A stretch of DNA of 36,613 bases, from the IMG/VR virus record IMGVR_UViG_3300009529_000005, positions 1-36,613 of that record; one strand, 5' to 3'. This DNA comes from a virus. Positions 1 to 36,613 of the stretch are shown piece by piece (the first letter of the stretch is position 1; each line of letters begins with the position of its first letter). The position numbers and the translations under genes are program-made. The notes under the pieces were generated by a model that saw nothing but the letters and a program-made list of their open reading frames with translations, was not told the origin of the DNA and did not search any database.

Positions 1-123
1 ATTAAAACAAAAGATATTCAATTTATAACTAATACATTATTGGATGAAATCAAAGAAGATTTAGATTTTAATTTTACCACTTTCTGGAATATTCCTTTTG
101 AAGAAGGTCAATCATTATACAAG
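1..123. repeat. Terminal direct repeat, copy 1 (assembly overlap)
   Basis: Bases 1-123 are identical to 36491-36613. The reading frame of the first gene continues in phase across the join from an ATG at 36485. The sequence is therefore a closed circle or a circularly permuted molecule of 36,490 bp. The length is typical of an assembler k-mer overlap rather than a physical terminal repeat. Confidence 0.95.
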
Positions 124-282
124 TCTGAACAAAAGGTAAGTGATTTAAGAGAAGATTGGAAGCAGATTGAACATATCCTTGTTAATGAAAAGTATCGTTT
201 AGATTGGACTGATTTTGAACACCTAGGTAATATAATAAAAGCGTTAGGTTTAAAAATGAAAAATCTAAAAGAAGTTAAATGA
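1..282 (+). CDS. Hypothetical protein, 3' part of a gene crossing the circular join
   Basis: The frame is open from base 1 and joins in phase with the ATG at 36485, giving a 95-residue acidic protein (MNIKTKDIQF... to ...NLKEVK). A TTG at 40 could be taken as a start, but the upstream ATG across the junction is better because the frame stays open through the repeat. The stop TGA overlaps the ATG of the next gene (ATGA at 279-282), so the two are probably translationally coupled. I recognise no domain. Its position between the portal and scaffold genes suggests a virion or assembly role, which is inference. Confidence 0.75.
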   Translation: MKTKDIQFITNTLLDEIKEDLDFNFTTFWNIPFEEGQSLYKSEQKVSDLREDWKQIEHILVNEKYRLDWTDFEHLGNIIKALGLKMKNLKEVK

Positions 283-788
283 CTCAAAAAAAGAAAATAA
301 AGAAAAAGAAAAATACAGTAGGCTCTTTTTCAAGAGAACTGCAATTAAAAGATGATTACAATGATCATAGTTCAGCAGAACAAGCACAAGCGCAATCAGA
401 AAAATATGAGCCACAAATAATTGAATGTTTAGAGAAGCATAAGAAGATATTTCCTAATGATTTTTATGTTATTGTCATTACAAAAAAAGAACGCCTTATG
501 AAGAATGTTATTAGGCATTATTTTTTTGGAAGAATTTCATGCCCAACCCCAGATTATGATCAAGTTGTTTATAAATATAATAAAAAAGATGATAAGTTAG
601 AGTTTATCTGGGTAATTCCCGATAAAGAGACCTGTAAATTTATGACTAATAATCCGCATCAAGTAGATATTTCACAATGGGAATTACTATCTTGGGTTTT
701 AAAGTTTGCAGATGGATCTCTTTTTAAAGTTGCTAAAAAACTAAACGGAGAAAAAAAAGATACTCCAGAATTAATTAAGGGAAATTAA
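279..788 (+). CDS. Conserved-looking phage protein of unknown function upstream of scaffold
   Basis: A 169-residue product with a very basic N-terminus (a run of lysines at residues 4-11), then a mixed alpha/beta domain with phrases such as FYVIVITKKERLMKNV and FIWVIPDKETC. I recall proteins of this kind just upstream of the scaffold and capsid genes in podoviruses with N4-gp56-type capsids, but I know no assigned function. It is coupled at both ends: ATGA with the previous gene, and its stop TAA shares a base with the ATG at 788. A structural or assembly role is inferred from position only. Confidence 0.75.
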   Translation: MTQKKKIKKKKNTVGSFSRELQLKDDYNDHSSAEQAQAQSEKYEPQIIECLEKHKKIFPNDFYVIVITKKERLMKNVIRHYFFGRISCPTPDYDQVVYKYNKKDDKLEFIWVIPDKETCKFMTNNPHQVDISQWELLSWVLKFADGSLFKVAKKLNGEKKDTPELIKGN

Positions 789-1555
789 TGGAAGAAAAAG
801 AAATAGCTATGCCACCATTGCCTGACGAAACCAGTATAGACGAGACCAGTATAGACGAGACCAGTATAGACAACACCAGTGTTGTCAACACCAGTGTTGA
901 AGAAGTTGTAGAACAACAACAAGTTCCTAAAGAAGAACCAAAAGAATCATCGCAACAGATAAATTTTCGTAATCTAAGAGAAGAAAAAGAGAGACTTGAA
1001 AGAGAACTCTATGAATATAAAAGAATGCAACAGCAAAAAGAACAACAGCCTAATCCTGATGATGATATTGAAATAAATATTGGTGATGATGATCTTTTTG
1101 AGGGTAAGCATTATAGGAAACTTCAGAAGCAATTAAAGAAACAACAAGAAGAATTTAAAAGATATCAACAACAAGCAATGTTAACTTCAACAGAGACAAA
1201 ACTTAAAACACAATACTCAGATTTCGATAAAGTAGTTAGCGTAGATAATATTAAAAAGTTGCGTGAATTAGAGCCAGAGCTTTCTGATACTATAGCAAGC
1301 AATCAAGACATTTATACAAAAGCAGTCTCTGCTTATAAAATGATTAAAAAGCTTGGTATTTATGTAGAAGATAGTTTTAATAATGATAGAGAACTTGCTC
1401 AAAGAAATAGTTTAAAACCAAGGCCACTTGCTGCAGTTTCATCACAACAAGGAGATTCTCCATTACATAAAGCAAACATGTTTGCTCAAGGATTAACTCC
1501 AGAACTTAAATCACAACTTTGGAAAGAAATGAATGAAGCAAGCAAAGGACATTAA
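788..1555 (+). CDS. Probable capsid scaffolding protein
   Basis: A 255-residue, highly charged, Gln/Glu/Lys-rich protein that would be mostly helical and coiled coil (about residues 58-140). It lies directly before the major capsid gene, where podovirus scaffolds sit. The C-terminal part (residues 125-210, with STETKLKTQYSDFDKVVS) resembles scaffold-type proteins that precede N4-gp56 capsid genes. The N-terminus contains five tandem pentapeptides (DETSI three times, DNTSV, VNTSV) encoded by the palindromic 15-nt units at 827-899. This insert looks foreign to the coiled-coil body and may be a disordered, dispensable segment. The start ATG overlaps the preceding stop. Confidence 0.72.
   Translation: MEEKEIAMPPLPDETSIDETSIDETSIDNTSVVNTSVEEVVEQQQVPKEEPKESSQQINFRNLREEKERLERELYEYKRMQQQKEQQPNPDDDIEINIGDDDLFEGKHYRKLQKQLKKQQEEFKRYQQQAMLTSTETKLKTQYSDFDKVVSVDNIKKLRELEPELSDTIASNQDIYTKAVSAYKMIKKLGIYVEDSFNNDRELAQRNSLKPRPLAAVSSQQGDSPLHKANMFAQGLTPELKSQLWKEMNEASKGH
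824..899 (+). repeat. Five tandem 15-nt palindromic units inside the scaffold gene
   Basis: Units start at 827, 842, 857, 872 and 887, exactly 15 nt apart. The first three have GA(A/G)ACCAGTATA. The last two are full dyads, CAACAC-CA-GTGTTG (871-884 and 886-899). They are read as DETSI/DNTSV/VNTSV. They belong to the dispersed GANAC-NN-GTNTC family. Confidence 0.85.
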
Positions 1556-1584
1556 TATTTCATAACCTTTTTCCGAGGTAATGG

Positions 1585-1628
1585 CCTGTTATATATGTGT
1601 GTGATATATAACAGGTCTCTTTAATTCT
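1585..1628 (+). terminator. Hairpin terminator between scaffold and capsid genes
   Basis: CCTGTTATATAT (1585-1596) pairs perfectly with ATATATAACAGG (1604-1615) around a 7-nt loop, followed by a T-rich stretch. It lies 29 nt after the scaffold stop. This could set the capsid mRNA apart, or partly attenuate read-through. The stem is AT-rich, so its strength is uncertain. Confidence 0.6.
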
Positions 1629-1666
1629 TTTTATCAAAAATTTATATCACTGTGTTATTCTTATAC

Positions 1667-1787
1667 GTAGCGTAAATAAAAGAGTCGCTACCTTTTACTT
1701 TTATGGCTGTATGGACTTCGCCAATCCATGGACTGTACATAAGTTTCGTCCAGCTTAAGGTGTATAAATATTCATTTATAACTTAAG
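1667..1787 (+). promoter_or_regulatory. Structured leader of the capsid gene
   Basis: The 240-nt gap before the capsid gene holds two more dyads. GTAGCG (1667-1672) pairs with CGCTAC about 13 nt later. CTTAAG...TATAAAT (from 1754) pairs with ATTTATA...CTTAAG (ending 1787) around a short loop. The second stem ends in the AAGGA that serves as ribosome binding site for the ATG at 1796, so it could control capsid translation. I found no convincing sigma-70 promoter here. Confidence 0.45.
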
Positions 1788-1795
1788 GAAATCTA

Positions 1796-2107
1796 ATGGC
1801 AATAACCACAACAACATTGCTACCATCACCAGTTCAGCAAAGCTTTAGCTATAAGTTGCTAAGCGTGCCTGTGCCTAGCCTTATTCATAAATTGGCTGCT
1901 ATGAAAAAAAGTATGCCAAGAAATGGCGGCACAACATTGCGTATGAGAAGATATAATGCTCTTTCAACCGCAATGGTTCCACTTGGAAATACAGGAGTAA
2001 CTCCTCCAGCAGATACGTTAAGCGCGGTTGACATAGATGCCCGCATGTCTTTCTACGGAAAGTACATTTTGCTTAATGAGCAAGTGACTCTGCAATCTCA
2101 AGACCCT
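1796..2107 (+). CDS. Major capsid protein, exon 1 (N4-gp56 family)
   Basis: This encodes residues 1-104 of the capsid protein. It ends at a Pro codon in the phrase EQVTLQSQDP, which is continuous with VLNEAAKRLGVSLRQTEDQL in exon 2 and matches the unbroken N4-gp56-type sequence. Without splicing, translation would run five codons into the intron and stop at 2123-2125. The spliced product is 315 residues, normal for the family. The ribosome site is AAGGA, 7 nt upstream of the ATG. It forms the icosahedral shell. Neighbours are the scaffold upstream and a probable head-decoration protein downstream. Confidence 0.85.
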
Positions 2108-2349
2108 AGCCACATATTAGCATAGAAGTTGACAGCAAATAATGGGGTCTATAAACCTTCTCTGATGGACTTGAAACTCTTACCAGGTCATGCTGGAGAC
2201 AACAAGGCGGAAGGCGAAAGCCACCGTAAACGAAGCAAGCGAGAAGGCACGGGAAACCGTGATGCGGTGCTCTGAACTCTATGGAAACATAGAGAGGTAG
2301 GCTGAGAAGATCTACCCGCCTCAAAAGAGGTCATAAAAGTAACAGAATG
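2108..2349 (+). ncRNA. Group I intron, 242 nt, without an open reading frame
   Basis: The intron interrupts the capsid gene exactly between codons 104 and 105. The exon end GACCCT can pair with the internal guide GGGGTC just inside the intron, giving a P1 helix with the diagnostic U-G wobble at the 5' splice site after T2107. The last intron base is G (2349), as the mechanism requires. Three GAAA-capped hairpins are visible: GGC-GAAA-GCC, CACGG-GAAA-CCGTG and CTCTATG-GAAA-CATAGAG (P8-like). The region is clearly more GC-rich than the flanking exons. Joining 2107 to 2350 restores one capsid frame. No homing endonuclease is encoded. I did not assign every core helix, so the subgroup is open. 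Confidence 0.85.
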
Positions 2350-2985
2350 GTATTAAACGAAGCTGCTAAGAGATTAGGTGTATCACTTCGTCAAACAGAA
2401 GATCAATTAACACGAGATATGTTGGCTGCTACAGCAAGTACTATTGATTGTGTTGCTGGAGTTAACGGTGATAGCCCAACTGAAGTAACAAGAGCGGATG
2501 TTGAAACAACAGTCAGAACACTTCTTGGAAATGATGCTTATACCATCATGGATAACATTGAGGGTGATGATAAGTTTGGTACAGCTCCAGTTCGAGATGC
2601 ATATTTTGCAATGTGCAATACTTCTTTAACATCTGACTTAACAGCAACAGCTGGATTTATTCATAAGAATCAATATCCAGATCAAAGCTCTACATTAAGA
2701 TCTGAATGGGGATCAGTAGGAAATTTACGTTTCTTGGTATCTTCAGTTGGATCAGTAACAGCAACTTCTTCAGGTGCTGGTGCAGATGTATTTAATATTT
2801 TTTGTGTTGGTATGGAAGCATATGCTTGTATTGAGCAAGATGGCTATAGCGCACAATTTATATATAGACCTCCAATTTATGATGGTCCATTAGCACTTAA
2901 TGCGTCAGTCGGATACAAGTTTGCGGAAGTTCCTAGAATAACCAATGACTTGTGGGTAATAAATCTTAGAGCCACATTAAGCTAA
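2350..2985 (+). CDS. Major capsid protein, exon 2 (N4-gp56 family)
   Basis: This encodes residues 105-315 of the capsid protein, starting VLNEAAKRLG and ending LRATLS. An ATG at 2347 is only apparent: it consists of the last three intron bases and has no ribosome site. The text QTEDQLTRDMLAATAS followed by a DVETTVRTLLGNDAYTI-type segment is characteristic of N4-gp56 capsids. The stop is followed by an AAAGGAA ribosome site for the next gene at 2999. Confidence 0.85.
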   Translation, partial: VLNEAAKRLGVSLRQTEDQLTRDMLAATASTIDCVAGVNGDSPTEVTRADVETTVRTLLGNDAYTIMDNIEGDDKFGTAPVRDAYFAMCNTSLTSDLTATAGFIHKNQYPDQSSTLRSEWGSVGNLRFLVSSVGSVTATSSGAGADVFNIFCVGMEAYACIEQDGYSAQFIYRPPIYDGPLALNASVGYKFAEVPRITNDLWVINLRATLS

Positions 2986-2998
2986 GAAAGGAACAATC

Positions 2999-4012
2999 AT
3001 GGCTTATAATACACTTATTCAACAAGGTTACTTCACATCAGATGGCACAGATAAGATTATACCTCTTAGATCTGATGTTGACTGGGTTGAGGTTCACAAC
3101 CTTACAAATATTGCAGCTTCTACTCAATGGGATTCGGTAACATGGTATTGGCAAAGAGGCATGGATAATGACGATTCGATTCTTGATTTTCATGCTGCAG
3201 CTACACAAGTAATTTCAAGATCTACATCTGCAATTGGATTTAATGGTGTAGTATATCGTGGAATATCTTTAATAGATTCTACTGATAAAACTCCTGGAGC
3301 ACCAATAGCAGTTACAGCAGGAACAAATGCAACACAACCGGTTTATTCTACTGGTAATACAGGAACACTTGCTACTGGAAACATTGTAAGAATAGAATCT
3401 TCTGCTCATACAAACCTTAATGGAAAAGATTTTTCTATTGATACAATAGTAGCAAACACAAGCTTTAGACTTGCAAATACATTATCACAAGCACCAGGAG
3501 CAATTGCAGGGGCTAATGGATATTGGAGATATGTTGCTCCAAACGTTACTGTTTACAATATGTTTAATCCAAGAAAACGTAATATTGCAAACATAACAGC
3601 AGCTAATCCTGGAGTTGTAACAACACTAGTTGATCATGGATTTGTAACAGGTCAAATGGTAAGAATGAAAGTTCCTAATGACTCTGGAATGTCTGAACTT
3701 AATGATGTATTAGTAACAGTTACACGAATTAATGCTTCAACATTCTCTATTGGTGTAGATACAAGTGCATACACTGCTTTTGACTATCTAACAATTGGTG
3801 ATCTATTATTAGGTACTAATAGATTTGCAGAAGTCATTCCTGTTGGTGTTGATCCAACAAATAACACATCACTTGATGACGCTCAAGAAAATACTGGATT
3901 TATTGGTATTATTCTTGGCACAAGTGCTACTGCAGGAATTGCTGCTGGTAGTCCTGGTGGAAGTAATGGTGATGTAATTAAATGGAGAGCAGGAAAGTCT
4001 TTTGGAATTTAA
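2999..4012 (+). CDS. Virion surface/head-associated protein with an FCCH-like beta domain
   Basis: A 337-residue beta-rich protein directly after the capsid gene. The N-terminal part (MAYNTLIQQGYFTSDGTDK, with WDSVTWYWQRGM) looks like a capsid-attached domain. The C-terminal part, about residues 195-260 (NITAANPGVVTTLVDHGF... to ...FSIGVDTSAY), resembles the small beta domains in phage virion proteins that databases often label E1-FCCH-like. Related text occurs in the products at 4533 and 6457. It may be a head decoration or head-fibre protein. This is inference from position and composition. The ribosome site AAAGGAAC is well placed. Confidence 0.65.
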   Translation: MAYNTLIQQGYFTSDGTDKIIPLRSDVDWVEVHNLTNIAASTQWDSVTWYWQRGMDNDDSILDFHAAATQVISRSTSAIGFNGVVYRGISLIDSTDKTPGAPIAVTAGTNATQPVYSTGNTGTLATGNIVRIESSAHTNLNGKDFSIDTIVANTSFRLANTLSQAPGAIAGANGYWRYVAPNVTVYNMFNPRKRNIANITAANPGVVTTLVDHGFVTGQMVRMKVPNDSGMSELNDVLVTVTRINASTFSIGVDTSAYTAFDYLTIGDLLLGTNRFAEVIPVGVDPTNNTSLDDAQENTGFIGIILGTSATAGIAAGSPGGSNGDVIKWRAGKSFGI

Positions 4013-4042
4013 TATCATAAACTAAAAGATACACTACTCACG

Positions 4043-4070
4043 AGGAGGGTTCCTATGCCCTTCTCTTTTT
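4043..4070 (+). terminator. Rho-independent terminator after the capsid-decoration gene
   Basis: GAGGAGGG pairs with CCCTTCTC (one G-U pair) around an 8-nt loop and is followed immediately by a run of five T. It would end or attenuate transcripts of the capsid pair. The loop includes an ATG behind a GGAGGG. It could be read as a five-codon leader, but the terminator explains the segment better. Confidence 0.65.
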
Positions 4071-4073
4071 AAG

Positions 4074-4100
4074 GACACAAGTATCAAGGATACAAGTATC
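4074..4100 (+). repeat. Two palindromic 15-nt units upstream of 4112
   Basis: GACACAAGTATC (4074-4085) and the full dyad GATAC-AA-GTATC (4089-4100) lie 15 nt apart. Each is preceded by AAG, and AAGGAG follows, so the repeat ends on the ribosome binding site of the next gene. Confidence 0.8.
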
Positions 4101-4111
4101 AAGGAGAAAAA

Positions 4112-4492
4112 ATGATCGAGAACAAAGAGACAAAAAAGAAAATAAATCTTAAGTATGAACGTGATAAAGACAGAGAAAAAGTAAAAGGAATTTTTAAATT
4201 TTATGAAGTTCCTGGCGGAGAAATTAGTTTTGTATTCAGAAAGTATAAAGAAGATCCTGTTGAAAAATTTACTATGGTAGACGGTAAAATGTATAATATT
4301 CCTTTGGGTGTTGCAAAGCATCTTAATAAAAGTGGTTGGTATCCAGTCCATCAATATATGCAAGATGAAAGCGGAAAGACATCAATGAAAGTAGGACAAA
4401 AAGTAAGACGATATGGATTTCAAAGTTTAGAGTTTGTTGATGTTGAAGAACTTAATAATGCAAGTCCAATTATAACAGTAGAAAATGTATAA
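4112..4492 (+). CDS. Conserved hypothetical virion-cluster protein
   Basis: A 126-residue protein with charged N-terminal and beta-rich central parts (GIFKFYEVPGGEISFVFRKY, VAKHLNKSGWYPVHQ, KVRRYGFQSLEF). The last phrases are reminiscent of a short protein I associate with podovirus capsid clusters, but I know of no assigned role. The ATG at 4112 follows AAGGAGAAAAA. The gene is set off from its upstream neighbour by a terminator and two palindromic units, and from its downstream neighbour by one unit. Confidence 0.65.
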   Translation: MIENKETKKKINLKYERDKDREKVKGIFKFYEVPGGEISFVFRKYKEDPVEKFTMVDGKMYNIPLGVAKHLNKSGWYPVHQYMQDESGKTSMKVGQKVRRYGFQSLEFVDVEELNNASPIITVENV

Positions 4493-4500
4493 TTTATAAG

Positions 4501-4512
4501 GACACTTGTGTC
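4501..4512 (+). repeat. Palindromic unit GACAC-TT-GTGTC
   Basis: A perfect 5+5 dyad flanked by AAG and AAGG, in the 40-nt gap between two virion genes. It is identical in architecture to the units at 4074-4100. Confidence 0.8.
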
Positions 4513-4532
4513 AAGGTGAAGGGAGAGAAGTA

Positions 4533-4883
4533 ATGCCAGGCTATGCACATGAAGATCCACAATTTCAACCATCAATGCGTCTTATAAATGCAATAACAAG
4601 TGCAAAAGTTCCAACAATTACAACAACATTCGCTCATAATTATTCTGATGGGATAATTGTTCGTTTTTATATTCCTTCTTATTATGGAATGAGAGAACTT
4701 GATAAGAAAACTGGAACTATTACCGTAACTGCAAATGATACATTTACTGTTGAAATAGATACAAGAAAGTTTGGTGCATTTGTTGTTCCTGCAAATGAAT
4801 GGTGGCATAATCAAACTGCTATGGTCGTGCCGATAGGTGAAGTAACTAGCCAGATTAATGAAGCTATAAGAGATGTAAAATAG
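4533..4883 (+). CDS. Small virion protein with an FCCH-like beta domain
   Basis: A 116-residue product starting MPGYAHEDPQ. I chose the ATG at 4533 because GGGAGAGAAG precedes it. An in-frame TTG at 4506 would start inside the palindromic unit and lacks a ribosome site. Residues 15-90 (ITSAKVPTITTTFAHNYSDG, RFYIPSYYGMRELDKK, DTFTVEIDTRKFGAF) are homologous-looking to the C-terminal domain of the product of 2999-4012. A head-tail or decoration component is likely. The exact role is unknown. Confidence 0.68.
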   Translation: MPGYAHEDPQFQPSMRLINAITSAKVPTITTTFAHNYSDGIIVRFYIPSYYGMRELDKKTGTITVTANDTFTVEIDTRKFGAFVVPANEWWHNQTAMVVPIGEVTSQINEAIRDVK

Positions 4884-4898
4884 CTTGAAAGGATTGCA

Positions 4899-5867
4899 AT
4901 GGCAGATATTGATTATTCAGCGCTTGAGAATATAAGAGTTAAAGTAAGAAGATTAACAAGAACACCATCAACAGCACAAATGACAAATGCTACTTTAGAT
5001 GAATATATAAATACTTTTGTATTGTATGATTTTCCAGAGCATTTACGAACATTTTCTTTGCGTACAACACTTGAATTTTTTCTTACTCCTTTTATAGACA
5101 CTTATTCAGGTGATGATATAGAAACTAATTTTATAAATAAATATACTAATGTTTACGATAATGCCTACGTTGCTGGATATAAACAATTATATTCACAAGA
5201 TAGACAACAGTTTTTTAATATGTGGCCAAAATTATCAAGTGAAAAACAAGTTGCAACTGGAGATGCTGTAACAACAAACTTTACTGGAACATTAGATGGT
5301 ATTCCTATTTTAAGGAATAATGTTTTCTTTACTTCAATAGGAGCTAATAGTACTCGCTTAGCAATTTATGATGTGCCGAATGTTCCAAATGATGGAACAG
5401 GAGTATTTGCTGGTGACATAGGAGTTGCTGGAACAATAAATTATACATCTGGAGCTTACAATATTACTTTTGTTGGTGCTCCTGCAAATGGTGAAGAAAT
5501 TAATAGTCAAACAGTTCCTTATTCAGCTGGAAGACCAACAAGTATGCTTTATTATAATAATGAACTTACTTTTAGACCTATTCCAGATAAACCATACAGA
5601 GTTGAGCTAGAAGTTGCTACAAGACCAGTTGAATTATTAGCTGGAAATATGCCAGAGCTTGCTCAGTGGTCACAATATATAGCATATGGTTCTGCTAAAA
5701 AAATATTTGAAGATCGTATGGATATGGAAAGTGTGCAAATGATTATGCCTGAGTTTAAACAACAAGAATTATTAGTAAATAGAAGAACGATTGATCAACA
5801 ATCAAGTCAACGAGTATCAACTATTTATACTGATAGTATTGTTGGAACACAAAATCATAATAATTAG
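4899..5867 (+). CDS. Probable head-tail adaptor or tail structural protein
   Basis: A 322-residue protein beginning MADIDYSALENIRVKVRRLT. It has an N-terminal helical segment, a central beta domain (about residues 120-210) and a C-terminal helical part with EDRMDMESVQMIMPEF. Its size and location between the capsid cluster and the large tail protein fit a head-completion or adaptor protein, comparable in position to P22 gp4. I see no diagnostic motif, so this is positional inference. The ribosome site GAAAGGA precedes the ATG. Confidence 0.6.
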   Translation: MADIDYSALENIRVKVRRLTRTPSTAQMTNATLDEYINTFVLYDFPEHLRTFSLRTTLEFFLTPFIDTYSGDDIETNFINKYTNVYDNAYVAGYKQLYSQDRQQFFNMWPKLSSEKQVATGDAVTTNFTGTLDGIPILRNNVFFTSIGANSTRLAIYDVPNVPNDGTGVFAGDIGVAGTINYTSGAYNITFVGAPANGEEINSQTVPYSAGRPTSMLYYNNELTFRPIPDKPYRVELEVATRPVELLAGNMPELAQWSQYIAYGSAKKIFEDRMDMESVQMIMPEFKQQELLVNRRTIDQQSSQRVSTIYTDSIVGTQNHNN

Positions 5868-5876
5868 GAGAATAAA

Positions 5877-6455
5877 ATGCCTTACGATGAAAATATACCA
5901 GATGCAAACGATCTTTTATCTCAATCACAAGCTGATATTCAACAAAACTTTGCAGCATTAAAAACATTAATTGATATTGATCATGAAACATTCGGAGCTG
6001 CAAACGAAGGTAAGCACATACAGGTTACATTACCAGAATCAGCTGGTGATCCAGCCCCAGCAGCAAATGAAGCTATTGTTTATACAAAACTTTCAGCAGT
6101 TACCGGTGAAACTGGTCTTTTTTGGCAAAAAGAAAACGCTGGTGACGTTATAGAAATGACAGCTTATAATCAGGCAGCATCTGGTTATACATTATTACCT
6201 TCTGGTATGAAATTATGCTGGGGAACAGGAACTATAAATAACGGAAGTGTTACTTCAGGAGCTATTGTATTTAACAGTGCATTTACAACTGCAACATATT
6301 CTGTTCAGGTAACACCAACAGGCTATCCAGGTGGAGCAGCTCAAGATTCAGTTTTACAGGTTGTAGGACTTACTGTTGCACAGTTCCAAGTAACAAGAAA
6401 TAATGCTTATACTGGAAGTGGTGTTAACTTTTCTTATATAGCTATAGGAATTTAA
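5877..6455 (+). CDS. Tail fibre/needle-like protein with a C-terminal knob domain
   Basis: A 192-residue protein. The N-terminus (DENIPDANDLLSQSQADIQQ, NFAALKTLI) is a short helical attachment segment typical of phage fibres. The C-terminus from about residue 110 (SGMKLCWGTG, then alternating beta strands ending in SYIAIGI) resembles the gp53-like fibre-tip domain found at the ends of many tail proteins. It probably forms a trimeric spike or needle. AGGAG precedes the ATG and the next gene follows after one base. Confidence 0.65.
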   Translation: MPYDENIPDANDLLSQSQADIQQNFAALKTLIDIDHETFGAANEGKHIQVTLPESAGDPAPAANEAIVYTKLSAVTGETGLFWQKENAGDVIEMTAYNQAASGYTLLPSGMKLCWGTGTINNGSVTSGAIVFNSAFTTATYSVQVTPTGYPGGAAQDSVLQVVGLTVAQFQVTRNNAYTGSGVNFSYIAIGI

Positions 6456-6456
6456 C

Positions 6457-8715
6457 ATGGCAAAAGATAGATTCCTGATTGCTCCAATAAAAGATGGGCT
6501 AAGGACGGACCTCAAACCTTGGCTTTTGCCAGAGTCAGCATTTGAGAAGCTTAGTAACGCATATCTTTATGAAGGAAGAATACGCAAAAGATTTGGATCT
6601 ACTTTTACTGGTAGTGGTTGGGCCGGTGCTGGAACTCAACCATTATATTCACGTTTAAGAATTGAACTTACTGGTGGAGCTGCTGTCGGAATAACTGATG
6701 TAAATGGTGATGCAACAGGTACAGTTCCAGGAAACATTTTTAAGATAGGTCAATTATTTTCAATAGGTACTGAAATATATACTGTATATCAACTTGGTGT
6801 ACCAGCAGATATGCTTACAAATTCTGCTGGAGCTACTGTATATACATATAATACAACAACAGGAGTTTATGATTTTGAAGATGCAACTCCTAATACACAA
6901 ATCTATTTCTATCCAGATGAATCTGTAATGGGATTTGCAAATTTTGAAACAAACACAACTAACAATAGACCATCATTAGCATTCGATACAGAATTTGCTT
7001 ATCAATTTTCAGGTGGTTCTTGGTTGAGAATAGGCCCAACAGCCGGCTCTCAATTTCATGGAACAGACGCACAATTTTTTTATACTGCAAATTGGAGAGG
7101 TATAACTAACGATGTAAATATTCTATTTGTAACAAACTTCAATGCAACTGTTCCAGCAAATGCAAATGATGATCCGATGTGGTATTACGATGGAACGGGT
7201 ATTACTGGGTGGACAGCTTTTCAGCCTGTTTTTATTGTTGGAGCTAATTTTGTAAGGTCTGCTCGTTTGATTATTCCTTTTAAGGATAGGTTACTTCTTC
7301 TTAATACTATTGAAAATAATGGTGGTGGTGGTGTTGGAGTAAATACTCATCATCCAAATAGATGTAGATTTTCTCATAATGGAAGTCCATTGGATGCAAG
7401 TGCTTATTATGAGCCAAACCAGGTTGGAGCAGGCGGTGGTGGTTGGATAGATGCACCAACAAAAGAAGAAATAATAAGTGCTGAATTTGTGAAAGACAGG
7501 CTTGTTGTTTATTTTGAGAGAAGTACATGGGAACTTGCGTATACAGCAAATGCTATACAACCATTTGTATGGCAAAAGATTAATACTGAGCTTGGTTCTG
7601 AATCTCCAAGATCTTCAGTTCCGTTTGATAAGGTTGTTTTAACTGTTGGAACAACTGGCATACATGCTTGTAATGGAGCAAATGTTATAAGAATAGACAA
7701 TGAAATATCTGATCAAGTTTTTGAAATTAGAAATGATAATAGTGGGCCATTTAGAGTAGCAGGAGTTCGTGATTATTTTACAGAGATGGTTTACTGGACA
7801 TTTCCAACGGCAGATTCTGATAATTATGCAGAAACATATCCAAATAAGGTATTAGTATATAACTATAAAGATGGTGCATGGGCTACAAATGACGATTGTA
7901 TTACTGCTTTTGGGTTATTTGAGCAGGAAACTGGAGTAACATGGTCTTCAACTACATTGACATGGGAACGTCTTAATACTACATGGACAAGTGGTACATT
8001 GCAGCCACAATTTAAACAAATTATTGCTGGAAACCAACAAGGATTTGTTTTTAAGATACAAGCTGATGTGTCAAGTAATGCACCAGTTATGCAAATAACA
8101 AATATGGTAGCTGGAGGTGGAAATTCAGTTTCAATAACTATTATAGATCATAATCTTAATACAGATGACTTTATAAAAGTTACAAACGTACAAGGTGCAA
8201 CTGGAGTTAATGGAAGTATTTATAAAGTTGATGCAACCTCTGCTAATCAAGTAGTTATTCAAGAACCACTTTTTGGTGGTGTTTATGAAGGTGGTGGAAC
8301 GGTAGCTCGTGTTTCGCGAATAGATATTTTAACAAAGAGATATAATCCTTACTCTCAAACTGGAAGAAATACTTCAATTGATTCTGTTGACTTTGCTGTT
8401 CAAAAAACTACTTTCGGTGAACTTACTGTTGATTATTTTTCATCATCATCTGATCTTTCTATGATTGAATATGGAAATGCATCTGGTTCAATGATAGGAA
8501 ATAATGTTTTAGAAACTTATTCTTATAATTTGGTTCCACTAGAAGCTTCACAAGAACTTTTATGGCATAGGGTTTATTTTAATACTGAAGGTGATAGTGT
8601 TCAATTGCGTTTATATAGTAGCGATGCTCAGATGGAAGATTCTGCTATTGTTGAGTCTGATTTTCAGCTTGAAGGTTTTATTCTTAATATGTCTGCAACT
8701 GGAAGGATACAATAA
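6457..8715 (+). CDS. Large tail/head-closure protein (P22 gp10-like position)
   Basis: A 752-residue protein. Its N-terminus (MAKDRFLIAPIKDGLRTDLK, then WLLPESAFEKLSNAYLYEGR, RKRFGS) matches a recurring start of large podovirus tail or DNA-stabilisation proteins. The middle is beta-rich, with repeated YYDGTGITGW/FKDRLLLLNTIE-like segments suggesting a beta-propeller-type tube protein. About residues 545-620 contain another FCCH-like domain (MQITNMVAGGGNSVSITIID, HNLNTDDFIKVTNVQG). It likely closes the tail channel below the adaptor. Family assignment is from memory and is moderate. Confidence 0.65.
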   Translation: MAKDRFLIAPIKDGLRTDLKPWLLPESAFEKLSNAYLYEGRIRKRFGSTFTGSGWAGAGTQPLYSRLRIELTGGAAVGITDVNGDATGTVPGNIFKIGQLFSIGTEIYTVYQLGVPADMLTNSAGATVYTYNTTTGVYDFEDATPNTQIYFYPDESVMGFANFETNTTNNRPSLAFDTEFAYQFSGGSWLRIGPTAGSQFHGTDAQFFYTANWRGITNDVNILFVTNFNATVPANANDDPMWYYDGTGITGWTAFQPVFIVGANFVRSARLIIPFKDRLLLLNTIENNGGGGVGVNTHHPNRCRFSHNGSPLDASAYYEPNQVGAGGGGWIDAPTKEEIISAEFVKDRLVVYFERSTWELAYTANAIQPFVWQKINTELGSESPRSSVPFDKVVLTVGTTGIHACNGANVIRIDNEISDQVFEIRNDNSGPFRVAGVRDYFTEMVYWTFPTADSDNYAETYPNKVLVYNYKDGAWATNDDCITAFGLFEQETGVTWSSTTLTWERLNTTWTSGTLQPQFKQIIAGNQQGFVFKIQADVSSNAPVMQITNMVAGGGNSVSITIIDHNLNTDDFIKVTNVQGATGVNGSIYKVDATSANQVVIQEPLFGGVYEGGGTVARVSRIDILTKRYNPYSQTGRNTSIDSVDFAVQKTTFGELTVDYFSSSSDLSMIEYGNASGSMIGNNVLETYSYNLVPLEASQELLWHRVYFNTEGDSVQLRLYSSDAQMEDSAIVESDFQLEGFILNMSATGRIQ

Positions 8716-9251
8716 TGCCACAAGAACAGATTGGGTCGTTTGTACCAACGACAAATGTTTGGGATCCGAGTGAGATATATGATGTTGAAGTAACAAGCCC
8801 TGAATTTAAAGAGCTTTTAGTGCGTCTATATCAGAATCTTAATACAATGGCTATTGTTCTTAATGTAAAAGACAGTGGTTATTATGACACTTCAGAATTT
8901 GTAACAGGACAGAAGTTTTTTCCATTGCCTGGATTAACATCACAAAGTTCAACAACACCAGACTTTAGGCAGACGTATCGCAAAGTTATTAATTTTGGAG
9001 CTTTACCAAATACTGGAACAACAAATGTTGCTCATGGTATAACTTGTGATGCCAGTACTATATTTACTCGAATTTATGGTGTTGCCACAGACCCAGCTGG
9101 ATTTAGTTATTTACCTTTACCATATGCATCTTCAACTGCTGCAAATAATATTGAATTATCAGTTGATAATACTAATGTTACAATAATAACAGGCAGCAAT
9201 AGGGCGGCATATACAATAACATACGTAATTTTAGAGTTTTTGAAATTTTGA
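8715..9251 (+). CDS. Virion-associated protein, unknown
   Basis: A 178-residue protein whose ATG overlaps the TAA of the large tail gene (TAATG), indicating coupled translation. It starts MPQEQIGSFVPTTNVWDPSE and has a C-terminal beta domain (about residues 85-178) with AHGITCDASTIFTRIYGVAT, a type of fold seen in small tail accessory proteins. I infer a tail accessory role from context. There is no catalytic motif. Confidence 0.65.
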   Translation: MPQEQIGSFVPTTNVWDPSEIYDVEVTSPEFKELLVRLYQNLNTMAIVLNVKDSGYYDTSEFVTGQKFFPLPGLTSQSSTTPDFRQTYRKVINFGALPNTGTTNVAHGITCDASTIFTRIYGVATDPAGFSYLPLPYASSTAANNIELSVDNTNVTIITGSNRAAYTITYVILEFLKF

Positions 9252-9261
9252 AAGGAAGATT

Positions 9262-9765
9262 ATGGCATTTGGAATGCAAAACATTCTTGGTCTTTTAGGT
9301 GGTGGAGCGATTGGTGGTGCGTTAACTGGAATTGGTGGTAAAGGACTTTCTAAGTTTTTGACTGGAAATAAACCAAGACAAGAACAATTTCAGAGATTTA
9401 CCCCTGAGCAGCAATCAGCACTAGACCAATTATTACAACAAGGTATGGAAGGTTTAGATATTTCTGGTGTTGAAGGTCTTGCCAGAAAAAGATTTCAAGA
9501 GGAGACAGTTCCAACATTAGCAGAAAGATTTACTTCTATGGGTGCAGGAGGACAAATGTCTTCTGCGTTTCAATCAGCACTAGGGAGAGCAGGATCAGAT
9601 TTAGAAGCACAATTAGCTGCGTTAAGGTCTCAATTTGGAATGCAGCAAGTTGGCTTAGGATTGCAGCCTCGTTTTGATACAGGTTATATGCCAGGATCTC
9701 CTGGTTTATTAGGAACAGGTGCATCTTCGTTAATGAATTTATTGCCTTTATTGCAATATTTATAG
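9262..9765 (+). CDS. Probable internal/ejection protein, small
   Basis: A 167-residue protein with a Gly-rich hydrophobic N-terminus (LLGGGAIGGALTGIGG) followed by RFTPEQQSALDQLLQQGMEG and an Ala/Gln-rich helical region with RFTSMGAGGQMSSAFQSALG. This pattern is common in podovirus proteins found between tail and injection genes. The hydrophobic segment would suit a membrane-active ejection protein comparable to P22 gp7. Function is inferred. GGAAG precedes the ATG. Confidence 0.6.
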   Translation: MAFGMQNILGLLGGGAIGGALTGIGGKGLSKFLTGNKPRQEQFQRFTPEQQSALDQLLQQGMEGLDISGVEGLARKRFQEETVPTLAERFTSMGAGGQMSSAFQSALGRAGSDLEAQLAALRSQFGMQQVGLGLQPRFDTGYMPGSPGLLGTGASSLMNLLPLLQYL

Positions 9766-9774
9766 GGAGTTGAG

Positions 9775-10926
9775 ATGGCTATACAAATATTACCTGGACA
9801 AAGTAGAACAGCAGGGCTAGGGCAAGCAATGGGAACTGGTCTTGGACAAGGATTACAACTGCTTTTGCAGGATAAAATGAGTAAAATACTTCAAAGAAGA
9901 CAGCAAGAAAAAACTACAACTGGATTAGAAGCATTAGGAATTCCTCAACAAGAAGCATCACAAATTTCTATGCTTCCAAAAGAGCTTCAAGCAGTAGTTG
10001 TAAAAAATTATTTAGCTGGTGCAGAATCAGCAGGAATTGAACAAGCACTATCAGGTATAACTGGAGAACCAGTTCCAAGCCCTACTGGACTGCAAGCACT
10101 AGGATTACAGACTGGAGCAACAGAAGAAGTTGGAATGCCTAGAAAGACACTTACTCAAGAGCAAACAAAAGTTCAACAAGCATTACGCAGTCCAAGATTA
10201 ACCACAGAACAAAAAATGAAAATAGAGCAATTACGAATCAAAAAAGAAGCACAAAGATTTAAAGAAAGACATGTTGCTACAGAACAAGAAGCAAAAGCGT
10301 GGGATAAAGCAGATCCTTTTATTAAAGAAGTAGACGAGAAATCTCATGCAGCTAAAGTTAATAATATGGACATAAATAGATTAGCTGAATTAGAAGGTGG
10401 TTTAGATACTCCAGCTTACATAGAACTTTTAAAGGAATCTGGATTTGATATTCCAGCTTTAAAGTCACCAGAATCTCAAGAGTTTGAAAAGATCAGACAG
10501 ACTTTTATGCGTGATATAAAGAAATATCTAGGTGCAAGAATTTCAAATTTTGAGTTAGAACAATTTTTAAAGACAATACCTGATTTGTCACAGAGTCCCG
10601 CTGGCCGTAGAAGAGTTATAGCAAATATTAAGAGAATAAACAATATTTCTATGCAATATGGTAAGTCTTTAGACAAAGTTATTGAGAGACATGGAGGAGT
10701 TCCTCCTAGAGATTTAAGACGTAAAGTTGACAGAGATCTTGATAAAAGATTAGATGTTGTTGCAAAGCAATTTAAAAAAGATATGCAAAGAACAATTCCA
10801 AAATGGAGCAAGACTGATACAGTTGCAACTGCTATTGGTTCTCTTACTGGTAAAGTTATTGGTGCAGTAACAGGACTTGCAAAACTACCTTTAAAAATTG
10901 GATCAATGTTTTCTGGTGGTCACTAA
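9775..10926 (+). CDS. Probable internal/DNA-injection protein
   Basis: A 383-residue, mostly helical protein. It has an N-terminal Gly/Gln segment (GQAMGTGLGQGLQLLLQDKM), long charged helices through residues 130-350, and a hydrophobic C-terminus (TAIGSLTGKVIGAVTGLAKL). It is the last gene of the rightward virion block and ends five bases before the convergent HNH gene. Its composition and place resemble ejection proteins of short-tailed phages. No enzymatic motif is visible. Confidence 0.6.
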   Translation: MAIQILPGQSRTAGLGQAMGTGLGQGLQLLLQDKMSKILQRRQQEKTTTGLEALGIPQQEASQISMLPKELQAVVVKNYLAGAESAGIEQALSGITGEPVPSPTGLQALGLQTGATEEVGMPRKTLTQEQTKVQQALRSPRLTTEQKMKIEQLRIKKEAQRFKERHVATEQEAKAWDKADPFIKEVDEKSHAAKVNNMDINRLAELEGGLDTPAYIELLKESGFDIPALKSPESQEFEKIRQTFMRDIKKYLGARISNFELEQFLKTIPDLSQSPAGRRRVIANIKRINNISMQYGKSLDKVIERHGGVPPRDLRRKVDRDLDKRLDVVAKQFKKDMQRTIPKWSKTDTVATAIGSLTGKVIGAVTGLAKLPLKIGSMFSGGH

Positions 10927-10930
10927 TAAA

Positions 10931-11764
10931 TTAATTAAGATCTGGAGGTATTTCTATATGCTTCCAGGTCTTTTCATGTTTTATATCATATATAGTTACT
11001 GTATGAACATTAAACATATTACCTATTTCTTTTAAAGTTAGATTAGAATTTTGCAATAGTTTTTTTATTTCTATGACCTGTTCACTTATTAATTTTGATC
11101 CATATATTTTTTCTCCTCTTGCTACTTTTGCTCGTTCTTTTTTATGCATATCAAGCACATTATCTGTTGGCGTTCCTAAAAATAAATGTTCTGGGTTTGT
11201 GCACTCTGGATTATCACACGTATGACATACATACATTCCATCAGGAATTTGTCCTTTATGTAATATCCATGAAGCTCTGTGAGCACCAATAATTTTTCCT
11301 TCATATTGAAGTGCTTTATATTTTTTACTTGGGCATCCATTCCAGCTCCAGCATCCTTCTTGTTTGATTACATGTTTTTCGAATGATTCTCTCAGCCTTT
11401 TGATTTTTTCTTCTTGGTTAGCAGTTGACCAAAATGCATTTAGTGGGGTAGATCCTTCTTGTGATTTTGTATAACACTCTTTAGAACAATATTTTAAGTT
11501 TGACAGTTTGTGTTCTATTAATTTTTTACATCTTATACAGAATCTGTCTGGTTTTCTGTGATCTAATCCCATACACTTTTTTGAGCAGTATTTTTGATCT
11601 GGAAATCCTTTGTGATCAAAGTCTTTTTCACAAACAAGACATTGCTTTGTTCTATTTTTTTTCTTTAAAGCAGAAATACATTCTCTAGAACAACACTTTC
11701 TTCTTGTTGCGTGTGATGGTTTTGTTTTAAACTCTTTGCTACAAAACAAACATTGTTTAATCAT
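10931..11764 (-). CDS. Free-standing HNH homing endonuclease with zinc fingers
   Basis: A 277-residue protein from the ATG at 11764 (MIKQCLFCSKEF). A start eight codons earlier (11788) is possible but would overlap the upstream gene more. Three CxxC...CxxxC zinc-finger-like repeats fill residues 1-100. The HNH core is at about residues 135-205 (CWSWNG, AHRASWILHKGQIPDG, CHTCDNPECTNPEHL), and an HTH-like tail ends in LTLKEIGNMFNVHTVTIYDI and TWKHI. This is the HNH_3/I-HmuI-like design that nicks DNA to spread itself. It is inserted leftward at the end of the virion operon. Confidence 0.85.
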   Translation of the reverse strand: MIKQCLFCSKEFKTKPSHATRRKCCSRECISALKKKNRTKQCLVCEKDFDHKGFPDQKYCSKKCMGLDHRKPDRFCIRCKKLIEHKLSNLKYCSKECYTKSQEGSTPLNAFWSTANQEEKIKRLRESFEKHVIKQEGCWSWNGCPSKKYKALQYEGKIIGAHRASWILHKGQIPDGMYVCHTCDNPECTNPEHLFLGTPTDNVLDMHKKERAKVARGEKIYGSKLISEQVIEIKKLLQNSNLTLKEIGNMFNVHTVTIYDIKHEKTWKHIEIPPDLN

Positions 11765-11765
11765 T

Positions 11766-11915
11766 TTATGATCTTCTCCATCTTTCATATAAATAAATAA
11801 GTGTTAAAGGCCAAAACATAAACATTGTTATGTATTTAAAAAAATTTCCTAGAAATGAAAACCATGTATATTCGTTGAGACTAGTCTCGTTGACACTGGT
11901 GTCTTTTTTTTCCAT
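11766..11915 (-). CDS. 49-residue membrane protein carrying the palindrome-coded repeat
   Basis: The reading frame starts at an ATG at 11915 behind a strong TTGGAGGAAATAAA ribosome site. The product begins MEKKDTSVNETSLNEYTWFS, continues through one hydrophobic helix (FLGNFF, FKYITMFMFWPLTLIYLY) and ends ERWRRS. The DTSVN-ETSLN pentapeptides are the two palindromic units at 11877-11903. The basic C-terminus after the helix predicts N-out/C-in topology. Its stop lies two bases from the HNH start. A small lysis or membrane role is possible, but I have no homologue in mind. Confidence 0.72.
   Translation of the reverse strand: MEKKDTSVNETSLNEYTWFSFLGNFFKYITMFMFWPLTLIYLYERWRRS
11877..11903 (-). 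repeat. Two palindromic units, GAGAC-TA-GTCTC and GACAC-TG-GTGTC
   Basis: Both are perfect 5+5 dyads, starting at 11877 and 11892 (15 nt apart), with GTT as linker. On the minus strand they encode DTSVN-ETSLN near the start of the 49-residue membrane protein. Confidence 0.87.
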
Positions 11916-11979
11916 TTTATTTCCTCCAAGTTAAAGTAATTATATTACTACTCTCCGTTCTCTTATGCCCCCCGCATAA

Positions 11980-12270
11980 TTACTTATAACTTATCACTTG
12001 TTTAAGAAGAAATTTAAGTTTTGCTTCATCGTCTTTTGATAATGAAAGCCCAGCTTCTTTTGATTCAATACCTATTATTAAATCTAAGATTTCTTGTTTT
12101 ACTGTAGCTAGCTTATCTTCAGCTTTTATCTTTTCAGCATCCATATCATTTTTTAGGTTTCTTATTTCTTGTTTTACTTCTTGTATACCTATTAACGTAT
12201 AGTTTGAACATTTTACGCAAGAAAGTGATGCTATCATTAAAAACGCTGATACTTTAACTATTCTATTCAT
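11980..12270 (-). CDS. Small lipoprotein with coiled coil, spanin-like in form
   Basis: A 96-residue product starting MNRIVKVSAFLMIASLSCVK. The ATG at 12270 is preferred because GAGGGGGCTCCA precedes it, and the upstream in-frame start at 12288 would cover that ribosome site. The signal segment ends in a lipobox-like SLSC (Cys18). The rest is a charged helix (QEVKQEIRNLKNDM... to ...LLKQVISYK) likely to form a coiled coil in the periplasm. The shape fits an outer-membrane spanin subunit, but that is inference. A palindromic unit lies 14 nt upstream. Confidence 0.7.
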   Translation of the reverse strand: MNRIVKVSAFLMIASLSCVKCSNYTLIGIQEVKQEIRNLKNDMDAEKIKAEDKLATVKQEILDLIIGIESKEAGLSLSKDDEAKLKFLLKQVISYK

Positions 12271-12283
12271 TGGAGCCCCCTCA

Positions 12284-12295
12284 GACACAAGTGTT
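12284..12295 (-). repeat. Palindromic unit GACAC-AA-GTGTT
   Basis: One arm has a terminal mismatch. It sits in the gap between the ribbon-helix-helix gene stop and the lipoprotein start, again at a gene boundary. Confidence 0.72.
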
Positions 12296-12455
12296 AATTA
12301 AATTTACTTTCGTACTTGATAAACGCATGCAAAGCACGCAATACAAGTTTTCTTATAGTACAGTTACGAACAATCGCTATGTACTTTAATTGATTATGCA
12401 TTTCAAGTGGTACATCTACTGCTAACCTTTTTCTTTTCTTTTCTGGTTTGTCCAT
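12294..12455 (-). CDS. Ribbon-helix-helix (Arc/CopG-like) DNA-binding protein
   Basis: A 53-residue protein, MDKPEKKRKRLAVDVPLEMH then NQLKYIAIVRNCTIRKLVLR. The strand RLAVDVPLEMH followed by two helices is the classic ribbon-helix-helix dimer that reads DNA with a beta ribbon. AAGGAAG precedes the ATG at 12455 and a promoter-like pair lies at 12505-12532. It heads the leftward island and may autoregulate it or bind elsewhere. Its dimeric symmetry makes it one candidate binder for the genome's palindromes, which is speculation. Confidence 0.72.
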   Translation of the reverse strand: MDKPEKKRKRLAVDVPLEMHNQLKYIAIVRNCTIRKLVLRALHAFIKYESKFN

Positions 12456-12504
12456 TAACTTTCTTCCTTACTTAGTACTATATAACGTTAACTTTACTAT
12501 CTAT

Positions 12505-12532
12505 ATCATAACACATTTATACAAAAACACAA
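12505..12532 (-). promoter_or_regulatory. Sigma-70-like promoter for the leftward island
   Basis: On the minus strand TTGTGT (-35) and TATGAT (-10) are separated by 16 nt, about 50-75 nt upstream of the ribbon-helix-helix start. The surrounding 12456-12619 gap is AT-rich and otherwise holds only a possible rightward -10 (TATAAA) before the 12620 gene. Confidence 0.5.
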
Positions 12533-12619
12533 CAAGATTTTAAAGTTCTTGCATTATATTTGTTGCTGTTGTTTACTTAATTCAGGTTGTATAAATTTTA
12601 ATTAAAAAGGAGTTTTACT

Positions 12620-14404
12620 ATGTCTTTAAGAAATGATTTTGATGTGTTTTCGCCTAATCAATATGAAGAAGTTTATTATGAGGCGCCTATTATTGCTAAT
12701 AGAGCGCCAACAATAAGTGACAAGTATGAGATAGGTAAAGTATGGATTGATAAATCAGCTGATGATATCTATTTCATAACGAATGTTACTGCTGGTTCTG
12801 CTGTATGGATTAATGCAGGTGGTGGAACAGGTGTTTTTCATACATTAACAGCAACTACAGGTGATATTACTGCAACATTGGGTGATATTGTAGCAACAGC
12901 TGGTTCAGCTACATTAGGTGGACTTGGTGCAGGAACATTGATAACAAGTGCTGCTGGTGTTGTAAGTGCGCTTGCAGATAGCGTAGATGGCACTTTGCTT
13001 ATTGGCTCAACAGGCGGTCGTCCTGCATGGGCAACATTGACAGCTGGAGCAGGTATTAATATTACTAATGCTGCAGGGGGTGTAACAATTACAGCTACAG
13101 GTGCAGTTGCCTCTACCTTTCCTTGTGATGGTGGAACCGCAACACCCGCAGCTGGTGCAACAACCATTGCTGGTGGAACGAACATTACGACTGCTGGAGC
13201 TGGTTCAACGGTTACTATTAATCTTGACGCTTCTCCTTCTGTTGCTGGTTCTCTTACTGCAGGTGTTGATCTTAATATGACATCTGGTGATTGTACTATT
13301 ACAGGTACCACAGATGCCGCACAAACTATTTACTTGAGAGCGAACGGTGGAACCTCAGAAACTCTTGATATTCACTCTGATCAAGGTACTGGTGCTAACT
13401 CTATTAACATCCATTCTGATGTTGGTGGCTTGACTCTTACTTCAGGCCTTGCAACAACAGATGCCATAAATATAGTTGCTACTTCTGGCGGCGTGGACGT
13501 TGACGCTGCCGATCAGATCAATATTACTTGTACTGAAAATGCTGCCGACGCTATAGTTATTAGTGCATCTTCAGGAGGAATTGACATCACAGGAGCTGGT
13601 ATAGCTGGTGAAGATATAGACATATCTAATACAGCATCAATTAATCTTGTGTCAACTGAAGATGCTGCAGAGGCAATTTACCTTCGCGCAAATGGCGGAG
13701 TTTCTGAAACAATTAGAATCCATTCTGATAATGGAACATCTGCAACATCTATTGATATGGATACAGATGTTGGTGGCATAACCATGACTGCAGGACTAGC
13801 CTCTAATGACGCAATAAATATAGATGCTACAAACGGAGGCGTTGACGTCGATGCTGCATTGCAAATTAACCTAACTTCAGCTCAAGCCGCCGCCGACGCA
13901 ATTGTAATAGATGCTTCAGACGCAGCCGGTGGAATAGACTGCGATTACGGTACTGGAGGTATGGTTGTAACTGGAACAAACGGTGCATTCACACTTGCTA
14001 CAGGGACGGGAAATATCCTACTTGGGGCGGACGCCGTCCAGCACGATGTAACCATTGGAAATGTCACCGGAACATCGACTGTGACTTTGAATTCAGGAAC
14101 CGGAGGTGTCGCTGTAAATACTACAGGGGCTGGAGATATTACATTATCTTCGTCAGATGACATTATCATGACTTCTGGTGGTAGTGTAACCTCTAACGTT
14201 GACCTTACACTTATTACAGCAACTACTGGTATAGTATTTCAAGAAGGACCTAAAGTGATTGCTGGGGCAGGATCTCCTGCTGGTGCAGTAACAGCACCTC
14301 AAGGTTCTTTGTATTTACGTACAAATGGAACAACGACTAATGATAGAGCCTATATCAACACCGACAGTGGAACAACCTGGACTGCACTTACAACTGCGGC
14401 GTAA
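12620..14404 (+). CDS. Tail fibre/adhesin, repeat-rich
   Basis: A 594-residue protein low in charge and rich in Gly, Ala, Thr, Asp and Ile. The N-terminal module (about residues 18-55, APIIANRAPTISDKYEIGKV, WIDKSADDIYFITN) recurs in the 21108 protein and is probably the attachment domain. The body is a series of beta-strand repeats around DAINIVATSGGVDVDAADQI and AEAIYLRANGGVSETIRIHS, suggesting a trimeric beta helix. The C-terminus ends TDSGTTWTALTTAA. AAAGGAG precedes the ATG. It likely contributes to host binding. Confidence 0.7.
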   Translation: MSLRNDFDVFSPNQYEEVYYEAPIIANRAPTISDKYEIGKVWIDKSADDIYFITNVTAGSAVWINAGGGTGVFHTLTATTGDITATLGDIVATAGSATLGGLGAGTLITSAAGVVSALADSVDGTLLIGSTGGRPAWATLTAGAGINITNAAGGVTITATGAVASTFPCDGGTATPAAGATTIAGGTNITTAGAGSTVTINLDASPSVAGSLTAGVDLNMTSGDCTITGTTDAAQTIYLRANGGTSETLDIHSDQGTGANSINIHSDVGGLTLTSGLATTDAINIVATSGGVDVDAADQINITCTENAADAIVISASSGGIDITGAGIAGEDIDISNTASINLVSTEDAAEAIYLRANGGVSETIRIHSDNGTSATSIDMDTDVGGITMTAGLASNDAINIDATNGGVDVDAALQINLTSAQAAADAIVIDASDAAGGIDCDYGTGGMVVTGTNGAFTLATGTGNILLGADAVQHDVTIGNVTGTSTVTLNSGTGGVAVNTTGAGDITLSSSDDIIMTSGGSVTSNVDLTLITATTGIVFQEGPKVIAGAGSPAGAVTAPQGSLYLRTNGTTTNDRAYINTDSGTTWTALTTAA

Positions 14405-14440
14405 TTAACTAGTCAATAGGTTGATCTAGTAGTCAATCTC

Positions 14441-14468
14441 TTGACTTTACACAGTTACAACGTATACT
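14441..14468 (+). promoter_or_regulatory. Strong sigma-70-like promoter upstream of an HNH gene
   Basis: TTGACT and TATACT are separated by 16 nt, the best match to the bacterial consensus I see in the window. It lies 40 nt before the TTG start at 14509 and could also drive the following small genes. Direct and inverted AGTCAAT/TTGATC elements just upstream (14411-14440) could be operator sites. Confidence 0.6.
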
Positions 14469-14508
14469 CTTTGTATATTAGTTATTTTATAATTATAAGG
14501 AGTATGCG

Positions 14509-15120
14509 TTGTTAAATTCTAAAAAGTGTTTAATTTGTGGAAAAGATTTTTATCCAAGAAAAGATAAATTTGATATAGCTAAAACATGTTCAAGAAAGTG
14601 TTGTTGTATGTATGCAGGCAGAAAAAGCAGAGAGAAACAGCTTACTGAATGGAATAAAGATACTTATGAACAATTTATAATAAAAATGAAAAAGTCTTTT
14701 GAAACTTTTTTTGAAAAAAATGATGCTTGTTGGGTTTGGAATGGAGCTAAAAGAGGGCAATATAGGTTGCCATATGGAAGTTTTACATTTAGAGGAAAAG
14801 AATATTCAGCGCATAGAGCATCATATATGATTTATAAAGATAAAATACCTAAAGGAAAACTTGTATTGCATATGTGTGATAATGCTTCATGCGTGAACCC
14901 AGATCATCTTTATTCAGGAATATATATTGATAATCAACTTGATAAATTAAAAAGAGGAAGATGTAAGGTTGAAAAACTCACTATAGAGCAAGTAAAAGAA
15001 ATAAAAGAAAAATTGGCTACTGGAATAACATCAACTAAACTATCAAAAGATTATGGAGTATCCATGACAACAATGCATTCAATTAAAACTGGTAAAACAT
15101 GGAAGCATGTTAAGCTATAA
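14509..15120 (+). CDS. Free-standing HNH homing endonuclease
   Basis: A 203-residue protein starting at a TTG (14509). AAGGAG lies six bases upstream, and the ATG at 14504 gives only three codons in another frame. Its layout is a zinc finger CLICGKDF...KTCSRKCC (residues 6-31), an HNH core (CWVWNG, SAHRASYMIYKDKIPKGK, HMCDNASCVNPDHLYSG) and a C-terminal HTH tail (GITSTKLSKDYGVSMTTMHS, TWKHVKL). It is a rightward relative of the 10931-11764 protein. It sits between fibre genes rather than inside an intron, so it probably spreads by homing into intergenic DNA. Confidence 0.85.
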   Translation: MLNSKKCLICGKDFYPRKDKFDIAKTCSRKCCCMYAGRKSREKQLTEWNKDTYEQFIIKMKKSFETFFEKNDACWVWNGAKRGQYRLPYGSFTFRGKEYSAHRASYMIYKDKIPKGKLVLHMCDNASCVNPDHLYSGIYIDNQLDKLKRGRCKVEKLTIEQVKEIKEKLATGITSTKLSKDYGVSMTTMHSIKTGKTWKHVKL

Positions 15121-15158
15121 AAAGTAAGTCTGTTTTTTAACCAAGAAAGGAATAATTC

Positions 15159-15473
15159 ATGTCCAAAAAACAACCAGATGTAGAAAAAGCAAAGGTAAAT
15201 GAAGAGGTAAAGGAAGAAAAAGCAGAAAAAAAAGACGATTTGAAATGGGGTTTTGGAGTCGCGCCCAGTTTGCTTATAAATATGGTACGAGAAGCTCGTG
15301 TTTATAGGTTTGAAATGCCTATAGGTGCAAAACTTGATGAATGTGAAGAAGCTTGTCTTGAATGCGTTAACGTTGTTAAAAAAATGATAGAAGAAGCTTT
15401 AAAAAAACAAGAAGAAGCAAAAAAAGAAAAATCTGAGTCTACAAATGAAGATTTAAAAGATAAAAAAGAATAA
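15159..15473 (+). CDS. Small charged protein of unknown function
   Basis: A 104-residue protein with Lys/Glu-rich ends (residues 1-30 and 85-104) around a more ordered centre (GFGVAPSLLINMVREARVYR, then CEEACLECVNVVKKMIEEAL). AAAGGAA precedes the ATG. The ends look disordered. I recognise no family. It lies between an HNH gene and three small paralogous structural genes, so it may belong to the tail appendage. Confidence 0.62.
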   Translation: MSKKQPDVEKAKVNEEVKEEKAEKKDDLKWGFGVAPSLLINMVREARVYRFEMPIGAKLDECEEACLECVNVVKKMIEEALKKQEEAKKEKSESTNEDLKDKKE

Positions 15474-15474
15474 A

Positions 15475-15508
15475 ATTCTATAGGAGGCATAATCCTCCTA
15501 TGTAGAAT
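15475..15508 (+). other. Long inverted repeat in a 46-nt gap
   Basis: ATTCTA-T-AGGAGG pairs with CCTCCT-ATG-TAGAAT around CATAAT. No T-run follows, so it is not a standard terminator. A perfect AGGAGG is buried in the stem, and the next gene's real ribosome site (GGGAG at 15509-15513) lies just outside. It may be an mRNA processing or stability element. Confidence 0.55.
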
Positions 15509-15519
15509 GGGAGTATGTT

Positions 15520-15867
15520 ATGCCTCAATCAAACTTTATTTATCCACTAGAGATGCATTCTTTAGACGCAGGAACTATTGCTATTGATAGATGGGATGCA
15601 ATTAATATAGCCGGAATGGATGGAGAGTGTGTATATTTCACTATAAATAATAATTCTAGTTCTAATATTTTTATAAGTTGGAATGGTGATGATGATCATG
15701 AATATGTTACTTATTACAGTAAAATAACATTAAATCTACAGCTAAACTCATCGCCTCCTGGCTTTGTATCAAAGATAAAAAAATATACTACTTTTTTTGT
15801 AAGGGGTTATCCAGATCAAAATAATGGCAATATTGTTTTGAGTGGATATTTTAATAAAAGGATTTAA
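15520..15867 (+). CDS. Small beta-rich virion protein, paralog A
   Basis: A 115-residue protein. It shares with the next gene the phrases Y-P-L near the start, SWNGDDDHEYV/SFNGDDEHEYV, and a final LSGY(F/Y)NK. It is probably a tandem duplication. Alternating strands and lack of charged helices suggest a small jelly-roll-like appendage or fibre subunit. Function beyond virion association is unknown. Confidence 0.65.
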   Translation: MPQSNFIYPLEMHSLDAGTIAIDRWDAINIAGMDGECVYFTINNNSSSNIFISWNGDDDHEYVTYYSKITLNLQLNSSPPGFVSKIKKYTTFFVRGYPDQNNGNIVLSGYFNKRI

Positions 15868-15878
15868 AGGAGATTACT

Positions 15879-16223
15879 ATGTCAGTTCAACAAAATTGGG
15901 TGTATCCACTCATTTTAACTTCTGTAGATGCAGCAGGCATTACAGGTGCAACATGGGTAGCATTTGATGAAGATGGTATTGAAGGTTCTTGTTTTATGAT
16001 TCGAATAACAAATGATTCTGATACTGATGTATCTATAAGTTTTAATGGTGATGATGAACATGAATATGTTCCTTCAGGAGACACAATAGAAGTTAATTTT
16101 CAAGCAAATGCTTCTCCTCCTAACTATGTTGCTAAATTAAAAGAAGGAACAGTTATTTCTGTTCAAGGAGCAGCTGGACAAGGATTTATTTATCTTTCTG
16201 GTTATTATAATAAATTAGCATAA
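15879..16223 (+). CDS. Small beta-rich virion protein, paralog B
   Basis: A 114-residue product, a clear relative of the 15520 product: same length, the same DDEHEYV core at about residues 58-65, the same NASPP segment and the same LSGYYNK end. AAAGGAG precedes the ATG. The two genes differ strongly in sequence, so the duplication is old or the proteins have diversified under selection. Half copies of the palindromic unit lie at its stop codon. Confidence 0.65.
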   Translation: MSVQQNWVYPLILTSVDAAGITGATWVAFDEDGIEGSCFMIRITNDSDTDVSISFNGDDEHEYVPSGDTIEVNFQANASPPNYVAKLKEGTVISVQGAAGQGFIYLSGYYNKLA

Positions 16224-16238
16224 GTGTCACTGACACAA
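16222..16238 (+). repeat. Two facing half units of the palindrome family
   Basis: AAGTGTC (16222-16228) and GACACAA (16232-16238) are the right half of one unit and the left half of the next, separated by three bases. This keeps the 15-nt phase. They overlap the stop of the 15879 gene and run into AAAGGAG of the next. Confidence 0.55.
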
Positions 16239-16249
16239 AGGAGTTTGAG

Positions 16250-16594
16250 ATGAGTTATGGACATTCCGTACGATTATTGGCTGAGCCTTTAAGGTCTTTA
16301 GCTTTTGGAGCTATAGGTGCAGCATATATAGGGGTAGGAACAAGTATAGATAATCCAGCAAGAATGATATTAGTTCAAAATTTTACTGATGAAACATTAA
16401 TGTTTTCTTTTGATGGGGTAGAAGATCACTTTCCTCTTGTTGAATCAGCGCATTTAATTCTAGACATCGCAGGAAATAGAACAAGTGAATCTGGTTTCTA
16501 TCTAGCAGAAGGTCAACGCCTTTATGTAAAAGAAATATTAGTAACTCCTACGACTGGTTCTGTTTACTTAACCGTATTTTATGGTAAGAATTAA
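16250..16594 (+). CDS. Small beta-rich virion protein, paralog C (divergent)
   Basis: A 114-residue protein of the same length and order as the two previous genes. It keeps an NFTDETLMFSFDGVEDHFPL segment equivalent to the DDEHEYV core of its neighbours and ends SVYLTVFYGKN. I regard it as a third, more distant copy. AAAGGAG precedes the ATG. It is a probable tail or head appendage protein. Confidence 0.62.
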   Translation: MSYGHSVRLLAEPLRSLAFGAIGAAYIGVGTSIDNPARMILVQNFTDETLMFSFDGVEDHFPLVESAHLILDIAGNRTSESGFYLAEGQRLYVKEILVTPTTGSVYLTVFYGKN

Positions 16595-16640
16595 TTATGA
16601 AATCTGTAAAAGAGCGCATAATAGCGTCTAGGAGGGTGCC

Positions 16641-17615
16641 GTGTCCCAAATAACACAATTTATAGATTCTAATATTTTCATAAAAACGTTGACTGGTGAT
16701 GCTGGAGGAGCAGTTAGTCCTGATGCAGCTGGAAATACAGATTTAACTGGTGGAGCTTTTGTTACTGTTACTGGAACACCTGGTACAAACAGTTTAGAAA
16801 TTACATTAGCTGGAGCTATTGCTGGTTCATTTCCAACAGATGCTGGAATAGCAACTCCTGCAGCTAATACGTTAACTGTGGCTGGTGGAACAAATATAAA
16901 TACATCAGGAGCTGGATCAACAGTTACAATAAATTTAGATGGAACAATAACTTTAACTAGAGTAAATGCTACTACATTTGATACAAATATTGTAGCAGCT
17001 GGTCTTGAAATAACTGGTACAACAATATCTGCTGATGGTACTGATCCTAATATTGACATTAATATTAGTGCTAAGGGAGCAGGCCAGGTAATTATAAACG
17101 ATTTGAATCTAACTACTCCTCTTGCTATAGCATACGGTGGAACAAATGCTAATACTATGGCAACTACGTATGGTGTTAATTATTTTGATGGTACAAGAAT
17201 TGTTACAACGACAGCTGGAACAGCAACTCAAGTATTAACTTCTAATGGTGCTGGTGTAGCTCCTACATTTCAAATAATTCCTAAACAATTTACTTGGAAT
17301 TCAGTTGCAGGTACTACGCAAGCAATGGCAGTTGATAATGGATATATTACAGTAAATGCTGCATTAACAACATGTACATTACCAGATATAGCAGCTATTG
17401 GTAGTATAATACGGGTAACTGGTATTGGTGCAACTGGTTGGAAGATTGCTCAGAACGCTGGTGAAACAATATACTTTGGATCAGGTAATACTACAACTGG
17501 TGTAACTGGATATCTTCAGTCTACAGCAACAAGAGATTCAGTTGAACTTGTATGCGTAGTAGCTAATACTGACTGGAACGTGCTGAGCTCTCTTGGTAAT
17601 ATAACGGTATCATAA
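16641..17615 (+). CDS. Tail fibre/adhesin with tip module X
   Basis: A 324-residue protein with a GTG start (16641) preceded by AGGAGGG. The N-terminal half is Gly/Thr/Ala beta repeat, and its FPTDAGIATPAANTLTVAGG is nearly the same as a segment of the 12620 protein. The C-terminal module (about residues 215-324, FTWNSVAGTTQAMAVDNGYI to WNVLSSLGNITVS) recurs at the end of the 18214 protein with a different body, so it is an exchangeable tip. It is followed by an inserted HNH gene. Confidence 0.7.
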   Translation: MSQITQFIDSNIFIKTLTGDAGGAVSPDAAGNTDLTGGAFVTVTGTPGTNSLEITLAGAIAGSFPTDAGIATPAANTLTVAGGTNINTSGAGSTVTINLDGTITLTRVNATTFDTNIVAAGLEITGTTISADGTDPNIDINISAKGAGQVIINDLNLTTPLAIAYGGTNANTMATTYGVNYFDGTRIVTTTAGTATQVLTSNGAGVAPTFQIIPKQFTWNSVAGTTQAMAVDNGYITVNAALTTCTLPDIAAIGSIIRVTGIGATGWKIAQNAGETIYFGSGNTTTGVTGYLQSTATRDSVELVCVVANTDWNVLSSLGNITVS

Positions 17616-17634
17616 TTACTCCATCTTTTATATA

Positions 17635-17663
17635 ATAATAACCTAAAATAAAGGGTTATTATG
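17635..17663 (+). promoter_or_regulatory. Hairpin covering ribosome site and start codon of an HNH gene
   Basis: ATAATAACC (17635-17643) pairs with GGTTATTAT (17654-17662) around a 10-nt loop. The right arm includes the GG of the AAAGGG ribosome site and the AT of the ATG at 17661. The fold would block translation from read-through mRNA, a control style known for free-standing homing endonucleases of T-even phages. Confidence 0.55.
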
Positions 17664-18239
17664 AAAACATGTAAAGATTGTAAAATTGAGAAACCACTTA
17701 GTGAGTTTTATAAATACACAAAGAAAAACTGCTATAGAGGACGTTGTAAGAAATGTCATCAATTAAGGTTTTATAAGCCAAAGTATGGAAAACCAGGATT
17801 TAAGAAATGTCATACTCCATGGAATAAGGGTAATAGAGGAAATGGCGCATGCAGAGCATCGTACAAAAGTAAGGAATGGATAAAAAGTATTTTAAAAAGA
17901 GATAACTATATGTGCACAGAATGTTCTTCTTTCGAAAACCTTGTTGCTCATCATATTAAATCTTGGAATAAATTTTCTATGCTAAGGTTTGATTTTAATA
18001 ATGGTATAACATTATGTCATTCTTGTCATAGCAAACTACATAGAACAATGAATGGTTTCCAAAAAGGAAGAATTCCATGGAACAAAGGAGGGAAGTGGAA
18101 TAATGAAGTTAAAGAAAAGATTAGTAAAAAACTTAAAGGGAACAAATCTAAAGGAAAGCTTTTTAAAAAAGGACATGTCCCATGGAATAAGGGGCTTAAA
18201 TTAGGAGATAATGATGGCAACAAAAAATTCTATAAATAG
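17661..18239 (+). CDS. Free-standing HNH endonuclease with NUMOD3-like repeats
   Basis: A 192-residue protein. The N-terminal zinc finger is CKDCKIEKPLSEFYKY...CKKCH. The HNH core is at about residues 90-132 (CTECSSFENLVAHHIKSW, NGITLCHSCHSKLH). DNA-binding NUMOD3-like repeats follow (PWNKGNRGNG, RIPWNKGGKWNNEVKEKISK, HVPWNKGLKLG). It is a different HNH subfamily from the other two. Its last codons overlap the ribosome site and start of the 18214 fibre gene by 26 nt, so the insertion landed exactly at the junction of two fibre genes. Confidence 0.83.
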   Translation: MKTCKDCKIEKPLSEFYKYTKKNCYRGRCKKCHQLRFYKPKYGKPGFKKCHTPWNKGNRGNGACRASYKSKEWIKSILKRDNYMCTECSSFENLVAHHIKSWNKFSMLRFDFNNGITLCHSCHSKLHRTMNGFQKGRIPWNKGGKWNNEVKEKISKKLKGNKSKGKLFKKGHVPWNKGLKLGDNDGNKKFYK

Positions 18240-19290
18240 TAACATTCCAATTGAAGTTACTTTAGGTGGTACAGGAATAGTTTCTCCAACAGATCATGTT
18301 TTAATTGTTGGTTCTGGAGCTGCTGCAATGACTGAGTTAGGAGTTGGTACTACTAATAATGTGTTAACTGGTGTTACAGGAGCTGATCCTGCATGGGCAC
18401 AAGTTGATCTTGCTAGTATGATTACAGGAACATTGCCTGTTGGTAATGGCGGAACAGGATTGACTGCACCAACTGATCATTCTGTACTTGTAGGTTCTGG
18501 AGCTGGAAATATTACTCCACTTACAGTAGGAACTAATGGACAAGTTATAGTAGGTTCGACTGGCGCTGATCCTGTCTTTGCAAATATAAGTTCGACAGAT
18601 AGCTCAATAACTATAACAGAAGGTGCAGGGACGTTAGTAATTGAGGGCACAGCAGCTAGTGTTACACAGGTTGGCTCAGTTGAGTTAACTACAGATGCAG
18701 AAGCAATAGCTGGTGCTGACACAACTAGAGCAATTACTTCAGAAGCATTGAAAGCTAAGCTTGGTACGCAAACAGATCACGGTGTTCTTGTTGGATCTGG
18801 AACAGCAGCCGCAGTTACAGCATTAGCAGTTGGAACAGATGGACAGGTGCTTTTAGGTTCTACAGGTGCAGATCCAGTTTTTGCAACATTAACTTCTAGT
18901 GGAGGAACAATAACATTTACTCCTGGAGCTGGAACTTTGAATCTTGAGACAGCAGCAAGTGGTTTTGCTTGGTCTGAAGTTACTGGTACATCACAAGCAA
19001 TTGCAGTTGGTAATGGATATATTTTAAACAACGGTGCATTAGTGACGGCAACATTACCAGCAACTGCGGCAGTTGGAAGTTTGATTGAGATTGTAGGTAA
19101 AGGAGCTGGTGGTTGGTTAGTAGCACAGAACGCATCACAAACAATTCACTTTATTGGTTCTGATACAACAACTGGAGCTGGGGGATCGCTTGCTTCTACA
19201 AATAGATATGACTCAATATCGTTAGTTTGTATTACAGCAGATACGGATTTTGTAGTGAAGTCATCGGTTGGAAATATAACTGTTGTGTAA
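18214..19290 (+). CDS. Tail fibre/adhesin, GGTG repeat body with tip module X
   Basis: A 358-residue protein from the second of two adjacent ATGs, chosen because the paralog starts MATQNSIDTNKPI and this one MATKNSINSNIPI. Repeats of the type DHxVLVGSGxxxxxxLxVGTNGQV and STGADPVFA fill residues 15-240. The C-terminal module is the same tip as in the 16641 protein (AWSEVTGTSQAIAVGNGYIL to VVKSSVGNITVV). TAGGAG is the ribosome site. Its DNA is closely repeated in the next gene, so the pair is a hot spot for recombination. Confidence 0.7.
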   Translation: MATKNSINSNIPIEVTLGGTGIVSPTDHVLIVGSGAAAMTELGVGTTNNVLTGVTGADPAWAQVDLASMITGTLPVGNGGTGLTAPTDHSVLVGSGAGNITPLTVGTNGQVIVGSTGADPVFANISSTDSSITITEGAGTLVIEGTAASVTQVGSVELTTDAEAIAGADTTRAITSEALKAKLGTQTDHGVLVGSGTAAAVTALAVGTDGQVLLGSTGADPVFATLTSSGGTITFTPGAGTLNLETAASGFAWSEVTGTSQAIAVGNGYILNNGALVTATLPATAAVGSLIEIVGKGAGGWLVAQNASQTIHFIGSDTTTGAGGSLASTNRYDSISLVCITADTDFVVKSSVGNITVV

Positions 19291-19308
19291 TAAAGAAGGG
19301 AAAATAAT

Positions 19309-21072
19309 ATGGCTACACAAAATTCAATAGACACTAATAAGCCAATAGGTGTTGATGATGGTGGTACTGGAGCAGCAACGTTGACAGATCACGGAGTTCT
19401 TGTAGGCAGTGGAACTGGTGCTCTTACTGCGCTTGCAGTTGGTACTAATGGTCAAGTAGCTGTTGGTTCTACAGGTGCAGATCCGGTGTTTGCTACTATA
19501 GGTTCTACAGATGGATCTATAACTGTTACTGGTGGAGCAGGAACATTAGTGCTTGAAGGGACGGCTGCTTCTGTTACGCAGGTTGGATCAGTAGAATTGA
19601 CTACAGACGCAGAGGCTATTGCAGGTGCAGATACTACTAGAGCGGTTACAGCTGAGGCATTAAAAGCAAAGCTCGGCGCACAAACAGATCACGGTGTTCT
19701 TGTTGGTAGTGGAACAGCAGCGGCAGTTACAGCGCTTGCAGTTGGAACTGATGGTCAAGTTATATTAGGAAGTACTGGAGCAGATCCAGTTTTTGCTACG
19801 TTAACTTCTAGTGGTGGCACAGTAACATTTACTCCTGGAGCTGGAACATTGAATCTAGAAGCTGCTGGTGGTGGTGGAGCAAAAACTATAAATAATCAAA
19901 CTGGCACTACATATACATTGGCTTTATCTGATGCTGATAAATTTATAACATTTACAAACAGTGACTTAGTTACAGTAACAGTTCCAACAAATGCTTCAGT
20001 TGCATTTGATATAGGTACGGAAATAGGATTTCAACAAGGAGGAGATGGAAAGGTTTTCTTTTCAGGAGCTGTTCCTCCTACATTGCAAGCTCTTGGCAAT
20101 ATTTATGTGACTGATGATCAATATGCAGTTGGTTATATGATTAAAATTGATACTGATGTGTGGAGTTTATCAGGAGATTTTATTAGTACAGGATGGATCT
20201 TAAATGATACTGCACTTCCTTTCGCTAATAACGTATATGCACTCTTTTATGGAAATGGTGTATGGGTTGCCGGTACTTTTAATGGTTATATATTTACGGC
20301 GACTGATCCTGCAGGTACATGGACTAGTCGCTCTAATCCATTTTTCAGTAGTAATAATGACATTGAAGATATTTTTTATGGTAATAGCGTATGGGTTGCA
20401 GTAGGAGAGAGTAATAGATTAGCTACTGCTACAGATCCTACTAGTACATGGACAGGACGTATAAGTTCTTTTAGTGTCACTATTAATGGAGTTGCTTATG
20501 ATGGAAGTAGTTTATGGGTTGCAGTAGGTGATACAGCTGAACTAGCAACAGCTACAGATCCCACTAGTACATGGACACAACGCACAAGTTCATTTACAGC
20601 TGATAATATTAATGGAGTTGCTTATGGGAACGGAGTGTGGGTTGCAGTAGGTGCTGCTGGTAAGTTAGCTACAGCTACAGATCCTACAGGCACATGGACG
20701 CAACGTACGAGTTCTTTTAGTACAACTGAAATTTTTGGAGTTCATTATGGAAATGGCGTATGGGTTGCAGTAGGTGCTTCTGGTAAGTTAGCTACAGCTA
20801 CAGATCCTACAGGCACATGGACACAACGTACTACTACTGGTATTACTACTACTATTAAGAATGTTTTTTATGGTAATGGAATATGGGTTGCAGCTGGGTT
20901 TTCTGGAAGAATAATTACAACTACAGATCCTACTGGTACATGGACAAATACTGGTGCAAGTGTTTTTGGCGCTGATGATGTTTATGATGTTCATTATGCA
21001 GCTGGAGCTTCAATTTTTTGGGTTGCAGTTGGTGAGAATAATAGTAATGCAACGTCTTATTACCCTATTTAA
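19309..21072 (+). CDS. Tail adhesin: GGTG repeats, module Y and a seven-bladed beta-propeller
   Basis: A 587-residue protein. Residues 1-190 repeat the body of the 18214 protein. Residues 195-290 (INNQTGTTYTLALSDADKFI and so on) form module Y, also found at the C-terminus of the 21108 protein. From about residue 295 there are repeats of the form GNGVWVAVGxxGxLATATDPTGTWTQR. I count six DPxGTWT turns plus a closing strand, consistent with seven blades. A propeller at the fibre end suggests binding to a glycan or surface protein. AAGGGAA precedes the ATG. Confidence 0.72.
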   Translation: MATQNSIDTNKPIGVDDGGTGAATLTDHGVLVGSGTGALTALAVGTNGQVAVGSTGADPVFATIGSTDGSITVTGGAGTLVLEGTAASVTQVGSVELTTDAEAIAGADTTRAVTAEALKAKLGAQTDHGVLVGSGTAAAVTALAVGTDGQVILGSTGADPVFATLTSSGGTVTFTPGAGTLNLEAAGGGGAKTINNQTGTTYTLALSDADKFITFTNSDLVTVTVPTNASVAFDIGTEIGFQQGGDGKVFFSGAVPPTLQALGNIYVTDDQYAVGYMIKIDTDVWSLSGDFISTGWILNDTALPFANNVYALFYGNGVWVAGTFNGYIFTATDPAGTWTSRSNPFFSSNNDIEDIFYGNSVWVAVGESNRLATATDPTSTWTGRISSFSVTINGVAYDGSSLWVAVGDTAELATATDPTSTWTQRTSSFTADNINGVAYGNGVWVAVGAAGKLATATDPTGTWTQRTSSFSTTEIFGVHYGNGVWVAVGASGKLATATDPTGTWTQRTTTGITTTIKNVFYGNGIWVAAGFSGRIITTTDPTGTWTNTGASVFGADDVYDVHYAAGASIFWVAVGENNSNATSYYPI

Positions 21073-21107
21073 TATGGAATTTAAATTACCTTAAAAAAGG
21101 AGAGTAA

Positions 21108-23873
21108 ATGACTAAAAGAAGAACAGGAAATCCTTCGCTAGCTTATATGGGGGTAGAGGCATCTACTCCTCCTCAACTTGTTATGCATGATAGAGCACCG
21201 ACTGTAAGTGATTATGCTCAATACAATATTGGTCATATTTGGATAGAAGATGCAACGCCTCAGGTTGTATGGATGTTAACCAATAAAGACGCTCATCTTT
21301 CTACGTGGTTAAATTTAAGTTCTGGTGGTGCAGTAGGAACAATTACTCAGATTTTAGGTGGTGACAATATAAATATAGACAATGGTGTTGGGCCTGTTGC
21401 TACAGTAAATTTAGATGAATCTATTTTTCAGCCTGTTACGAGTGCTGATGGATTACAGGGATTATATGCGCTTGGTGGTGTTGATTTTTTACATAATTAC
21501 GGTACACATAACACTTTTTTAGGTGGTTCTGCTGGTAATAGAACATTAACTATATTATCAGCTACAGAGAATACTGGAGTTGGTTACCAAGTTTTATCTA
21601 GTTTAACTTCAGGTGAGTTGAACGTGGCCGTAGGTGATTCAAGTTTAGGTAATGTGACTACTGGTGAACGCAATACGGCTATAGGCCATGACGTGGCCGA
21701 TTCGCTGACTATAGGTGATGGAAATAGTGCTTTAGGTAGTGATAGTTTAGGTCAACTTGTTTCAGGTGATTACAATTTATCGCTAGGTATGCGCTCTGGA
21801 TTTAGTTATACGGGTGCGGAAAGCAACAATATTTTAATTGGTAATGAAGGAACGTTAGCAGAGTCTAATGTTATTCATATTGGTACTCAAGGAGTTGGTG
21901 ATCGTCAACAAGATACATGTTTTATAGCTGGTGTTTACCAATCAGTTGTTGGTGCAACAAATGAGATTATGTTTGTTGATGATGATGGACAACTTGGTTC
22001 GTCTACTGGAAATAATGGTGAGTTATTAATAGGAGCTACTGGTGCTTCTCCTGCATGGGCTAATCTTTTATCATCTGATGGCAGTGTTATCATTAATAAT
22101 GGAGTAAATTCTATAGATTTAACAGTTGGTGGTGCTCCTGGTGGTGGAGCTACTACATTCAATACAGATGTTGCTGGACCGGCAGTTGTATTGGGTAACG
22201 TTATTAACATTTTAGGTGATGGTGGTGTTATTCAGACTGATGGAACTGTTGCTAATACGGTAACTGTTGAATTTGTAGATGGTGGTAATGCTGGAGATTT
22301 ATTGATAGCAGGAGGAGGAGCTGGATCTGCATGGGCAACATTAACATCAACTGGTGGTTCTATAACTGTAACTCCTGGTGTAAATACGCTTAATATTGAG
22401 GCAGTTGGTGCTGGTGGTGGTGCAAATACATTTCATACTGATTCAGGTGATGGCATTGCTGTAGCTGGCACTATAAATGTTTATGGTGGTCTAAATATAA
22501 ACACTGAAGGAGCAGGACAAGATGTCACAATAAATCTAGATGAATCTATTTTTCAGCCTATTACTAATGCAGCTGGTACTGAAGGTCTTTATGCACTTGG
22601 TGGTTTAGATTTTTTACATAATTATGGAACTAACAATACCTTTACAGGAGAATCTGCTGGTAATAGAACACTTACAGTTTTAAGTGCAACTGATAATACA
22701 GGATTTGGATCGTACAGTTTAGATTCACTGACGACTGGTTCTGCTAATTCATTTTTAGGGTCTGATGCAGGTAGAGACATTACAACTGGTACAGATGATA
22801 GTGGTGTAGGATATGAGTGTTTAGCAAATATTACGTCTGCATATTACAATACAGGTCTAGGTAGTCAAGTTTTTAATGGAATTACTACAGGTTCTAATAA
22901 CATAGGCCTAGGTTTTATGGCGGGTTCAAGTTGCACTGTTAATGATTCTGACAATATTCTTATTGGGCACATTGGTAGTCCTGGATTAGATAATACGATA
23001 CGCATTGGTACGGATGGTGTTGGAGCTGGTCAGCAGGATGCGTGTTACATAGCTGGTGTTTATGGAGCTGCGTTAGGTGCAACGAATTATCCTGTTTTTG
23101 TTGATAATACTGGAAAAGTTGGTGTTGCTAATGGTGCTAATGGAGAAGTACTTATTGGAGGAGGAGCTGGTCCGGAATGGGCATCTCTAGCATCTGCAGA
23201 TGGAAGTATTACGATTACAACTGGTGTTAATACTATAGACCTATCGGCTCCAGCTGGTGATGTTACAACGGTTAATGGTGGATCTAATATAACCACTGTA
23301 AATCCAGGTGGTCCAGTTGTAACGGTTAATTTAGATAATGATGTTACCATTACTGGTGATTTTCAGGCTGCTGGCGGAACATTTACTGACCTTGGAAGAG
23401 GAGTAGTTCAAGCAGATGCTGTTGGAGAACTTTTTTCCAGTGAAGGAAGTAACGGACAGATATTAATTAGTTCTAGTGTTGGTCCTGTTTCATGGGTTAA
23501 TATTACTGAAGGTACTGGAATAACAGTTACGAATGCAGCAAACAGTATTACAATTTCTTCTACATCTTTAGCTATAAACGATCAAGTTGGAACAACGTAT
23601 ACATTAGTTTCTGATGATGCTGGTAAGGAAGTTAAGTGTACGAATGTAGCAGCTATTACTTTGACAGTTCTACCTAATGCATCTGTTGCGTTTCCTATAG
23701 GCACACAGATTATATTGGTTCAAGGAGGTGCTGGTGCGTTGACAGTAGCTGCTGGTGGTGGAGTAACAGTTAATTCAGCTGGTGGTCGTTTAACTATGTT
23801 TGAGCAATATTCTGCAGCGGCTTTAATAAAACAAGCCGTGAATTCGTGGTTACTTGCAGGGGATATTAGATAG
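21108..23873 (+). CDS. Large trimeric adhesin-like tail fibre with YadA-head-type repeats
   Basis: A 921-residue protein. The attachment module (residues 25-65, HDRAPTVSDYAQYNIGHIWI) is shared with the 12620 protein. Two long blocks (about 125-300 and 460-660) begin LYALGGVDFLHNYGT and carry head repeats of the kind NTAIGHDVADSLTIGDGNSA, like those of trimeric autotransporter heads. Each block ends CFIAGVYQSVVGATNEIMFV/CYIAGVYGAALGATNYPVFV. The C-terminus (from about 820) is module Y, as in the 19309 protein. The two blocks look like an internal duplication. AAGGAGAG precedes the ATG. Confidence 0.72.
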   Translation: MTKRRTGNPSLAYMGVEASTPPQLVMHDRAPTVSDYAQYNIGHIWIEDATPQVVWMLTNKDAHLSTWLNLSSGGAVGTITQILGGDNINIDNGVGPVATVNLDESIFQPVTSADGLQGLYALGGVDFLHNYGTHNTFLGGSAGNRTLTILSATENTGVGYQVLSSLTSGELNVAVGDSSLGNVTTGERNTAIGHDVADSLTIGDGNSALGSDSLGQLVSGDYNLSLGMRSGFSYTGAESNNILIGNEGTLAESNVIHIGTQGVGDRQQDTCFIAGVYQSVVGATNEIMFVDDDGQLGSSTGNNGELLIGATGASPAWANLLSSDGSVIINNGVNSIDLTVGGAPGGGATTFNTDVAGPAVVLGNVINILGDGGVIQTDGTVANTVTVEFVDGGNAGDLLIAGGGAGSAWATLTSTGGSITVTPGVNTLNIEAVGAGGGANTFHTDSGDGIAVAGTINVYGGLNINTEGAGQDVTINLDESIFQPITNAAGTEGLYALGGLDFLHNYGTNNTFTGESAGNRTLTVLSATDNTGFGSYSLDSLTTGSANSFLGSDAGRDITTGTDDSGVGYECLANITSAYYNTGLGSQVFNGITTGSNNIGLGFMAGSSCTVNDSDNILIGHIGSPGLDNTIRIGTDGVGAGQQDACYIAGVYGAALGATNYPVFVDNTGKVGVANGANGEVLIGGGAGPEWASLASADGSITITTGVNTIDLSAPAGDVTTVNGGSNITTVNPGGPVVTVNLDNDVTITGDFQAAGGTFTDLGRGVVQADAVGELFSSEGSNGQILISSSVGPVSWVNITEGTGITVTNAANSITISSTSLAINDQVGTTYTLVSDDAGKEVKCTNVAAITLTVLPNASVAFPIGTQIILVQGGAGALTVAAGGGVTVNSAGGRLTMFEQYSAAALIKQAVNSWLLAGDIR

Positions 23874-23901
23874 CTAGTAAATGCTTGACTGGAGACATAA
23901 A

Positions 23902-24846
23902 ATGATATCAATGAATGCTATTTTAAAGACGCGGCGTAATTGTGGAGTACCGCATACATGGACTCAAAGAGCAAATCCACTTACTGCGAATGCTGAATGT
24001 GTTGCAAATGGTAGCGATGGTTATTGGGTTGTTGGATCACGAGATGGAGAAATTGCTACAGCAGTAGATCCTACAGGTGTTTGGACTCTACAAGCTACTC
24101 CTTTTATAAATTGGGTAACAGATGTTGCACATGATCAAGCTGGTATGTGGGTTGCAATTGCTCTTTCTAATGGAACATTTCCAGATCTAGCTACAGCTAC
24201 TAATCCAGCTGGTGTATGGACACTTAGATCAATTCCATTTGCCAATCAAAATGCTTATGGAGTTGGTTATGGTAATGGAGTATGGGTTGTTGTTGGCAGC
24301 ACTGGTTATTTAGCTACGGCCACTGATCCTACCGGTACGTGGACTCTTAGAACAAGTTCTTTTGGATCTACTATTGCGTCTGTTGCTTATGGCAATGGAG
24401 TTTGGGTTGCTGTTGGAAGATCGGGTAAATTAGCTACTGCAACAGATCCTACTGGTACGTGGACACAAAGGACTAGTTCATTTGGGTCTAGTAACATTAA
24501 TCACATTGCGTACGGAACTGATGGATTATGGGTAGCTGTTGGAGAAGGAAGTAAGATAGCAACAGCAACAGATCCTACAGGCACATGGACACAGAGAGTA
24601 AACCCTTTTAGTCCACAGGGAATAAATGCATCTGGTTTTGGAGGTTGTTCATGGGTTGCAGTTGGTGATATTGGAAAATTAGCAACTGCACTTGATCCTA
24701 CTGGTGTATGGTCACTAGAAACTTCTTCTTTTGGTACTGATAATATACGAGATGTAGATTATGGAGTTGATAATTATTGGGTGGCTGTTGGAGATGACCT
24801 TAGTGGTCCAGGAGGAAGTATAGCTACGGCACGTCCAGGAATTTAA
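23902..24846 (+). CDS. Seven-bladed beta-propeller adhesin
   Basis: A 314-residue protein. I start at 23902 because GGAG lies seven bases upstream, although an in-frame ATG exists at 23881. Almost the whole chain is propeller, with seven turns of the form (I/L)ATAxDPTGxWT, each after a WVAVG strand. The first strand (TWTQRANPL) lacks its partner and the last (SIATARPGI) lacks a following strand, as expected for ring closure between N- and C-terminal strands. It is a free-standing version of the propeller fused to the 19309 protein and the last gene of the fibre block. Confidence 0.72.
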   Translation: MISMNAILKTRRNCGVPHTWTQRANPLTANAECVANGSDGYWVVGSRDGEIATAVDPTGVWTLQATPFINWVTDVAHDQAGMWVAIALSNGTFPDLATATNPAGVWTLRSIPFANQNAYGVGYGNGVWVVVGSTGYLATATDPTGTWTLRTSSFGSTIASVAYGNGVWVAVGRSGKLATATDPTGTWTQRTSSFGSSNINHIAYGTDGLWVAVGEGSKIATATDPTGTWTQRVNPFSPQGINASGFGGCSWVAVGDIGKLATALDPTGVWSLETSSFGTDNIRDVDYGVDNYWVAVGDDLSGPGGSIATARPGI

Positions 24847-24855
24847 AAAATATTA

Positions 24856-24867
24856 GAGACCAGTCTC
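24856..24867 (+). repeat. Palindromic unit GAGAC-CA-GTCTC
   Basis: A perfect 5+5 dyad nine bases after the stop of the propeller gene and five bases before the large terminator stem. Confidence 0.8.
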
Positions 24868-24871
24868 ATTA

Positions 24872-24917
24872 AATACAATAATCCCCGGGACTTAATAATC
24901 CCGGGGATTATTGTATT
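24872..24917. terminator. Strong bidirectional terminator between convergent genes
   Basis: An 18-bp perfect stem (24872-24889 with 24900-24917) with a CCCCGGG core and A/T-rich flanks surrounds a 10-nt loop. It separates the rightward fibre block from the leftward genes at 24970-26240. The A-rich left arm gives a T-rich tail in the other direction. Confidence 0.85.
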
Positions 24918-24969
24918 CAGGTAGCTGACTGAATAAAACAAAGAAAGGAGAAAAGTAAAAAAAACAATA

Positions 24970-25215
24970 TTATATTAAAGTTGAGACTGGTCTCGTTGTA
25001 TTTTTATCTGTTTTGGTTAAATCCTGTAGCAATACAGCATTATATTTTTTATCAGCGGCACAAGTGTCCTTGAATGATATTATTATATTTTCTTTTATTT
25101 TGTTTGTTACGTAATAGTTGTCATATACGATGGCTATTATATAGGCCAGTACTAGTACTGCTAGAAGGAATCCGATCAATTTAATAAGTTTTTCGCGCCA
25201 TGTTGAAAGTTTCAT
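24970..25215 (-). CDS. Small single-pass membrane protein
   Basis: An 81-residue product from the ATG at 25215, which has AGGAG seven bases upstream. A TTG at 25317 behind AAGGAG would extend it by 34 residues (starting MKTIKTSLIEPESK) and is a real alternative, because that extension contains another translated palindromic unit. One hydrophobic helix lies at residues 10-31 (LIKLIGFLLAVLVLAYIIAI), followed by a soluble tail. The tail contains DTCAADKK, and the C-terminus TRPVSTLI is encoded by the palindrome at 24983-24994. An inner-membrane spanin or similar role is possible but not shown. Confidence 0.65.
   Translation of the reverse strand: MKLSTWREKLIKLIGFLLAVLVLAYIIAIVYDNYYVTNKIKENIIISFKDTCAADKKYNAVLLQDLTKTDKNTTRPVSTLI
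24983..24994 (-). repeat. Palindromic unit GAGAC-TG-GTCTC
   Basis: A perfect dyad that encodes the last residues (RPVS) of the membrane protein, in a different frame from the usual Thr-Ser reading. Confidence 0.8.
25057..25068 (-). repeat. Palindromic unit GGCAC-AA-GTGTC
   Basis: It lies inside the membrane protein gene. With its flank, the 16 bases 25053-25068 (CAGCGGCACAAGTGTC) are identical to 26679-26694 in the lipoprotein gene, although those genes run in opposite directions. Confidence 0.75.
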
Positions 25216-25293
25216 AGTATGTCTCCTAGTTATTAAAGATTTTTTTAGTGCTGATCCATAGGCGAATATTTTTAATTTAGACTCAGGTTCAAT

Positions 25294-25305
25294 AAGACTG
25301 GTCTT
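25294..25305 (-). repeat. Palindromic unit AAGAC-TG-GTCTT
   Basis: A perfect dyad with both outer bases changed together. On the minus strand it would encode KTSL if the TTG start at 25317 is used. Confidence 0.75.
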
Positions 25306-25383
25306 AATGGTCTTCAACTTACTCCTTTTATAAAATACTGGGCATACAATATGCAGTATACCATATGCTCATAGAGTAGTAAT

Positions 25384-25395
25384 GAAACTTGTTTC
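25384..25395. repeat. Palindromic unit GAAAC-TT-GTTTC
   Basis: A perfect dyad in the 92-nt gap between the membrane protein and the ERF gene. It supplies the fourth base (A/T) at the variable arm position. The rest of the gap (25318-25409) holds AT-rich dyads around GCATACAATATGC and a possible leftward -10 TATACT. Confidence 0.68.
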
Positions 25396-25409
25396 GCTGA
25401 TGAAGATTA

Positions 25410-26240
25410 TTAATTTATGCCTTCTCTGGCATTTTTAATTTCTCTGATACGTTTTATAGATACCATGAATTTGCTTTTAGGCATATCGGCCATTGATTGT
25501 ATTTTAAGGCCGTCTAATACCATTTCAGCTACGTCGTCATAGTCACCTAGTTCATATTCAAGTTCTTCTAGTTGTTCTTTAGTTATGACTTCGCCTGTTT
25601 GTTCTTTGGGGTTATATTTTGTGTTTAGAGCAACGCCTTTTGCTTTGGTGTCTCTTACATCATACATGACAGCTTCCGCATCGTCATCTGAAATATCGTC
25701 TGATGTTGTAATATTAAGAAGAGCCATAAAGGAGTAACGTTTCATGTAAGTTAGTGCGGATGCATAGCTTTGCGCATCGTTTTTTGTTGGCAAGATTCTT
25801 GCTTTGGTGTCTATCCATTGACCTGAGTTATGGCGCAGTCTAGTGATGAGTAATGTTGTACCAGTGTCTGATATGACGGTTTGTTGAGTTATGCTTAATC
25901 CATTTTTAGATAATATTGGTCTGACGGCTCTGACGATGCTATCGAAGTCAGCATATTTATTTTTGAAGTATGGATTTGTTTTATTTAGCCCTATTGGTGG
26001 AAATTCACCTTGAGCTTTTGAGAGTGCTTCGTTTATCTTCTCAGTCTTATCAGATTCATATGCATCCTGAGGCAATGATTTTAGTTTCTCTTGAACGTTC
26101 TTGTCAATATGGTCTTGTAATGCTTGAAGGAATTTAAGTTGCGTTAGAAAGGATTCTTTGTGGTATTTCTCTGCATTGTCTAATTCTATAGGAGTAGGTT
26201 CTTTTTTTGCAGTGCTGGCTGTAGTGTCTTTTACTGTCAT
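25410..26240 (-). CDS. erf: ERF-family single-strand annealing recombinase
   Basis: A 276-residue protein. The ERF core spans about residues 80-175: FPPIGLNKTNPYFKNKYADF, DSIVRAVRPILSKNGLSITQ, then TTLLITRLRHNSGQW, DAQSYASALTYMKRYSFMAL and NITTSDDISDDDAE. These proteins anneal complementary single strands and serve phage recombination and genome circularisation, as in P22 Erf. The N-terminus is charged and helical. The C-terminus (EEVITKEQLEELEYELGDYD-like) is a probable protein-binding tail. AAAGG precedes the ATG at 26240. It is divergent from the HTH gene. Confidence 0.85.
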   Translation of the reverse strand: MTVKDTTASTAKKEPTPIELDNAEKYHKESFLTQLKFLQALQDHIDKNVQEKLKSLPQDAYESDKTEKINEALSKAQGEFPPIGLNKTNPYFKNKYADFDSIVRAVRPILSKNGLSITQQTVISDTGTTLLITRLRHNSGQWIDTKARILPTKNDAQSYASALTYMKRYSFMALLNITTSDDISDDDAEAVMYDVRDTKAKGVALNTKYNPKEQTGEVITKEQLEELEYELGDYDDVAEMVLDGLKIQSMADMPKSKFMVSIKRIREIKNAREGIN

Positions 26241-26262
26241 CTCATACCTTTCTTTTAGTTTT

Positions 26263-26309
26263 TTGATATATTTGATATATATGGTATAGTAGATATGTTA
26301 GAAAGTCAA
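26263..26309. promoter_or_regulatory. Overlapping divergent promoters between ERF and HTH genes
   Basis: Rightward: TTGATA (26263-26268) and TATAGT (26285-26290) with a 16-nt spacer. Leftward: TTGACT (complement of 26304-26309) and TATACC (complement of 26283-26288) with a 15-nt spacer. The two -10 boxes overlap, so only one polymerase can fire at a time. Repeated TTGATATAT in the spacer could be an operator for the adjacent HTH protein. Confidence 0.5.
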
Positions 26310-26329
26310 GTTATTACAGAAGGATTAGT

Positions 26330-26578
26330 ATGAGATTACGTAAGATTGATAATGATGGGAAAGAATATTTATTGTCGTCACAAGCGGCAGATTTTTTAGA
26401 TATAAGCAAGTCAACGTTATACAATTTACATAATAGTGGAAAGTTGGTACCTGAAAAGGTTAATATGATTACGGGTATAAGATTATATAGCCAGAAGCAA
26501 CTTGAAGAATTTAGAAATAATTATACAAGAAAGAAATACAGACTAAAGAATCAGATGACTAGAGTAGAACTAAACTAG
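26330..26578 (+). CDS. MerR/excisionase-type helix-turn-helix protein
   Basis: An 82-residue protein with the winged-helix signature YLLSSQAADFLDISKSTLYN, then LHNSGKLVPEKVNMITGIRL and YSQKQLEEFRN. The basic C-terminus (YTRKKYRLKNQ) could contact DNA. Proteins like this act as small regulators or excisionase-like architectural factors. With no integrase nearby, a regulator of the divergent promoters is more likely. AAGGA precedes the ATG. Confidence 0.75.
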   Translation: MRLRKIDNDGKEYLLSSQAADFLDISKSTLYNLHNSGKLVPEKVNMITGIRLYSQKQLEEFRNNYTRKKYRLKNQMTRVELN

Positions 26579-26601
26579 TTTCATTTTGGGGGGGGATACA
26601 T

Positions 26602-27153
26602 ATGAATTATTTATACAAGATATTGTTGGGAGTATGTTTTTGTTTTTTTACTAACATTTCATGCACGCAGACAAGTGTCAGCGGCACAAGTGTCAGCGAG
26701 ACTAGTCTCAGTTATGACTATAAGTCGATAGATACCAGAAGTAAGAATCATGATAAAAGCATTATGGTTGATACTGGACGTCGCTTGAAGGCTACTTATG
26801 ATTTCTTTAACGATTCTTTAGATTACTTTTTAACGGCAAAGGGCGCTGTTAAGACGATGGTATTAATGACACCTTTTTTTATGGTTTATTGTAGATATTT
26901 TGAGACAAGTTTATTTGATAGTAAACCTATAATGAATTTAATTAAGCGCATCATGCAATATATTGGCAAGGCAGAGGAATTATATAAGATCCAGAAAGAG
27001 ATAGGAAGATCTGAGGCTTTTTGGGAAACATTATATCAGCAACCATGGAAAACATTCTGTGTTACAGCTAACAAGTTATTGGATAAGACAATCTATATAG
27101 GCATACCGTTTATTGCTGGAATGTTATGTAAAGTTGGGATTGGAATAAAGTAG
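26602..27153 (+). CDS. Probable lipoprotein with palindrome-coded TSV repeats
   Basis: A 183-residue protein. The signal-like N-terminus MNYLYKILLGVCFCFFTNIS ends at Cys21 (NISC, an imperfect lipobox). Next come QTSVS-GTSVS-ETSLS, encoded by three palindromic units. The rest is helical with hydrophobic segments at about residues 83-98 (VKTMVLMTPFFMVYCR) and 163-181 (TIYIGIPFIAGMLCK). A run of eight G before ATACATATG serves as the ribosome site. Its early position suggests envelope modification or superinfection exclusion, or lysis. I cannot decide which. Confidence 0.68.
   Translation: MNYLYKILLGVCFCFFTNISCTQTSVSGTSVSETSLSYDYKSIDTRSKNHDKSIMVDTGRRLKATYDFFNDSLDYFLTAKGAVKTMVLMTPFFMVYCRYFETSLFDSKPIMNLIKRIMQYIGKAEELYKIQKEIGRSEAFWETLYQQPWKTFCVTANKLLDKTIYIGIPFIAGMLCKVGIGIK
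26668..26709 (+). repeat. Three tandem palindromic 15-nt units
   Basis: CAGACAAGTGTC (26668), GGCACAAGTGTC (26683) and the perfect dyad GAGAC-TA-GTCTC (26698) lie exactly 15 nt apart with AGC linkers. They are read as TSVSGTSVSETSLS directly after the lipoprotein cysteine. Confidence 0.85.
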
Positions 27154-27156
27154 AAA

Positions 27157-27207
27157 AAACAATAGAGCTCTCTGACGATAGTTGATCGCTAAAGAGCTCT
27201 ATTGTTT
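27157..27207. terminator. Bidirectional terminator
   Basis: AAACAATAGAGCTCT (27157-27171) pairs perfectly over 15 bp with 27193-27207 around a 21-nt loop, with A-rich and T-rich flanks on the two sides. It separates the rightward lipoprotein gene from the leftward 27290-27532 gene. Confidence 0.8.
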
Positions 27208-27264
27208 AATACTTTGAATAAGCTATATAATCTTATCTAAGAATAGATATATAATCAAGTTAAA

Positions 27265-27286
27265 GACACTAGTGTCCAGACACTAG
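27265..27286. repeat. Palindromic unit GACAC-TA-GTGTC plus a partial unit
   Basis: A perfect dyad at 27265-27276, followed after two bases (14-nt period here) by GACACTAG (27279-27286). The pair lies directly beyond the stop codon of the leftward gene. Confidence 0.78.
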
Positions 27287-27289
27287 AAT

Positions 27290-27532
27290 TTATATGGTAA
27301 ATTTTTTCATATAGTCGAATATATTTTTATCTTCTGGGAAGAATTCTTTTAATCTTTTGATTATTTTTTTAGGGTTATTTTCTTTTATTATGGAGTTTCT
27401 AAAACTTTCAACGTATAAGTCGATACGTTTTTCATATTTATATTGTTTACATTTATAGGGTAGTTTTTCTATTAAAGTATCTTTGAGTTTTTTTATTCTT
27501 TGTTCAGTCTCTATATATTTTTGTTTGGGCAT
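27290..27532 (-). CDS. Small basic hypothetical protein
   Basis: An 80-residue Lys-rich, helical protein (MPKQKYIETEQRIKKLKDTL and so on, ending MKKFTI). The ribosome site is weak (AAGAAT). It is the only leftward gene in this stretch. It has no recognisable domain. The charge suggests nucleic-acid binding, which is inference. Confidence 0.55.
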   Translation of the reverse strand: MPKQKYIETEQRIKKLKDTLIEKLPYKCKQYKYEKRIDLYVESFRNSIIKENNPKKIIKRLKEFFPEDKNIFDYMKKFTI

Positions 27533-27684
27533 AATATTATTCTTATAAAAAGAATTTAAGCCTCTAGTAAGTTTAGAAGCCTATTTTCCAGTATTCTTAT
27601 TAGTCATCTCACGTACACATAAAAATTTTAAAAAAACTCATATCAGCTGTCAAGAAAAACTCAAAAAAACTGCATAAAAAGAAA

Positions 27685-27714
27685 TTAGGCCCTTGCGATT
27701 AGACAAAGGCCTAA
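27685..27714 (-). terminator. Hairpin in the 27533-27740 gap
   Basis: TTAGGCCCTTG pairs with CAAAGGCCTAA (one mismatch) around an 8-nt loop. Read leftward it is followed by TTTCTTTTT, as in a terminator. Otherwise this 208-nt gap is A-rich with short repeats AAAAACTCA and AAAAAACT, and no convincing promoter. Confidence 0.4.
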
Positions 27715-27740
27715 AAATCCTGTATTTTTCAGATATCACC

Positions 27741-27947
27741 ATGAAAAATATAACAAAGATCATAAAGAAACTTATAGCCGATGTCAAGATAAAAGAAAAA
27801 AACCCTGGATCTAAGGGAAAATCTCAATTTTTCTGTACTAAACAACAAAAATCCACAGTAATTTATAATTTTTGCAAAAGACTTGTAACAGAAAAAGCCC
27901 CGACTTTGACATCGGAGCTTAAATCTTGTATGTTTTGGTTACTATGA
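27741..27947 (+). CDS. Short ORF upstream of the replication-type gene, perhaps a truncated duplicate
   Basis: A 68-residue frame from an ATG at 27741. A TTG at 27693 would lie inside a hairpin. There is no good ribosome site. The stop TGA overlaps the next ATG as ATGA, suggesting coupling. Its segment IADVKIKEKNPGSKGKS resembles QSQVKPQKNLGSKGKT near the start of the next protein, so it may be a partial duplication of that gene's 5' end. Coding status is uncertain. Confidence 0.4.
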   Translation: MKNITKIIKKLIADVKIKEKNPGSKGKSQFFCTKQQKSTVIYNFCKRLVTEKAPTLTSELKSCMFWLL

Positions 27948-28909
27948 CAAAACATAAGAGCAACTTTAAAACTTATCTCTGTCAAAGTCAAGTAAAACCT
28001 CAAAAAAACCTTGGATCTAAGGGGAAAACCAGATTAAATTCCTTCCAGTCATACATTCTTTATAATAAAGAAGAACAATATGCAAGTAGTGCTTATTGCA
28101 GCGTTACAGAGAGTGATTTCATAGATTGTTGTTCGTCTTATACACAAAAAGTATTAGCTTTTATGTTTATTGCTAAGAAAAGCTTAAGGAAAGTTTATTT
28201 TTCGCGTATGACAATAGCCCAGGCGCTTGGTATGGATGAGCGGACTGTTGCAAGAGCTCTTAAGCAATTAAAGGCGTATGGTTTAATTTCTTACCTTTCT
28301 GGTAAAGAATACTACCGAACAAATCTCTATTTTGTTTGCTCAAGATTACTTACAAAACCAATGAAAAAAGTCATGAAAAAGCTTCTCGCCACAATCTGGG
28401 ATATGGCTCCTAAAGCATGGTTAGAGAAATGTCCTACCAGGTTAAGATATATAATCTTAAGAGTAGTATATATATATAATAAATATATTAATCCTAAACC
28501 AAAGCCGGAAAAATCTTCCAATTCGTGGGTGCTCCCACCAACTTTTTTTTCAGAAAAAAATAAAAAGTTGTTATTTGCACACACACACACAAAATATATA
28601 CCTAAAGAAAAGAAAGACCTGAAAAGGGGTGTATATAATTCAGGTAGTATAGAAAGTAAACCTAGAAGTGCTATACTTAATAGCGAACACAGAAAGGCTA
28701 GTATGAATAAGTTTGATCCATTTCCAGATAATAACCAACAGAGAGAACACAGACGAACTAAGACTCCATCTTGTAGTATGTGTCCAATGCAACTCGCAGA
28801 TCTTAAAAGATCTATAGCTTTTTATTATGGCGGTTATGTATACCAAAAAGGTGATCGTATTATGCCAAAAAAATATGTAGACATGCTTAAAAAAAAGGCA
28901 GGACTATGA
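27944..28909 (+). CDS. Winged-helix protein, probable replication initiator or regulator
   Basis: A 321-residue protein. I start at the ATG 27944, which overlaps the previous stop. An in-frame ATG at 27926 also exists. Residues 60-125 form an HTH/winged-helix module (CSSYTQKVLAFMFIAKKSLR, MTIAQALGMDERTVARALKQ, LKAYGLISYLS) like those in phage and plasmid replication initiators. The middle is hydrophobic and aromatic. The C-terminal third is basic and probably disordered (MNKFDPFPDNNQQREHRRTK). It is followed by the RusA gene with an ATGA overlap. No helicase or polymerase gene is present, so replication would rely on the host. Confidence 0.65.
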   Translation: MTKHKSNFKTYLCQSQVKPQKNLGSKGKTRLNSFQSYILYNKEEQYASSAYCSVTESDFIDCCSSYTQKVLAFMFIAKKSLRKVYFSRMTIAQALGMDERTVARALKQLKAYGLISYLSGKEYYRTNLYFVCSRLLTKPMKKVMKKLLATIWDMAPKAWLEKCPTRLRYIILRVVYIYNKYINPKPKPEKSSNSWVLPPTFFSEKNKKLLFAHTHTKYIPKEKKDLKRGVYNSGSIESKPRSAILNSEHRKASMNKFDPFPDNNQQREHRRTKTPSCSMCPMQLADLKRSIAFYYGGYVYQKGDRIMPKKYVDMLKKKAGL

Positions 28910-29403
28910 GACAAGTATCGTTGAGTAGAAAAATATCTTTTATAATAAATGAACGACCAATCGCTCTTAAAAGACATCGCCATACAAAAAATAACAAAAC
29001 ATATGATCCACAAATACAAGAAAAACGATACTGCCAAATGCTTATAAAACAACAAATCACTAATATCACATCACTCAATGAATCTCTTTTTTGTGGTCCA
29101 ATAGCTATCAACATAATATTTCAATTCAAACTCCCAAAATCAAAACAGGCTAAAAAAGGAAAAGGATTCTTTTATACTCATCGTCCAGACTTGGACAATC
29201 TTTTAAAATTTATTCTCGACGTAATGTCTAATGTTATATATGCCGACGATGCTTATATATATAAAATAGATGCCATTAAGTGTTATGGTGATAAAAATAA
29301 AACTGAAGTAATTATAAAAGAAGTTACGCAAGAACCTCTCGGCGATACTTGTATCTTTAAAGGAGAAATGAATGGCATTGTCAAAAACCTACAAATGCCC
29401 TGA
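28906..29403 (+). CDS. rusA: RusA-like Holliday junction resolvase
   Basis: A 165-residue protein of the usual RusA size or slightly longer. It starts RQVSLSRKISFIINERPIAL and has the catalytic region at about residues 92-125 (YTHRPDLDNLLKFILDVMSN, then YADDAYIYKIDAIK) with the conserved Asp residues. RusA dimers cut four-way DNA junctions, resolving recombination or branched DNA before packaging. It overlaps the next gene by 32 bases, and the small terminase ribosome site lies within it. Confidence 0.85.
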   Translation: MRQVSLSRKISFIINERPIALKRHRHTKNNKTYDPQIQEKRYCQMLIKQQITNITSLNESLFCGPIAINIIFQFKLPKSKQAKKGKGFFYTHRPDLDNLLKFILDVMSNVIYADDAYIYKIDAIKCYGDKNKTEVIIKEVTQEPLGDTCIFKGEMNGIVKNLQMP

Positions 29404-29941
29404 CAAAAAAACAGCTGGTAAGATATCAGAACGCCAATCTATTAAGCATACTCACAAAAAAAAGTCCAGTAAAAAAAGTGAGTATCATTATTATGACCAA
29501 TACCGCGATCTATTCACTATGAAGATGAAACCAGTACCTGAAAGTTTTATAGATAAAATATCTCAAGAACTAATAGAGTGGGCAAAAAATGATCCAAGTG
29601 CTCTCATTTTAAGAGATTTCTTTTATGATAAAGGAATAAGAATCTCAACAGCTCAGAAATGGGCTAAAAAACATACTATTCTTAAAGAATCAGTTGAAGA
29701 TGCAAAATTTCTAATTGGATCACGCAGAGAAAAAGGTGCAATCAAAAGAGAATATGATCCTGCAATGATAAAACCTGTCATGATAAATTACGATCCAGAA
29801 TGGAAGAAATCAGAAGAATGGAGATCAAAACTTAAACAAGAAGCAGACCAAAAAACACAACAAGCAAACATACAATGGATACTGCCAAAATTTCCAGATT
29901 CTAAGTTGGTACCTGAAAAGCCAAAGGATAAGAATGGATAA
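29372..29941 (+). CDS. terS: Probable terminase small subunit
   Basis: A 189-residue protein. It has a basic N-terminus (KTAGKISERQSIKHTHKKKS), then a helical DNA-binding part with LIEWAKNDPSALILRDFFYD and ISTAQKWAKKHTILKESVED, an HTH-like arrangement seen in small terminases. AAAGGAG precedes the ATG at 29372. Its position one gene before the large subunit supports the call. It would bind the packaging site and regulate the motor. Confidence 0.65.
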   Translation: MALSKTYKCPDKKTAGKISERQSIKHTHKKKSSKKSEYHYYDQYRDLFTMKMKPVPESFIDKISQELIEWAKNDPSALILRDFFYDKGIRISTAQKWAKKHTILKESVEDAKFLIGSRREKGAIKREYDPAMIKPVMINYDPEWKKSEEWRSKLKQEADQKTQQANIQWILPKFPDSKLVPEKPKDKNG

Positions 29942-30146
29942 AGAACTTTATAGAAATCTTAAAAGACTACACGCAAGAGTTGATCAAGTAGAAGAATACT
30001 GCAATGAAATTAGCTCATATATATATGAATTGGAAAAAGGATTACACGACAAGGATGAAACTGTAGCAAAGCAAATAAACAGTTTTATGAAATTAACAAC
30101 AGCTAAGATCGAAGAAATAGGTGAAATCCTAGAAGATAAAGAATGA
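29934..30146 (+). CDS. Small coiled-coil protein between terminase genes
   Basis: A 70-residue acidic helical protein (MDKELYRNLKRLHARVDQVE and so on). It overlaps its neighbours on both sides by a few bases (ATGGATAA and ATGA), so it is in the terminase operon. Heptad spacing suggests a dimer or trimer coiled coil. It might be an accessory to packaging. Function unknown. Confidence 0.62.
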   Translation: MDKELYRNLKRLHARVDQVEEYCNEISSYIYELEKGLHDKDETVAKQINSFMKLTTAKIEEIGEILEDKE

Positions 30147-33100
30147 ACTATGAAAGCAGGCGAGTTCTAAATTCATTTGTTCCAAGAGAATATCAAAAAC
30201 CTTTATGCGATGCTTTAGAGAACAAAGGATACAAAAAGATAGTTGCAATTTGGCCTCGAAGATGTCTTGCAGTTGATACAGATATATTAATGGAAAATGG
30301 ATCTGTTAAAAAGATACAAGATGTAAAGACAGGAGATAGAATCCTTTCTTTTAATGGTAAAAAGATTTCTGTAGATACAGTAAAAGATTGCTGGAAAACA
30401 GGAAAAAAGAAAACATTTTCTTTAAAGTCATCTTCTTTTTTGCCTATAGAAACAACCGAAGATCATTTGTTCGCCGTTAAATATAAAAACTCAATCGGTT
30501 GGAAAAAAGCATGTAATTTATCAAATCAAAATAAAATTTATCAATATGCCGGCATTCCTGGAAATATTAATTGCACGCTAAAGGCAGAATTATTAGGACT
30601 ATTAACTCATAACGGATATATATCTGGATACCAACAACCAATATTTACCAATGTAAATATTGATATATTAAAAAGAGCAGAATTTTTAATTAAAAAAGTC
30701 TTTAATTATGATGTTATATGGCGTAAGAAAGGAAATGGATTTGATCTTGGTATATCTAACGGAACTAAAGGTGGTGGATATACAAAAAACAAAGTAAAAG
30801 AATTTTTTAGAAACGTTGGACTGGATGTTCCTAAATCAAAAAAAAGAATACATCCTGAAGTTTTTAACTATGACGAAGAGTCAATATTAAGATATTTAGC
30901 AGGTGTAATATCAGCAGATGGTTCAATACACACTCATAAAAAAGATAGAAAATTTAATGATATAAATGGCAGAGAAAGAAACATTCTTGCTTCATCTGAA
31001 ATAACAATTCATTGTGGCCTTAGTAAACAACTGGCTTACGATACTTACTGGTTATTGCGTAAAATTGGAATTATTTCTCAGGAACTAAAACTTGAAAGAA
31101 ACTCAAATTGGAAAGTTAGAATAAGTCAAGGTCCGCAAATATTTAAACTTTTATCGAATGGAAGAATTTACGGTAAAGAAACAAAACAACAAGAAGCGTT
31201 ATTAAATAGCAAAAGATTTAATAAGAAACGTACCATTGAAGCAGGTTGTTACAATAGCGCTGCAATAAAAAAATATAATCATACATTTACTGAAACATAC
31301 GATATCGAAACAAAAAGTAACCATAACTTTTTTGCAAACGGTTATCTTGTTCATAACTCAGGTAAAGATATTACAGTGTGGAACTTATGCGTACGACAAT
31401 GTATCAAAAAGGTCTGCATTGTATATTATATATTCCCAACTTATGCACAGGCTAAGAAAGTAATATGGGATTCTATAACAAATGACGGCAAAACATTCCA
31501 TGACTTTATACCTGATGAACTCATAAAATCTAAAAATTCTCAAGAGCTTAAGATTACATTTACAAATGGTTCTATTCTTCAGCTTATTGGTTCAGAAAAT
31601 TACAATTCACTTGTTGGAACCAACCCTTACGGCTGTGTTTTCAGTGAGTATGCAATACAAGATCCACGTGCATATCAATTTCTCAGACCCATTCTTTCGG
31701 CGAACGATGGGTGGTGTATTTTTGTGAGCACGCCCCGCGGCCGCAACTCATTCTATGAACTCTACCAGATAGCTTTGAATCATCCAGACTGGTTTGCACA
31801 TAAACTAACACTCAATGATACAAAACATATTCCACTTATAGAGATAGAACGTGAAAGAGCTGAAGGCCTTATGTCTGAAGACCTTATCCAGCAAGAATTT
31901 TATACATCTTTCTCTTTAGGGGTAGAGGGAGCTTATTACACCAAATACTTAGACAAAATGAGACTTAATAATCAAATAGGCCAAGTGCCATACGAACCAG
32001 GGTTCAAGGTGCATACAGCGTGGGATCTTGGAGTAAGAGATTCAACAACAATTATATTTTTTCAAACTGTAGGTCAAACTATCCGCATAATAGATTGTTA
32101 TGAAAAATCAAAAGAAGGTCTTGAACACTACGCAAAAATATTAAACCAAAAAGATTACATTTATGGGAAACACATTGCTCCTCATGATATTGGAGTAAAA
32201 GAATTTGGCTCAGGAATGACGCGTCTTGAAAAAGCAAAGCAACTTGGTATACAGTTTACAATTGCTCCAAGTATTTCTATTGAAGATGGTATTGAATCAG
32301 TACGTTCAACGCTGCCAAAAATGTGGATAGACGAGCAAAAATGTGAAAAACTCCTCAAGTCTCTCAATAACTATAGACAAGAGTTTGATAATAAAAAAAG
32401 AGTGTATAAGCCACGACCTTTGCATGACTGGTCAAGTCATTTTTGTTTTGATGGAAATATGAACGTAACTACACCAGATGGAAATATAAAAATAAAAAAC
32501 ATAAAAGAAGGTCAATATATTTTAACACCACTTGGAAAAAGAAAGGTTTTAAAAGTACATAAAAAATTAACAAATGAGATGTGCAATATTAATAATAATA
32601 TAATATGTACTCCAGATCATAATATCTTTACGCAAGACTTATTGACTTCTGCAGATTCTTTGAGCTATAACGACACTTTAGAGCCTTATAGCAAAATTAG
32701 GAGTTTTTTATGGAAAAAGATATTTGGATATTATATAGGGGAACGAGGTATAAAAGGATTTAAGAAGACTATCTTATCTCTGAAGATGAAAAACAAGTCA
32801 TGCTTAATGGATACATTTATAGATGGAATGCGTCAAAATATTATATGGGATGATCAGGAAGAAAAGATAATGGAACATCATATACCGGAAAAAGTGGACA
32901 TACAACACATTTTGAAAAAAGGATTTATACTATTTGCAGTAAAGAGTTTGAGTGTGATAAATATGCTATCAAAAAAACATGTGGTAAAGAGTGTGGAATT
33001 ATACAATCTAGATACACCAAAAGAGGTATACGATTTAACAGTTGAGCATGATAACTGTTATTACATCAATGGTTATTTGGTCTCAAACTGTGACGCTATG

Positions 33101-33220
33101 AGATATCTCTCGATTTCACTACCTAGTACAAAAGATGGATTATCGGCAACTGACCTTGATCGCATTCGTAATGAAGCTATTTATGGAGTAGAAAGTAATT
33201 TACCTCCATTTTTTAGGTAA
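30143..33220 (+). CDS. terL: Terminase large subunit precursor interrupted by two inteins
   Basis: A 1025-residue precursor. Removal of residues 41-405 and 768-982 leaves a 445-residue terminase, a normal size. Exteins join as IWPRR+SGKD (Walker A of the ATPase) and DWSSHF+CDAMRYL (third acidic motif of the RNase H-like nuclease). Other motifs visible are CVFSEYA (Walker B region, about residue 496), FVSTPRGRN (coupling motif, about 526), TAWDLGVRDS (nuclease Asp 1, about 628) and APHDIGVKEF (nuclease Asp 2, about 680). It cuts and pumps DNA into the procapsid. Activity should be absent until both inteins splice. ATGA overlap with the gene upstream. Confidence 0.9.
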   Translation: MNYESRRVLNSFVPREYQKPLCDALENKGYKKIVAIWPRRCLAVDTDILMENGSVKKIQDVKTGDRILSFNGKKISVDTVKDCWKTGKKKTFSLKSSSFLPIETTEDHLFAVKYKNSIGWKKACNLSNQNKIYQYAGIPGNINCTLKAELLGLLTHNGYISGYQQPIFTNVNIDILKRAEFLIKKVFNYDVIWRKKGNGFDLGISNGTKGGGYTKNKVKEFFRNVGLDVPKSKKRIHPEVFNYDEESILRYLAGVISADGSIHTHKKDRKFNDINGRERNILASSEITIHCGLSKQLAYDTYWLLRKIGIISQELKLERNSNWKVRISQGPQIFKLLSNGRIYGKETKQQEALLNSKRFNKKRTIEAGCYNSAAIKKYNHTFTETYDIETKSNHNFFANGYLVHNSGKDITVWNLCVRQCIKKVCIVYYIFPTYAQAKKVIWDSITNDGKTFHDFIPDELIKSKNSQELKITFTNGSILQLIGSENYNSLVGTNPYGCVFSEYAIQDPRAYQFLRPILSANDGWCIFVSTPRGRNSFYELYQIALNHPDWFAHKLTLNDTKHIPLIEIERERAEGLMSEDLIQQEFYTSFSLGVEGAYYTKYLDKMRLNNQIGQVPYEPGFKVHTAWDLGVRDSTTIIFFQTVGQTIRIIDCYEKSKEGLEHYAKILNQKDYIYGKHIAPHDIGVKEFGSGMTRLEKAKQLGIQFTIAPSISIEDGIESVRSTLPKMWIDEQKCEKLLKSLNNYRQEFDNKKRVYKPRPLHDWSSHFCFDGNMNVTTPDGNIKIKNIKEGQYILTPLGKRKVLKVHKKLTNEMCNINNNIICTPDHNIFTQDLLTSADSLSYNDTLEPYSKIRSFLWKKIFGYYIGERGIKGFKKTILSLKMKNKSCLMDTFIDGMRQNIIWDDQEEKIMEHHIPEKVDIQHILKKGFILFAVKSLSVINMLSKKHVVKSVELYNLDTPKEVYDLTVEHDNCYYINGYLVSNCDAMRYLSISLPSTKDGLSATDLDRIRNEAIYGVESNLPPFFR
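30263..31357 (+). mobile_element. Intein 1 with LAGLIDADG endonuclease, in the terminase Walker A motif
   Basis: The intein covers precursor residues 41-405 (365 aa). Block A begins CLAVDTDILMENGSVKKI (Cys1). Block B has TTEDH at about 105. Two LAGLIDADG segments are AELLGLLTHNGYISG (about 147) and YLAGVISADGSIH (about 251). It ends YDIETKSNHNFFANGYLVHN with the final His-Asn, followed by Ser406 as the +1 nucleophile. All residues needed for splicing are present. In the first LAGLIDADG motif the catalytic Asp appears replaced by Asn (THNG), so cleavage may be impaired. Confidence 0.88.
32444..33088 (+). mobile_element. Intein 2 in the terminase nuclease active site
   Basis: The intein covers residues 768-982 (215 aa). 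It starts CFDGNMNVTTPDGNIKIKNI (Cys1) and has a block B-like CTPDHN at about 820. It ends with a block F/G of KEVYDLTVEHDNCYYINGYL and VSN, followed by Cys983 as +1 residue. The penultimate residue is Ser instead of the common His. No LAGLIDADG motif is present in frame. The 100 codons between the splicing blocks do not look like an intein domain, and in another frame hold an HNH-type relic. Confidence 0.85.
32710..33045 (+). pseudogene. Out-of-frame relic of a zinc-finger homing endonuclease within intein 2
   Basis: Two bases out of the terminase frame, this stretch reads MEKDIWILYRGTRYKRI-stop-EDYLISEDEKQVMLNGYIY...-stop-...EKRIYTICSKEFECDKY then AIKKTCGKECG. Stops are at 32761 and 32851. 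The last segment aligns with the zinc finger of this phage's own HNH protein at 14509 (ICGKDF...KFDIAKTCSRKC) and with CSKEF...C of the 10931 protein. I infer an endonuclease once in this position that was shifted out of frame while the intein frame stayed open for splicing. A chance match cannot be excluded. Confidence 0.45.
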
Positions 33221-33301
33221 GAATATTAGATCCTTGCTATACTAATTTAGTAAAATTAAAATAATAAGATCTTTTCTTCGCTGGGCGTCTAACATCTCCT
33301 T

Positions 33302-33313
33302 AAGACTAGTCTC
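33302..33313 (+). repeat. Palindromic unit AAGAC-TA-GTCTC
   Basis: One outer mismatch. It lies in the 158-nt gap between terminase and portal. That gap also holds the dyad GCCTA-TG-TAGGC (about 33343) and no clear promoter. Confidence 0.68.
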
Positions 33314-33378
33314 TTTGGTCAAGGCGCCTAGTAAAATAAAAGCCTATGTAGGCAAAAAGGATAAAGAGGGTAAAAAAT

Positions 33379-35418
33379 ATGGCATTGTTTAAAGCTGACC
33401 CACAGTATTATTCTGACAACAACAAGGCAATTTTAAACAAGATGAATCAGTTCTATGCTGATAGCATTACGATTAACCAATCTTTCTGGATGGAAGCAGA
33501 TACAGATACAAGATTTGAAGCTGGTGATCAAACACTTTGGAATGATATTTACGGTAATTTACCACTTTCTCAACGAAAACAATTCAACTTCAATAGAATA
33601 AAAAGAGTTGTAAATATGGTTGCTGGTCATCAACGACGCAATAGAAAGTCAACAATCATAACACCAGTTGAAAACTCAGACGATCAATCAGCAGATCAAT
33701 TTACTAAAATAATTTATTGGATCAATCAGCAAGAAGGAATGTTACATACTATTTCAGACGCTTTTGAAGGTGCTCTTGTTACTGGTCTTAACCTTTTACA
33801 GGTTTGGATGGATTATAGATCTGATCCAATATCAGGTGATATTAAAATAGATAACTGTAGTTACAATAGTTTTTTAATGGATCCATATTTTAAGAAACAA
33901 GATCTCTCAGACTGTAACGCAATTTGGAAGCGTTCATATTTAACTCCAAGAGAATGTATATCACTTCTTCCAGAGAGAGAAGAAGATATATCTTTGATGA
34001 AAGGGAGAGATAACCAAGATGGAAAGTTTGAGTTTTTACCAGAAAGCAGTAATTCTGGTCCTAAAAATCTTCTCACCTATGACGAATTTTATTATAAAGA
34101 CTACCGTAAACAACAAATGCTTGTTGATACGCAAACTGGTGAGGCGATGGAATGGAAAACAGAAAAAAACGAATCGTTGGCAGAGTTTTTGCGAATATAT
34201 CCGCAAGTCATTCTTATAGAACAAGAAGTACCAACAGTTAAAGTAGCAATAGTTGTGCAAAATGTTGTCATGTATGATGGTCCTAATCCAATGGGTATAG
34301 ACTCATATCCTTTTGTTCCTGTGTTCGGATACTTTAGACCAAATATGCCTCATTTTGATAAACGAATACAAGGAATGGTACGTGGATTGCGTGATGCACA
34401 GTTCCTTTATAATAGAAGAAAAGTAATAGAATTAGATATTCTTGAAAGTCAAATAAATTCTGGATGGAAATATAAAGAAAATTCATTAGTTAATCCAAAA
34501 GATGCTTTTCTTTCTGGTCAAGGAAGAGGCCTTGCAATAAAAGCAGATGCCAATATGTCTGACGTTGAACAAATTATGCCACCACAAGTTCCTACTTCAA
34601 TGATTCAACTTTCAGAAATTCTTGCAAAAGAAGTTCAAGAAATATCAGGTGTTAATGAAGAACTTCTTGGTTCAGCAATGGATGATAAAGCTGGAGTCCT
34701 TGCAATGCTTCGCCAAGGAGCAGGTCTTACAACCCTTCAAGGTCTATTTGATAATTTAGATTACTCTCAGAAGTTACTGGGACGTATAGTATTAGACCTT
34801 ATACAAACAAATTTCACTCCTGGCAAAGTAAAAAGAATAATAGAGCAAGAACCATCTCCACAATTTTATCATAAAGCATTCGGTAAATATGACGCTGCTG
34901 TAGAAGACGGATTAAATACAACAACACAAAGACAAATGCAATACGCTCAATTATTACAATTAAAAGAAATTGGCATTCCGATTCCTGATGATGTTATTAT
35001 TGAAGCAGCAACTATACAAAATAAAAAAGAACTTATAGAATCTATCGAGCAAGAAAAACAAGCAGCACAACAAATGCAGGAACTACAACTTAAAACAGCA
35101 CTACAAGAACAAGAAGCCCGTACTAATCTTGCCAATGCAAGAGCAACTGCCGATGAAGGCCTTGGACTTGAAAGACTTAGCAGAATCAAAGAAAACCAAG
35201 CGCTTGCAGTTGAACGTAGAGCAGAAGCAACTAAAGATAGAGCAATTGCATTATTAGATATTGTGAAAGCAATTAAAGAAATGGACTCAATGGATATTGC
35301 ACAAATTGAACAGATGATAAGAGTTTCACAATCTCTTAAAGAAGAAAATAAAGTTGTTGACCAAGAGCCAGGATTAAATGAAAAAATTGGAGAGATGCAG
35401 TCGAAAATTATTAAATAG
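33379..35418 (+). CDS. Portal protein, P22-like
   Basis: A 679-residue protein, close to P22-type portals in length. The N-terminal region with FNFNRIKRVVNMVAGHQRRN followed by RKSTIITPVENSDDQSAD is diagnostic of this family. The C-terminus (about residues 540-640) is a long Gln/Glu/Ala-rich helix (EQEKQAAQQMQELQLKTALQ) that would form the barrel. It makes the dodecameric ring at one capsid vertex through which DNA enters and leaves, docking the terminase encoded just upstream. GAGGG precedes the ATG. Confidence 0.88.
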   Translation: MALFKADPQYYSDNNKAILNKMNQFYADSITINQSFWMEADTDTRFEAGDQTLWNDIYGNLPLSQRKQFNFNRIKRVVNMVAGHQRRNRKSTIITPVENSDDQSADQFTKIIYWINQQEGMLHTISDAFEGALVTGLNLLQVWMDYRSDPISGDIKIDNCSYNSFLMDPYFKKQDLSDCNAIWKRSYLTPRECISLLPEREEDISLMKGRDNQDGKFEFLPESSNSGPKNLLTYDEFYYKDYRKQQMLVDTQTGEAMEWKTEKNESLAEFLRIYPQVILIEQEVPTVKVAIVVQNVVMYDGPNPMGIDSYPFVPVFGYFRPNMPHFDKRIQGMVRGLRDAQFLYNRRKVIELDILESQINSGWKYKENSLVNPKDAFLSGQGRGLAIKADANMSDVEQIMPPQVPTSMIQLSEILAKEVQEISGVNEELLGSAMDDKAGVLAMLRQGAGLTTLQGLFDNLDYSQKLLGRIVLDLIQTNFTPGKVKRIIEQEPSPQFYHKAFGKYDAAVEDGLNTTTQRQMQYAQLLQLKEIGIPIPDDVIIEAATIQNKKELIESIEQEKQAAQQMQELQLKTALQEQEARTNLANARATADEGLGLERLSRIKENQALAVERRAEATKDRAIALLDIVKAIKEMDSMDIAQIEQMIRVSQSLKEENKVVDQEPGLNEKIGEMQSKIIK

Positions 35419-35458
35419 ACAATCTACATTCCTTTTTTATGGAGGAATTTTGAAGAGA

Positions 35459-35487
35459 CTCTAGCCAATGGTTGGATAGAGGTTTTT
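35459..35487 (+). terminator. Probable terminator after portal gene
   Basis: CTCTA-G-CCAA and TTGG-A-TAGAG form a 9-bp stem with one mismatch and a 3-nt loop, followed by GTTTTT. It lies 41 nt after the portal stop. Confidence 0.5.
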
Positions 35488-35503
35488 AACCTTGCATCTC
35501 AAC

Positions 35504-35530
35504 GAGACCAGTCTCAACGAGACCAGTCTA
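35504..35530 (+). repeat. Two tandem palindromic units, GAGAC-CA-GTCTC and GAGAC-CA-GTCTA
   Basis: They start at 35504 and 35519, 15 nt apart, with AAC linkers. In one rightward frame they read NETSLNETSLE. The only start for that frame is a TTG at 35491 with a distant ribosome site, so I treat them as noncoding here. Confidence 0.82.
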
Positions 35531-35562
35531 GAAGATGCAGTTTCCGTGAAAGGACCAATAAA

Positions 35563-35778
35563 ATGGCAAAAAAAAGATACTATGATGGAAAAGACGGCAT
35601 GATCAAGAAAGATATGAATGCTCAAGCAAATATGCCTCAACAATCTATCATGAAACCTTACCCAAAATCACCAGGATATCTTCCAGAAAACTTAAATGAT
35701 GGGTTAAGCGGCATAGATAGCGATATGAAGTTCGATAACGCTAAAAAAATGGGTAACCTAAAACCAGAAAAGTTCTAA
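35563..35778 (+). CDS. Small basic hypothetical protein downstream of portal
   Basis: A 71-residue protein (MAKKRYYDGKDGMIKKDMNA and so on, ending MGNLKPEKF), Lys/Asp/Met-rich and probably disordered. AAAGGA precedes the ATG. Small proteins of this look occur next to portal genes in other podoviruses. Function unknown. Confidence 0.62.
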   Translation: MAKKRYYDGKDGMIKKDMNAQANMPQQSIMKPYPKSPGYLPENLNDGLSGIDSDMKFDNAKKMGNLKPEKF

Positions 35779-35779
35779 A

Positions 35780-35899
35780 ATGCCTGTAATGCCTAGAACC
35801 AATAAAAAAGCTAGTAATATTGTCTATTCTATTCTAGGAACACCTAGTAATATGCAAAAAAAGAGAAACAAAAAGAATAAAAAGACAAGTCAAGAATAG
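35780..35899 (+). CDS. Very small basic protein
   Basis: A 39-residue frame, MPVMPRTNKKASNIVYSILG followed by a Lys/Asn-rich tail ending TSQE. Its ATG follows the previous stop by one base (TAAAATG), consistent with reinitiation. It lacks its own strong ribosome site. The strongly basic tail suggests DNA or RNA contact. Coding status is likely but not certain. Confidence 0.5.
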   Translation: MPVMPRTNKKASNIVYSILGTPSNMQKKRNKKNKKTSQE

Positions 35900-35932
35900 A
35901 CTATCTATTTGATATTTTCATAAACTGCTTTG

Positions 35933-35975
35933 ACGGGAGGTAAGTTTTTTTAAATTTCTTGCCTCCCGTTTATTT
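35933..35975 (+). terminator. Rho-independent terminator
   Basis: ACGGGAGGTAAG (35933-35944) pairs with CTTGCCTCCCGT (35958-35969, one G-U pair) around a T/A-rich loop and is followed by TTATTTTT. It ends the portal transcript before the lipoprotein pair. Confidence 0.78.
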
Positions 35976-35991
35976 TTAAAAGGAATATGAT

Positions 35992-36267
35992 ATGAAAAAG
36001 ATATATATTGCAGCATGTATATTGTCTTTATTTTTTTTTATAGGATGTAATAAAACCGATACATTTAATATTATCCATAAAATATTACATATATATCCTA
36101 ATGTAGAAAATGACGACACTGGTGTAGATGATAAATCAAAAGAAACTGACATGGATATTATAGAAGACATTATAGAGGATACATTTGATATTGTTGAAGA
36201 CGTTACTTTGAATTTATTAACAAAAAACAACGAGGGAAAAGATGAAAAAGAAGATAAACAAATATAA
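35992..36267 (+). CDS. Lipoprotein with acidic coiled tail
   Basis: A 91-residue protein starting MKKIYIAACILSLFFFIGCN, with a lipobox ending at Cys19. The mature part is very acidic (DMDIIEDIIEDTFDIVEDVT) and amphipathic. The unit GACACTGGTGTA at 36115 is translated as DTGV in a hinge. AAAGGAA precedes the ATG. It overlaps the next lipoprotein gene by 26 bases, so the two may act together in the envelope. Confidence 0.68.
   Translation: MKKIYIAACILSLFFFIGCNKTDTFNIIHKILHIYPNVENDDTGVDDKSKETDMDIIEDIIEDTFDIVEDVTLNLLTKNNEGKDEKEDKQI
36115..36126 (+). repeat. Palindromic unit GACAC-TG-GTGTA
   Basis: One outer mismatch. It lies inside the lipoprotein gene and is read as D-T-G-V. Confidence 0.6.
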
Positions 36268-36469
36268 TGTAATAGCTTTTGTTGCTATATCTACAGGAGC
36301 TATTTTATTTTTCGGTGGTTGTTCTAAAAATCAAGATGTAAAAATTGTTCACAATTATTTTGATAAGACTCCTGTTTTTAGCGAACAAAAGAAACAGGCT
36401 GCGCTAGACGTTTATACATATAAGCTTTTTAAAGGTTCAGACAATGCGATTGTGTATAAACGGGTTTAA
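36242..36469 (+). CDS. Small lipoprotein
   Basis: A 75-residue protein. MKKKINKYNVIAFVAISTGA leads to ILFFGGC, a good lipobox with Cys27. A 48-residue mature domain follows (SKNQDVKIVHNYFDKTPVFS and so on). GAGGG precedes the ATG inside the previous gene. With the upstream gene it forms an overlapping lipoprotein pair, an arrangement that recalls nested lysis accessory genes, although neither has a transmembrane partner here. Confidence 0.68.
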   Translation: MKKKINKYNVIAFVAISTGAILFFGGCSKNQDVKIVHNYFDKTPVFSEQKKQAALDVYTYKLFKGSDNAIVYKRV

Positions 36470-36484
36470 TGGTTGGACTTTAAA

Positions 36485-36613
36485 ATGAATATTAAAACAA
36501 AAGATATTCAATTTATAACTAATACATTATTGGATGAAATCAAAGAAGATTTAGATTTTAATTTTACCACTTTCTGGAATATTCCTTTTGAAGAAGGTCA
36601 ATCATTATACAAG
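36485..36613 (+). CDS. 5' part of the gene that continues at base 1
   Basis: The ATG at 36485 begins a frame that reads MNIKTKDIQFITNTL and continues in phase through the repeated 123 bases to the stop at 280-282. The total is 95 residues. The ribosome site (GGTTGGAC) is weak. Confidence 0.7.
   Translation, partial: MNIKTKDIQFITNTLLDEIKEDLDFNFTTFWNIPFEEGQSLYK
36491..36613. repeat. Terminal direct repeat, copy 2
   Basis: Identical to bases 1-123. See the first copy for interpretation. Confidence 0.95.

Follow-up and report, generated by a model that had tools for sequence, protein, structure and literature searches.

The analysed window (the whole 36,613-nucleotide stretch of the virus record IMGVR_UViG_3300009529_000005) contains, at positions 30143–33220 of the plus strand, a single open frame that encodes a 1025-aa precursor of the terminase large subunit (TerL) with two inteins of 365 and 215 aa. 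All features given below lie on this same strand. The N-extein (aa 1–40; 30143–30262) terminates within the Walker A loop at WPRR, the middle extein (31358–32443) carries the Walker B region and nuclease motifs I and II, and the C-extein (33089–33217) has the +1 Cys as its first residue and the third acidic nuclease residue within DAMRY. Rejoined, the exteins form a protein of 445 aa that matches phrog_2 (3.9e-25). In its alignment with four relatives that lack both inteins no gap falls at either junction, and identities are 80% (L003/L004), 65% (L005), and 53% (L009); the motifs WPRRSGKD, VFSEY, WDLGVRD, PHDIG, and CDAMRY align with those of the relatives. The whole precursor matches Pfam Intein_splicing (3.9e-20) and also NCBIfam intein_Nterm and intein_Cterm. 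The identical protein, both inteins included, is encoded on another contig from this virus (L002). The two-intein TerL is far above chance and is no assembly artefact. An Rfam search across the window gave no matches. The original prediction had described two inteins in one terminase, inserted in the Walker A loop and in the third acidic nuclease motif of an otherwise normal 445-residue TerL; the Hint-domain matches and motifs at both insertions, together with the extein alignment against intein-free terminases that it had proposed as a check, bear this out. Its further claim that the packaging motor depends on splicing presumably holds as well.

Intein 1 (aa 41–405, 365 aa; 30263–31357) consists of a Hint domain and an in-frame LAGLIDADG endonuclease, with borders PRR/CLAV...LVHN/SGKD (slashes mark the junctions), and on its own matches Intein_splicing at 9.6e-13. 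It has the features of a class 1 intein, namely C1, the block B motif TTEDH, the terminal VHN, and a +1 Ser. The site is empty in L003/L004, L005, and L009, and we found 26 relatives with an intein at the same junction, all with Ser at +1 (26/26). One of the two catalytic Asp residues of the LAGLIDADG nuclease is missing: the Asp of block E (ISADG, 30917–30919) is kept, and that of block C is replaced by Asn (GLLTHNG, codon at 30611–30613), a position held by Asp in 26/26 relatives. The intein 1 nuclease is therefore a degenerate member of its type, predicted from these residues to be dead.

Intein 2 (aa 768–982, 215 aa; 32444–33088) is bordered by SSHF/CFDG...LVSN/CDAMRY and likewise shows class 1 features (C1, block B CTPDH, terminal SN, +1 Cys), its penultimate Ser being also frequent among its relatives. 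Its own match to Intein_splicing (2.4e-08) is slightly below the Pfam cut-off. The AlphaFold model shows a Hint fold whose central part (residues 84–176, pLDDT <50) is disordered, and Foldseek returned 43 matches at E<=0.001, mainly inteins, with gp41-1 among the best. Intact splicing motifs and matching junctions suggest that both inteins would splice. The two were said in the original prediction to have been gained independently, and this agrees with their unrelated endonuclease types and with relatives carrying intein 1 only (L006/L007 and most of the 26 loci) or intein 2 only (L008). The argument it had drawn from the differing +1 residues, Ser and Cys, was rejected, since the +1 residue belongs to the extein sequence and both occur within the intein 2 family itself (Cys 43, Ser 10), so that it is no marker of origin.

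Within the DNA of intein 2, in the -1 frame with respect to TerL, lie two stretches similar to an HNH endonuclease. The first (32704–32907) corresponds to the N-terminal domain (71% identity to the HNH of the relative L019, E 3e-27) and is interrupted by two stops, TAA at 32761 and TGA at 32851, and the second (32911–33042) corresponds to the C-terminal zinc finger (67% identity to the same protein, E 6e-16). Between them about 135 residues are gone, the catalytic core included. The start is preserved, with an internal Shine-Dalgarno sequence AGGAG (32699–32703), a T-rich spacer, and an ATG at 32710–32712 (the whole signal at 32699–32712). An intact HNH is no longer encoded here, the core being absent and two stops present, and judged from the reading frames this is the fossil of an overlapping-frame HNH gene. 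Both window inteins thus look homing-dead yet splicing-competent. Neither this overlapping-frame HNH lineage nor the loss of both homing nucleases had been noticed in the original prediction.

In textbook inteins the endonuclease is a domain encoded in frame, and one polypeptide therefore serves both splicing and homing. The relatives of intein 2 are organized differently: their -1 frame, counted from that of TerL, holds a whole HNH endonuclease gene, which overlaps the splicing frame of the intein. The one in L008 matches HNH_3 (7.6e-18) and phrog_15471 (6.4e-30) and has the HNH_3 domain, the HH...N...H residues, and zinc fingers; over 20 HNH sequences H77, H78, N85, N86, N90, H99, H103, and the zinc-finger Cys residues are invariant. 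Its predicted structure (mean pLDDT 87.5) has I-HmuI (PDB 1u3e) as best match both by fold (Foldseek E 0.0066, probability 0.98) and by profile (E 0.0026), although the fold alignment is only partial, with a TM-score of 0.25–0.33. I-HmuI itself is encoded in a group I intron and not in an intein.

We inspected 86 HNH loci, a similarity-ranked sample, and the TerL frame was open across the entire HNH gene in 58 of them, a proportion that is not to be read as a prevalence. The other 28 are free-standing HNHs. The spanning ORFs were checked in 54 nested loci, and every one of these inteins begins with Cys and ends with Asn; the +1 residue is Cys or Ser in all 53 with a readable junction, Intein_splicing is matched in 46/54, and the hosts are predominantly terminase families. 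The HNH match begins a median of 281 nt inside the intein, and the HNH stop lies a median of 55 nt upstream of the intein end, so that the gene sits between splicing blocks B and F. Phage relatives show the same architecture beneath an annotated TerL, as in Acinetobacter phage Highwayman, Tetrasphaera phage TJE1, and Rhodobacteraceae phage LS06-2018-MD07, where the HNHs under the "terminase large subunit" are unannotated. Single-protein searches of IMG/VR with the L008 HNH or the L008 intein recovered only the query itself, an alignment being required as query. A tblastn search of phages with the whole L008 intein gave only OP947163, a consequence of the lack of protein-level conservation in the overprinted linker. 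The HNH endonucleases are patchily distributed across divergent TerLs, and their tree needs seven changes between the nested and free-standing labels, at least two of them forced by starred branches, with weak support at the deep nodes; nesting may thus have had a single origin or several.

Could the window simply hold two ordinary inteins, with the HNH likeness in another frame a meaningless product of codon usage? Stops are naturally scarce in the +1 frame of HNH genes (3.4 per 100 codons vs. 11 in the +2 frame), and for that reason openness of the frame is weak evidence by itself. However, the 28 free-standing relatives have 1–12 stops in that frame, and codons drawn from them lead to an expectation of 5.3 stops (median P(0) 0.000). 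Chance is also contradicted by the strength of the alternative-frame matches to HNH_3 and phrog_15471, by the conserved catalytic residues, and by the codon-position bias, with changes concentrated at third positions of the HNH frame (e.g., 11/6/32, p 5e-6). Identity was higher in the HNH frame than in the host frame in 332/332 pairs, which are not independent of one another. Protein-level selection acts on the HNH frame in the nested loci, and a codon-usage accident is extremely improbable.

A different question is how the HNH is expressed. Programmed -1 ribosomal frameshifting off the TerL frame would yield a fusion of the N-terminal intein part with the HNH and no separate protein, and both the window and L008 do have a U_UUU_UUA heptamer in the intein frame, directly upstream of where the HNH begins. 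Such a slippery heptamer occurs in only 5/54 nested loci, a rarity on which we discarded frameshifting, unlikely as it is, as the source of the HNH; a Shine-Dalgarno precedes 28/44 of the HNH ATG starts (vs. 9% of control ATGs), and the T run is no more than the spacer between the two. No recognizable Shine-Dalgarno was seen at the other 16/44, and 10/54 nested loci have no ATG close to the HNH start. An own internal start is the reading that we follow here.

One could also regard nesting as a step toward a split intein, the host frame being interrupted by the inserted HNH and TerL then being assembled by trans-splicing. Vibrio phage 1.238 has this arrangement: the frame of its TerL and N-intein runs only as far as the HNH, beyond which a Hint-domain C-piece begins, followed by the C-extein. 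Neither the window nor any of the 58 nested loci has a break in the frame, so that cis-splicing suffices; trans-splicing is a very unlikely account of them, and the split form would be at most a derivative found in some phages.

The explanation that we favor, and hold to be highly likely as a whole, is that of two splicing inteins, one of them from a family with an overlapping-frame HNH, that have both lost their homing function. The two unrelated inteins would splice out of the 1025-aa precursor and restore both the Walker A loop and the active site of the nuclease. Intein 1 would be a LAGLIDADG intein particular to its Walker A site, with a nuclease short of one catalytic Asp, and intein 2 would derive, by shortening, from a family of inteins that occupy motif III of the TerL nuclease. 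Members of this family would not carry the homing endonuclease as an intein domain but encode it in a distinct HNH gene that has an internal start of its own and lies in the -1 frame within the DNA for the linker between the halves of the splicing domain. The HNH frame would bear the protein-level constraint, and the intein frame over it would mainly have to avoid stops, which would explain why the linker that it encodes is disordered. The HNH would probably be translated and cleave empty terL sites, driving homing, a target suggested only by its position. In the window the HNH gene would have decayed through deletion of its core and acquisition of stops while the splicing frame, required for an essential protein, remained open, which would put both inteins at the stage of the homing cycle where splicing is kept and homing lost. 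More generally, it is probable, if less so, that this is a widespread type of intein, located for the most part at motif III of the TerL nuclease, in which splicing and homing belong to two proteins that can be lost independently, and that mini-inteins (the window, Microcystis phage Mic1), nested forms (L008 and others), split forms (Vibrio phage 1.238), and free-standing HNHs are stages of one cycle. Since the two functions would share one stretch of DNA but use separate frames, they could be expressed separately and decay separately, and by way of the overlapping HNH a mini-intein could naturally become a split intein. The arrangement would also account for the annotation trouble of HNHs hidden under terminase genes, and it provides a clean case for the evolution of overlapping genes, one frame being constrained in sequence and the other mainly staying open.

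Our search for literature on overprinting in inteins found none, and an earlier description of out-of-frame HNHs in inteins is possible; intein 2 would descend from a widespread and apparently undescribed type with a different-frame endonuclease. Dassa et al. (2009) reportedly described fractured genes in which a free-standing endonuclease gene lies between the parts of a split intein. Vibrio phage 1.238 resembles these, its endonuclease gene being separate from the splicing domain and lying between the intein halves, whereas the nested inteins are continuous, with the endonuclease gene superimposed on them in a different frame. In mycobacteriophage methylases, the ShiLan domain and the Pacc40 insertion hide an HNH in a third frame (PMC11855218, 2025). 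They share with the nested inteins an open host frame, the same relative frame, and an in-frame product predicted to be disordered, but no splicing domain is detectable in them, and they are believed to remain in the methylase (PMC11855218). The nested inteins have a complete Hint domain (C1, block B His, terminal Asn, and +1 Cys or Ser) and lie in an essential gene, and an insertion of the ShiLan type was rejected for them on account of this complete splicing domain. TerL is also a main target of mycobacteriophage inteins, which include P-loop insertions and for which splicing and in-frame endonuclease activity have been demonstrated; in the parts of that study consulted, all seven sites are in the ATPase domain, with no description of the motif III nuclease site or of an out-of-frame HNH (PMC5050341). 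Two inteins in a single TerL have been published for crAss-like phages and for Microcystis phage Mic1, where one is in the ATPase domain and the other in the nuclease domain (PMC7156551, 2020; MN013189), and the window TerL is a further example of this arrangement. The first intein of Mic1 occupies another ATPase site (LLTG/C...HN/TPKG) than the Walker A insertion of intein 1. Its second is a short mini-intein in which no other frame resembles an HNH, and it interrupts the same site (H/C...N/CDALRY) as intein 2.

The terL gene of the window is an open reading frame of 1025 aa (30143–33220, plus strand) interrupted by two inteins, intein 1 at residues 41–405 (PRR/CLAV...LVHN/SGKD, slashes marking junctions), in the Walker A loop, and intein 2 at residues 768–982 (SSHF/CFDG...LVSN/CDAMRY), in nuclease motif III. 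Hint/intein domains were recognised in both segments (Pfam, NCBIfam), and a terminase large subunit (TerL) of 445 aa remains once both are taken out. Among the closest IMG/VR relatives, another contig from this virus (L002) carries both inteins, four have both sites empty (L003, L004, L005, and L009), two contain only intein 1 (L006 and L007) and one only intein 2 (L008). The joined extein aligned to the empty-site relatives with zero gaps at either junction. The two inteins of the original prediction are real and lie at the coordinates given there. The +1 residue of occupied sites is Ser for intein 1 and Cys for intein 2; empty sites have Ala, or Ser at the intein-2 site in L005. These differing residues had been read as a sign of independent gain, an argument that fails because the intein-2 family itself has both, with Cys at +1 in 43 cases and Ser in 10; independent gain is supported instead by relatives occupied at one site only and by the differing endonuclease types. 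Judging from the sequence, both inteins would splice and TerL would depend on it.

Intein 1 is a LAGLIDADG intein with its endonuclease in frame, and its Walker A junction (RR/C...HN/SGK, followed by D or E) is common to all 26 further IMG/VR relatives. Block C reads GYMLADG in L006 versus GLLTHNG in the window, the Asp being kept in 26 of 26 relatives and replaced by Asn in this virus only. In LAGLIDADG enzymes such a change predicts a nuclease unable to cut, and this would apply to the one in the window.

The relatives of intein 2 revealed a different architecture. The corresponding intein of L008 (344 aa) is overlapped in the -1 frame relative to TerL by a second ORF of 241 aa (4024–4749), an HNH endonuclease (HNH_3, 7.6e-18; phrog_15471, 6.4e-30). 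An HNH overlapping in this relative frame is likewise hidden under the TerL annotated in Rhodobacteraceae phage LS06-2018-MD07, Acinetobacter phage Highwayman, and Tetrasphaera phage TJE1. Scanning IMG/VR with an alignment of the L008 and phage HNHs (A1) provided 80 loci that, with six phage records, made a similarity-ranked set of 86. The +1 frame as counted from the HNH, i.e., that of TerL and the intein (host frame), is stop-free over the entire HNH in 58 of them, mostly within an ORF of 500–1600 codons; the other 28 are free-standing HNHs with 1–12 stops in this frame, and the remaining frame is riddled with stops whether the HNH is nested or free-standing. All 54 aligned spanning ORFs encode an intein that begins with Cys and ends with Asn, every readable junction (53/53) has Cys or Ser at +1, and 46 of the 54 matched Intein_splicing, terminase families accounting for nearly all. 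In nested loci, the median distance from the intein start to the HNH match is 281 nt, and that from the HNH stop to the intein end is 55 nt, which places the HNH in the linker joining splicing blocks B and F, the position of the endonuclease domain in ordinary inteins. A prokaryote genome scan found the nested arrangement in 12 of 27 HNH loci inspected, including Bacteroides, Parabacteroides, and a Thermoplasmatales archaeon bin, with intein C-terminus and extein junction clear in ten of the 12. Three contigs with such TerL inteins, from the archaeal bin (L131), Parabacteroides (L139), and Bacteroides (L137), are probably proviruses.

The HNH-frame translation was more alike than the host-frame one in 332 of 332 nested pairs (means 0.45 vs. 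0.26), which are not independent but never reversed direction. In close pairs changes gather at the third codon position of the HNH, equivalent to the second in the host frame (L024/L026, two nested loci: 11, 6, and 32 differences by HNH codon position, p 5e-6). Synonymous shuffling of nested HNHs gave 2.5 host-frame stops on average (median per-gene probability of a stop-free frame, 0.03), and codons sampled from free-standing HNHs gave 5.3. Such patterns show sequence constraint on the HNH frame, the host frame being constrained at least to stay open. Codon statistics explain why the +1 frame is favored for nesting, since free-standing HNHs have 3.4 stops per 100 codons in this frame and 11 in +2. 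Regarding expression, 44 nested loci have an ATG close to where the HNH begins, and in 28 of them it is preceded at a suitable distance by a Shine-Dalgarno match; the rate among control ATGs is 9% (p of about 1e-11, two candidates allowed each). Frameshifting was the alternative source of HNH, but slippery heptamers appear in only 5 of 54 loci and internal initiation is thus preferred. The HNH is probably translated, and would act in homing.

The window itself retains a fossil of this gene. Two stretches match the HNH of L019, another compared locus, in the HNH frame (32701–32907, plus strand, 71%, E 3e-27; 32911–33039, plus strand, 67%, E 6e-16), about 135 residues including the catalytic core are absent relative to it and in the DNA alignment with L008, and stops interrupt the frame at 32761 and 32851. 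The AGGAG motif, T-rich spacer, and ATG (32699–32712) are all intact and the splicing frame is unbroken; homing would have been lost here. AlphaFold predicted for intein 2 a confident Hint fold at residues 1–83 and 177–215, with 84–176 disordered, and Foldseek matched it to gp41-1 and other inteins; the L008 HNH model (mean pLDDT 87.5) is nearest to I-HmuI. According to these models, homologous DNA encodes a folded enzyme when read in the HNH frame of L008 and a disordered linker when read in the splicing frame of the window. A stretch of about 45 nt just after the HNH start (32740–32800) is near-identical in the window and L008, the inteins being far more diverged elsewhere; constraint acting on both frames, or recombination, may be the cause.

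Three further HNH genes lie outside terL (10931–11788, minus strand; 14509–15120 and 17661–18239, plus strand), making this phage rich in homing-type nucleases. An apparent capsid gene (1796–2985, plus strand) is divided into two ORFs by a gap of ~220 nt (2126–2346) that folds strongly as RNA (-67.5 kcal/mol, z -3.4), had no Rfam match, and is a candidate small self-splicing intron.

Related forms are found in known phages. In Vibrio phage 1.238.A (NC_055735, L099) the TerL intein is interrupted by an HNH gene in another frame, and the annotated 'hedgehog/hint domain protein' corresponds to C-intein plus C-extein, likely a natural split intein. Free-standing HNHs of the same family adjoin terminase genes in BP10, Poludnitsa, and SN1. 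Mini-intein, nested, broken or split, and free-standing forms may be stages of one cycle; the HNH tree has at least two forced changes between nested and free states and, in its best form, seven, its deep branches being weakly supported. Full-text literature searches returned no out-of-frame endonuclease within an intein, although a preprint by Gosselin et al., whose title contains "non-canonical architecture", may overlap. Out-of-frame HNH insertions are described in phage methylases, the ShiLan element and Pacc40 (PMC11855218), with Applejack as an additional case (PMC12613952); ShiLan and Pacc40 are described as lacking any splicing domain, whereas the HNH discussed here lies inside an intein.

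Two inteins in one TerL, as originally put forward, are not a new finding. The exact site pair is also occupied in L113, L103 and L121 combine intein 1 with another intein, and two loci (L083 and L088) have at least three apparent inteins (Walker A, NPSGPGH/C...N/SW, and the nested-HNH site) in TerL precursors of ~1540–1590 aa, L083 with a possible fourth at YHGHEY. The TerL of a crAss-like Delta phage has two Hint-Hop inteins (PMC7886860), and that of Microcystis phage Mic1 has an ATPase-domain intein and a nuclease-domain intein (PMC7156551, 2020), the latter at the same site as intein 2 (H/C...N/CDALRY) and a mini-intein without HNH.
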